Shown piece by piece: positions 1-42,266 of a DNA stretch of 42,266 nucleotides (the first letter of the stretch is position 1; the number at the start of each line of letters is the position of its first letter). The notes below the pieces were generated by a model, which had not been told where the DNA came from, did no database searches, and was given only the letters and a program-made list of their open reading frames with translations. The DNA comes from Candidatus Heimdallarchaeota archaeon (GTDB lineage: Archaea > Asgardarchaeota > Heimdallarchaeia > Heimdallarchaeales > Heimdallarchaeaceae). The stretch lies in NCBI GenBank assembly GCA_030608385.1, contig JAUWEG010000010.1:1-42266 (forward strand). The letters are read 5' to 3'. Both the position numbers and the translations under genes were made by a program.

Positions 1-2
1 TG

Positions 3-746
3 TTAGACAAACATTCCTTTATCTGAATCCACATCTGTTTCTTTCCTAGTTTTGCTTGCTTGTAATAAGGATTCAATTTCCTTTTCGATTCTTTCAGCTT
101 CTTCAAGAAGCTCTTGAACGTTTATTTCAATATTTAATACACTATTTATTGCACTTACAGCAACACTTGCTGCTATTGGATCAGGTCTTGAACGTTCAGC
201 GTATGGTAGAAGAGCAACTGATGGAAAATCATTAAGTTCATAAAACATTAACATATATGCCAAAGGTCCTGTAACATATAATCCTTCATCTAGAATTGGA
301 ATCTCTACCTCGGGTCTTTTTTCCTTAAATGCCTGAGTATATATCGCTTTTATTTCATTTTCATCTTTTAATCTTCTATCTAATCCACCAATAAGAATTG
401 ATTGTTTGAATTTTTCATCTATAGACCATTCTACTAGGGTCTTTGTAAAAGCTAAATGTTCAGATTTTATAGGCTCGAATATTGGTAGAACTACTACAAG
501 GTCATCTTTTCTATATATCTCAAATGGAAAAGTAATTTTCTCATTTTTTATTGTTATAAATTGTGGAATATTGTTTGTAATTATGAAACCGATTCTTTCA
601 GCTTTGAGGTTGTCAACAAGATGGCTCATTGAAATAAAGCCGCACTCACCTATTCCATGCCAACCATTTAATAATGTGCAACCTTCGAAATTCTGAGGCT
701 TTTTGAAAATGAATTCAATTTGCCCATAATCTTTCATATCATCCAT
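3..746 (-). CDS. PAC2-family proteasome assembly chaperone-like protein
   Basis: This 247-residue protein looks like an archaeal PAC2 (proteasome assembly chaperone 2) family member. Support comes from the overall pattern: an early LLNGWHGIGECGFISMSHLVD segment like the G-x-G-x-x-G region of the family, a central ILIGGLDRR strand, and the stretch around residues 150-175 with GPLAYMLMFYE and PSVALLPYAE. The C-terminus is a charged helix (VQELLEEAERIEKEIESLL) that could be a coiled coil. Archaeal members are thought to act in proteasome assembly in the cytoplasm. The ATG at 746 has AGGAG about 11 bases upstream; a second ATG at 737 is possible. It lies downstream of uL2 on the same strand, but the 190-base gap suggests its own promoter. 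Family assignment is by eye. Confidence 0.75.
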   Translation of the reverse strand: MDDMKDYGQIEFIFKKPQNFEGCTLLNGWHGIGECGFISMSHLVDNLKAERIGFIITNNIPQFITIKNEKITFPFEIYRKDDLVVVLPIFEPIKSEHLAFTKTLVEWSIDEKFKQSILIGGLDRRLKDENEIKAIYTQAFKEKRPEVEIPILDEGLYVTGPLAYMLMFYELNDFPSVALLPYAERSRPDPIAASVAVSAINSVLNIEINVQELLEEAERIEKEIESLLQASKTRKETDVDSDKGMFV

Positions 747-937
747 GTTTAGTTATCTCCTGATTATCTAATTGGTATAGACTTTATAATGACTATTTTT
801 GTACAGCAAGTTTGGTGTGCTTAAATAGATTTGTCTTCCTTTGATATTGTTTATCTGATATTTAGAATCATATATTATTCTTAAAACAAGCAAATTAAAT
901 GTATTATAAAAATAAAAAAATAAAAGAAAATGAGAGG

Positions 938-1672
938 CTATGTCTTACCTCTTCTTCTACCGCTTCTTTTTGCTGCTATCAAACCTACTTTTCTACCAGG
1001 TTGTGCATGTCTTGAAACAGTTGTTGAACGTGGGGGACTTTGATGAGCACCACCACCATGTGGATGTGAAACTGCGTTCATTGCTACACCTCTTACTTTA
1101 GGATAGTAGTGGCCTTTAGCTTTTTTATGATGATGCATGTTTCCAGCTTTAACAAAAGGTTTCTCTGTTCTTCCTCCTCCAGCAACAATTCCAACTGTAG
1201 CTCTGCACCTTTGGGGAATTTCTTTCATTTCTCCACTTGGAAGCTGTACTGTAACTTTTCCTTTATCATGTCCTAAAATAGTTGCATATCCACCGCTTGC
1301 TCTTATTAAACGCCCACCATCTCCTGGTGTTAATTCAATATTGAAAACTGGAGACCCATCAGGAATAGCTTGTAAAGGCATTGTGTTACCTAGTTGAACT
1401 GCTGCACCTGTTCCATATTCGATTTTTTGTCCTACTCGAATACCTTCAGAAGGCAGTATAATCTTCTTGAGTCCATCCTCAAAAAGTACTTTAGCTACAG
1501 GAGCCCCTCTACCAGGATCATGAACAATATCTTTAACAAATCCAGTAATCTTTCCTGAATATTCGATTTTTGCCACTTTTCTGTATTTTACACTACCTTT
1601 TTTCTTATGAGAAGCTGCTCTGAACTGTGATGTTCCTCTTCCACGTCTCTGAACTAGTATTTTCTTACCCAT
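938..1672 (-). CDS. rpl2: Large ribosomal subunit protein uL2
   Basis: uL2 of 244 residues, full length for archaea. It starts MGKKILVQRRGRGTSQFRA and has the conserved VAMNAVSHPHGGG region near the C-terminus, which sits close to the peptidyl transferase centre, followed by the usual basic tail (GLIAAKRSGRRRGKT). It binds 23S rRNA in the large subunit. The start is preceded by GGTGATTTGA, a Shine-Dalgarno-like stretch overlapping the short gap to uL23. It is the last ribosomal gene of the uL3-uL4-uL23-uL2 block; uS19, its usual next neighbour, is not downstream. Confidence 0.97.
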   Translation of the reverse strand: MGKKILVQRRGRGTSQFRAASHKKKGSVKYRKVAKIEYSGKITGFVKDIVHDPGRGAPVAKVLFEDGLKKIILPSEGIRVGQKIEYGTGAAVQLGNTMPLQAIPDGSPVFNIELTPGDGGRLIRASGGYATILGHDKGKVTVQLPSGEMKEIPQRCRATVGIVAGGGRTEKPFVKAGNMHHHKKAKGHYYPKVRGVAMNAVSHPHGGGAHQSPPRSTTVSRHAQPGRKVGLIAAKRSGRRRGKT

Positions 1673-1684
1673 TCAAATCACCTT

Positions 1685-1945
1685 TTAGAATAATCCCATT
1701 CGTGATGCAATATCAGTAGCATCATCAAATTCACTTAGTCTTACGTATGCTTTCTTTGTTCCTTTGGGAGTTATTAATGTATTAACCTTATCTACCTTAA
1801 CGTTGTATAGTATTTCAATTGCTTCTTTAATTTGCTTCTTTGTAGCTCTGAGATCAACCCACAGGACCAATTTATTTTCTTTTTCTATTAGTTCAAAGTC
1901 CTTTTCTGAGATAAGTGGTTTCTTTATAATTTTGTACGGATCCAT
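1685..1945 (-). CDS. rpl23: Large ribosomal subunit protein uL23
   Basis: uL23 of 86 residues, the usual archaeal length. It starts [21 protein letters not shown], with the family K-P-x-x-[ST]-E-K motif, and contains the conserved stretch [30 protein letters not shown]. uL23 lies at the polypeptide exit tunnel and is a docking site for SRP and the translocon. The gene begins 6 bases after the uL4 stop, with GGGTGATG as ribosome-binding sequence, so the two are co-transcribed. Confidence 0.97.
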
Positions 1946-1951
1946 TTTTCA

Positions 1952-2737
1952 TCACCCAAAACGTTCTCCTAGAGATTTTATCGCATCCTCAGTCCAAATA
2001 GTAAGTCTTCCAGGATAAGTTCCTGGTGCTAACATCTCTGTAGATAATTCCCTTACGGATATAACTGTGGTTCCTAGAATATTTCTGCCTGCTTTAGATA
2101 ATGGACATTCTCTATCGCCAACAACAATTAAAGGACCGACAGGAACTTTATATTTTCTTCCCCTTCCTTTACCTTTTCCAGGGCGAACTTTCTTACCTAT
2201 TTTAATTCTCATGAGTTCTAAAGACAAACCCAGATTTCCCAAGAATCTAACAACATCTTGTGTTTTTTCTATAACCTCTGCTTTCGATTCTACAATGATT
2301 GGAAATTCCATTTTATCTTCAAATCTGTGTCCTCTATCACCCACTGCGGTTTTTGATGCTGTATAAGCTATAGCTGATTTAAGGGCAAGTAAGTGTTCTT
2401 TTCTATTTACTTTTTCTATAATCTTTTTCTCTGCTGTTGGAGGATGTGCTTTGTGGCCTCCTCTGGCTTGAGGAATAAATGCTGTTCTTTGAGCACTATG
2501 TGTTCTAGAACCTTTAATACGTGGTACTCGAGCTGCCCCTCTTCCAGGACCCCAATTTTCAACAGCGACCATACGCCCAGCTAGAGGACTAACACCTTTA
2601 GGTTGTTTCTTCCAACTTTGCTCGGCTAAAACAGCACGTTTGATAACATCTGGACGAAATGTTGTGGTAAAAACTTCTGGGAGTTCTACTTTTTCACTCA
2701 TTTTCTGTCCTTTTATTGAATATTTTGATACATTCAT
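1952..2737 (-). CDS. rpl4: Large ribosomal subunit protein uL4
   Basis: uL4 of 261 residues. The N-terminus (MNVSKYSIKGQKMSEKVELPEVF) fits the family pattern of a short beta strand followed by v-x-L-P-x-V-F, so the upstream ATG is preferred over the internal Met13. The conserved loop GPGRGAARVPRIKGSRTHSAQ and the RGGHKAHPP segment, which line the exit tunnel, are present. The ATG is preceded by AGGAGATAAAA, a good ribosome-binding site. It follows uL3 by 16 bases in the same operon. Confidence 0.97.
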   Translation of the reverse strand: MNVSKYSIKGQKMSEKVELPEVFTTTFRPDVIKRAVLAEQSWKKQPKGVSPLAGRMVAVENWGPGRGAARVPRIKGSRTHSAQRTAFIPQARGGHKAHPPTAEKKIIEKVNRKEHLLALKSAIAYTASKTAVGDRGHRFEDKMEFPIIVESKAEVIEKTQDVVRFLGNLGLSLELMRIKIGKKVRPGKGKGRGRKYKVPVGPLIVVGDRECPLSKAGRNILGTTVISVRELSTEMLAPGTYPGRLTIWTEDAIKSLGERFG

Positions 2738-2753
2738 TTTTATCTCCTCACAC

Positions 2754-3755
2754 CTAACCTTGTTGACTCCTTGTTGAGATATGCAGAATTTGTGGTTCTT
2801 TAATTGGTTGTGGAGCTTTTCTCATTGGTCCTCTAAGCATTACTGTTCGCTTTTTAGGTCCAGGTATTGACCCTTTCACTAAAACATAGTTGTTTTTTAC
2901 CACACCATATCTAACAAATCCACCTTTAGGTACTATTTGTAATCCATCGGATCCTATCTGCATTATTCGTTTGTTGTATTCAGTTCTCACATGGAATCCC
3001 ATTTGTCCATATCTTGGAATAGTCCACATTGTTCTTGATGGTGTCCATGGTCCTATTGATCCAACACCACGTTTGGTACCTTTGGACTTGTGTTGAAGTA
3101 TTTTAACTCCATGTCTCTTTACTGGACCTTGGAAACCCTTACCTTTGGTTACTCCAATTGAATCAACAAATTCTCCTGCCTTAAACACATCCCTGATTAA
3201 CAATTCTTTTCCAAGAAGAGAAAGACCGTATTCAAAACCTTCCTTCATATCGCTGCATCCAATTTTGATTTCAGCTATTTGAGGTGTTTTCATTCCTATT
3301 CCAGTCAAGTAAGGTTGTGTATGAACAATCGCTCTTAACTCAACGATTTTTTCAAGTTTATCTTCCAACTTCTTCTTAGCCTTTTTAAAATCATATTCTT
3401 TTGGAGTCTTAAGTCTACGTTTTAGCTCTTCCTTGGTTTCAGTTGCTAAAAGATCAGCAGCAATATGAAGGCCATACGCTGATTTTTCGTAACCGCGTAA
3501 TCCAAAAATTACGATAGGAGGTGTTTCAATGCATGTTACAGCTGCAGTTACTTCTCTATTCGCCAAGTGACTCCTTGGTCGATCTTCTATATATACGCAA
3601 TGCGTCATCCCTGCTTTGATTCCGAGAAATCCCAATAGTTTGGGAGCACCCTCGTATTCTTGCCATGCGCGAGGTGCAGGGATAATTCTTCTTGCTCTTA
3701 CCCTTCGATATCCTAGTGATGATCGATGGGGAGCACTTACCCTTCGATGCCCCAT
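2754..3755 (-). CDS. rpl3: Large ribosomal subunit protein uL3
   Basis: uL3 of 333 residues from the ATG at 3755 (MGHRRVSAPHRSSLGYRRVRAR). A GTG nine bases upstream would add three residues but is less likely, since archaeal uL3 usually begins near this MGHRR segment. The conserved core is visible: GIKAGMTH near residue 45, IGVTKGKGFQGPVKRHG near residue 200, and the basic C-terminal GSIPGPKKRTVMLRGPMR. It is the first gene of the uL3-uL4-uL23-uL2 block, and the 160 bases upstream presumably carry the operon promoter. Confidence 0.97.
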   Translation of the reverse strand: MGHRRVSAPHRSSLGYRRVRARRIIPAPRAWQEYEGAPKLLGFLGIKAGMTHCVYIEDRPRSHLANREVTAAVTCIETPPIVIFGLRGYEKSAYGLHIAADLLATETKEELKRRLKTPKEYDFKKAKKKLEDKLEKIVELRAIVHTQPYLTGIGMKTPQIAEIKIGCSDMKEGFEYGLSLLGKELLIRDVFKAGEFVDSIGVTKGKGFQGPVKRHGVKILQHKSKGTKRGVGSIGPWTPSRTMWTIPRYGQMGFHVRTEYNKRIMQIGSDGLQIVPKGGFVRYGVVKNNYVLVKGSIPGPKKRTVMLRGPMRKAPQPIKEPQILHISTRSQQG

Positions 3756-3915
3756 TTTTATCACTTTATGTTGCTAATTTTAATTTATTAACGTCTTATT
3801 ACCTATTCTTGCAGAACCTATGAACTGCGTTTTGACGTCGTACTCCGACTTCATTAGCATCATATAAATATGTCGTTACGAAAGAAATTGAATGAAATAG
3901 TCATTTCAGTATAAA

Positions 3916-4953
3916 CTACAAATCTTCAACAGTTATATGAAAACAATCTGATTTTCTTTCAATGTTAGTTTTTCTTTTTATAAACTTCTGAGTCAAGTCA
4001 ATGTTGGTTTTAGTGTGGCTTGAGATGGTAGGTACTGATATTTCTGATTTTCCTTCTGTTAAAAACAGTGGTACAATCAACTGATCCGCAACATATTCAT
4101 CTACAGCAGCAGAACCATGAGAATTTCTTTCCCAAATCTTTGCACATAATCCTGCAACCTGTTCAGCAGTTATTCTTCTTTCACCTGGAACAAAACACCC
4201 AATTCTACTACCTGAAGAATAAATTCCAACAACTGTCAATCCTGATCCAGGATTTAGAGATTTAACATAGTTGATATGTCTATTAACATCAACATTTAGT
4301 TTTACTTTTTTTGTGAAAGCATCTGCTTGTCTTTCAGCAACATACCTCCCCATTAATGATTGTGAAGCTATTGAAAAAATTTCTACTTTTAGTAATTCTC
4401 CTTTTTCTGTTAAGTTTAGTGGGGAGAGCATATCATGACCTTTAAACTGAAAAACGCATTTTGCTCCTCCTCTAGGATAAAAGCCATAGTGTATTGTATT
4501 TGTTTCTATTTTCTTATCCATTAATCCCATTAATTCATGAGTAATGTGTTGAATATATTCCACTGAAGGGGCCCATTTACCATGAGTGGCACCACCATTT
4601 ATAGTTAATTCCAAATCTCGTTTTTGAGAAAAGGCATAGAATAAGACTGCTTGTGAAACTAAACCAATGCTTCCAGCTGTTCCAACTTTTACAAATGCTT
4701 TATCTGACTTTGCATTCTTCTTAGTTAAAACTAATTCTTTGTCTCCAATATTTGAATCAACCGAAATAAATCCGGAAAATTGTTTAATTGCATTAATTGC
4801 TTCTATGTGTTGAGCTCTTAAACCAGGATTTGATCTATTAGAACGAATGTTGAAAAGATTCAAATCAGTATCTGTAGCAGCTGCTAAAGCTGAAGATATT
4901 CTTATTATGGAGCCTCCACCTTCTCCAATGGAACAATCTAAATTGAAAGTCAT
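3916..4953 (-). CDS. rtcA: RNA 3'-terminal phosphate cyclase
   Basis: RtcA of 345 residues, the normal family length. It converts RNA 3'-phosphate ends to 2',3'-cyclic phosphates using ATP through an enzyme-AMP intermediate. Family marks are DCSIGEGGGSIIRISSALAA at the N-terminus, GLRAQHIEAI, the GSIGLVSQAVL segment, the NGGATHGKWAPSVEYI stretch, and EYVADQLIVPLFL. The SSHTKTNI segment carries His313, matching the position of the nucleotidylated histidine in the family, so the enzyme should be active. It follows uS9 on the same strand after about 30 A-rich bases and takes the place often held by rpoN/rpoK in archaeal uS9 clusters. Confidence 0.95.
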   Translation of the reverse strand: MTFNLDCSIGEGGGSIIRISSALAAATDTDLNLFNIRSNRSNPGLRAQHIEAINAIKQFSGFISVDSNIGDKELVLTKKNAKSDKAFVKVGTAGSIGLVSQAVLFYAFSQKRDLELTINGGATHGKWAPSVEYIQHITHELMGLMDKKIETNTIHYGFYPRGGAKCVFQFKGHDMLSPLNLTEKGELLKVEIFSIASQSLMGRYVAERQADAFTKKVKLNVDVNRHINYVKSLNPGSGLTVVGIYSSGSRIGCFVPGERRITAEQVAGLCAKIWERNSHGSAAVDEYVADQLIVPLFLTEGKSEISVPTISSHTKTNIDLTQKFIKRKTNIERKSDCFHITVEDL

Positions 4954-4985
4954 CTTAAATTGAATAAGAAAGAAAAGAAAAAAAT

Positions 4986-5390
4986 CTAACGGTAGGATTT
5001 TTGGAATCTTGATCTAGAACTTCTTCCACCAAAATGTTTGGGTTCAGTTCTTCTTGGATCACCTGAGACGATTGTTTTATCATAAACAGTAAATTTCTCC
5101 TTCATTGCTAAATCATCAAAATATTCTATCAATCCTCTTGCAATAGCAGTTCGAATTGCTTCAGCTTGACCCATAAATCCTCCTCCTCTTACATTGACTT
5201 TTATGTCAATTGATTCTCGTACTTCCTCTCCTGCAATAATAAAAATCTCGCTAATCTTTATTCTTTTCAATTCATTTGGTAAGACTTCTAAAGGCACTCC
5301 ATTAACTCTAATTCTGCCTTTGCCTTCTTTAATGGTAGCTCGAGCAATAGCTGTTTTTCTTTTTCCTGAAGATACAATTACTTTACCCAT
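4986..5390 (-). CDS. rps9: Small ribosomal subunit protein uS9
   Basis: uS9 of 134 residues. It starts MGKVIVSSGKRKTAIARATI, contains the VRGGGFMGQAEAIRTAIARGL core, and ends in RSRFQKSYR; the terminal Arg of the family reaches the P-site tRNA. The ATG at 5390 is chosen because GGTGATGAAT precedes it at good spacing; an ATG at 5396 and a GTG at 5399 are alternatives. It follows uL13 with the start signal overlapping that gene's end, as in the conserved archaeal Rpo3-eL18-uL13-uS9 operon. Confidence 0.97.
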   Translation of the reverse strand: MGKVIVSSGKRKTAIARATIKEGKGRIRVNGVPLEVLPNELKRIKISEIFIIAGEEVRESIDIKVNVRGGGFMGQAEAIRTAIARGLIEYFDDLAMKEKFTVYDKTIVSGDPRRTEPKHFGGRSSRSRFQKSYR

Positions 5391-5403
5391 ATTCATCACC
5401 TAT

Positions 5404-5874
5404 TTATTCATTCCACCCAAATTCTTTACATAATTCACCAATGGTTATTTTCTTGCATGTTAGTTTGCTTGCATCTGCAAACTTAGGTTTAACCATTTCA
5501 CTATCAGTAAACTCTTCTGGAACTCCAATATATGTTAGTAATCTATGATATGCTTGCCTTCCCCTACTTTTCTTCCAAGGCAACATACCTCTAACTGTTC
5601 TCCTAACCAAACGATCTGGTCTTTTTGGGTGAAATGGACCACGTCTAGGATTAGTATGTGTATGTATCTGTTGCATAACTCTATATTCTCTTAAAATTGA
5701 ATGTTTTTTACCAGAAATAACAGCTTTTTCACAATTTAGTATATTTACAGTATAACCTTCCAGCAAATATTTGGCTACCTCTGTAGATAATCTTCCTAAA
5801 ATTGCATTATCTGCATCAATATTAATTTTTGTAACTGAAATTTGAGTTCCAGTTCTTGTTGTGTTTTTTGCCAT
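5404..5874 (-). CDS. rpl13: Large ribosomal subunit protein uL13
   Basis: uL13 of 156 residues. The N-terminal region has DADNAILGRLSTEVAKYLLEG, matching the family's NhhLGRLAS-type segment, followed by NILNCEKAVISG. Basic blocks (GPFHPKRPDRLVRRTVRGMLPWKKSRG) contact 23S rRNA, and the family motif YIGVPEEF is near the C-terminus. It lies between eL18 and uS9 in the conserved archaeal order, with very short gaps. Confidence 0.97.
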   Translation of the reverse strand: MAKNTTRTGTQISVTKINIDADNAILGRLSTEVAKYLLEGYTVNILNCEKAVISGKKHSILREYRVMQQIHTHTNPRRGPFHPKRPDRLVRRTVRGMLPWKKSRGRQAYHRLLTYIGVPEEFTDSEMVKPKFADASKLTCKKITIGELCKEFGWNE

Positions 5875-5886
5875 TTTTCACACCAA

Positions 5887-6252
5887 TTATACTATAATCT
5901 TAATTTTACTAACCTCTTGTTTTGATTCCAATAACTCATTAATGGTTATGTGTTTGCTTTTACTGGCTTTAATTTTCTCTTTTGCTCCCTCTGAGAACTT
6001 CAGAGCCGCAATTGTAACTTGATGGTTTAAGTATCCGGCACTTAGAACAGAACCGGGAACAATGATTATATCATTTTCCTTAGAATAACGATTGATCTTA
6101 CTGAGATTGACTGTAGCTCTTTTTCTTCGGGGTCTTTCTATTTTCTCTGCTACAGTTTTCCATAATGCTGCTTGTGTTTCTGCAGTTTTCTTTTTTAATT
6201 TATGAATAAGTTCAAGTACATTTGGATCAGTAGTTCCTGTTCTTCTAGGCAT
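5887..6252 (-). CDS. rpl18e: Large ribosomal subunit protein eL18
   Basis: eL18, 121 residues, an archaeal/eukaryotic large-subunit protein. It has TDPNVLELIHKLKKK at the N-terminus, the basic RPRRKRATVNLSKINRYSKEND block, and the core IVPGSVLSAGYLNHQVTIAALKFSEGAKEKI. Its position between Rpo3 and uL13 is the conserved archaeal arrangement and supports co-transcription from the Rpo3 promoter. Confidence 0.96.
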   Translation of the reverse strand: MPRRTGTTDPNVLELIHKLKKKTAETQAALWKTVAEKIERPRRKRATVNLSKINRYSKENDIIIVPGSVLSAGYLNHQVTIAALKFSEGAKEKIKASKSKHITINELLESKQEVSKIKIIV

Positions 6253-6263
6253 TTTAGTTCACT

Positions 6264-7094
6264 TTATGATTCTTTTTCCTCTGCCAATGTTGATTCAAGA
6301 GTCTTTTTGAATTCGTCGATTTTTGCGAGAATTAACTCACCAGATTTTGTTAATGTTGTTGAAGGATCTAAACCTCCATTAGTTTCAAAGGAAAAAAGAA
6401 CTTTTGTAGAATCTTTGCCGATCGTTATTGCATTTGGTTCGCAAACTTCAAGACAGTAATCACACAAAGTGCAATTTAAAGGATTAGCAATTTGGACTTT
6501 ATCACCAGTCTTTTGGTAAACTCCCCTATAACATGCATCTATACATGCTAAACAATTAGTACATTTTTCCTTATCTATAGTTGGGATTGGAAATGCCTGG
6601 TAACCCATGGCAGAGACAGGTTGCCATTTTGCATGTTCTTTTCCTTTGCCAAGTTGTGCCATACACTCTAGTTCCAGAGCTTGATTTGGTCCCAATTTTA
6701 CAATTGGAATCACGGAACTTATAGGTTCAACTCCAGCCTGAGTTGAAATTAAATCCGAACTATAAACAACAATAGATGTTTGAGCATCTGTTTCTTTTGA
6801 GAGTGTTAATGTCACTGTGCATAAATTACAACCAATCCCTCCACAATCACATTCATCTCTGAAGTTTAACTCCAGAGCATCAATGTCGAATTTTAAAGGA
6901 ATTAGTCCCAGTCTGTGGGCTATGAACTCATCAAAAAGAGGTGATGTGTTTTTCAAAACATATACATCTTCAATAGTCAATGATGGCACCTCAGCTAATG
7001 CTGTTCTTCTAATTGCGTTAGCAAACGCTAATGTCACATCTGACAATATGAATTTTATTGAATTAGGAAATAATTCTATAAGTTCTATATCCAT
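6264..7094 (-). CDS. rpo3: DNA-directed RNA polymerase subunit Rpo3 (D) with ferredoxin domain
   Basis: Rpo3/RpoD, the archaeal counterpart of Rpb3/AC40 and bacterial alpha, 276 residues from the ATG at 7094 (MDIELIELFPNSIKFILSDVTLAFANAIRR). A TTG start 15 bases upstream is less likely; GGGTG lies about 8 bases before the ATG. It pairs with Rpo11 to nucleate polymerase assembly. The dimerisation region is at both ends. The inserted domain near residues 175-230 carries CTNCLACIDAC and CTLCDYCLEVCEP, eight cysteines enough for two [4Fe-4S] clusters. Another Cys group (CDCGGIGCNLC, about residues 82-92) may bind metal. First gene of the Rpo3-eL18-uL13-uS9 operon. Confidence 0.96.
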   Translation of the reverse strand: MDIELIELFPNSIKFILSDVTLAFANAIRRTALAEVPSLTIEDVYVLKNTSPLFDEFIAHRLGLIPLKFDIDALELNFRDECDCGGIGCNLCTVTLTLSKETDAQTSIVVYSSDLISTQAGVEPISSVIPIVKLGPNQALELECMAQLGKGKEHAKWQPVSAMGYQAFPIPTIDKEKCTNCLACIDACYRGVYQKTGDKVQIANPLNCTLCDYCLEVCEPNAITIGKDSTKVLFSFETNGGLDPSTTLTKSGELILAKIDEFKKTLESTLAEEKES

Positions 7095-7255
7095 AAACGC
7101 ACCCGGCAAAGGATTCTATATCCGACCCAATGATGATACTAAAAAAGGTTTTCCATCTTCAAGTTATTTAAACATCAACCAGAAGCATGTGAAAAAGTAC
7201 TCAAGGTGTTTAAAATCAGTTTTGTGGAGTTTAAATATTGTCCTTTATACAAATA

Positions 7256-7441
7256 ATGAGAATTATGTTAATATTATTACAAGGGATAAAAGGTTTGATT
7301 TTCAAGAAGAAAAGAGGATCACCTATATTAGAAGAAATTCTTTTGATAGGTGTTGCCATATTGATTTTTGCTATAATCTTTGGAATCATTTTCAGCTTGA
7401 TTGACTGGTCAACAACCTCTTTTGATAATCTGTTTGGTTAA
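7256..7441 (+). CDS. Small type IV prepilin-like protein
   Basis: A 61-residue protein with the layout of an archaeal type IV prepilin. A short N-terminal leader ends in FKKKRG, followed by SPILEEILLIGVAILIF. Cleavage after the Gly would leave Glu at position 5 of the mature protein at the start of a long hydrophobic helix, the arrangement recognised by archaeal prepilin peptidases (PibD/FlaK). The mature part is only about 40 residues, ending SLIDWSTTSFDNLFG. The ATG at 7256 is chosen because the AT-rich box TTTAAATATT near 7230-7239 lies about 25 bases upstream, fitting a leaderless transcript; a TTG at 7238 in frame would extend it. It may be a substrate of the pilus motor at 13.8-16.6 kb. 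Confidence 0.7.
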   Translation: MRIMLILLQGIKGLIFKKKRGSPILEEILLIGVAILIFAIIFGIIFSLIDWSTTSFDNLFG

Positions 7442-7450
7442 AATAAAAGC

Positions 7451-7535
7451 TGGTGCGGAGAGGGAGATTCGAACTCCCGGACCACTAAGGACTAGATCCT
7501 CATTCTAGCGCCTTTGACCACTCGGCAATCTCCGC
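7451..7535 (-). tRNA. tRNA-Leu (anticodon GAG)
   Basis: A tRNA with 5' GCGGAGA and 3' TCTCCGC acceptor strands, discriminator A and encoded CCA (7451-7453). The anticodon stem CTAGA/TCTAG encloses ATGAGGA, giving anticodon GAG (Leu). The extended variable arm (TCCTTAGTGGTCC) is typical of class II tRNA-Leu. The T loop GTTCGAATC is present. No intron is seen. Confidence 0.95.
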
Positions 7536-7656
7536 AAAGGTATGTATTAGACCGAGCCTACTGATTTTTAACTTTATCGGCATATGATTATTAGTACAAG
7601 AAATTAAAAGTAAAAATGAAGAATTCCATTCTCATTTTGATTTTAAACAACCTGCG

Positions 7657-7722
7657 AAAACAAGTTGGAAAATCTTACCACGTAAAATTTTATTTGTGTG
7701 GTAAGATAAATTATGCTTGTTT
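7657..7722. other. Nested inverted repeat, possible structured RNA or 3' UTR element
   Basis: In the 231-base gap between tRNA-Leu and the TPR-like gene there is a perfect 10-base inverted repeat: ATCTTACCAC at 7672-7681 and GTGGTAAGAT at 7698-7707. It is nested inside a 7-base pair of arms, AAACAAG at 7658-7664 and CTTGTTT at 7716-7722. On the minus strand it lies in the likely 3' region of the TPR-like transcript, just after a T-rich stretch (CTTTTTTTAG, about 7742-7751). It could be a transcript end structure, a small RNA or a protein-binding site. Nothing else coding is seen in the gap. Confidence 0.5.
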
Positions 7723-7766
7723 GGAGCGTCCGATAAACGTCTAAAAAAAGCGGAGTAACTGATTAT

Positions 7767-9341
7767 TTACAACATCATTCTGATTGTATCATTTCCTTGC
7801 AGTGTTAGATAGTCAGATAATTTATTCTCCAATCTACTAAATCCATATTGTCTGCATTTCTTTATAGCCATGTATTGTAGGGCAGGTCCCAATGGATCTC
7901 CATTTTTGTAAGCTCCTACCTGAATAAAAGCTTCCATGAAAACGCGCATTTCAAGAACTTCTATCTTATATAGCTGATTTTTATACTTCCTCAGCAATGG
8001 ATAAATCTCTGCAAACCTGTTTATTTTAAAGTATTCTTGAGCTGCAAGTAAATCAGCAAAAGCTTTCTCTATAAAAGTCATCCTATCTTCTAATGGCCGC
8101 CTATTTAATGTAAATATACAATTTATAATTTGTTTTTCATCACCATTAGTTGTTTTTTCATTTAAGAAATTGATTATGTGTTCAACTCTTTTTGTACTAG
8201 GATTACTTAAATTCTTTATTTCAGCCAACTGCTCTTTGTTGAGGTTAGCATTCAAAAGGAACTCACTAAAAAATATTGCATTGGTATGACATTTGTCTAT
8301 ATTTCTGAAAATAGTTTTTACCAAATCTTTTTCATTTTCACTTCGAAAATCTTTTAATCCTGATTTAATGTAGAATTTCGTCAAATTGAGATTATGTCTT
8401 GTTTGTTCTTTGTTTTTATTATCAAGTTTATTAATTATAGAATCTTCTTTCAGAATCATTTCTAATAATTGTATATTTCTTCTCGATTCAGCCAAGTTTC
8501 CCTTCAAAGCCTGTATTATTGACAAATGTGACAATGTTGGTAAATAAAAAACATAATTCTCACTTTTTGGACTGCTTGCTTCGAAAATCTTCTTTGACAA
8601 AAGAAATTGCTTTTCAGCTTTCGATAGAAGAAAATCCAAGTCTAGAGTAGCCCCAAGAAAATAGCGCATTACAGCTTGTAAATCCTTTGGCAGCTTTAAG
8701 GATTCAAGTTTTCTGTATATGTTCTTAGTTAATTGTTGCACTCCTACTCTCTTTTGTGTTTGAAAATATATAGTACTTAGGTAACCTAGCGCACGAATTA
8801 AACCCTTATAATACCCTTTCCTCTCAAAATAATCTATACATTCCTCAAAAATACACGCGCAGTTTGGATCACTTTCTCTTTTCCATTTATCAAATGCATA
8901 ACTGTAACGAGTTATGTTATAAGTATAACAGCTACAGTTGCTACATGCTTCTAAGAGATCCATAGATTTTTGTAATGCTTCTAAGCTTTTTTCCTCATTG
9001 CCTTTAAATCTTTCAACGCCCCATTCTATAGAAAAGGCTAAAATCAATCCTTCCTGATAATCCAAATTACTTGCAATTTGTTTCATCAAAAAAAGGTGTT
9101 CTTCAATCTGTTTCATGTTTTTTTTAGAGCCAAAAAGCTGTTTTATTTTTAACTCCAAGATATTGACAGTTGATTTTTTATCTTCAATATCAAAACTTTT
9201 TTGCAGAGCTATGTTGATAGTTTCTAGTACTTCTTCAGATTTTTCATTTGCGACAAATACCCTTAAAGAATTCAGTATTTCTTGTAATTCAATCACTGTT
9301 CTCAATGAGATAATGGTGCTTCTAATACTTGTTAGATTCAT
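7767..9341 (-). CDS. TPR-like helical repeat protein 1, neighbour of peptide genes
   Basis: A 524-residue soluble, almost entirely helical protein with no signal peptide or membrane segment. Paired amphipathic helices with TPR-like spacing run through it, for example GYYKGLIRALGYLSTIYFQTQ and YLPTLSHLSIIQALKGNLAES. Residues 133-168 hold a cysteine group (CSNCSC, then CACIFEEC), which could bind metal. It is paralogous to the protein at 38221-39903: both have ANEKSxEV near residue 31-40, a L-L-N-x-x-x-N-x-x-Q-L-[AS]-E segment past the middle, and similar C-terminal helices. No HTH or catalytic motif is seen. Three tiny peptide genes lie directly upstream on the same strand, suggesting it is a peptide-binding receptor or a client. 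Function is unknown; TPR assignment is by pattern. Confidence 0.75.
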   Translation of the reverse strand: MNLTSIRSTIISLRTVIELQEILNSLRVFVANEKSEEVLETINIALQKSFDIEDKKSTVNILELKIKQLFGSKKNMKQIEEHLFLMKQIASNLDYQEGLILAFSIEWGVERFKGNEEKSLEALQKSMDLLEACSNCSCYTYNITRYSYAFDKWKRESDPNCACIFEECIDYFERKGYYKGLIRALGYLSTIYFQTQKRVGVQQLTKNIYRKLESLKLPKDLQAVMRYFLGATLDLDFLLSKAEKQFLLSKKIFEASSPKSENYVFYLPTLSHLSIIQALKGNLAESRRNIQLLEMILKEDSIINKLDNKNKEQTRHNLNLTKFYIKSGLKDFRSENEKDLVKTIFRNIDKCHTNAIFFSEFLLNANLNKEQLAEIKNLSNPSTKRVEHIINFLNEKTTNGDEKQIINCIFTLNRRPLEDRMTFIEKAFADLLAAQEYFKINRFAEIYPLLRKYKNQLYKIEVLEMRVFMEAFIQVGAYKNGDPLGPALQYMAIKKCRQYGFSRLENKLSDYLTLQGNDTIRMML

Positions 9342-9409
9342 TTTTCAACACACACCTAAATTGCTGTATAGGGAAACATTGTTAAGTTTCGCATACTTAT
9401 AATCAAATT

Positions 9410-9422
9410 CATATATATACTT
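9410..9422 (-). promoter_or_regulatory. TATA-like promoter of TPR-like protein 1
   Basis: Read on the minus strand, CTTAAGTATATATATG gives a strong TATA box at 9410-9420. A start of transcription about 25 bases downstream would leave a leader of roughly 45 bases before the ATG at 9341. This suggests the TPR gene can be transcribed separately from the upstream peptide genes, which end in a T-rich tract at about 9454-9469. Confidence 0.5.
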
Positions 9423-9453
9423 AAGAAATATTGGGATTTGTTGATAGGATGAT

Positions 9454-9469
9454 AAAAAAAGGAGAAAAA
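9454..9469 (-). terminator. T-rich terminator after peptide gene A
   Basis: On the minus strand, immediately after the stop of the peptide gene at 9481-9549, the sequence runs CTTTTTCTCCTTTTTTT. Such T-tracts terminate transcription in archaea without a hairpin. It separates the peptide gene from the TPR gene promoter. Confidence 0.5.
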
Positions 9470-9480
9470 GGATGATTTAA

Positions 9481-9549
9481 TTAGTTTGGAAACCAACCAG
9501 GGGGTAAATCATCATCATTGCCTGGATCATATTTTAGTTTATACATCAT
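9481..9549 (-). CDS. Acidic micro-peptide A (22 residues), TPR-associated family
   Basis: A 22-codon gene whose product begins MMYKLKYDP, has an acidic middle (GNDDD) and ends LPPGWFPN. It was recognised because a related peptide is encoded 190 bases upstream on the same strand and another at 38 kb beside a paralogous TPR gene. Compared with copy C, identical residues use different codons at Tyr3, Asp8, Pro9, both prolines of PP and the final Asn, and the stop codon differs (TAA against TAG); this is the mark of selection on the protein. No signal peptide or cysteine is present. The box TTTTAATAG (about 9591-9600) could be its promoter. Role unknown; a ligand or inhibitor of the TPR protein downstream is the leading guess. 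Confidence 0.75.
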   Translation of the reverse strand: MMYKLKYDPGNDDDLPPGWFPN

Positions 9550-9590
9550 GTTTCAACTCTTGGAAAGGTTACTCTAGTAGTAGAATGAAA

Positions 9591-9600
9591 CTATTAAAAC
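9591..9600 (-). promoter_or_regulatory. Possible promoter of peptide gene A
   Basis: On the minus strand GTTTTAATAG resembles a TATA box about 45 bases upstream of the ATG at 9549, allowing a leader of some 20 bases. It lies just downstream of a T-rich tract ending the previous peptide transcript, so gene A could be its own unit. Confidence 0.35.
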
Positions 9601-9606
9601 ACCCAA

Positions 9607-9640
9607 AAGAAAAACGTGACAAAAAAAGAGAAAGAAAGAG
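9607..9640 (-). terminator. T-rich terminator after peptide gene B
   Basis: On the minus strand the sequence after the second stop of copy B reads CTCTTTCTTTCTCTTTTTTT, followed by further T runs. This is a pyrimidine-rich archaeal-type terminator and would end a bicistronic C-B transcript. Confidence 0.45.
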
Positions 9641-9661
9641 GAAACCTAATAGTTATGGCCA

Positions 9662-9718
9662 TCAAACAGGTGGGTCTAAATCCTGGTCTCCTTCATCAGG
9701 ATCGTAGTTTTGTATCAT
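9662..9718 (-). CDS. Acidic micro-peptide B (18 residues), shortened by an in-frame TGA
   Basis: An 18-codon gene encoding MIQNYDPDEGDQDLDPPV. It keeps the family YDP, the acidic middle and PP. It then stops at TGA (9662-9664), and the next codons in frame are TGG CCA TAA, giving Trp-Pro and a second stop. Copies A, C and D have W, W and Y where this copy has TGA, and P after the following aromatic, so the ancestral end was probably PPVWWP and one TGG became TGA. Either the peptide is truncated or the TGA is sometimes read through. It begins 20 bases after copy C with GGTGATTGAAT before the ATG, so C and B are probably translated from one transcript. Confidence 0.65.
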   Translation of the reverse strand: MIQNYDPDEGDQDLDPPV

Positions 9719-9738
9719 ATTCAATCACCATTAATTAG

Positions 9739-9813
9739 CTAATTTGGAAGCCATGCTGGAGGTAAAATATCTCCATCTCCTTCGTCAGGGTCAAATTTTA
9801 GTTCGTACATCAT
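9739..9813 (-). CDS. Acidic micro-peptide C (24 residues), TPR-associated family
   Basis: A 24-codon gene whose product begins MMYELKFDP, continues with an acidic DEGDGD and ends ILPPAWLPN. It is the first of three tandem related peptide genes upstream of TPR-like protein 1. The C-terminal PP-x-W-x-P-N matches copy A exactly in pattern, with synonymous third-base changes between them. It has no signal peptide, no cysteine and a strong net negative charge. A TATA-like TAATATTATAG at about 9835-9845 would place the transcription start at or very near the ATG, so the mRNA may be leaderless. Confidence 0.75.
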   Translation of the reverse strand: MMYELKFDPDEGDGDILPPAWLPN

Positions 9814-9834
9814 ATCTCTGCTCTTTGTAAAGCA

Positions 9835-9845
9835 CTATAATATTA
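9835..9845 (-). promoter_or_regulatory. TATA-like promoter of peptide genes C-B
   Basis: On the minus strand TAATATTATAG lies with its centre about 27 bases upstream of the ATG of copy C (9813), the expected TATA distance for a leaderless archaeal transcript. Confidence 0.45.
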
Positions 9846-10024
9846 CAAGAAAGAACATACATACAAGAAGAAAAGATTGACAAGTAAGAAACGAAGAATG
9901 GTTTGTTTTTTACATTCAACACTTACAGATATTTCTGATTTTAGCTTTGTTTCTAAAGCTGTATTTTAAACCAAACAAAACCCCGTATAGGAAAAAGAGC
10001 GTTTTTCAACAAGAGTTCACTTTC

Positions 10025-10051
10025 AGAGATGTCTCTCTATTAAGTATAAAT
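10025..10051 (+). promoter_or_regulatory. orc1 promoter with adjacent palindrome
   Basis: AGTATAAATA at 10041-10050 is a good TATA box about 35 bases before the Orc1/Cdc6 ATG. Directly upstream is a 12-base palindrome, AGAGATGTCTCT (10025-10036), in the position of a BRE/operator. The 270-base AT-rich gap between the peptide genes and orc1 is also the natural place for a replication origin, but no convincing origin recognition box repeats were found. Confidence 0.45.
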
Positions 10052-10082
10052 AGTAAATTCCCTTGACTATCTTAGAGACGAT

Positions 10083-11306
10083 ATGATGCACTCATCAGAT
10101 GAAGAATATTTTAATTCGTTAATCAAAAAACCAACTGTATTCAAAAACATTGGTTGTTTGTCTGTTACATATACCCCTCCATATCTTCCACACAGGGAGG
10201 AAGAACTCAGGACTTTAGCTAAATACTTCAAAACAATTTTTGAAGAACAAGATGAACCATTGAGAAAAATTTGTATAACTGGACCAACAGGATCTGGAAA
10301 AACAACCCTCGCAAAACGGTTTGGTCAGCTTTTGGAAAATATAGACAAAAACAAGAATTTTTTGCTTGTCTACATTAATTGTAGAATTTACAAAAGTCCT
10401 TATCTCATTATTAGTACTCTTGCAAGGAAACTAAATAAGGCAATTCCTCCAAGAGGTTACTCCTTTGAAGAATTACAATCACTTCTCATTAGATTGCTTG
10501 ATTTTTATTCCCCAAAGGTTTTGTTAGTTTTAGATGAGATCGATTATCTCATATCTAGAGTAGGTACAGATTTCCTTTACACACTACTTAGAATTAGTGA
10601 AATGACAACTAAACAATGGATTTCATATATTTTCATAGCAAGAAACCTGAATTTTATCCATCAACTGGATGCAAGTACTCAAAGCAGTTTTCAATCTAAT
10701 CACATTTCTTTGGATAGATACTCGGAAACTGATTTAAAAGACATTATTAAATCCCGATCAGAATTAGCCTTTTATGACAGTACCATAACCGAAGACTCCG
10801 TTGAACTTATTGCGGATATATCAAGTAAATCAGGAGATGCAAGATATGCAATAGAAATACTTTGGGGGGCAGGGCAATGCGCTGACGATGAAAGTTCTCC
10901 CATAGTTTATCCTGATCATGTAAGAAAAGCAAAAGCTTTGATTCACCCAGAAATAAGAAGAGAAGTAATTTTAACATTAACCCTGCATCAGAAATTGATA
11001 CTGCTCGCGATTATAAGAAAACTAAAGCACACAAAAAACGCATATATTTCAACAAATGATGCAATTAGCTCTTATAGATTAGCTTGTGAGGAATATGAAG
11101 AGGAACCTAGACGGCATACCCAAATCTGGTCATATCTGAAAGAATTATCAAAACAAGATGTTATCAGTACAAAAATCTCAGGGGAAGGAATGCGTGGTAA
11201 AACTACACTAATCAGCATACCAGATATATCAGTAGAAACCATAGAACTCTTTCTGATGAAATCAATCGAAAATCAAAAGAAAACAGTAGAACATGCTGAA
11301 AAATAG
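10083..11306 (+). CDS. Orc1/Cdc6-type replication initiator AAA+ ATPase
   Basis: A 407-residue AAA+ protein of the archaeal Orc1/Cdc6 family, which binds origins and loads the MCM helicase. The Walker A motif GPTGSGKTT is at residues 67-75, Walker B VLLVLDEID at 146-154, a sensor 1 region near YIFIARN (about 182-188) and a sensor 2-like SGDARYAIEIL near 260. The C-terminal third has the winged-helix region (LTLHQKLILLAII, then TQIWSYLKELSKQDVI). The length is normal for the family. It overlaps the 5' region of the following small wHTH gene by a few bases if that gene uses its upstream ATG, so the two are probably co-transcribed. Confidence 0.92.
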   Translation: MMHSSDEEYFNSLIKKPTVFKNIGCLSVTYTPPYLPHREEELRTLAKYFKTIFEEQDEPLRKICITGPTGSGKTTLAKRFGQLLENIDKNKNFLLVYINCRIYKSPYLIISTLARKLNKAIPPRGYSFEELQSLLIRLLDFYSPKVLLVLDEIDYLISRVGTDFLYTLLRISEMTTKQWISYIFIARNLNFIHQLDASTQSSFQSNHISLDRYSETDLKDIIKSRSELAFYDSTITEDSVELIADISSKSGDARYAIEILWGAGQCADDESSPIVYPDHVRKAKALIHPEIRREVILTLTLHQKLILLAIIRKLKHTKNAYISTNDAISSYRLACEEYEEEPRRHTQIWSYLKELSKQDVISTKISGEGMRGKTTLISIPDISVETIELFLMKSIENQKKTVEHAEK

Positions 11307-11316
11307 GGGAAAAACA

Positions 11317-11616
11317 ATGACAAAGGAAAGCGATAGAGAGATACAGCTTAAAATACCATTAGAAGATGTTTTTTCCTCAAGAGGAAGGGTAAGAATTCTA
11401 AAATTATTAGCTGAATTAGGGGAATTAAACATTTCTGCGATATCACGAAGTATAAATCTCAATCATTCTGCAGTAAAAGGACATTTAAAATATTTAACAG
11501 ATGTAGGATTGATAAAGGAAAAGAGATTTGGTAGAATCTTAATATATCAATTCAAAGATAATAACATCTTGGCTCATTCTTTGAAACAATTATTCAAAAT
11601 ATGGGGAGAGAACTAA
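11317..11616 (+). CDS. Small winged-helix (ArsR-like) DNA-binding protein
   Basis: A 99-residue winged-helix protein from the ATG at 11317 (MTKESDREIQLKIPLEDVF). This start is preferred because AGGGG lies about 9 bases upstream; an ATG at 11293 would overlap orc1 by 14 bases. The fold is read from SSRGRVRILKLLAELGELNISAISRSINLNHSAVKGHLKYLTDVGLIKEKRFGRILIYQF: helix-turn-helix then a beta wing, as in ArsR-type regulators. No metal-binding cysteines are present. It directly follows the Orc1/Cdc6 gene and may regulate it or the neighbourhood. Confidence 0.8.
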   Translation: MTKESDREIQLKIPLEDVFSSRGRVRILKLLAELGELNISAISRSINLNHSAVKGHLKYLTDVGLIKEKRFGRILIYQFKDNNILAHSLKQLFKIWGEN

Positions 11617-11624
11617 AAAATTGT

Positions 11625-11702
11625 TGGTGCCTCGACCGGGATTTGAACCCGGGTCTGCGGAGTGAGAGTCCGCAATGATTGGCCAAGCTACACCATCGAG
11701 GC
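11625..11702 (-). tRNA. tRNA-Glu (anticodon CTC)
   Basis: Acceptor strands GCCTCGA and TCGAGGC pair fully, with discriminator A and encoded CCA (11625-11627). The anticodon stem GCGGA/TCCGC encloses CTCTCAC, giving anticodon CTC (Glu). The T arm is CCGGG TTCAAAT CCCGG. No intron. Confidence 0.95.
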
Positions 11703-11790
11703 CGTAATATACTGAAAATCATTATGCTTTTTAATTTTTCTTCTTAATACACTAGGTTTTTAATTGTAACTAATTAAGGCTTCATGAGAA

Positions 11791-12630
11791 ATGAAGAGAT
11801 ATGCTGTACGTGTATTTTACGAAGGTAAAGGATATTATGGTTATCAGAGGCAGCTTGAAAAAAGAACCATAGAAGGAACCATTATCCAAGCATTGGAAGA
11901 AATAAAATACATAAATTCACCAGAAGAAAACAATTTTAGAAGTGCAAGTAGGACGGACAAAGATGTTAATGCTATAGGTAATGTTTTTTCATTCAATAGT
12001 GAAAAAAACATAATTTTAGAAGAATTGAATTCTGTTTTACCAAAAGACAAAACAATTGCTTGTTGGGGGTATTCTGAAGTTGAAATGGACTTTTCTCCAA
12101 AATACAGTATGTGGAAAAAATATTGGTATATCATCTCTAAAGAGTTTTTAGAAACGAACTCTTCTATGACAGTTGATAAAATCAAAGCTGTCAGTTCTTT
12201 GTTTAGAGGAGAACATGATTTTAGTTTATTTTGCAGGAAAGATCATAGAAAAACGACTAGGAAACTTGATAAGCTAATAGTAATAGAGCAAGAAAATAGA
12301 ATTATCCTTGAATTTCTAGCGAACTCCTTCTTGTGGGAACAAATAAGAAGAATCACAAGTTATATCCTAAATTTTGATACTTTATCAAAAGAACTACAGA
12401 ATACAAAAAAGCTTCTTCAGACACAAACAAGTGTTAATGCATTGAATTTAGAACCAGCTAGCCCGAAACAGTTAGTATTGGTTGAACATTTCTATGAGAA
12501 TCTCAACTGGTTAATTAGTAAAAGAACAAAAGAATCAATTTTAAAGAAATTTGAAACAGAAATACTAAAACTGAAGCAAAGAGAAAACCTCGTTAACTCA
12601 GCTCACAAGTTCTTTTTTGATCTGGGATAG
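11791..12630 (+). CDS. truA: tRNA pseudouridine synthase TruA
   Basis: TruA-family enzyme of 279 residues that isomerises uridines of the tRNA anticodon arm (positions 38-40 in characterised members). The catalytic motif is SASRTDKDVNAIGNVFSF, with Asp56 as nucleophile. Other family marks are the N-terminal FYEGKGYYGYQRQ, the FSPKYSMWKKYWYII strand (K-Y-W-Y replacing the usual R-x-Y-x-Y), FRGEHDFSLFCRKD, and FLWEQIRRI near residue 180. Start ATG at 11791 fits the family N-terminus. It stands alone between tRNA-Glu and the convergent RFC gene. Confidence 0.93.
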   Translation: MKRYAVRVFYEGKGYYGYQRQLEKRTIEGTIIQALEEIKYINSPEENNFRSASRTDKDVNAIGNVFSFNSEKNIILEELNSVLPKDKTIACWGYSEVEMDFSPKYSMWKKYWYIISKEFLETNSSMTVDKIKAVSSLFRGEHDFSLFCRKDHRKTTRKLDKLIVIEQENRIILEFLANSFLWEQIRRITSYILNFDTLSKELQNTKKLLQTQTSVNALNLEPASPKQLVLVEHFYENLNWLISKRTKESILKKFETEILKLKQRENLVNSAHKFFFDLG

Positions 12631-12651
12631 GGAAGAAAAAGTAGAAAGAAT

Positions 12652-13629
12652 TCAAGAATCCTTTGAACCACTTTCTTTGACTAGTTTTGCTAAAAATGCA
12701 CTAAGTTGAATGTTGCTTGAAGCGCCTTCAGATATTCGAAAATCAACCTCTGCCAAGTATTCATTTAATACCAATTTTTGTAAATCTGGTAAAGTTAAGG
12801 ATGGAATTTCTCTGTAAATCTGATAGGTTACATCAGTTCCAGAGAGGCCATATTCAAGAATCAAATGTTGGAGAATATCTCTTGCTTTATGAAAATCGCC
12901 TTTGAGAGCAAATTTAAGCATTTCACGAATTTTTTCAGGGTCTGCATGGCCTACTGTTTGAAGAACGGTTATCCTTTCAACGGATTTACCTGAAGCAACA
13001 GTTGATTGTAAAATATTAATGGCTTTCCTCAAATCACCCTCTGAAATATAGAGTACAGTTTCAATACCCTCAGCATCATAAATTAAACCTTCCTTATCAC
13101 ATATTTTAATCAGAAAATCCTTCATACTTACTTCATCTAGTGGTCTAAAACGAAAAATTGCACATCTAGATTGGATAGGTTCAATTAGCTTACTTGAATA
13201 GTTACAGATTAGAGCAAATCTGCTAGTTTTTACATATCTCTCCATAGTACGTCTCAAAGCATGCTGTGCTGCTGATGTTAAGCTGTCAGCTTCATCTAAA
13301 CAAATAATTTTGAATGGAACACCGCCATATGATGCAGTCCTTGCAAATTCTTTAACCTTATTACGAATCGCATCAATTCCACGATCATCTGATGCATTTA
13401 ACTCTAAAAGATTTCTAGACACATTACTGGGCCCAAATAGGTCATTAGCTAAAGCAAGTAAAGCTGTTGTTTTACCTGTACCTGGAGGGCCAGCAAAAAG
13501 AAGATGTGGAAGATTTCCCCTTTCAACAAAGCCTTTTAACCGCAAAACAATATCCTTATGACCTTTGAGTTCGTTTAGTTTTTTTGGTCTATATTTTTCA
13601 GTCCACATTATGTCATAATTATTTACCAT
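12652..13629 (-). CDS. rfcS: Replication factor C small subunit
   Basis: RFC small subunit, 325 residues, the normal archaeal length. It is a clamp-loader AAA+ ATPase that opens PCNA at primer-template junctions. Motifs in order: WTEKYRPKKLNELKGH at the N-terminus, Walker A GPPGTGKTT at residues 47-55, Walker B region IICLDEADSLT near 115, the arginine-finger SRC motif (IEPIQSRCAIFRF) and sensor 2 EGDLRKAINILQ. The RFC collar domain follows. It converges on truA with about 20 bases between the stops. Confidence 0.97.
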   Translation of the reverse strand: MVNNYDIMWTEKYRPKKLNELKGHKDIVLRLKGFVERGNLPHLLFAGPPGTGKTTALLALANDLFGPSNVSRNLLELNASDDRGIDAIRNKVKEFARTASYGGVPFKIICLDEADSLTSAAQHALRRTMERYVKTSRFALICNYSSKLIEPIQSRCAIFRFRPLDEVSMKDFLIKICDKEGLIYDAEGIETVLYISEGDLRKAINILQSTVASGKSVERITVLQTVGHADPEKIREMLKFALKGDFHKARDILQHLILEYGLSGTDVTYQIYREIPSLTLPDLQKLVLNEYLAEVDFRISEGASSNIQLSAFLAKLVKESGSKDS

Positions 13630-13787
13630 TTTTCCACACTATCAAGTAAAAGTTTTTTCTATTTAAATCTATTACCAGAAGTTTGGTAAAAAATGTTATT
13701 TCTAAGAATCAGATTTGAAATTTCAAGAAAAAAGTGGTGTTGATATACTAAATACTAGAATAACAATTGAAAAAGAAGCTGATAAAG

Positions 13788-15230
13788 ATGACTAGTTGTA
13801 ATAGTGTACAACAAGGAAAACATGCTGAAAAAAAGGTCATCAGTGAATATACCATACAAGGATTCAAAATTATTATTCATGAGGAAGATGGAATAGTCTA
13901 CTACACAGCAGAACCATTGTTTGACTTTCAAAAGGATCCATTACTATTTGCTGAACTGTCTGCTTTAGTCAATAAGAATAAGGATAGACTTGGAAAAGAG
14001 ATTCTAAGATTCGATGATTTAGTTGATACAATAAAATCAGTTTGTATGTGGAAAGTTTTAGAAATAGATGGGCTTGAAATAAATCCTGAAGTGTTTACAG
14101 AACTTTTTATTTACAGGTTAATCAAATTAGACAGATTAATTCCTGCTCTATTAGATCATTATGTAAATGAAATTTATATGGACCAAAAAGGATCTGCTTT
14201 GTACTTAGATCATCAGACCTTTGGAAGGTGTAACACTAATGTAATCCTTGATGAGGAGGAGTTAGAAGCACTAATAACTAGAATCAAGCTTGAACACCCA
14301 ATTACTGTTTCAGCTAAGAAACCATCATTGAAAATTGAATTTCAAACACAAGAATTTCATTCACGCATTTCAATGGACTTTCCTCCTCTTTCACCAAATG
14401 GACCTACCTTTAATATTAGAAAACTAAAAAGAAAACCACTCGAATTATTAGACTTAATTAATCTCAATACTTTACCTACATCCTTAGGATCTTACTTAGT
14501 GGAAGCTGTAATCAACAGACAAAATATCACTATTATAGGAGAACCTAATGCAGGAAAAACAACTTTGGCAAATGCTATTGATTTATACACACCTAAGCAC
14601 TGGAGAAAAATAGCAATTGAGGATGCAATAGAATCAACCAATCAAGCATCAATGGGTTTTAAGCATCTATCTATCCAAGTAGATTCTTTTGAATCAAACA
14701 AAAGTAACCATACCAAAACAGCTGAAATCTTAAAATTGTTACATAGATCACCAGATTGGATATATTTAGGAGAAATTCAATCTAGGGAACACACTCAAGC
14801 AATGTTCGAAGCTCTTAATGCTGGTTTGAAAGGAATACAAACAGCCCATTCAGATTCAGTTGAAAAAATTCTTAGAAGGTGGGAAAATCTTCACAAAATT
14901 GCTCGTTCAGATTTTCTTTCTTTAGATATTATCATAATAATGAGGAGGGAAATAACAAAAAGCACTTTCATTCGAAAGATAGTTGATGTCTATGAGGTAA
15001 ATCCTAACAACGTTAGCAAAGAAAATGATTATGGTTTCTTAACTAAAGTATATGATGAAGATATGAATGAAAATCAAATGTTTCAAATAATAAAAAACAA
15101 ATCAAGATTAAGTAGTAAAATTAATTCAATTCTAGAGAGAAATCATTTTTTCAGAAGCATGCAAGCAGAGAAATGGGGATTAAAGCTTGAAAATAATAAC
15201 TCAAATAAAAGTGAGAAAGATTATTTATGA
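13788..15230 (+). CDS. Type IV pilus/archaellum-type secretion ATPase (GspE/VirB11 superfamily)
   Basis: A 480-residue secretion ATPase of the FlaI/TadA class that powers assembly of type IV pilus-like filaments from the cytoplasmic face of the membrane. Walker A is IIGEPNAGKTTLANA. The Asp box region follows as KIAIEDAIEST, Walker B as SPDWIYLGEIQSREH, and the His box as GIQTAHSDS. The N-terminal domain (about residues 1-200) binds the platform protein in relatives. ATG 13788 is chosen over a TTG at 13767; GATATACTAAATA (13742-13754) is a TATA-like box upstream. The stop overlaps the next gene by four bases (ATGA), so the three pilus genes form one operon. Confidence 0.9.
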   Translation: MTSCNSVQQGKHAEKKVISEYTIQGFKIIIHEEDGIVYYTAEPLFDFQKDPLLFAELSALVNKNKDRLGKEILRFDDLVDTIKSVCMWKVLEIDGLEINPEVFTELFIYRLIKLDRLIPALLDHYVNEIYMDQKGSALYLDHQTFGRCNTNVILDEEELEALITRIKLEHPITVSAKKPSLKIEFQTQEFHSRISMDFPPLSPNGPTFNIRKLKRKPLELLDLINLNTLPTSLGSYLVEAVINRQNITIIGEPNAGKTTLANAIDLYTPKHWRKIAIEDAIESTNQASMGFKHLSIQVDSFESNKSNHTKTAEILKLLHRSPDWIYLGEIQSREHTQAMFEALNAGLKGIQTAHSDSVEKILRRWENLHKIARSDFLSLDIIIIMRREITKSTFIRKIVDVYEVNPNNVSKENDYGFLTKVYDEDMNENQMFQIIKNKSRLSSKINSILERNHFFRSMQAEKWGLKLENNNSNKSEKDYL

Positions 15231-16030
15231 AAATAATAAATTATGGTAAATCCAGTTCCAAAGTTACTCAGTTCAGCATTTTTCCGAAGGCAATATTATA
15301 TAGATTGGCTCTTGGAAAAGTTGAGAAACATTCCAAATTCTTTATTTCTGAAAAGGATTATAGGAACATAAGGTTAATTGGAAATTCATCTTTATTGTTT
15401 TTTGTAATTTCGTTTGTGATTTTTCACTATGTTACCCTAATTAATGTTCCAATTGCTTTACTTATCAGCTTAATAGCGAGTATATCATTTCTTTTTGTGT
15501 TAAGTGATTATATTCGCACCAAAATACTAAACCGTCATCAAAAATTTGAGGAAACAGCTTTTCTAATAATTAATTCGTTATCAATCAATATGGTTGCAAC
15601 TCAATCCTTTCCACACTCTGTTGAGCTTCTGCTGACTAAAGGAATCAAAGACAAATATTATACTAAATATTTTCAAGATATGCTTTACAGTTTAAATCTA
15701 GGGGAAAATGAAGATGAGATAATCAATAATGGCGGAAAAATTTTTTTGAATAAACAATATGAAACATCATTCCAAAATATAAAGAACGAAAATGCTTTCA
15801 TTGAATCTGATCCAGAATTTATATTGTATATAAGAAAAGGAATCAAATTGATAGAAGATAACATAGTAATTTTTATCGCGGTTTCTTGTCTATTACCACT
15901 AGTACTAAGTATGGTTCTATCATTCCTGTTACCATCAAACTCTCCAACAATATTCATTTTCCCTCTTCTTTATGCAGTCTTTGGAACCCTGATTCTTCGT
16001 TTCATGAACAATAAGAATATTGGTGATTAA
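15227..16030 (+). CDS. Pilus assembly platform protein, N-terminal half (TadC/FlaJ-like)
   Basis: A 267-residue membrane protein. Two transmembrane helices lie at about 55-70 and 75-95 (LLFFVISFVIFHYVTLI and IALLISLIASISFLFVL). A cytoplasmic domain of about 110 residues follows, with the pattern LIINSLSINMVATQSFPHSVELLL typical of T2SSF/TadC domains, then two helices near the C-terminus (IVIFIAVSCLLPLVLSMVLSFLL and IFIFPLLYAVFGTLIL). Immediately next to the ATPase and a second similar gene, it looks like one half of the two-domain platform protein that is usually a single FlaJ/TadC polypeptide. Confidence 0.8.
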   Translation: MKIINYGKSSSKVTQFSIFPKAILYRLALGKVEKHSKFFISEKDYRNIRLIGNSSLLFFVISFVIFHYVTLINVPIALLISLIASISFLFVLSDYIRTKILNRHQKFEETAFLIINSLSINMVATQSFPHSVELLLTKGIKDKYYTKYFQDMLYSLNLGENEDEIINNGGKIFLNKQYETSFQNIKNENAFIESDPEFILYIRKGIKLIEDNIVIFIAVSCLLPLVLSMVLSFLLPSNSPTIFIFPLLYAVFGTLILRFMNNKNIGD

Positions 16031-16031
16031 T

Positions 16032-16649
16032 ATGATAAGATTAAATTGCACAGATTTTAACTTTCTTAACAATATTGCTTTGAAACTTGAAAATGGTGAA
16101 AATCTAGAAAGATCTTTCTTTCTATCAGAAAATGTACCAAAGGAAATTCTTACTAGATTACAATTAGGAGAAAATTTGCTAGATACAATTTCTTCTATTG
16201 ATTTCAGTTATCCTGCTTTAAGAAATCTTTTTTCCTCTGTTGACTACGCAGATGAAACGGAAATTCTTGAACGAGTAAAAACTACATCTAAATTAATTAG
16301 AATGCGCGAAGAAGTTCTTAAAGAAAAAGAATCATCCTTAAAAATTCATAGAAGAAGATTAAAAATTATACGTTATGTAACTATGTTTACTATTGCAATG
16401 ATTGCGGGTTTTTCGCCTATATTCTCAAATCTATATAGTTTTATTAGCACAGGGGAATTTACTAGTTCTTTTTCTATTTGGTCAATATTATCTGTATCAT
16501 TTCTTATCATAAATTTACTAAACAATTACTATCTACTTAAAATGGGTAATGAAGAAAGAATAAAGCTCAGGCTTGTTCCGGTGATTTTATTGCATTCAGC
16601 AATAGTAGTCGGTGTCAGATTTTTCATATTAAATCTTATCCCTATTTAG
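16032..16649 (+). CDS. Pilus assembly platform protein, C-terminal half (TadC/FlaJ-like)
   Basis: A 205-residue membrane protein starting at ATG 16032, one base after the previous stop, with GGTGATT upstream. It has a T2SSF-like cytoplasmic segment (NNIALKLENGENLERSFFLS, then LRNLFSSVDYADETEILERVKTTSKLIRMREEVLKEKE) and three hydrophobic helices (about residues 115-135, 150-170 and 185-203). With the preceding gene it makes up the two-domain platform. The four residues before Met (reading from TTG 16020) are unlikely to be used. Confidence 0.78.
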   Translation: MIRLNCTDFNFLNNIALKLENGENLERSFFLSENVPKEILTRLQLGENLLDTISSIDFSYPALRNLFSSVDYADETEILERVKTTSKLIRMREEVLKEKESSLKIHRRRLKIIRYVTMFTIAMIAGFSPIFSNLYSFISTGEFTSSFSIWSILSVSFLIINLLNNYYLLKMGNEERIKLRLVPVILLHSAIVVGVRFFILNLIPI

Positions 16650-16696
16650 AAAGAAGACTTCAATATCCTAGTTATCTCTGTAGATATTTCTTGAAA

Positions 16697-17728
16697 TTAT
16701 TCGAAACTAGAGGATAATCTTTCACTAATCTCTGTAATTATATCCTCATAATCGTAGGAAAACATGAACTCCGCATGATCCCGAATTGTGAATTCAGCAA
16801 CATTCGCAGACTGTGCAACCAACTTCTGAGTTAAAGCAGAGGAATGTTTTATCTTTCGTGATAGGAGTTTATCAGCCACATAAGCTGAGGCAGCAGAAAG
16901 AGGATAAGGTCTTCTTCCTCCACGATCAGGATAAGGAATTCTTTCAAGTATTTTTAAGCAAAGAAGTTGAAGTATTTTTTCATAAACATAAACATCTATT
17001 GAATATTTTTTCTCAATTCTTTCTTTTATTGCTTCAGAACGACAGATTAGAGAACAAATTCTAAAAACATAGTCTTCACTTCGCCTAATTCCACTTACAG
17101 AGGGTTTAATATTCAAATCTTGCATGAGACTTAGTAAATTTTTACCAAGAACTCTATGTCCTAGTTCTCTATAAGTTCCAACAATCTCTTTTAAGGTAAG
17201 GGGACAATTATGTCTACATTCACGAACACTTAGAAGTAAAGTCATTGCAGATAAAAGAACATGGTTTGTTATTTTCTTCTTATGTTCAGACTTATATTTA
17301 TGATAAAGAAAGAGTGTTCGATCTCTTATCTTAGTAGGAACTTGAAGTCGCGAAAACACTTCATTTAAAATTTTAATTGTTCTAAAATCCGTTTCCTTCC
17401 CTTTTATAGCTCCTGGAATATGATAATAATTTTTGAACTTTCGAAATTTGTATTGATTTGTTTCATCTAATAAAGATCCATTAGCATCTCTAAACATGTA
17501 CTCCTCAACTGAACCAATCGAAGAACCCAAAGAACTTACAACGGCTAGGTTATTATTAATTGATGTGTACTGTTGATTTCTTCGAGTTCCATCCCGAGAC
17601 ACTGTACCCAGTTGAAAGGAAGATGATTCAAGAACGGAATCATGTACAAGACCACATTTTTGGCACACGTTGAGACCATTTTCTTGAATAATTCTAGAAC
17701 CGCATTCATCACACAAGCAGCTTTCCAT
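16697..17728 (-). CDS. tfb: Transcription initiation factor TFB
   Basis: TFB, 343 residues from ATG 17728. It recruits RNA polymerase to TBP-bound promoters and reads the BRE. The N-terminal zinc ribbon has CDECGSRI and CQKCGLVHD. The B-reader/linker has RDGTRRNQQY. Two cyclin folds follow: the first includes RTIKILNEVFSRLQVPTKIRDRTLFLYHKY and the second PYPLSAASAYVADKLL, near residue 280. The sequence is more divergent than typical housekeeping TFBs (ASAYVADKL rather than A-A-x-x-Y-x-A-x-x-x), so it may be one of several TFBs in the genome. A TTG at 17764 is a less likely start. Confidence 0.88.
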   Translation of the reverse strand: MESCLCDECGSRIIQENGLNVCQKCGLVHDSVLESSSFQLGTVSRDGTRRNQQYTSINNNLAVVSSLGSSIGSVEEYMFRDANGSLLDETNQYKFRKFKNYYHIPGAIKGKETDFRTIKILNEVFSRLQVPTKIRDRTLFLYHKYKSEHKKKITNHVLLSAMTLLLSVRECRHNCPLTLKEIVGTYRELGHRVLGKNLLSLMQDLNIKPSVSGIRRSEDYVFRICSLICRSEAIKERIEKKYSIDVYVYEKILQLLCLKILERIPYPDRGGRRPYPLSAASAYVADKLLSRKIKHSSALTQKLVAQSANVAEFTIRDHAEFMFSYDYEDIITEISERLSSSFE

Positions 17729-18066
17729 TTTACTCAGAAAAATAACCTTTCTGAAACTATTCAAAATTGTTAAGATTGAAATAAAGCTATGAACTGTTTT
17801 ATGTACAATTCAGTACTATGTTTGGTGTTTTTGTCTGACTTCAAAAGAAAGAAGGGGCAGAGGGCTGAAAGTATTCAGTCCTCAGGAAAAAAGCATTCTT
17901 GTGTGCTTAAGCACCTTTTTACCCAAATGAAACTAATATAAGGTATAGAAAAATAGACAAGAAGTGAGAATTGAAATCTCTAAACACAAAAAGAGTATGT
18001 TTTAGGTTACTCAAACCTATTGAAAATTGTGCTGTTTTTAAAATATAGTTAGTATATAAGATTAGA
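17729..18066. other. Intergenic region between tfb and the surface protein gene
   Basis: This 338-base gap has no gene I can support. It holds the divergent promoters: for the surface protein, AAAATATAG at 18039-18047 is about 25 bases before its ATG. In the middle are a strong hairpin and a palindrome followed by a T run, listed separately at 17860-17920. Confidence 0.6.
17860..17920 (+). ncRNA. Possible small RNA or terminator: 10-base hairpin plus palindrome and T run
   Basis: GAGGGCTGAA (17860-17869) pairs with TTCAGTCCTC (17874-17883) over ten positions with one G-T pair and an AGTA loop. Twenty bases on is the perfect palindrome GTGCTTAAGCAC (17903-17914), followed by CTTTTTA. Read on the plus strand it resembles the 3' end of a structured small RNA with a T-rich terminator; no coding gene ends here on that strand. 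On the minus strand it would be 5' of tfb and could be a regulatory leader. I do not recognise an RNA family. Confidence 0.35.
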
Positions 18067-20952
18067 ATGAGACTCAAAAAAATAATTCCAGTAATATTTT
18101 TACTCTATATGCTAATATTTCTTAAATCTCCTTTAGTTGATAGTAATGATTCCACATCCATTGCCGATATTAATGGCAATAAAATCATAAAAGATCTAAA
18201 TGAAGAAGGAAAGAAAGGAACTGAAATCACCGATAGTTCTGGGTTTCTAAAAAATAGTAAAGCTGAGCTAGATGAGGAAATATCAGCAAGCAATGAGGAA
18301 AATTCAATAGAGGATGCGTTAAATGGTTTCAGTCCAAATATAAGTTTGACGGGAAATTATGTGGGGGAATCCTTAGAAGGAAATTTTGAAGATGAAAACT
18401 CAAGTATTTTCTTACCTAGCAATGGAAAATATTCACTAGAAGGGAATATTACTGATTTACAAGCTCAATACATTAATAATCCAGGGGCGGAGGATAGTCA
18501 AGAATTCTATTCAGAGGGTGCTATTAAAGCTGGAGTAGAAGTTGAAAGATTGCATTATTCCGGAAGCTGGGATGGGGAGTATGTATGGAAATTCTATTCT
18601 TACAATTCTGAATCCATAATGTATGCACTTAATCAAAAAGACATAAGCTTATACAATACTAATACAAAAATATCTTATAATTATCTTCTAGCATCAAACT
18701 CAAGCTTACAGTATGTGTTAAATTCATCTTTAATTTTTGATTTTGTTTTTGATACTTGTCGTATTATGGTGATTCATTGGCACTACACAAATGTAGAACC
18801 ACCATCAATTGGAGATAATACAACATCGCCATTCATAGTATATAGACTATTACAAAACAGTAGCTGGGACAATCAATGGAACGATTATACGCTTTATATG
18901 AGTGATCTTTTTTCTGAAGGGAATCCTTTGATACCCACAATGCTAAAATCATTTGGAATTTATGTGATATCTCCTGAGGTTTCGGATTGTACGGTTCTAT
19001 TTGATGATTTAAAACTCGAAACCTCATTAACACCTTCAGATATTGATCTAAGATTAAATGACATACAGATAAGTTCAGCAAACATGGGAGAAGGGAATTT
19101 TAATGCAGATATCTTATTTGAGGGGACAGCACCCTATGAATATAATTTAGGTTGGTATCACAATTCAAATTATAAAATAAGTGCTAATTTCACAGTAAGG
19201 GCGTCAGGTGTAGTATCCATACTGTATGAAAAACAAATCTCTTTTCAAAATGAAACATCTATTCTACTTTCTATCTCAATTAACAATCTTTCACTACTTG
19301 TAAACCCAGTCAATTTTTCTTATCCTAATAGTTGGTTGATGACAGGAAGTCTACAGGGTGTAGATATTTTGAGTGATATCGATATAGGGGGAGGATATCG
19401 AAATCTTTCGTTAGCAAGAAAAGCTGGAATCTATGATATTAATTTCCAGTTCATTCTACCGAACCAAATAGAGTCTACAAGTATTGAAAATTTAACTATT
19501 TTCGAAACTCTAAATGCCACATTTATCTTTCGAGAAACACTTCAAAATAACGTAATTGAGCTGTTCTGGGTTGGTGCTGAAAATGGAAGTGCAATGGGTG
19601 AGTTAGTAAATGATAAATTAGAATTTACCTTTCCGCCAGGGATTACAAGTGGAAGTGTTGAGATAACGTTCCTTGTAATCGAAAACAATCTAATAGGGTA
19701 TGAAAATGCCACTGTAACTCTAATGAGAGAAGCTTCGGAATTAATAGTTGGACAAGAAATTAATATTCCAAAATATGCGTTGAAAGAAATAAGTGTGTCT
19801 TATCTCAGCCTTAATCATTTAGTAGAAATTGAAAATGCTACCATTAATGGAATTTTGGATAATGAAGTTATTCCTAGTTTCATAATAGAAGGTCAATATG
19901 TTTTTAGAATTTCTTCTTTCTATCTGACAGAAAATAACTATACATTGGAGATTCATGCTGAGTCCTCTTCTCATGCAACAATCCGAAAATCCGTTAATGT
20001 TTTGATTTATGACAGTGAAATAAATATAGATTTTGAGTATGAAAATGCAGAGATCTCATCAGATTTTCTTTTGCACTTCAATGTAACTTCCGATAATTCA
20101 CCGGTTGGTCTAGTACCAATCACAATTGAAATCAATGAATATGAAGCTCACACTGGAGTTACTGACGAATATGGATTTTATACATATGTAATTTCTTTAC
20201 CTCAAGATCTCCTTATTGTTAACATTAATTGTTCAATTTTCAAAGCTTATACACCAATTGTAATAAAGACATTTCAAATCGTGCTAGAAAATTTACTTAT
20301 AACGGCTGAAAAAGGCTATGAAGATGTAATAATTACAGAAAATATTACGCTTACATATAATATTACTTATCCATCTACACATGATAGGTGGATATATTAC
20401 ATTAATGATGATATGGTGCCACTTTTAGATGTTTATGTTGAAACAAATACCTTACAAATCCCTGTTCATGTGGATTTAGGTGCGCTCTATTGGCATATTC
20501 AAGCAGATTCTAGTATAGATGACCACAAATTGAAAATAACTACAATTGGTCCTAGTTTATTAGCTACAACAGAAGAGAATGATGATATAATCTCAATACA
20601 CTTCATTATTAATTCTGAGGTTAGAAGCTATTCCGATGTTTCCATGTTATATTATTTTAATGAAAGTTATTCTACTTCGAAATATGAGTGGAAGCTTATA
20701 TCAAATGTTCAGGATGATGTAACTAGTCTGTATGAATTACAAGTAAACGATCTTTACGTTTATGCAACAAATCTGCAAATTACAAAGGGAAGTGCGCTAA
20801 TGCTTGAACTGGTGGGAACCAAGGTATCAAATACAAAGTCTATAACAAACGTAGTAGTACCATTAGTATCAAGTTCAGGGGTACTTCTTGGTGCAATCAC
20901 TGCTGTAATTAAAATCTACAAGAAGAAAAAAGGAATGGTCCTCGAAATTTAA
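18067..20952 (+). CDS. Large secreted surface protein with C-terminal membrane anchor
   Basis: A 961-residue protein with an N-terminal signal peptide (MRLKKIIPVIFLLYMLIFLKSPLVDS) and a C-terminal transmembrane segment (VVPLVSSSGVLLGAITAVIKIYKKKK), so the bulk should lie outside the cell with a short basic cytoplasmic tail. The ectodomain is beta-rich; late segments such as FLLHFNVTSDNSPVGLVPITIEINEYEAHTGVTDEYGFY read like Ig-like or carboxypeptidase-regulatory-like domains. Asn-X-Ser/Thr sequons are frequent, implying heavy N-glycosylation. No catalytic motif is seen. It is probably an S-layer-associated or adhesion protein. The ATG is about 25 bases after a TATA-like box, suggesting a leaderless transcript. 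Confidence 0.75.
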   Translation: MRLKKIIPVIFLLYMLIFLKSPLVDSNDSTSIADINGNKIIKDLNEEGKKGTEITDSSGFLKNSKAELDEEISASNEENSIEDALNGFSPNISLTGNYVGESLEGNFEDENSSIFLPSNGKYSLEGNITDLQAQYINNPGAEDSQEFYSEGAIKAGVEVERLHYSGSWDGEYVWKFYSYNSESIMYALNQKDISLYNTNTKISYNYLLASNSSLQYVLNSSLIFDFVFDTCRIMVIHWHYTNVEPPSIGDNTTSPFIVYRLLQNSSWDNQWNDYTLYMSDLFSEGNPLIPTMLKSFGIYVISPEVSDCTVLFDDLKLETSLTPSDIDLRLNDIQISSANMGEGNFNADILFEGTAPYEYNLGWYHNSNYKISANFTVRASGVVSILYEKQISFQNETSILLSISINNLSLLVNPVNFSYPNSWLMTGSLQGVDILSDIDIGGGYRNLSLARKAGIYDINFQFILPNQIESTSIENLTIFETLNATFIFRETLQNNVIELFWVGAENGSAMGELVNDKLEFTFPPGITSGSVEITFLVIENNLIGYENATVTLMREASELIVGQEINIPKYALKEISVSYLSLNHLVEIENATINGILDNEVIPSFIIEGQYVFRISSFYLTENNYTLEIHAESSSHATIRKSVNVLIYDSEINIDFEYENAEISSDFLLHFNVTSDNSPVGLVPITIEINEYEAHTGVTDEYGFYTYVISLPQDLLIVNINCSIFKAYTPIVIKTFQIVLENLLITAEKGYEDVIITENITLTYNITYPSTHDRWIYYINDDMVPLLDVYVETNTLQIPVHVDLGALYWHIQADSSIDDHKLKITTIGPSLLATTEENDDIISIHFIINSEVRSYSDVSMLYYFNESYSTSKYEWKLISNVQDDVTSLYELQVNDLYVYATNLQITKGSALMLELVGTKVSNTKSITNVVVPLVSSSGVLLGAITAVIKIYKKKKGMVLEI

Positions 20953-20956
20953 GCAT

Positions 20957-21067
20957 TTAAGTTGTTTCTTCCTCTTTTCCTACACTAAATGCATGGTAAA
21001 ACAGTGCAAAAACGACAGCAATTATAATTACAATAATTATCACGGTTTTTATTATTGAGAAATCCAT
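20957..21067 (-). CDS. Single-pass membrane microprotein (36 residues)
   Basis: A short gene in the gap between the surface protein and RPA genes. The product starts MDFSIIKTVIIIVIIIAVV, continues FALFYHAFSVGK and ends EEETT: one hydrophobic helix of about 20 residues followed by a short charged tail. On the minus strand CTTATTAATAAAC, about 30 bases upstream of the ATG, is a good TATA-like box, which favours a real gene. No family recognised; it could be a small subunit of a membrane complex. Confidence 0.5.
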   Translation of the reverse strand: MDFSIIKTVIIIVIIIAVVFALFYHAFSVGKEEETT

Positions 21068-21139
21068 ACTAACCCGGTTGAAGTTGCATTTTGTTTATTA
21101 ATAAGCTTTTCGACCAAATGCAAAAAAAGGCAAGGGTTT

Positions 21140-23260
21140 CTATTCAGTATAAATCTGCTTTACCATGTTTTTGGTTGTTTCTGCATATCTAACCTTCTCT
21201 ATTGATTTAGCAATTAGTTCTAAGCTTTTAAGATAAAGATTTTGATTTACTTTGCCACTTATTATTAATTCTGAGTTAACAAAATTATTAGCTTTCAAAA
21301 AGGAATAAGGTGCTTTTTCTGATTCATTTTCCTCCACCATTCTTGCTGCAGTGTCAGCAGACAATTCTAAGACAATTTCAGCCAATTTACCAGCGCATAG
21401 TACATTAATATTTCCTGTTCCATCATTAGCAACGAAAGTAAAAAGAATACGATTTAATGGCTTATCAGTATCTCCATGCACTGCACAGTTGTAAGTATTA
21501 TTTTCCTTTTTCATTTTCTTTTTACATTCAGGACATAATGGATAAACAAATTGTTTCTCTATGAGTTTCACTACAGTTGCTTGAATAGAAACTTCATCTC
21601 CTTCTTCAATATCCTCTATATCTTTAATTTTCTCCAAGTCAATTTCAAGTGATGAAACCTCTAAGCTAGATACAAAGTCTTGAGGATTAGAAGGGTTATT
21701 TAATGCTTTTTTTACAATTGAATTTTTACTGATTAACAATTCGGTTCCATAACCAGCGTCTTCTTTAACACTCGCATTATAAATTTCAATACTATCACCA
21801 ATATTTAAATCAGAAATCTTAGTTATATTTTCACGCCAACAAGTAATGCGAATGGTACCTGATTGGTCTTCAACTCTTAAGTTTCTTAGTTGAATGATTT
21901 CATCTTCTTTGGTTTTTATATCTTGAATTGGACTTAAATCACTTACAATACCTTGTATGTGTGCTTCCTTCATTTCGTCAGTGACATCTTTAATGTTTGT
22001 AAAATCCAATAGATATTGGCTAATTGAATTGGAATCTATGCTCTCAACATCTACTCGTGTTTGATTTCCGCAATGAATCTCAATATCTGAATATCTTCCT
22101 TTTCTTGTAAAACCATTAATTATAGAAATGATTTTGTTTATATCATTTTCAGTTACTAGTTGAGTCTTATCATCCCATAAAACAACACGAATAATCCCTG
22201 TGCTGTCAGAAATTGTGATGTCTCTTACTTTACCTTTAGATCCATTTTCTCTGGAAAATTCATGTAAGGGATTTACATTAATTATCAAGCCTTTTGTTGA
22301 TATAAGAGAACTTAATTCAGTAATCTGATTTATTGGTAATAATTGAGCGGCAATATCTGTTCCTGAGCCAATGAAGCCCTTTTTCACAATTATGTCAGCC
22401 AAATTGTCCCTCTTAACAATGTTTGTGTATTTGCTCGAATGCAATTCTAGGTGTCCCTTTAATCCTACTTTTGAAGCTAATCTCACAACTTCAATAATAT
22501 CCCCTAAACCGATATCTTGAACATCATCAGCTTTTTCATTCCAGAAATTAACATAAATCTCTCCGGTTTCATCACCAAGAACTAAACCTTGTTTGTTACC
22601 TTTTGAACCATCAGACCTTTCAAATTCAAGGATGTCATCTTTTTGAGTTACCTTACCAATTAAAGAAAGATCAATCTCATTTCCTCTAATATTCTTAATT
22701 TTGGAAAATTCAGATTCAAATGCAGGTAATTCAGAATCATCAATACCTGAGGGTCTAATTTGAATTTGGCTTCTTATTCCTAGGTGTACCTCTACAGATT
22801 CATCCCGTCCAGCTTTTGTATAGCCATTTAAAATTCTTATTGGATCGCCTATTTTGCAGTTAGTGTCTTGTAACTCAATTACTTTCTGATCCCAAAAAAC
22901 AACGCGAATTTTACCTGTTTTATCCTCAATGAGAACCGATTGCAAAACTCCATCGGAGCCATCTTTTTTCTTAAAATTGTGTTGGTTGTAAATTCTATAA
23001 ATACGACCAATTAGATTGACATTGTTTAGTTCCAAAACTAATTGATCGATACTTAAAGTGGTTTGTACCTGAATTGGAGGTTCTGAAGATAGGTCAACAC
23101 CCATTTCCCTTGCCACAATATGAACGGCCCCAAGCTGTGTCACAAACTCCCCAAGTTCTTCCATCTTATCATTGATAAGTTGATGAATTTCTTCTTTTCC
23201 CATACTTGTTTCAGTTGAAATTATATCAACTATTTCCTTTAATGAGCGTTGACTTGACAT
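21140..23260 (-). CDS. Replication protein A-like ssDNA-binding protein with multiple OB folds
   Basis: A 706-residue RPA70-type protein that coats single-stranded DNA in replication and repair. Four OB folds can be read from repeated strands of the type GxIRVVFWDQK: about residues 80-175 (LIGRIYRIYNQ...GKIRVVFWDQ), 197-285 (SLIGKVTQK...GEIYVNFWNEK), 315-405 (GIIRVVLWDDK) and 422-510 (GTIRITCWREN). A C-terminal OB fold near 540-690 carries a zinc ribbon with CPECKKKMKK and CAVHGD (three Cys and one His). The N-terminal 60 residues form a helical domain. GGGAG lies about 9 bases before the ATG, inside the 17-base gap after the upstream HTH gene, so the two form an operon. Confidence 0.9.
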   Translation of the reverse strand: MSSQRSLKEIVDIISTETSMGKEEIHQLINDKMEELGEFVTQLGAVHIVAREMGVDLSSEPPIQVQTTLSIDQLVLELNNVNLIGRIYRIYNQHNFKKKDGSDGVLQSVLIEDKTGKIRVVFWDQKVIELQDTNCKIGDPIRILNGYTKAGRDESVEVHLGIRSQIQIRPSGIDDSELPAFESEFSKIKNIRGNEIDLSLIGKVTQKDDILEFERSDGSKGNKQGLVLGDETGEIYVNFWNEKADDVQDIGLGDIIEVVRLASKVGLKGHLELHSSKYTNIVKRDNLADIIVKKGFIGSGTDIAAQLLPINQITELSSLISTKGLIINVNPLHEFSRENGSKGKVRDITISDSTGIIRVVLWDDKTQLVTENDINKIISIINGFTRKGRYSDIEIHCGNQTRVDVESIDSNSISQYLLDFTNIKDVTDEMKEAHIQGIVSDLSPIQDIKTKEDEIIQLRNLRVEDQSGTIRITCWRENITKISDLNIGDSIEIYNASVKEDAGYGTELLISKNSIVKKALNNPSNPQDFVSSLEVSSLEIDLEKIKDIEDIEEGDEVSIQATVVKLIEKQFVYPLCPECKKKMKKENNTYNCAVHGDTDKPLNRILFTFVANDGTGNINVLCAGKLAEIVLELSADTAARMVEENESEKAPYSFLKANNFVNSELIISGKVNQNLYLKSLELIAKSIEKVRYAETTKNMVKQIYTE

Positions 23261-23277
23261 GTAACAAACTCCCTTAT

Positions 23278-24543
23278 TTAATTTGTATAAATCTTTTGAT
23301 TGGATTGTGATATTAAATTCACTGCCTTTTTTCCTACAACTAGGAAAATCTCTGAGTGATTCTTAAGTTTTGAATTAATAAAGGCAAAATCACTAGCAAA
23401 AATAGACATGAAAGAGAACCATTTACTATTGGTTTCCATGTTTTGAACTTCATATGATTTAACAAACGGTACTTTGTTGTAAAACTCAAGAAGTTCTCTT
23501 GGGGATATAATTACTAGAGCCATCAATTCATCATTTTCCACAATGATTTGAGGTTGGATTAATCCCCTATCTTTAAGTTTAGATTTAATTCTAAATAATG
23601 TTCTAATGGAAACGTTGTTTTCTTTTGCTATCTTTTTAATATTTGGTCTTCTATAATCCGTTTCACAGTTCTTCATGAGTTGTAGGACGTGGTTTTTACT
23701 CGATGTAGGAACATAAAAATCATCTAAGTCTTTCTCTCGATTCAAGTTTTTCGAAGTTTTCTTAGATTTATTTACAGAAATCCAATCCTGAAACGAAAGA
23801 CCACGGTTCAATATCTCTGTGTTACAAACTATTTTTTTGTTTATAACTTGATAAATATAAGGCTGTTTAATCTCTTGAGAAGATAAACCATGGAAGAGTT
23901 TGAAATCTGGAAACAAAGTTATTTTATCTAAGAATTTAAGCTCATTGTTCGAATTTTCAATTTCAGTGAAACCAAAGAATTCATAGGCATCTATTGGAGA
24001 ATAATCGGCAAAACAACCAAGAAAAACGCCTCTTGATTTCAGGGAATTAATTATATTGCTTATTTTTTTCTCTGAAATATTTAGCTCGTTTGCTAAATCC
24101 TTATTGAGAATATTGGGGTTTTTATCAAGCCTTTCTATTACTTTCCTTTCCACAAAATCTAGTTTTACTTTCCTCTTATTTGTCAATAGATTTGTCTCAA
24201 AAAATTGAACAACCTCACTTAAATTCATTCTTCTCGAATAAATGTAATCATGAAAGTTCTTCATTTCAATCCAAAAATCTTTATAATTAGTAAACTTCCA
24301 GAATTCATTCACTTGCACATTTTTTTCATTATAACAATATCTTAGAAAAATATTAGTAAACTTATCTCTTAAATTCTGGTTAAATCTAGGAAAGCTATCT
24401 CTAAAAAGATTCTTAGCCATAGTTTGAGAATATTCATTAATCTCAAATCTAAAGTCAGCTATATCTATTTCACCATTAAATAATGATTTTAGCAATCTAA
24501 GAGCTTCCGTACTAGTATCATATGCTCTCTGAACATTCATCAT
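23278..24543 (-). CDS. Protein with two HTH domains, co-transcribed with RPA
   Basis: About 421 residues from the tandem ATGs at 24543/24540 (MMNVQRAYDTSTEALRLLKSLF). This start is chosen because GTATAAATATTC lies about 25 bases upstream, as for a leaderless mRNA; a longer frame upstream encodes an unlikely hydrophobic stretch. Two helix-turn-helix segments are visible: VIERLDKNPNILNKDLANELNISEKKISNIINSL (about residues 137-170) and RRPNIKKIAKENNVSIRTLFRIKSKLKDRGLI (about 297-328), the second followed by an AsnC/Lrp-like alpha-beta region. It is probably a transcription regulator of a family I do not recognise. Confidence 0.6.
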   Translation of the reverse strand: MMNVQRAYDTSTEALRLLKSLFNGEIDIADFRFEINEYSQTMAKNLFRDSFPRFNQNLRDKFTNIFLRYCYNEKNVQVNEFWKFTNYKDFWIEMKNFHDYIYSRRMNLSEVVQFFETNLLTNKRKVKLDFVERKVIERLDKNPNILNKDLANELNISEKKISNIINSLKSRGVFLGCFADYSPIDAYEFFGFTEIENSNNELKFLDKITLFPDFKLFHGLSSQEIKQPYIYQVINKKIVCNTEILNRGLSFQDWISVNKSKKTSKNLNREKDLDDFYVPTSSKNHVLQLMKNCETDYRRPNIKKIAKENNVSIRTLFRIKSKLKDRGLIQPQIIVENDELMALVIISPRELLEFYNKVPFVKSYEVQNMETNSKWFSFMSIFASDFAFINSKLKNHSEIFLVVGKKAVNLISQSNQKIYTN

Positions 24544-24622
24544 AAAAATAAAGCAATTTGAATATTTATACACCACTTTTTGTAAAAGAAAAAAAACGAA
24601 AAATATGAAGAGAACTTGATAA

Positions 24623-25720
24623 TCACTTAATTGTAACAGTGATTTTTCTTTTATTTCTATATTTGAAAACAAGAATTGAAATACCAAAAATTACAGCAGA
24701 GAGAGCAAAAACAAGCAAAGCATAGTTCTCAAAAACCCATATTGCAGGAGGATCTCTTTCTAGATGAGGGGTATATTCCAAGAGCCAAAGAATGAGGTTG
24801 TTCCATAGTTCGAGATTCTGATTCTGTTCAATCCAAGTTGAATTTTCTACAATCTCTAAGTCACTGAACATTATTGTTGAACCCGACAAGACTAATCTGG
24901 TACCTTTAGTTTTTTTTGCAAAAAGCCAAGTAAGGAAACCATTGGTTGGATCTCTAAATATATCATATTCTTCGTTAATTGCGTATGATGTAATGGGTGT
25001 TTTTCCAACTTGAACTATTTTTTCCAATGAGTTATCCGCCAGTCTTTCATTTCCTAATGAAATAGAGTCTGAATAAATCGTAACATTGTCAATTTTTGTT
25101 TCCTGCCAGAAGAAATCTATGTTTTCATTGAAAATTATCTTTGTTGAATTATACTCATTAAATGTTACATGTGTTGCATTTCCATATGTACTATTAAAAT
25201 CATCTACAATTACTCTAGAAAGCGACTGGTTTGCTCCAAACATGAATCTTGCAGATGTTAACCAATTGTCTCTCTCAATTAGAAGTTCATTCATTGTGGT
25301 AGGATGACCTGTTATATTATCTTGTTGAGTCAATGGATTACAAAGTAAAAATAAAGATCCACCAAGTTCTACGTAATCAAGGATTGCATCTTTCTCTGCT
25401 TGATCTAAACTATCATCCTCTCCAAGTCCAGGATTTGTAAAAATAAGCAAATCTACACCTTGAAGGTTTGTAGAATTAAACCTTGTTTCAATCTGGAATA
25501 TAAGTTCAATTACAAGCTTAGTATCCGGATCTTCAATTGTAATATTAGTAAGGGAGCTTAAAGCAGTATCCATGAAAGTCCTATTGAAAACTTGTCCATG
25601 TGATTCATCAAAAAGAATTACATAATTCAGTGTCTGTTGACCAGAGATATCATATACGTAGGGTACATTTGTTACTGTTACCAAGCAGAGCAATAAGAAT
25701 ACTAAAGTGCGATTTTTCAT
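24623..25720 (-). CDS. Membrane-anchored surface protein with GIFT/DUF4350-like domain
   Basis: A 365-residue protein with a signal peptide (LVFLLLCLVTVTNVPYVYDISG) and one C-terminal transmembrane helix (NYALLVFALSAVIFGISILVFKYRNKRK). The ectodomain begins NYVILFDESHGQVFNRTFMD and continues with LQGVDLLIFTNPGLG and AEKDAILDYVELGGSLFLLCNP, the pattern of a glutamine-amidotransferase-like alpha/beta fold as in GIFT domains of IFT52 and ABC-associated DUF4350 proteins, without a visible catalytic triad. Several N-glycosylation sequons are present. It probably binds a ligand or sugar outside the cell. The eukaryotic-like resemblance to IFT52 is by pattern only. Confidence 0.6.
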   Translation of the reverse strand: MKNRTLVFLLLCLVTVTNVPYVYDISGQQTLNYVILFDESHGQVFNRTFMDTALSSLTNITIEDPDTKLVIELIFQIETRFNSTNLQGVDLLIFTNPGLGEDDSLDQAEKDAILDYVELGGSLFLLCNPLTQQDNITGHPTTMNELLIERDNWLTSARFMFGANQSLSRVIVDDFNSTYGNATHVTFNEYNSTKIIFNENIDFFWQETKIDNVTIYSDSISLGNERLADNSLEKIVQVGKTPITSYAINEEYDIFRDPTNGFLTWLFAKKTKGTRLVLSGSTIMFSDLEIVENSTWIEQNQNLELWNNLILWLLEYTPHLERDPPAIWVFENYALLVFALSAVIFGISILVFKYRNKRKITVTIK

Positions 25721-25915
25721 ATTATCCCTTATTAAGTAATTTGTTAGGAAATTAAAGAAAGTATATTTAGACTTTTCGCCCTTTGTGGATTTTTATTATT
25801 AATTTCGAAAATAGTGGATTCGATGAAAGAGATGGGGAATTTAAAGAGTTTTTCTTATAATATAACATTGAATCAGAATCTTTAAAAATTATAGAAAAAG
25901 GATTTTATTGAATTT

Positions 25916-25991
25916 GCCTCGATAGCTCAGCTGGTAGAGCGTTACCTTGGTAAGGTAAAGGTCAGGGGTTCAAACCCCCTTCGGGGCTCCA
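25916..25991 (+). tRNA. tRNA-Thr (anticodon GGT)
   Basis: Acceptor strands GCCTCGA and TCGGGGC pair with one G-T, discriminator T and encoded CCA (25989-25991). The anticodon stem TTACC/GGTAA encloses TTGGTAA, giving anticodon GGT (Thr). D arm and T arm (AGGGG TTCAAAC CCCCT) are normal. CTTTAAAAATTATAG, about 30 bases upstream, is a TATA-like promoter. Confidence 0.95.
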
Positions 25992-26063
25992 TAGACTGTT
26001 TTGTACCCATATATGCGTATTGAAAGAATTATTAAGCTTAACTATTTAGATATCATGAGTTAA

Positions 26064-26846
26064 ATGAAAGATTTCCTTAAAGATGAAAACGCCACAATAG
26101 AAGAAATTAAGAAATTTATAAGACAAAAAATTGAAACTTCAAAAACAAAAGGGGCAGTAATTGGTCTCAGTGGTGGAATTGATTCCGCAGTTGTTGTACA
26201 TTTAACAACTCTTGCTATTGGCAAAGAAAAAATATCACTTATTCATTTACCTGAAAAAGAGCTCGACCCAATTCATACTCAAGATGCCCAATTAACAGCT
26301 AGTCAATTAGACATTCCTCTCCAAATCATCGATATTTCACCTTTGATAAGGGAAATGATAACAGTACATTCAGAATTGAAAAAGAATCAGTTAGCTAAAG
26401 GAAATTTAAAAGCTCGATTAAGGGGAGTTAACCTTTACACAATATCTAATCTCGAAAATAAACTAGTAATAGGAACATCAAATAAATCCGAAATTTCAAT
26501 AGGCTATGGAACTAAATTCGGCGATTTAGCTGCGGACATATGGCCTATAGGAGACATTTACAAAACAGAATTGTATAGAATAGCTGAAAAACTCAATGTA
26601 AATCCAAAAATCATAACAAAACCTCCAACTGCAGGACTTTGGGCTAAGCAAACCGATGAGGAAGAAATAGGGATCTCCTATAAAAAGCTAGATCTATTAC
26701 TTCTTGGATTAGAGAATGGATTGAGTGAAAAGGAGTTAATTAAAACAATTGGATTAAAGAAAAATCAAGTAGATAGAATAAGGAAATTAATAAAAAATAA
26801 CAAACACAAAAGGATGATGCCTGGAATGCCAAAGATTCAAAGGTAG
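26064..26846 (+). CDS. nadE: NH3-dependent NAD synthetase
   Basis: NadE of 260 residues, the length of the ammonia-dependent form without a glutaminase domain. It adenylates and amidates nicotinate adenine dinucleotide to NAD. The PP-loop SGGIDSAVV is at residues 36-44, followed by the family segments LVIGTSNKSEISIGYGTKFGDLAADIWPIGDIYKTE and KPPTAGLWAKQTDEEEIG. ATG 26064 is chosen because the N-terminal IKKFIRQKIETSKTKGAVIGLSGG matches family spacing. Confidence 0.95.
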   Translation: MKDFLKDENATIEEIKKFIRQKIETSKTKGAVIGLSGGIDSAVVVHLTTLAIGKEKISLIHLPEKELDPIHTQDAQLTASQLDIPLQIIDISPLIREMITVHSELKKNQLAKGNLKARLRGVNLYTISNLENKLVIGTSNKSEISIGYGTKFGDLAADIWPIGDIYKTELYRIAEKLNVNPKIITKPPTAGLWAKQTDEEEIGISYKKLDLLLLGLENGLSEKELIKTIGLKKNQVDRIRKLIKNNKHKRMMPGMPKIQR

Positions 26847-26916
26847 GAATAGAAAAATCTTTCCTTGATTTTCGTGGAGTATTTAACTTAAACTATGTTT
26901 TAATATTTGAAAAGAA

Positions 26917-27141
26917 ATGGTAGTAGAAATTGGAGAAGGGACCCTTCAATATATTCTTGATTTGGTTCTATTGATTCTTCTTTATGCCTCTAAAACAGGA
27001 ATTTGGATAGGTTTAATGATTACAACTGAAAAAACAAGTAGGGGATTAATTCAAAGGAATCTAGGTTATAACTTAAACAAAATTGGAAAAGGTATTGGAA
27101 TTATAATTTTCTCCTTGATAATCTACATACTACTCATTTAG
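26917..27141 (+). CDS. Small two-helix membrane protein
   Basis: A 74-residue protein with two hydrophobic segments: about residues 10-35 (LQYILDLVLLILLYASKTGIWIGL) and 58-74 (GIGIIIFSLIIYILLI), joined by a basic loop (TTEKTSRGLIQRNLGYNLNKIGK). TTTTAATATT near 26896-26905 may be its promoter. It lies between nadE and the RadB-like gene. No family recognised. Confidence 0.55.
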   Translation: MVVEIGEGTLQYILDLVLLILLYASKTGIWIGLMITTEKTSRGLIQRNLGYNLNKIGKGIGIIIFSLIIYILLI

Positions 27142-27213
27142 ATAAGAAAATTATCTTCTTTTCAAAGCTTTAATATATAATAAAGCTAAATAAATTAATA
27201 TTCTCTAATATCA

Positions 27214-27861
27214 GTGATAGATTTGGCGTTTCGAGATTTACTGGAATACGGAACAATTCCTCAAGGTATAACTCATTTAGCGGGTCCTCCAAATTCAGGA
27301 AAAACAACGCTGCTTTATCAGACATGTAGAGGTTTAAAAGGGAAGAAAGCGCTATTTTTTGACTGTGAGATAAATTTTAGTGCACAAAGATTAATGGAAG
27401 TTAATCTGAATTACAAGGTAGAACTAAAAAATATCACCGTTATTAGTTTATTTAACAAGAGTCAACAAATTAAAACATTGATGAAGGTTCATAATTTCAT
27501 TTCAAACACAGATTACACATTCATAGCCATTAATGGGATAACGAATCATTTTAGATTTAGAAGCTCAAATATCAATGAAATTAGTATATATAAGCTACTA
27601 ACATTGCAAATGGCATACCTAAACATGATTAGCAAAGAATATCAAATTCCCATTTTAATAACAAATCAAGTTACTGCTTTCAGAGAAAAGGATAAGAGAG
27701 CTATTAGACCTGTAGCAAATTCAGCTATAATGAATTATTCAGACAGAGAAATTAGATTAAAACATGTTAATAAAAAACTGTGGAAAGCACAACAAGAAGA
27801 AGAGGAAATTTTTTATAAAATAACTAATGATGGTCTTGAAACCATCAAAAGCAGGTATTAA
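27214..27861 (+). CDS. RadB-like RecA-family ATPase
   Basis: A 215-residue RecA-fold protein of the size of archaeal RadB, lacking the N-terminal HhH domain of RadA. Walker A is GPPNSGKT at residues 24-31. The Walker B region is TDYTFIAINGI, which lacks the usual acidic residue (Ala-Ile-Asn-Gly in place of h-h-h-D), so ATP hydrolysis may be weak. A RecA-like segment YQIPILITNQVTAF follows, matching the conserved I-x-T-N-Q-V. It probably acts in recombination as an accessory or in a KaiC-like switch. GTG 27214 is the start; no better codon is near. Confidence 0.75.
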   Translation: MIDLAFRDLLEYGTIPQGITHLAGPPNSGKTTLLYQTCRGLKGKKALFFDCEINFSAQRLMEVNLNYKVELKNITVISLFNKSQQIKTLMKVHNFISNTDYTFIAINGITNHFRFRSSNINEISIYKLLTLQMAYLNMISKEYQIPILITNQVTAFREKDKRAIRPVANSAIMNYSDREIRLKHVNKKLWKAQQEEEEIFYKITNDGLETIKSRY

Positions 27862-27866
27862 CCCAC

Positions 27867-28292
27867 TTATAATTTAGCTCTAAAAATCAATAATACAGCA
27901 ATGTACCATACAACTACTAGGATTGTTCCAATCAACTCAACTTTTTGAGCAGTTCCAACATCAAAAGCAAATTTTGTTGCATGATCAAGCAAATATAGAC
28001 TTACTGCAGCGAAAACCAATATAAATCCTATAACTAATCCTTCAATTAGATATTGTGTATGTATTGACCGTGCAATGAAAAGAGGGCTATTACCCAATTG
28101 GCCTATACTAACCAGAACATCCTGATTTACAACCATATATGCCCCACCTCCAAAGATATAGAATACAATCCCATATATGAGAACATAAATAAAACTTCTG
28201 GGAATTCGTTTTGGCATACGAATTGATATTTGATGCAGATTGAAATTAGGTCTGCGAATTCCAGGTAGTAACCAAGGTAATCTTCTAGCCAT
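27867..28292 (-). CDS. OSTC-like oligosaccharyltransferase subunit (three-helix membrane protein)
   Basis: A 141-residue protein with three transmembrane helices at about 33-57, 78-104 and 117-138. It resembles the eukaryotic OSTC/DC2 and Ost3/Ost6 membrane domain: an N-terminal P-x-L-x-x-x-x-x-x-P-N segment (RLPWLLPGIRRPNFNL), IPRSFIYVLIYGIVFYIFGGGAYMVV, the loop ending RSIHTQYLIEGL, and YLLDHA before the third helix. In human OSTC I recall the matching QYIMEGL and ILDRS at the same spacing. In eukaryotes this subunit links the oligosaccharyltransferase to the translocon. The N-glycosylation targets could include the sequon-rich surface proteins in this window. Assignment is from memory of the family and needs a profile search. 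Confidence 0.7.
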   Translation of the reverse strand: MARRLPWLLPGIRRPNFNLHQISIRMPKRIPRSFIYVLIYGIVFYIFGGGAYMVVNQDVLVSIGQLGNSPLFIARSIHTQYLIEGLVIGFILVFAAVSLYLLDHATKFAFDVGTAQKVELIGTILVVVWYIAVLLIFRAKL

Positions 28293-28383
28293 TCTTATCT
28301 GAAGTTCGGGTTACAACATACCATTTTAAAGATTTCGACAGATAAGATTAAAGAAATTTTTTAATTTTCTCTACCCATATTAA

Positions 28384-29142
28384 TTATCCCTTGAAGATTA
28401 TCTTTTTCTCCAAAGGATAAATAACTAAACTACCTGGATTTTTGTTAACATAACTTACAAGAAAAGGTTCAATATTAGTTGAAGGCACTTCTAGTTCAGA
28501 GGAGATTTCATCAAAAGATAATTCTTTTTCACTATCCAATTTATCCTCTAGAAACTCAGTAACAATATTTTCAAAGGTTTCTGAGCTTAAAAACACCAAA
28601 TTATGTCTTAATACACCCTTTAGTATTTCATTTTCAATCATATTAGCAATAATCTGAGCAAGAGTGTCCACTTCTATCCCAAATTTTTTCTCAAACTTTT
28701 GAATCTCATATTCTGGAACATTTGCTAAGGAAGAATCTATAGCATTTTGAAGATAAGTAATTGTGAAATATTTCTTATCACCAATAATTCCTTTTTCTAG
28801 ATGATTCAACAATGGAAGTAAGGTTTTTTCTGTTACAGTCCAGCGATTCTTGATTAAGGATATTTCTACCATCCCTTGTTTCTTTAGTGAATTCCTGATT
28901 TCTGATAATTCCTCATCTAAAATGGAAAAGAAGTGAGATTTCTCCGGAAGAAAAACACCTGTCATTTTTCTGTTTGAAAGTAAGTCGCTAATCGCTACAT
29001 AGCGTTTTTCCAAAGAAAGGTTTGATTGAATTTTTCTTATATTAATGAAATTGGTTGTTTCTAACTCCTCTAATATTGTTCTAGTGAATTTTTTTTCCTC
29101 AGAAGCAAATAAATCTTTTATCTTTTGTAAAAATGAACTCAT
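28384..29142 (-). CDS. Tandem winged-helix-like protein of unknown function
   Basis: A 252-residue soluble protein from ATG 29142 (MSSFLQKIKDLFASEEKKF); a TTG at 29151 is an alternative. It is built from several repeating alpha-alpha-beta units of about 65-75 residues, each ending in a strand like KMTGVFLPE, EILKGVLRHNLVFLS and GSLVIYPLEKKIIF, as in tandem winged helices. The order recalls the N-terminal winged helices of UFL1, the UFM1 E3 ligase, but no signature residue proves it. It is divergent from the KaiC-like operon, sharing a 156-base promoter region. Confidence 0.45.
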   Translation of the reverse strand: MSSFLQKIKDLFASEEKKFTRTILEELETTNFINIRKIQSNLSLEKRYVAISDLLSNRKMTGVFLPEKSHFFSILDEELSEIRNSLKKQGMVEISLIKNRWTVTEKTLLPLLNHLEKGIIGDKKYFTITYLQNAIDSSLANVPEYEIQKFEKKFGIEVDTLAQIIANMIENEILKGVLRHNLVFLSSETFENIVTEFLEDKLDSEKELSFDEISSELEVPSTNIEPFLVSYVNKNPGSLVIYPLEKKIIFKG

Positions 29143-29298
29143 TATACTCAAGAATGATAATTTCGTTTCTTTTCTAAAATGTTACTCTTTGTGTTCATTC
29201 TCAAATTGAATTAATTAAAGCTTAGAGCGATTGACATGATAATTTACTCCCAAATAGAAATTGTGGAGTTTATTTAGGTTGTTAGTGTATAACTATAG

Positions 29299-30231
29299 AT
29301 GTCTATGATAAACCACGAAAGAATATCTTCGGGGATAGAAGGTCTTGATGTTCTAATGAATGGCGGAATAATCAAGAATTCTATAAATTCCATAGTAGGT
29401 AGTAGTGGAACAGGAAAAACTACTTTTGCCTTAGCTTACTTATATCAAGGACTTTTAGAAGGAGATCATACCCTTTATTTGTCCTTTGAAGAAACCCCCT
29501 CAAAATTAATTGGGGAAGCCGAATCTTTAGGAATTAACATTCGCGAAATGACAAATGATGCTGAAGACCTAATTCATTTAGTTGAAAGTGAGAAGATTGT
29601 TGAGTTTATGACAAATATACTCCCTGCCCTAGCTCAAAAGTTGAAACATCGAAATGTTAAACACACAAGAATTATTGTGGACCCACTCACACCTATATTG
29701 TGGGAATTTCCTTCAGAAAAAGAGCAAAGAAAAGTTCTAACTAAGATCTATCACCATTTGAGCTCTCTAGGTACAGTATTGCAAACTGTTGAAGAACCAA
29801 ATGCTTTTGGTCAAACAGATATTGGTGCCAAAGAAACAAGAGTACCAATTTACTTATCTGATAGTGTCATTCACATACAAAATCTAGGTTTGGGGGGAAA
29901 ATACAACAGAACTTGTAAGGTTATTAAATCTCGAAAAACACCCCATCACGAAGGAATCTATCCTCTTAATTTTGTTAATGGACCAGGCTTAGTTATAGAT
30001 ACTAGTTCAATTCAGAATGTTGCATTTAATCCAGTTGTTAACGATATAAGATACCAAGAGCTAATGAAAAGAGTGAAAGAACTCTCTAAAGATAAGGATC
30101 CAAAGAAAAGAGTGATTGCTCAAATTGCAAAGAACCTTCTTGGTGAAAGAGAGAATAGGGATAGTTCTCAGAATATGGAACTTGTTAAAGTATTAACAGA
30201 TAATCAGATATTACAAGAGGTAAGAAAATGA
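29299..30231 (+). CDS. KaiC-like RecA-superfamily ATPase
   Basis: A 310-residue single-domain KaiC/GvpD-type ATPase. It begins with the family pattern RISSGIEGLDVLMNGGIIKNSINSIVGSSGTGKTT, with Walker A at residues 34-42, then LYLSFEETPSKLIGEAESLGI with the catalytic Glu pair (EE) of KaiC proteins, and Walker B HTRIIVDPLT. Such proteins work as ATP-dependent switches in archaeal signalling. It is the first gene of a five-gene run ending in a small GTPase. The stop overlaps the next start (ATGA). GTTTATTTAGG about 25 bases upstream of the ATG suits a leaderless transcript. Confidence 0.88.
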   Translation: MSMINHERISSGIEGLDVLMNGGIIKNSINSIVGSSGTGKTTFALAYLYQGLLEGDHTLYLSFEETPSKLIGEAESLGINIREMTNDAEDLIHLVESEKIVEFMTNILPALAQKLKHRNVKHTRIIVDPLTPILWEFPSEKEQRKVLTKIYHHLSSLGTVLQTVEEPNAFGQTDIGAKETRVPIYLSDSVIHIQNLGLGGKYNRTCKVIKSRKTPHHEGIYPLNFVNGPGLVIDTSSIQNVAFNPVVNDIRYQELMKRVKELSKDKDPKKRVIAQIAKNLLGERENRDSSQNMELVKVLTDNQILQEVRK

Positions 30232-30587
30232 ATTTTAGCCAAGGAATTGGTTCTGAATTAATGGATTTAAATCACTTAGATGAAGTAGAAGCCGCAATAC
30301 TCTTCCGAATTGATGGGGATGTTGTTGATTCATCATTTAAGGAAGAATATTCTCACAATTTATTAAGAACAATTCAGTGGTGCAAAGCAAATGTTGACAA
30401 AGTTTCTTTAGAAATGAAATCAAACAATCTCAATAAAGTAACTTACGAATTAAGTGAATTCTGTGTAATCTTTTATGTTGTAAATAGCATACTGATCCTA
30501 ACAACTATTGCAAGCAAAAATGCTAATCTTAGTTTGTTATCTATAGAATCCAAGAGAAAAGCTCTCTTAATCTCTAATTATTTGTGA
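30228..30587 (+). CDS. Roadblock/LC7-like small protein
   Basis: A 119-residue protein with the predicted roadblock/LC7 pattern: an opening helix, then AAILFRIDGDVVDSSF as the first two strands, a long helix (NLLRTIQWCKANVDKV), and two hydrophobic strands (FCVIFYVVN, SILILTTIASK) before a last helix. Roadblock proteins bind and regulate small GTPases, and such a GTPase is encoded 1.4 kb downstream in the same operon. It overlaps the KaiC-like gene by four bases and the FIST gene frame closely, so translation is coupled. Confidence 0.65.
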   Translation: MNFSQGIGSELMDLNHLDEVEAAILFRIDGDVVDSSFKEEYSHNLLRTIQWCKANVDKVSLEMKSNNLNKVTYELSEFCVIFYVVNSILILTTIASKNANLSLLSIESKRKALLISNYL

Positions 30588-30598
30588 GGGGTTTCTTT

Positions 30599-31942
30599 AT
30601 GCAGATAGCAACAAGAACAACTAGCCACAGATCCATCAATATAACTACAAAACATATCATCAAAGATGTTATTGGTGATATTAACGGCACACCTGACTTT
30701 CTACTTATTGCGTATACTCCAAATTATCGTGAAAAAAGACAATATGAACAAGCTATATCAAAAATTTGTGAAGAAAGCGGAACACAGAATGTAATCGGAG
30801 GAACATTTCCTGCTGTCGCTACATCGAATGACATACCAACTACTCAAGGTTGTTCTGCAATGGCTTTCAAATCATCAGAATTGAAAATCCATTCTTCAGT
30901 TTCCTATTCAAATATTAGAATAAACCCTGATAAAGGAGTAGATAAACTAATTCAACTCTTTAAAGATGATCAGAATAGGTTCAAGACAGGATTTTTCCTT
31001 ACACCTGGTCCGTTCTTTCCACCTGATGCTTTCAAAGATATGAAAATATTGGATAGTATCTTCGCTCATAAATTTAGAGGAATGTTCAATATGATTGGAA
31101 AACTCATTAATCGAAATATGGGAAAGAATGGTTATGGTGTAACTTCTTTCGCATACAAAATGCTGATGAAATTACTGGAAAATAATGTAGAAAATGCCCT
31201 AGGAGGCGCCACTATTGATTTAGATATGCTCTCTTGTTATCAATTTCAAGGAGAAAATGTTTTTCAAAATGCAATGGTTGGAACTGTCTTTTCTTCTGAT
31301 ACCTTGAACTTTGAACATAATTGGACGTTTGATAAATCACAGAAGACTAAAAGCTTTGAGCTATCAAAGGGAATCAAAAGCAGCAGTTATGTTCATGAGA
31401 TAAATGAAAAACCCGCACATGAAGAATTTCTTGAACTGTTAGGTATGTCCAAAGAGCTTTATGAAGAAGCTTTCAAAAACATGGCTTATGCTTCATTGTT
31501 GTATCTTTCTACATTGAAATCAAAGAATCAAGGGAATCTACCATTTGTATCTGTATGTCATCCATCTTTGAAAGGAATAATTTCAACAATTCCAGAGGAA
31601 ATTTTAGATGAGAGTGAAAAAATAGCGGAGTTTTTCACACAATCTGGTTTAGGAGTGCAAAAATCTGCATATGAATGTGCTAATACAGCGGCACAGAAAA
31701 TTGATCATCCCATTTTTGGCCTTTTTATTAACTGTAGCAATAGATTGCTCATTGCTGGTGATAAAATTGAAGAAGAAAATAAGATGGTCAAAGAAGCAAT
31801 AGGAACAGATGTACCTTTCATGACACTATATTCAGGGGGGGAATTTTCCATAATTAAAAACAAGCCAATCTACTCTTCGGTTTCTGTACATGGGTTGGTT
31901 GCAGGATACAACAATTCACCACAAAAAAATGTGGTGCTTTAA
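30599..31942 (+). CDS. FIST-domain sensory protein
   Basis: A 447-residue soluble protein from ATG 30599 (MQIATRTTSHRSIN); GAGGGG lies about 9 bases upstream, which favours it over the GTG at 30584. It has the FIST N domain (PDFLLIAYTPNYREKRQYEQAISKICEESGTQNVIGGTFPAVATSNDI, and ALGGATIDLDMLSCYQF) and a FIST C domain (HEEFLELLGM, then ESEKIAEFFTQSGLGVQKSAYECANTAAQ, and HPIFGLFINCSNRLLIAG, ending VPFMTLYSGGEFSIIKNKPIYSSVSVHGLVAGY). FIST domains are thought to sense small ligands such as amino acids. Its place between a roadblock-like protein and a small GTPase suggests it feeds a GTPase switch. Confidence 0.88.
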   Translation: MQIATRTTSHRSINITTKHIIKDVIGDINGTPDFLLIAYTPNYREKRQYEQAISKICEESGTQNVIGGTFPAVATSNDIPTTQGCSAMAFKSSELKIHSSVSYSNIRINPDKGVDKLIQLFKDDQNRFKTGFFLTPGPFFPPDAFKDMKILDSIFAHKFRGMFNMIGKLINRNMGKNGYGVTSFAYKMLMKLLENNVENALGGATIDLDMLSCYQFQGENVFQNAMVGTVFSSDTLNFEHNWTFDKSQKTKSFELSKGIKSSSYVHEINEKPAHEEFLELLGMSKELYEEAFKNMAYASLLYLSTLKSKNQGNLPFVSVCHPSLKGIISTIPEEILDESEKIAEFFTQSGLGVQKSAYECANTAAQKIDHPIFGLFINCSNRLLIAGDKIEEENKMVKEAIGTDVPFMTLYSGGEFSIIKNKPIYSSVSVHGLVAGYNNSPQKNVVL

Positions 31943-31956
31943 ATATTTTTTTGGAT

Positions 31957-32562
31957 ATGATTATCATGAATACAACACTCCCTCAAAACTCAAAACATAA
32001 CAATATATTGAAAATTGCTGTATTGGGATTAGGTTCAGTGGGAAAAACTACAATATCTAAAAGCTATTCAGGAGAACTTGATGACCCAAACCAAATTTTA
32101 ATGACAAAAGGTGTAGATATTACAGTGAAAAGAATAGTTTATCAAGGTCGTACAGTAACTCTACAGATTTGGGATTTTGCTGGACAAAAACAATTTCGAT
32201 TCATGATTGATGTTTTCCTACGTGGTGTTAAAGGTGTAATGTATGTTTATGATATTACTGATATAGAAACTCTAGCCTATTTGAATGAATTTGTTGATCT
32301 AACCCGCAATTACTTAGCTAACCACTTCTACCCTAAAATTCCAGAAGTTTTAGTTGGAAACAAACTTGATTTAGAAGATTCGGAAGTATCTATAGAAGAT
32401 ATCCATGATTTTATGAAGAATTACAACATCAAGAAGCATTTTCTTGTGAGTGGCCTTTTATCAGGCAATGTTTCAGAACCATTTGAGTATATTGTCGACC
32501 AGATAATAAACAAGGAACAAAGTCTAGCTGATGAGCTAGTATCAAAATATCAGAGCTTCTAG
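31957..32562 (+). CDS. Ras/Rab-like small GTPase
   Basis: A 201-residue small GTPase of the eukaryote-like Ras superfamily. G1 is GLGSVGKTT, G3 WDFAGQKQF (the Gln corresponds to Ras Gln61), G4 NKLD, and G5 probably VSGLLSG. The switch I region (TKGVDITVKRI) has Thr-x-Gly as in Rab/Arf-like proteins. No C-terminal prenylation cysteine is present; the protein ends LVSKYQSF, so it is probably cytosolic. ATG 31957 is chosen; ATG 31966 and TTG 31951 are alternatives. It follows the FIST gene and may be controlled by the roadblock-like partner. Confidence 0.92.
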   Translation: MIIMNTTLPQNSKHNNILKIAVLGLGSVGKTTISKSYSGELDDPNQILMTKGVDITVKRIVYQGRTVTLQIWDFAGQKQFRFMIDVFLRGVKGVMYVYDITDIETLAYLNEFVDLTRNYLANHFYPKIPEVLVGNKLDLEDSEVSIEDIHDFMKNYNIKKHFLVSGLLSGNVSEPFEYIVDQIINKEQSLADELVSKYQSF

Positions 32563-32586
32563 TCAAAAAGAAAGATAGGTAATCAG

Positions 32587-32904
32587 ATGAGAAATATTGA
32601 CAAATTTATTCATAAAACATTCAGTTGTGACCATTGTGGAAAAATGCTAGAATGTAAAATTGAAAGAAAGCAATTGGAAAATTTAAGAGATAGTCAGTTG
32701 TTTAATTTTGTTTTAATGCACGCAAATGATCATACATTAATCGTTTCAATTGATGGAAGAGGTGAAATTAGAAGATCAAGGGTAGCATCACTTAGCTCCA
32801 GTGCTGCTCAGGAAACTGAATTTTCTGATCTGGAAATTTATCACGCTTTAGAAAAATGTGAAAATATTATCGATGCCTTTAACGTTTTTTTAAAAAAGAA
32901 ATAA
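32587..32904 (+). CDS. Small protein with CxxC pair, last gene of GTPase operon
   Basis: A 105-residue soluble protein. The N-terminal part has SCDHCGKMLECKIERK, a C-x2-C with a further Cys seven residues on, and a later His-rich LMHANDHTLIVSIDGRGEI, together suggesting a small zinc-binding beta fold. The C-terminal part is helical (SDLEIYHALEKCENIIDAFNVFLKKK). It starts 24 bases after the small GTPase stop on the same strand, so is likely part of the module. Family not recognised. Confidence 0.55.
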   Translation: MRNIDKFIHKTFSCDHCGKMLECKIERKQLENLRDSQLFNFVLMHANDHTLIVSIDGRGEIRRSRVASLSSSAAQETEFSDLEIYHALEKCENIIDAFNVFLKKK

Positions 32905-32944
32905 AAAAATATTGAAAAAGAAAATAAGAAAGAAATAAAAAATT

Positions 32945-33259
32945 CTAACCGAATAGAGCACTTAGGCCTAAATCGGCATCTTCTTCTGGTTCTTCTTCTT
33001 TTTCTTCTTTAGCTTCTGCGGGTGCTGCTTTATCACTTGCAGCTCCAGGAGATGCTGCAGCTGGTGCAGCAGCCATAACAGTAGCTTTCAAAGCTTCTTC
33101 AATATTAACGTCTTTCAAGGCTGCTACTAAAGCTTTAATTCGAGATTCATCTATTTTTGCTCCAGCAGCTTCAAGTATTCCTTTTACCTTTGTTTGAGTA
33201 ATATTTTCACCTAATTCATGAAGTATTAATGCTGCATATACATATTCCATATTTTTCAC
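32945..33259 (-). CDS. rpl12: Ribosomal stalk protein P1/L12
   Basis: Archaeal P-stalk protein, 104 residues. The N-terminal dimerisation domain is MKNMEYVYAALILHELGENITQTKVKGILEAAGAKIDESRIKALV, followed by an Ala/Glu-rich hinge and the C-terminal EEDADLGLSALFG that binds translational GTPases. It follows uL10 directly, with GGTGAAAAAT before the ATG. Confidence 0.96.
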   Translation of the reverse strand: MKNMEYVYAALILHELGENITQTKVKGILEAAGAKIDESRIKALVAALKDVNIEEALKATVMAAAPAAASPGAASDKAAPAEAKEEKEEEPEEDADLGLSALFG

Positions 33260-34276
33260 CTATCCAAATAACGATCCTAACCCTAGATCTTCCTCGGGTT
33301 CTTCCTCAGATTCTTCCTCAGATTCTTCCTCGAGTTCTTTTGCTACAATAGTTTCAGTCTGTTGAACTTCTGGAGCTTCAGAAAGTTTGGCCTGAGCTTT
33401 ATCTGATAAAGCTCTTGAATCTTTTTCTGCTACAAAAGCTGCTACAGAAAGAGATCCTCTAACTGCTTTTGTGAGAATTAATGACAAAGATTTCTTTGTT
33501 AGAAATCCAGCATTAACTGAAAGATTGAGAGCTAATTGATGAGCATTTGAAAGTATCAATAACAAGCTTTGTTTTGTTATAAATCCAGCATTAACTGCTA
33601 GATTCAAAGCAGAATTGTAAGCCCATTGAAAGTTTACTCTATATTGCTCATAATCAAGTAACAAAGCATCCCCAAGAATGATTTCCCCGTCTTCAAAAGC
33701 AACAACAAAACTTAAACCAGTTTGAAAGGGATTTATATTTAATCTTCTTAAAAGAAGAGCAACTGTTCTATTTACACGGTCACCTTCTTTAGTTACAATC
33801 GCTTCCTCTGCGATACGTATTTGTCCCCCTTCAATCCTTGTTTTGAGTCCTAATGACTGTAATTCAGCAATGACAGGTCCAGGAGGGATTCCTGTATTCA
33901 TTGGTCTAATTATGACATCATTAGGTGCATATTGTCCAGCTTTTGCTGGTGCGGGTACTTTATTCTCATCCATGAAAGTAGCTAATTTGTAGGGATTTGT
34001 TTCACTTAGCAAGAATGCGCAGGAACCAACAATGTATTCTAATAGTTTTTCAATACCTGGAACCTTTTTCTTCAAATCAGAAATAGCGATTCTCATTAAG
34101 CTATTTCTAGCCATAACAATTTTAGCATCCTTTCGTAAATCTTTTCTCATTCTTTGAACAACGCTTGCATTGATATTATCAATCCTAACGAGTCCAATAA
34201 TGGGATAGGATGTGAGATCGTTCTTCAGTTTTATAACTATTTGTTTTTTCTTTTCAGAAACTTTTACGGTTGACAT
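33260..34276 (-). CDS. rpl10: Large ribosomal subunit protein uL10 (P0)
   Basis: uL10/P0 of 338 residues, which anchors the L12 dimers to the ribosome. The N-terminal rRNA-binding domain is recognised by IIGLVRIDNINASVVQRMRKDLR and the IVMARNSLMRIAI segment. The P1-binding spine has two similar helical units (ALNLAVNAGFITKQSLLLIL and ALNLSVNAGFLTKKSLSLIL). The C-terminus ends EEDLGLGSLFG like L12. The stop and the L12 start are adjacent, so they are co-translated. Confidence 0.97.
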   Translation of the reverse strand: MSTVKVSEKKKQIVIKLKNDLTSYPIIGLVRIDNINASVVQRMRKDLRKDAKIVMARNSLMRIAISDLKKKVPGIEKLLEYIVGSCAFLLSETNPYKLATFMDENKVPAPAKAGQYAPNDVIIRPMNTGIPPGPVIAELQSLGLKTRIEGGQIRIAEEAIVTKEGDRVNRTVALLLRRLNINPFQTGLSFVVAFEDGEIILGDALLLDYEQYRVNFQWAYNSALNLAVNAGFITKQSLLLILSNAHQLALNLSVNAGFLTKKSLSLILTKAVRGSLSVAAFVAEKDSRALSDKAQAKLSEAPEVQQTETIVAKELEEESEEESEEEPEEDLGLGSLFG

Positions 34277-34284
34277 TTTGCCAC

Positions 34285-34926
34285 CTACTTAACCTTTATT
34301 GCAGGACCCATTGTAGATTTAATGTAAATTGTACGTATGTTATTTTCCCCTTTTTCGAGTCTGTTTTCAACGCTTCTTACTATAGTCAATGCATTCTCAA
34401 CTATAGAATCATTTTCCATAGCTATAGTAGCAATCCTAGCATGAATTACGGGAGATTGTCTCAAACGGATTTGTATTGTCGTTTGAAGGTCATTGATGAG
34501 TGGTTTGATTGGTGCAGTTGGGGGTAAAGGTCTAGGCATTTTACCGCGAGGACCAAGGAACTTTCCCAAACTTCTACCAATGGTTGGCATCAATGAAGCT
34601 GTTGCGATAAAGAAATCATATTGTTGGGCTAATTTCTTTGCTATCTTAGGTTCTCTACTAATGTTGTCCAATTCATCTTTATTGATGATTCTAGCTGCTC
34701 CTGCTGATTCAGCGTCTACTAGATGCGATCCTTCTCCAAGCACACAAATCTTAACATCTTTCTCTAGAGGGTGAGGAAGTATAACATCCATCTGAAACCT
34801 CTTTGAAGGATCCTGAAGATTAATATCTTTGAGATTGATTGCTATATCAACTGATTCAACGAACTTACGAGCAGGTGAATCTTTTTTCATTTTTTCAATT
34901 GCAATTTTAAGTTCTTGTTCTACCAT
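34285..34926 (-). CDS. rpl1: Large ribosomal subunit protein uL1
   Basis: uL1 of 213 residues, the L1-stalk protein that helps release deacylated tRNA and often represses its own operon. Family segments are FVESVDIAINLKDINLQDPSKRF, the DFFIATASLMPTIGRSLGKFLGPRGKMP core, and the C-terminal IRTIYIKSTMGPAIKV. It is first in the uL1-uL10-L12 operon; uL11, often upstream in archaea, is not adjacent. Confidence 0.97.
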   Translation of the reverse strand: MVEQELKIAIEKMKKDSPARKFVESVDIAINLKDINLQDPSKRFQMDVILPHPLEKDVKICVLGEGSHLVDAESAGAARIINKDELDNISREPKIAKKLAQQYDFFIATASLMPTIGRSLGKFLGPRGKMPRPLPPTAPIKPLINDLQTTIQIRLRQSPVIHARIATIAMENDSIVENALTIVRSVENRLEKGENNIRTIYIKSTMGPAIKVK

Positions 34927-35039
34927 AAGTATCAGCCTCTACCACTTCCGTTAAGCCCATTGACAACGGTCAACGTGGTCAGAACTTAAGAGAAGAAAAG
35001 AATGTCTGCTTTTAAATCTTATCAAATGCGAGAGTATGA

Positions 35040-37871
35040 TTAAGGATTTGTTGTCTCTTTAATCCCAAGAGAGAATCTTGTAAGAATGCTATAAGCTTCA
35101 TTTGGAGTCAAGATATTCTCTGAAATAAAGTCCACAACCAAAGTTTTTACTGTGCAAAAGACTAGATTTTCATCGTACTCAAGGTTTCTCTTCGTAGATA
35201 TTGCGGAAATCAAGGAATGAAGTTCTCTCACATCAGTAAGCAAAGTAGAAATCTCCTCGGTGGAACATTCATTGAGTATAGTAGATTTCACAACTTTTGC
35301 GCCCATATTGTACTTCAAGCAGTTTTTCTCGCTATCCTCTTGAAAACACAATTGTTCGCATATCAGATTTTCAGGTAATAGTCCAGCGGAGGAAATGAAA
35401 TCTAAAGTATCTTTTTCTATAATCATTTTCTTGTTAGAATCGATTTTCGATACGTCTTTTGGTATGAAACTATCCAATTTATTTTGTGATAGATTATGTT
35501 TTTTGCTTACTAATTTCTTGCCTCTTCCAATAGCATTTGCATTGCTCTGTTGAAAAATTGAAGTTCGCATATCTATGAAGCTTTTAAACAACAACGGAAA
35601 AACGCTTCTACCATATTTTTTTAGCATTTTTGACTGATATTCTGCAAAGCTAATGGGATCTGTCATTAAGTCTAGTGTTTGAATCTTTACAGCAGAATCT
35701 GAACCTTCGAAGAATAAGAAACAATGTCGTGAAGGTAAGCTTTGAATGTTAGATATTTCATCCTCTTCTAAATTTAGAGCCTTAGCAATAATATCTGTTT
35801 TTTCACTTGATCTGAATACAAACTTAGTAGCAGAATTACCATGAACAATTTTGCTTACACTATCCCACATTTGAAATATTGTGATGTGCCCTATACCTAA
35901 GCTCCTTCCTAATAAAAAATTATTTTCAGCAGTAATTAAAGATGCAGAGCTTTCAGAATGATAAAAATTAGGGATTATATTGATTGCTTCTTCTAGAACT
36001 ACTAAATATCTCAAATTGCTTGTCATTTCTTTTGCAGATGCTTGTCTATAGAGCATTTTGAGTATTAAATTACACACCAAAAAAATATCTGAGGGTCTTG
36101 CTGCTCTTCTTTGAAATTGGCTTAAATCAAGAATAATACTCTTACCTTTGTCTAGAAGAGAAAGATCCAAAGTGGTTCTCATAGCCCCTAGAATCTCAAA
36201 ATTAATCGGATTGAAAATAAAATTCAATCTATTCAAAACAGCATCTATTGTCTGCTGTAAATAAGTAATGTTGGAATGAACTTGTAATTCACGTGAAACC
36301 TTGAAAATATTCTCCACAAAGACTTGTAAATTCCTCTTTGGAGAGTTGTGAGTCAATATGAGAGCACTCTCAAACAGATTCTTCATTGCAGGTGTGAACT
36401 CTTGATTAGAAGAAACCAACATTTCCTCAATAATTAACAGAGTATTATGTAAATCATCAGAATCAGTGGTTTCAAAAATATTCAAACATAATGGATGGGG
36501 TTTTCCAATTGTGTATATCTCAACATTTGGGTGGTCAGTGAATGTTCTTGCATATTCACCCTTAATATCGAAAACCAATGTACTAACCTTATTTTCTAGT
36601 AGTTGTGCTATAACAGAAGTGATTAAGTAAGATTTTCCTCTACCAATTTGCCCCGCAACCTCAAGATTAAACAAGAAATCTTTTAAGCTAAGGGAAATCT
36701 CTTCTCCCATATCACTGTCACCTACCATTTTACCAACAAGGATCTGTTCATCTTCACCCCTTAGAAAAGAAGTGCTAAAAACATCTTTCTTAGCACTAAC
36801 GGGTAAAGATCCACCCCTATAAGCCATAGGAACATGCACTAAGGACGCGATATCATCAATTAATACAGATTCTTTCTTACGAATTGGGGAGAAAACTAAA
36901 CTGAGGAAATCCCTGTTAGGTGTTATAATTTTTCTTTTCTTTTTGGATAACCCAGACGCATTTAAAATAAATGACTCTGTAACATTGTCTTCAGATAGAA
37001 GAAGAAGATCAAAAACAATTTTCTTGGATTCTCTCCTTTTCTTATCTGTCTTAATGATAAAACAAGTATCCTTTATATCATTCTTAACAAAGATGTTATA
37101 CATTTGATCAGTCATATTAAATTGAGTAATCAACTCAGAAGAAGATTCAATTTTACTCTTGACTTTCATTTGATTAAGAGCTTGAACAAGATCTTTAGTC
37201 TGGTCACCGTTCAAAGTTTTGATTCTGCAATCATAGTGACTATCAATAGAATTAGAAATGAAGATAATATCTCGATTTAATCGCTGATTAGTTCTACCCT
37301 TTAACCAACCTCTAGAAATAACAGGAAAAAATATGCTTACTCCCTTAGCATGTTTATAAATTGCTAACATTCTATCTTTTGTTCTCAATGAAAGGCAATT
37401 AATGAAGGCTTCATGAATCTTGTTAGAATAACTACTGTGACTAAATTTATTGTTGCCGTTTCCTGTTGAGGAAGAAATCATTACTACACCAATCTTTCTA
37501 AAAAAGAAGGGTAGAAACAATTTCTTTTGAGTGTAAAATTCTGTATCATCAATGTTGTAGAAAGGTAATAATCTAACTGCAATGAAAATTAATAATATAG
37601 CTGAAATTGAGGAAATAAAGACTAAATTAGTAAAGAGGTTAACAAAGAGATTCTTCAAAAAAAGAGCAGTTTTTTCACTGAAAGCGGCTATAGAAACGAA
37701 AAAATCAGATGGAAACAATTTCAGTAACTCTGGAAAGAGAAATATAAAAGAAACAAAACCAATAATAATTACACAAATCCAGGGAAGAATCACTCTAATA
37801 ATCCTTCTAGTATTAGTTTGCTTTTGTTTATTAGAATTATAACGAAACTGAGATTTCTTCTTTTTAGTCAT
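35040..37871 (-). CDS. Membrane-anchored HerA/VirD4-like ATPase
   Basis: A 943-residue protein with two N-terminal hydrophobic segments (IIRVILPWICVIIIGFVSFIFLF near 25-48 and FTNLVFISSISAILLIFIAVRLL near 78-102) and a cytoplasmic P-loop domain of the HerA/FtsK/VirB4 type (DUF87-like). Walker A is GQIGRGKS near residue 406, followed by STLVFDIKGEYARTF; Walker B is YLVVLEEAINII near 620. In this class, membrane-anchored hexamers move DNA or proteins across membranes or along chromosomes. Its divergent upstream region is shared with the acidic peptide gene at 38084. No conjugation relatives are nearby, so a housekeeping or transport role is open. Confidence 0.75.
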   Translation of the reverse strand: MTKKKKSQFRYNSNKQKQTNTRRIIRVILPWICVIIIGFVSFIFLFPELLKLFPSDFFVSIAAFSEKTALFLKNLFVNLFTNLVFISSISAILLIFIAVRLLPFYNIDDTEFYTQKKLFLPFFFRKIGVVMISSSTGNGNNKFSHSSYSNKIHEAFINCLSLRTKDRMLAIYKHAKGVSIFFPVISRGWLKGRTNQRLNRDIIFISNSIDSHYDCRIKTLNGDQTKDLVQALNQMKVKSKIESSSELITQFNMTDQMYNIFVKNDIKDTCFIIKTDKKRRESKKIVFDLLLLSEDNVTESFILNASGLSKKKRKIITPNRDFLSLVFSPIRKKESVLIDDIASLVHVPMAYRGGSLPVSAKKDVFSTSFLRGEDEQILVGKMVGDSDMGEEISLSLKDFLFNLEVAGQIGRGKSYLITSVIAQLLENKVSTLVFDIKGEYARTFTDHPNVEIYTIGKPHPLCLNIFETTDSDDLHNTLLIIEEMLVSSNQEFTPAMKNLFESALILTHNSPKRNLQVFVENIFKVSRELQVHSNITYLQQTIDAVLNRLNFIFNPINFEILGAMRTTLDLSLLDKGKSIILDLSQFQRRAARPSDIFLVCNLILKMLYRQASAKEMTSNLRYLVVLEEAINIIPNFYHSESSASLITAENNFLLGRSLGIGHITIFQMWDSVSKIVHGNSATKFVFRSSEKTDIIAKALNLEEDEISNIQSLPSRHCFLFFEGSDSAVKIQTLDLMTDPISFAEYQSKMLKKYGRSVFPLLFKSFIDMRTSIFQQSNANAIGRGKKLVSKKHNLSQNKLDSFIPKDVSKIDSNKKMIIEKDTLDFISSAGLLPENLICEQLCFQEDSEKNCLKYNMGAKVVKSTILNECSTEEISTLLTDVRELHSLISAISTKRNLEYDENLVFCTVKTLVVDFISENILTPNEAYSILTRFSLGIKETTNP

Positions 37872-37977
37872 AGTATATTCCTTCTGAGAAATTCAAAGTA
37901 TAGGAGATAATCAAAGGAGATACCACCTTAGAATATAAAAATACCAAAAAAAAGTGAAAAATAGCTCAGTTTCATAA

Positions 37978-37991
37978 TTGTGATGTCACAA
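37978..37991. promoter_or_regulatory. 14-base palindrome between the HerA-like and peptide D genes
   Basis: TTGTGATGTCACAA is a perfect inverted repeat (TTGTGA and TCACAA around TG) of operator size. It lies about 107 bases upstream of the HerA-like ATG on one side and some 30 bases upstream of the TATA-like box of peptide D on the other, in a shared divergent promoter region. Confidence 0.5.
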
Positions 37992-38004
37992 AATTTTCTA
38001 GCCC

Positions 38005-38033
38005 ACTATATACCTTCTTACGAGTATTATATT
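38005..38033 (+). promoter_or_regulatory. Candidate promoter of peptide gene D
   Basis: Two TATA-like boxes, ACTATATACC (38005-38014) and GTATTATATT (38024-38033), precede the peptide gene. The second would give a start near 38055 and a leader of about 20-30 bases. I cannot choose between them. Confidence 0.4.
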
Positions 38034-38083
38034 GAGAGTTAATCTGCATTCAGCAGAAAAGCTACTATCCGATGAGTATGAGT

Positions 38084-38152
38084 ATGATGAAGAACCAAAC
38101 TTATGATCCAACAGACGACGATGATGTAATTCCTCCGATGTATTATCCTTAA
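38084..38152 (+). CDS. Acidic micro-peptide D (22 residues), TPR-associated family
   Basis: A tiny gene whose product begins MMKNQTYDP, has an acidic TDDDDV and ends IPPMYYP. With the start at 38084 it aligns residue for residue at the front with copies A and C: MM, four residues, [Y/F]DP. Upstream in-frame ATGs at 38078 and 38072 would add MSMS. The end lacks the final Asn of A and C, but keeps PP, an aromatic pair and P. It lies beside the second TPR-like gene (38221-39903), convergent with it, as A-C lie beside the first. No signal peptide. A T-rich stretch follows. Confidence 0.7.
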   Translation: MMKNQTYDPTDDDDVIPPMYYP

Positions 38153-38165
38153 GAGGGGTTAATTC

Positions 38166-38190
38166 TATTTTTTTTATTTTTCTTAATTTA
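38166..38190 (+). terminator. T-rich terminator after peptide gene D
   Basis: TCTATTTTTTTTATTTTTCTT follows the peptide stop by about 15 bases and fits an archaeal T-tract terminator. It also lies in the gap to the convergent TPR-like gene. Confidence 0.5.
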
Positions 38191-38220
38191 ATTTAGTCTT
38201 ATTTCTTTTTTCAATTCAGT

Positions 38221-39903
38221 CTAAATTGAATCTAGAACCATTCTCTTCGATTCTTCATTGAAAATATCCATAAAAGCCGTATGTCGGAATTTATCGGTGA
38301 AGCTACTTATTGTCTTTTTTGAGGCTACAAGTTTTTGGTAGAAGTTTATTTCTTCTGCAATTTTATTGAAAGTTTTATTTCTACACATTTCCTCTAATTT
38401 ACTTAGCTCTACTGCGATTGTTGCATCAGAAGGATCATTAATATATTTTGAAAGTAGACTGAAAATGTCTTTCCAAATAGATAAAATGGGTTCTTTACTT
38501 CTGGCAGTTTCTTTCGTGAAGTTCCTTAAAATTTCGTCAAACTTTTGATAATTGCCTTTTGAAAGGTAAATTTTTGCCAACAATATATCAAGATAATGTG
38601 GATCATATACATAATCGCGTAAGGAAGAAATCTTGTCTTCTATAACTATTTCACTAGTGGTGTATGAATCATGAGTTATAAGAAGTTGATGAAGAACTAG
38701 ATAAACATCATCCTTAGATTCGTGTATTTCATCATCTAAGAGCTCACTTAATTGCTTATTATTTGTAGTTTCATTAAGGAGGAGTTTTTGAGAGATTCTT
38801 TTTTTGGATAATGTTCTTTTTGTATAATTATAGAGTTTTTTCAAAGAATTATCTTGTATATTATCAATATCTAAATCCAATTGGACAAAGATGAAGAGCA
38901 AGGTAAAATATGAACCAAAATATACTTTTTTTCTGTTTTTTTGAATATAATTAAACTTAACGTAATCATCTTCCATAAAATTAACAAGTTCTACAAGAAG
39001 TTCATAGGATTCTTGAAATTTACCTTGGAAAGCATAATATCTACTCAAAAGCCTCAAAGTATATGTATGTTCATACATCAGCTCTTTCTGTAAACCCTCA
39101 TATTTTATTTTCTCATATGAGTTCTTAAGATAGGATATGGTATGTTCTATTTTGTGGTCTATTGCAGAAATTGTTCCAGCACACCAATACAACAAAATGG
39201 CTTGAGAACTAGTTATTTTATCCTGTATTTTTTCTTTTTGAAAAACCCATTTTAGTAGATCTTCCGTTTTCTTTTTTTGATTCAGAAAGATATAATAATT
39301 AAGTAATAAGGTAAGAGATTTAATCATTCCTGAAGAGTTCTTACTTTCAAGATAATAGTAATCAAAGCACTTTTTCATGTTTCTAATTGCGGATTTGTAA
39401 TCTTTGTCTGATAATGATAAATAAAATGTATGGGCATAAAGTAAAGCATAATATGATTCTGGATAATCTTTTTTGAAAGGTTTCAGAATTTGTTCTGCTT
39501 CAGTCAGTTGATCCCTAGCTTTTTGGTTATTCCTTTTTAACTGATTAAACAGAGCCTTTGCAGTTAAAACATTTGCTTGATGTTCAACATTTCTAGTTGA
39601 AAGTGCAATTTTTTCCATTTCCTTTATTTGAGATTTAACTTCTTCTTCATTCTCTGTAAAATCATAATAATAGGTTTGTAAATAGTATAACCAGTAAATT
39701 GTGAATAAATAATTAGTATCAAACTTTTCTTTGAGTTCATCAATAATGGTTCTTAAAAGGTTAGTCACTTCTGATGATTTCTCATTTGCGCAAACTATCT
39801 TCAAATCTGAAAAATAATTTTCATCAGAAACAATATCATGCAATCTATTTTGGTACTCAAAAACGTTCTTCCTTATTTTTTGAAAATCTTCAATATCTAG
39901 CAT
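38221..39903 (-). CDS. TPR-like helical repeat protein 2, neighbour of peptide gene D
   Basis: A 560-residue soluble protein made almost wholly of paired helices with TPR-like spacing, for example EHQANVLTAKALFNQLKRNN, TLRLLSRYYAFQGKFQESYELL and LLAKIYLSKGNYQKFDEIL. No signal peptide, membrane segment or HTH. It is a paralogue of the protein at 7767-9341: near residue 40 it has ANEKSSEV, and further on LLLNETTNNKQLSE, in the same order. Unlike the first it lacks the Cys cluster. The ATG is preceded by GGGGATAAAGC, and a TATA-like GTAATATATAAC lies near 39935-39945. It is convergent with peptide D. A peptide-receptor role is inferred from context only. Confidence 0.75.
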   Translation of the reverse strand: MLDIEDFQKIRKNVFEYQNRLHDIVSDENYFSDLKIVCANEKSSEVTNLLRTIIDELKEKFDTNYLFTIYWLYYLQTYYYDFTENEEEVKSQIKEMEKIALSTRNVEHQANVLTAKALFNQLKRNNQKARDQLTEAEQILKPFKKDYPESYYALLYAHTFYLSLSDKDYKSAIRNMKKCFDYYYLESKNSSGMIKSLTLLLNYYIFLNQKKKTEDLLKWVFQKEKIQDKITSSQAILLYWCAGTISAIDHKIEHTISYLKNSYEKIKYEGLQKELMYEHTYTLRLLSRYYAFQGKFQESYELLVELVNFMEDDYVKFNYIQKNRKKVYFGSYFTLLFIFVQLDLDIDNIQDNSLKKLYNYTKRTLSKKRISQKLLLNETTNNKQLSELLDDEIHESKDDVYLVLHQLLITHDSYTTSEIVIEDKISSLRDYVYDPHYLDILLAKIYLSKGNYQKFDEILRNFTKETARSKEPILSIWKDIFSLLSKYINDPSDATIAVELSKLEEMCRNKTFNKIAEEINFYQKLVASKKTISSFTDKFRHTAFMDIFNEESKRMVLDSI

Positions 39904-40221
39904 GCTTTATCCCCACAATAACCTTTCCTCGGGTTATATATTACTAATAAATATTATACTTGTAAATAAGTAGAGAATTCACTATAAAATTCCTTCGTAA
40001 AAAAGGGACAGGGGGAAAAAAGAAATAGAGGAATCCCCAATTGCTAAAAAAGCTAAACTATCCTTTCCTTGTCACCACCCTCTATTTCTCATAGGTGGTA
40101 CTAGAGTATTATCTTTAATCTCCAAAGAAAAATTGTGTCAAATACTTTCAGAGTTAATTTACCGACTTTAAGCCTCTAAACTGTGAATATTATAGAAACT
40201 GTATAACAGGAAAAAGAGCAA
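39904..40221. other. Intergenic region with an 11-base inverted repeat
   Basis: No gene is supported in this stretch between the TPR-like gene and the rRNA leader. AGAAATAGAGG (40021-40031) and CCTCTATTTCT (40079-40089) form a perfect 11-base inverted repeat with a 47-base spacer, and a smaller ACCACC/GGTGGT pair overlaps its right arm. It may be a regulatory site of the TPR-like gene or part of a structured RNA. Confidence 0.4.
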
Positions 40222-40708
40222 AGTATATATATCGAACTCCATTTAAGTATATTGCCACGAACAGTCAGACTCACGTCTGATGAGTGGATGTTAAGCCATG
40301 TCTTTAGAGCGGGTTCGGCTAAAAGAATCCGCTCCTTTACGTTTACTGATTCTTCCGAATTTACGATTGATTTTCTGTAGAGGCAAAAAACACTCAAATA
40401 GCAACCAATAAAAGAGAAGAGACAGTAGTCATATCTGCAAGAGTGCAATATTAGTTATTGTATGGTGTCTACAATAAGCCATTTAACGATAACTTAAAAA
40501 ACCCTTGCAAAACATAAAAAAGTACTGTATGAATTTTACACTCACCTCCAAGGAAAACAAGAACTCCGAGATGTTCTGATGCTACAGAAATTTAGAGAAT
40601 TTTAAGGAACAAATTTAGTATGTACAAAAAACACTAGTACGTGTATGTGCGCTAAAAAAGTTCAATTCATGGAAGATAGCAAATAGATCGTATCATAATC
40701 GAATCAGG
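40222..40708 (+). promoter_or_regulatory. 16S rRNA leader with promoter and hairpins
   Basis: AAGTATATATATCG (40221-40234) is a strong TATA box; transcription would start near 40257. The leader then folds readily: TCAGAC/GTCTGA with a TCAC loop (40265-40280), a ten-pair stem GAGCGGGTTC/GAATCCGCTC with an eight-base loop (40307-40334), and TTATTGT/ACAATAA further on (about 40454-40476). A C box-like TGATGA (40279-40284) and a CTGA near 40346 are present but no clear C/D guide. It is most simply the rRNA precursor leader; a separate small RNA at its start is possible. Confidence 0.5.
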
Positions 40709-42181
<1,473 letters not shown>

Positions 42182-42189
<8 letters not shown>

Positions 42190-42213
42190 CGTTCGGAGGT
42201 CTCCAAGACCTCC
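42182..42213 (+). other. Alternative hairpins at the 16S 3' end
   Basis: ACCTCC (42182-42187, the anti-Shine-Dalgarno) can pair with GGAGGT (42195-42200). The same GGAGGTCT (42195-42202) instead pairs perfectly with AGACCTCC (42206-42213) around a CCA loop. The two structures exclude each other and lie at the processing site of the precursor. Confidence 0.5.
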
Positions 42214-42266
42214 AAACCCTTTATTCTCTATTTCTGTAGTATCATTCTCTCGGGGTTCTTGTATTC

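Follow-up and report, generated by a model that had tools for sequence, protein, structure and literature searches.

Members of one heimdallarchaeal genus encode short peptides beside a family of TPR proteins, and these cognate peptide–receptor pairs likely form a multi-channel, RRNPP-like peptide-sensing system, although export, signalling and output are undemonstrated. The pairing itself, the selected translation of the peptides, the co-occurrence of both families, a shared peptide promoter, the TPR fold and a code of covarying residues are all shown here by computation.

Two peptide–receptor loci in the window

Receptors like P0002 are termed type A and those like P0001 type D; related TPR genes that form a third, more divergent group are termed type C. 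Types A and D are each represented in the window, i.e. the whole 42,266-nucleotide stretch of DNA that was analysed (Table 1). P0001 is a distant but real paralogue of P0002 (20% identity, E = 4e-6), and receptors of the family are about 510–570 aa long (560 and 524 for these two). The genes for peptide D and P0001 are convergent with 68 nt between them; if translation instead began at an in-frame ATG at 38072, the peptide would gain MSMS at its N-terminus (MSMSMMKNQ...). At the A locus, a degenerate peptide copy lies between the two intact peptide genes upstream of P0002. It ends ..DPPV, followed by TGA TGG CCA TAA, and the corresponding copy in a 97%-identical relative is intact (MYEQKYDPDEGDDGILPPAWLP).

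Table 1 Coordinates and strands of the peptide, receptor and associated features in the window.
Feature	Position	Strand	Remarks
A-type TPR receptor P0002	7767-9341	-	524 aa
Conserved C-terminal module, P0002 residues 421-520	7782-8081	-	GAYKNGDPLGPALQYMAIKKCRQYGFSRLENKL; proposed output part
Codons of P0002 residues 63-141	8919-9155	-	Specificity residues
Closest upstream peptide of P0002	9481-9549	-	MMYKLKYDPGNDDDLPPGWFPN
Conserved peptide promoter	9550-9635	-	TGTCA + T-rich run, TATA-like TTTTAATA, GTAACC
Degenerate peptide copy	9662-9718	-	MIQNYDPDEGDQDLDPPV; TGA at expected site of W-x-P end
Second tandem peptide upstream of P0002	9739-9813	-	MMYELKFDPDEGDGDILPPAWLPN
Promoter region of second peptide	9814-9899	-	TGTCA element present; promoter model E = 6.7e-5
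TGTCA element, then CAAAATTTTC	37984-37988	+	5' of peptide D; element common to other peptide genes
Peptide D gene	38084-38152	+	Product MMKNQTYDPTDDDDVIPPMYYP
D-type TPR receptor P0001	38221-39903	-	560-aa ORF
16S rRNA gene	40709-42188	+	Upstream of P0001, divergent from P0001

Further pairs are found on other contigs of the same genome. Contig C23 carries three more A-type receptors and C203 a broken one, each with a peptide directly upstream. The end of the window (42126–42266) is an exact overlap with the first 141 bases of C23 (L010 1–141) and C23 therefore continues the window, making the D locus, the 16S rRNA gene and the cluster of three receptors contiguous. Many receptor and peptide loci are adjacent to the 16S rRNA gene (L112, L121, L124, L138, L145, L154, L158, L171), which is uncommon for genes that change so quickly. 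Elsewhere in the window, reading alone identified a gene run resembling a KaiC-type ATPase, roadblock-like and FIST-like proteins and a small Ras-like GTPase (29299–32562, +), and a TadA/type IV pilus-like ATPase accompanied by a pair of membrane proteins (13767–16649, +).

Peptides and receptors are paired and co-occur across the genus

Pairing was surveyed in 71 regions (711,866 bases), in which the peptide motif matched 135 times against 5.4 times in shuffled sequence. At least one same-strand upstream peptide was present at all A-type ORFs longer than 500 codons (63/63), often as two or three peptides in tandem. D-type orthologues were found in 15/21 genomes of the genus, essentially as single copies, and a convergent peptide 29–71 nt beyond the receptor stop was found in 14/14 full-length orthologues (15 loci when one split gene is counted). 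The initial annotation had proposed that peptide D is paired with a paralogous TPR-like protein, that the pair occurs in two orientations (upstream on the same strand, and convergent) and that chance was an unlikely cause. All three claims held: the pairing generalises across the genus, each orientation is fixed by receptor type, and the motif far exceeds its shuffled background.

The arrangement also bears on the possibility that the peptides are cis-acting leaders whose translation controls the receptor gene, as most of them lie 5' of the receptor on the same strand. Against this, D-type peptides are downstream, convergent and on the opposite strand, several receptors seem to be served by a separate TATA-like promoter located beyond the peptide, and peptide letters covary with residues of the receptor protein (see below). 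The leader-peptide reading was rejected on the conserved convergent D-type layout and is all but excluded.

P0002 homologues occurred in 20/21 genomes of the genus and in one sister-genus genome, at 1–12 copies per genome, and were absent from all other order and class genomes tested. Genome-wide scans for peptides combined DNA patterns with a model of the peptide promoter. The strict DNA pattern was found in 19/21 genomes of the genus and in one sister genus, with no occurrence in the remaining Asgard genomes (228 searched in total) or in any viral contig, and none for the reversed control. Two genomes of the genus, G006 and G012, have neither peptides nor A- or D-type receptors; G006 is counted among the P0002-homologue genomes by a type C gene alone. 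Peptides and A/D-type receptors are thus present or absent together, with few exceptions.

These exceptions are the two observations that would have told against a functional pair, namely TPR homologues without a peptide and peptides without a TPR gene. The former comprise the eight type C genes of the 71-region survey, none of which has a peptide (0/8), and a lone D-like TPR gene in a sister genus (L217 2303–3997, −), which lies on a complete single contig and has no recognisable peptide. It is possible that this peptide-less D-like gene represents the ancestral state. The latter comprise a few orphan peptide genes that have lost their receptor, some at sites where a relative keeps it. In type C (L122, L127, L128, L131, L136, L137, L141, L151), the positions that confer specificity in type A are nearly constant. 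Near-universal pairing, shared absence and the covariation code together lend strong support to the proposed functional pair, although binding has not been shown.

No viral relative of the family was present in IMG/VR contigs, on which ground a phage origin was rejected; P0002 had no match in PLSDB plasmids, and a fold search of BFVD with the D-type protein returned generic repeat proteins and nothing else.

The peptides are genes under selection with a common promoter

The 125 different peptide sequences are 17–27 aa long. Their codons are under selection (pN/pS 0.34 across 102 distinct sequences) and they share a conserved core (D 98/98, P 93/98, G 90/98, D 96/98, PP, W 95/98 and P 98/98), within which the residue between the W and the last P (hereafter x) is hypervariable (F, S, W, T, R, H, L, C, Q or M). 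The peptides are thus shown to be real genes whose translation is under selection.

A TGTCA, TGGCA or TGACA element with a T-rich run was present in 116/131 peptide upstream regions, 70–79 nt before the ATG in 104 of the 116, and occurred only at background level upstream of receptors. Across 21 genomes, the strong end of the promoter model consisted almost exclusively of peptides, including new intact and decaying copies; the promoter at 9550–9635 (−) in the window matched it with E = 6e-18. This common element suggests that the peptide genes have a transcription factor of their own, the factor itself being unidentified. A similar promoter precedes a conserved protein of ~120 aa (MVRLWGDTPETEELAKKNLEKQLEKILL...) in five genomes (L207, L208, L211, L212, L213). 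One of these five genomes is the peptide-less G006, and the protein has no Pfam match.

No hydrophobic stretch was detected in 133 peptides (the most hydrophobic 8-residue segment in any of them averages 1.25), and their median net charge is −4. Being hydrophilic and strongly acidic, they are unlikely to carry a classical secretion signal.

The receptors are predicted TPR superhelices with a conserved C-terminal module

AlphaFold2 (AF2) models of both receptor types are all-helical superhelices, with pTM 0.81 for a type A member, a TPR superhelix, and pTM 0.82 (mean pLDDT 85) for P0001. In Foldseek searches with P0001, NprR occupied ranks 2–4 among the closest solved structures, together with several Rap structures. 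Matches for type A were more generic, with NprR and Rap further down, and LGN complexes were among the matches of both types. The RRNPP analogy drawn in the initial annotation hence held at the level of fold, most clearly for the D-type protein, while signalling is undemonstrated.

Pfam matches in type A members were weak and TPR-like alone (TPR_12 in 12/53, TPR_MalT in 10/53), the family had no NCBIfam match, and RRNPP chains in the PDB gave no sequence match to the receptors. Scans of the receptor family recognised neither a DNA-binding or HTH domain nor a toxin domain, although toxicity itself is untested, and no linked target gene was found. Among 63 A-type paralogues, conservation at residues 421–520 was 0.71–0.88 compared to about 0.33–0.62 elsewhere. 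A conserved C-terminal module with a variable remainder suggests one shared output surface and variable reading of ligands.

A residue code links A-type receptors to their peptides

Mutual information between the columns of A-type receptors and of their nearest peptides peaked, for the hypervariable residue, at receptor positions 63, 67, 70, 104, 105 and 108. The correspondence can be read directly: W-F-P-N goes with EKFLSIGY, W-R-P with ESELNIYY, W-H-P with GLE(L/F)S, W-Q-P with GPYWSYYY, W-S-P-G with DRYLQLHK and W-W-P with S(T/S)(H/Q)L. The P0002 residues E63, K67, F70, L101, S104, I105, G108 and Y141 place it in the W-F-P-N class. The combination E63–K67 accompanied a tail N in 17/17 cases, with one exception among the rest (p = 1.8e-14). 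A second receptor set (183, 265) tracks the middle of the peptide, residue 183 for example being M with Ala, H with Gly and Q with Leu/Phe before the peptide Trp, and N265 going with a Thr that precedes PP.

From a few receptor residues, x was predicted with a cross-validated accuracy of 86.5% (permutation null: mean 14.7%, max 24.6%); columns were picked in the training data alone and clusters at <60% identity were kept apart. On a tree built from receptor residues 150–524, the peptide letter changed 33 times and residues 63 and 67 changed 34 times, and independent pairs switched in the same direction in 7/7 and 10/10 cases. Two receptors seemed to break the code. L156 2938 has Q-class residues and WRP as its nearest peptide, with WQP as the second, and L124 2557, whose residues are of the R class, has a frame-extended ORF lying nearer that reads ..PPLWRP; at both loci, then, a peptide matching the predicted class is present. 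One to six distinct reading classes were present per genome, and tandem second peptides often carried a letter not expected for the adjacent receptor. D-type covariation was tabulated, but a test would need more than the 14 available sequences, of which four are nearly identical.

The code is also difficult to reconcile with a RiPP-like system, in which the peptides would be precursors of a modified natural product and the TPR protein a binding or maturation partner. Short precursors with a conserved core, a variable end and tandem copies are in keeping with that reading. However, the ORF lists that were read showed no sign of a modifying enzyme next to the pairs, and it is a repeat scaffold, rather than an enzyme, with which the variable letters covary; we regard this reading as very unlikely.

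Covariation probably reflects contact rather than linkage

Covariation could arise without contact if blocks comprising the peptide gene and the receptor N-terminus were exchanged by recombination. In favour of this, the peptide gene lies just 5' of the receptor N-terminus, where the signal for the C-terminal peptide letters peaks, and the frequent switching on the tree suggests recombination. Three results speak against it. First, eight concave residues predicted x in 54/61 cases, compared to 33/61 and 20/61 for their neighbours in the same helices. Second, receptor residues 1–150 predicted the C-terminal letters of the peptide, residues 151–300 the middle and residues 301–523 the N-terminal letters, so that the N-terminal letters track the far C-terminal third of the receptor; this last third did not predict the C-terminal letter (7/61). 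The order of positions in peptide and receptor was antiparallel (rho −0.93, 0/200 shuffles). Third, the groove-lining A helices held 17 of the 20 most strongly covarying columns (Z ≥ 3.5), against 2 for the B helices (p = 5e-4), despite B-helix columns being the more variable. Here, A helices were assigned on the model by alternation and the TPR consensus, without coordinate distances. Recombination linkage was judged insufficient on these three tests and is very unlikely as the whole explanation. Nested gene conversion could mimic the antiparallel order, but not the A-helix enrichment.

Since this enrichment goes beyond gene conversion, physical binding is inferred for type A. We consider such binding very likely, though the inference rests on covariation and there are no binding data. 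For type D, binding is inferred from homology and synteny only. The suggestion in the initial annotation that the free C-terminus of the peptide sits in the TPR groove fits the covariation of W-x-P(-tail) with the first TPR helices. Structure prediction did not add to this. In an AF2 model of a natural read-through that joins the peptide to the receptor by way of the intergenic sequence, with stops read as Gly, the receptor folded and the peptide remained unplaced (block pLDDT 31, 45, 39), and this model therefore gives no evidence of docking.

Proposed mechanism and the inhibitor alternative

In the proposed mechanism, a leaderless, acidic peptide of about 17–27 residues would be made from its own TGTCA-element promoter and would lie antiparallel along the concave groove of the TPR superhelix of the adjacent receptor. 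Going from the first ~three repeats through the middle ones to the last, the receptor would read in turn the W-x-P(-N) end, the middle and the N-terminal part of the peptide. Binding may then alter the engagement of the conserved C-terminal module with a common partner, which is unidentified. Paralogues would retain the output module while their reading residues change in step with the peptide, giving distinct channels. That covariation reflects contact, that binding is regulatory and that the D-type works alike are inferences.

One alternative remains possible, namely that the peptide acts inside the cell that makes it, as an inhibitor or antitoxin-like partner that holds the TPR protein off, with paralogue diversification reflecting insulation or conflict rather than communication. 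The absence of a secretion signal from these strongly acidic peptides, the separate, regulated promoter of the peptide alone, and the high turnover with decaying copies are all consistent with it. Conversely, peptides persist after receptor loss and tandem second peptides often have letters unexpected for the adjacent receptor, both of which better fit diffusible or cross-addressed ligands. No toxin domain, as in the effector of a type II toxin–antitoxin pair, was detected, Pfam matches being TPR-like alone. Orphan peptides, mismatched-letter tandems and multiple reading classes favour communication or cross-addressing, whereas leaderlessness favours an intracellular role.

A bolder form of the sensing model is that the family represents the first archaeal peptide-pheromone system, evolved independently of Bacillota, in which leaderless acidic peptides would address neighbouring cells or strains through dozens of largely separate peptide–TPR channels with a residue code. 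We lean slightly against this stronger form.

Comparison with known systems

Known RRNPP systems come from Bacillota and from mobile elements of these bacteria (PMC12700828) and are recognised by a small propeptide (10–100 aa), its secretion, a receptor of 250–500 aa, TPRs and gene adjacency (PMC10075063). The Heimdall pairs meet the criteria of peptide size, TPR receptor and adjacent genes, but not those of Sec secretion, for lack of a hydrophobic stretch, and receptor length. Exceptions to the secretion criterion are known, through PptAB or as leaderless peptides (PMC10075063). Paralogue expansion, co-diversification and tandem peptide duplicates are shared with the RRNPP/RRNPPA systems (Rap-Phr, NprR-NprX, PlcR-PapR, Rgg-SHP, PrgX, AimR-AimP), and in fold the D-type protein resembles NprR and Rap. 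Unlike them, the Heimdall pairs are archaeal and without detectable sequence kinship, no HTH was found, the receptors have a conserved C-terminal module and the peptides a common TGTCA promoter, and the apparent read-out of the peptide is unusually long, extending along most of the superhelix. As secretion and receptor length are unmet and descent is unresolved, we describe the pairs as RRNPP-like in working and do not file them as a member.

The further comparison with the arbitrium receptor AimR, also made in the initial annotation, did not hold, as neither phage carriage nor DNA-binding features were met: there is no IMG/VR relative of the family and no HTH was seen in the family scans. In contrast to arbitrium on temperate phage, the loci lie among ribosomal-protein, tRNA and 16S rRNA genes. 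A short peptide without a Sec signal is shared with ComR-ComS/XIP and the leaderless pheromones of Lactobacillales, such peptides being mentioned in PMC12700828. ComS has an aromatic C-terminal end, as do the Heimdall peptides. However, ComR has an HTH, and ComS/XIP is hydrophobic whilst the Heimdall peptides are strongly acidic. The Foldseek matches of both receptor types to LGN complexes recall LGN/Pins-Inscuteable and other eukaryotic TPR grooves. LGN/Pins is known to bind long peptides in its TPR groove; those ligands are segments of large proteins, whereas the Heimdall peptides are encoded by separate mini-genes.

No archaeal or Asgard family of peptide–receptor signalling encoded by adjacent genes was described in the open-licence literature searched. 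The pairs provide about 63 natural ligand–receptor combinations whose specificity code is legible from sequence, and binding, rewiring and crosstalk are therefore open to study with recombinant receptors and synthetic peptides even though no culture of the organism is at hand. Eukaryotes are thought to descend from the Asgard archaea, and this peptide–receptor family is relevant to the question of a single or repeated origin of TPR-peptide sensing.
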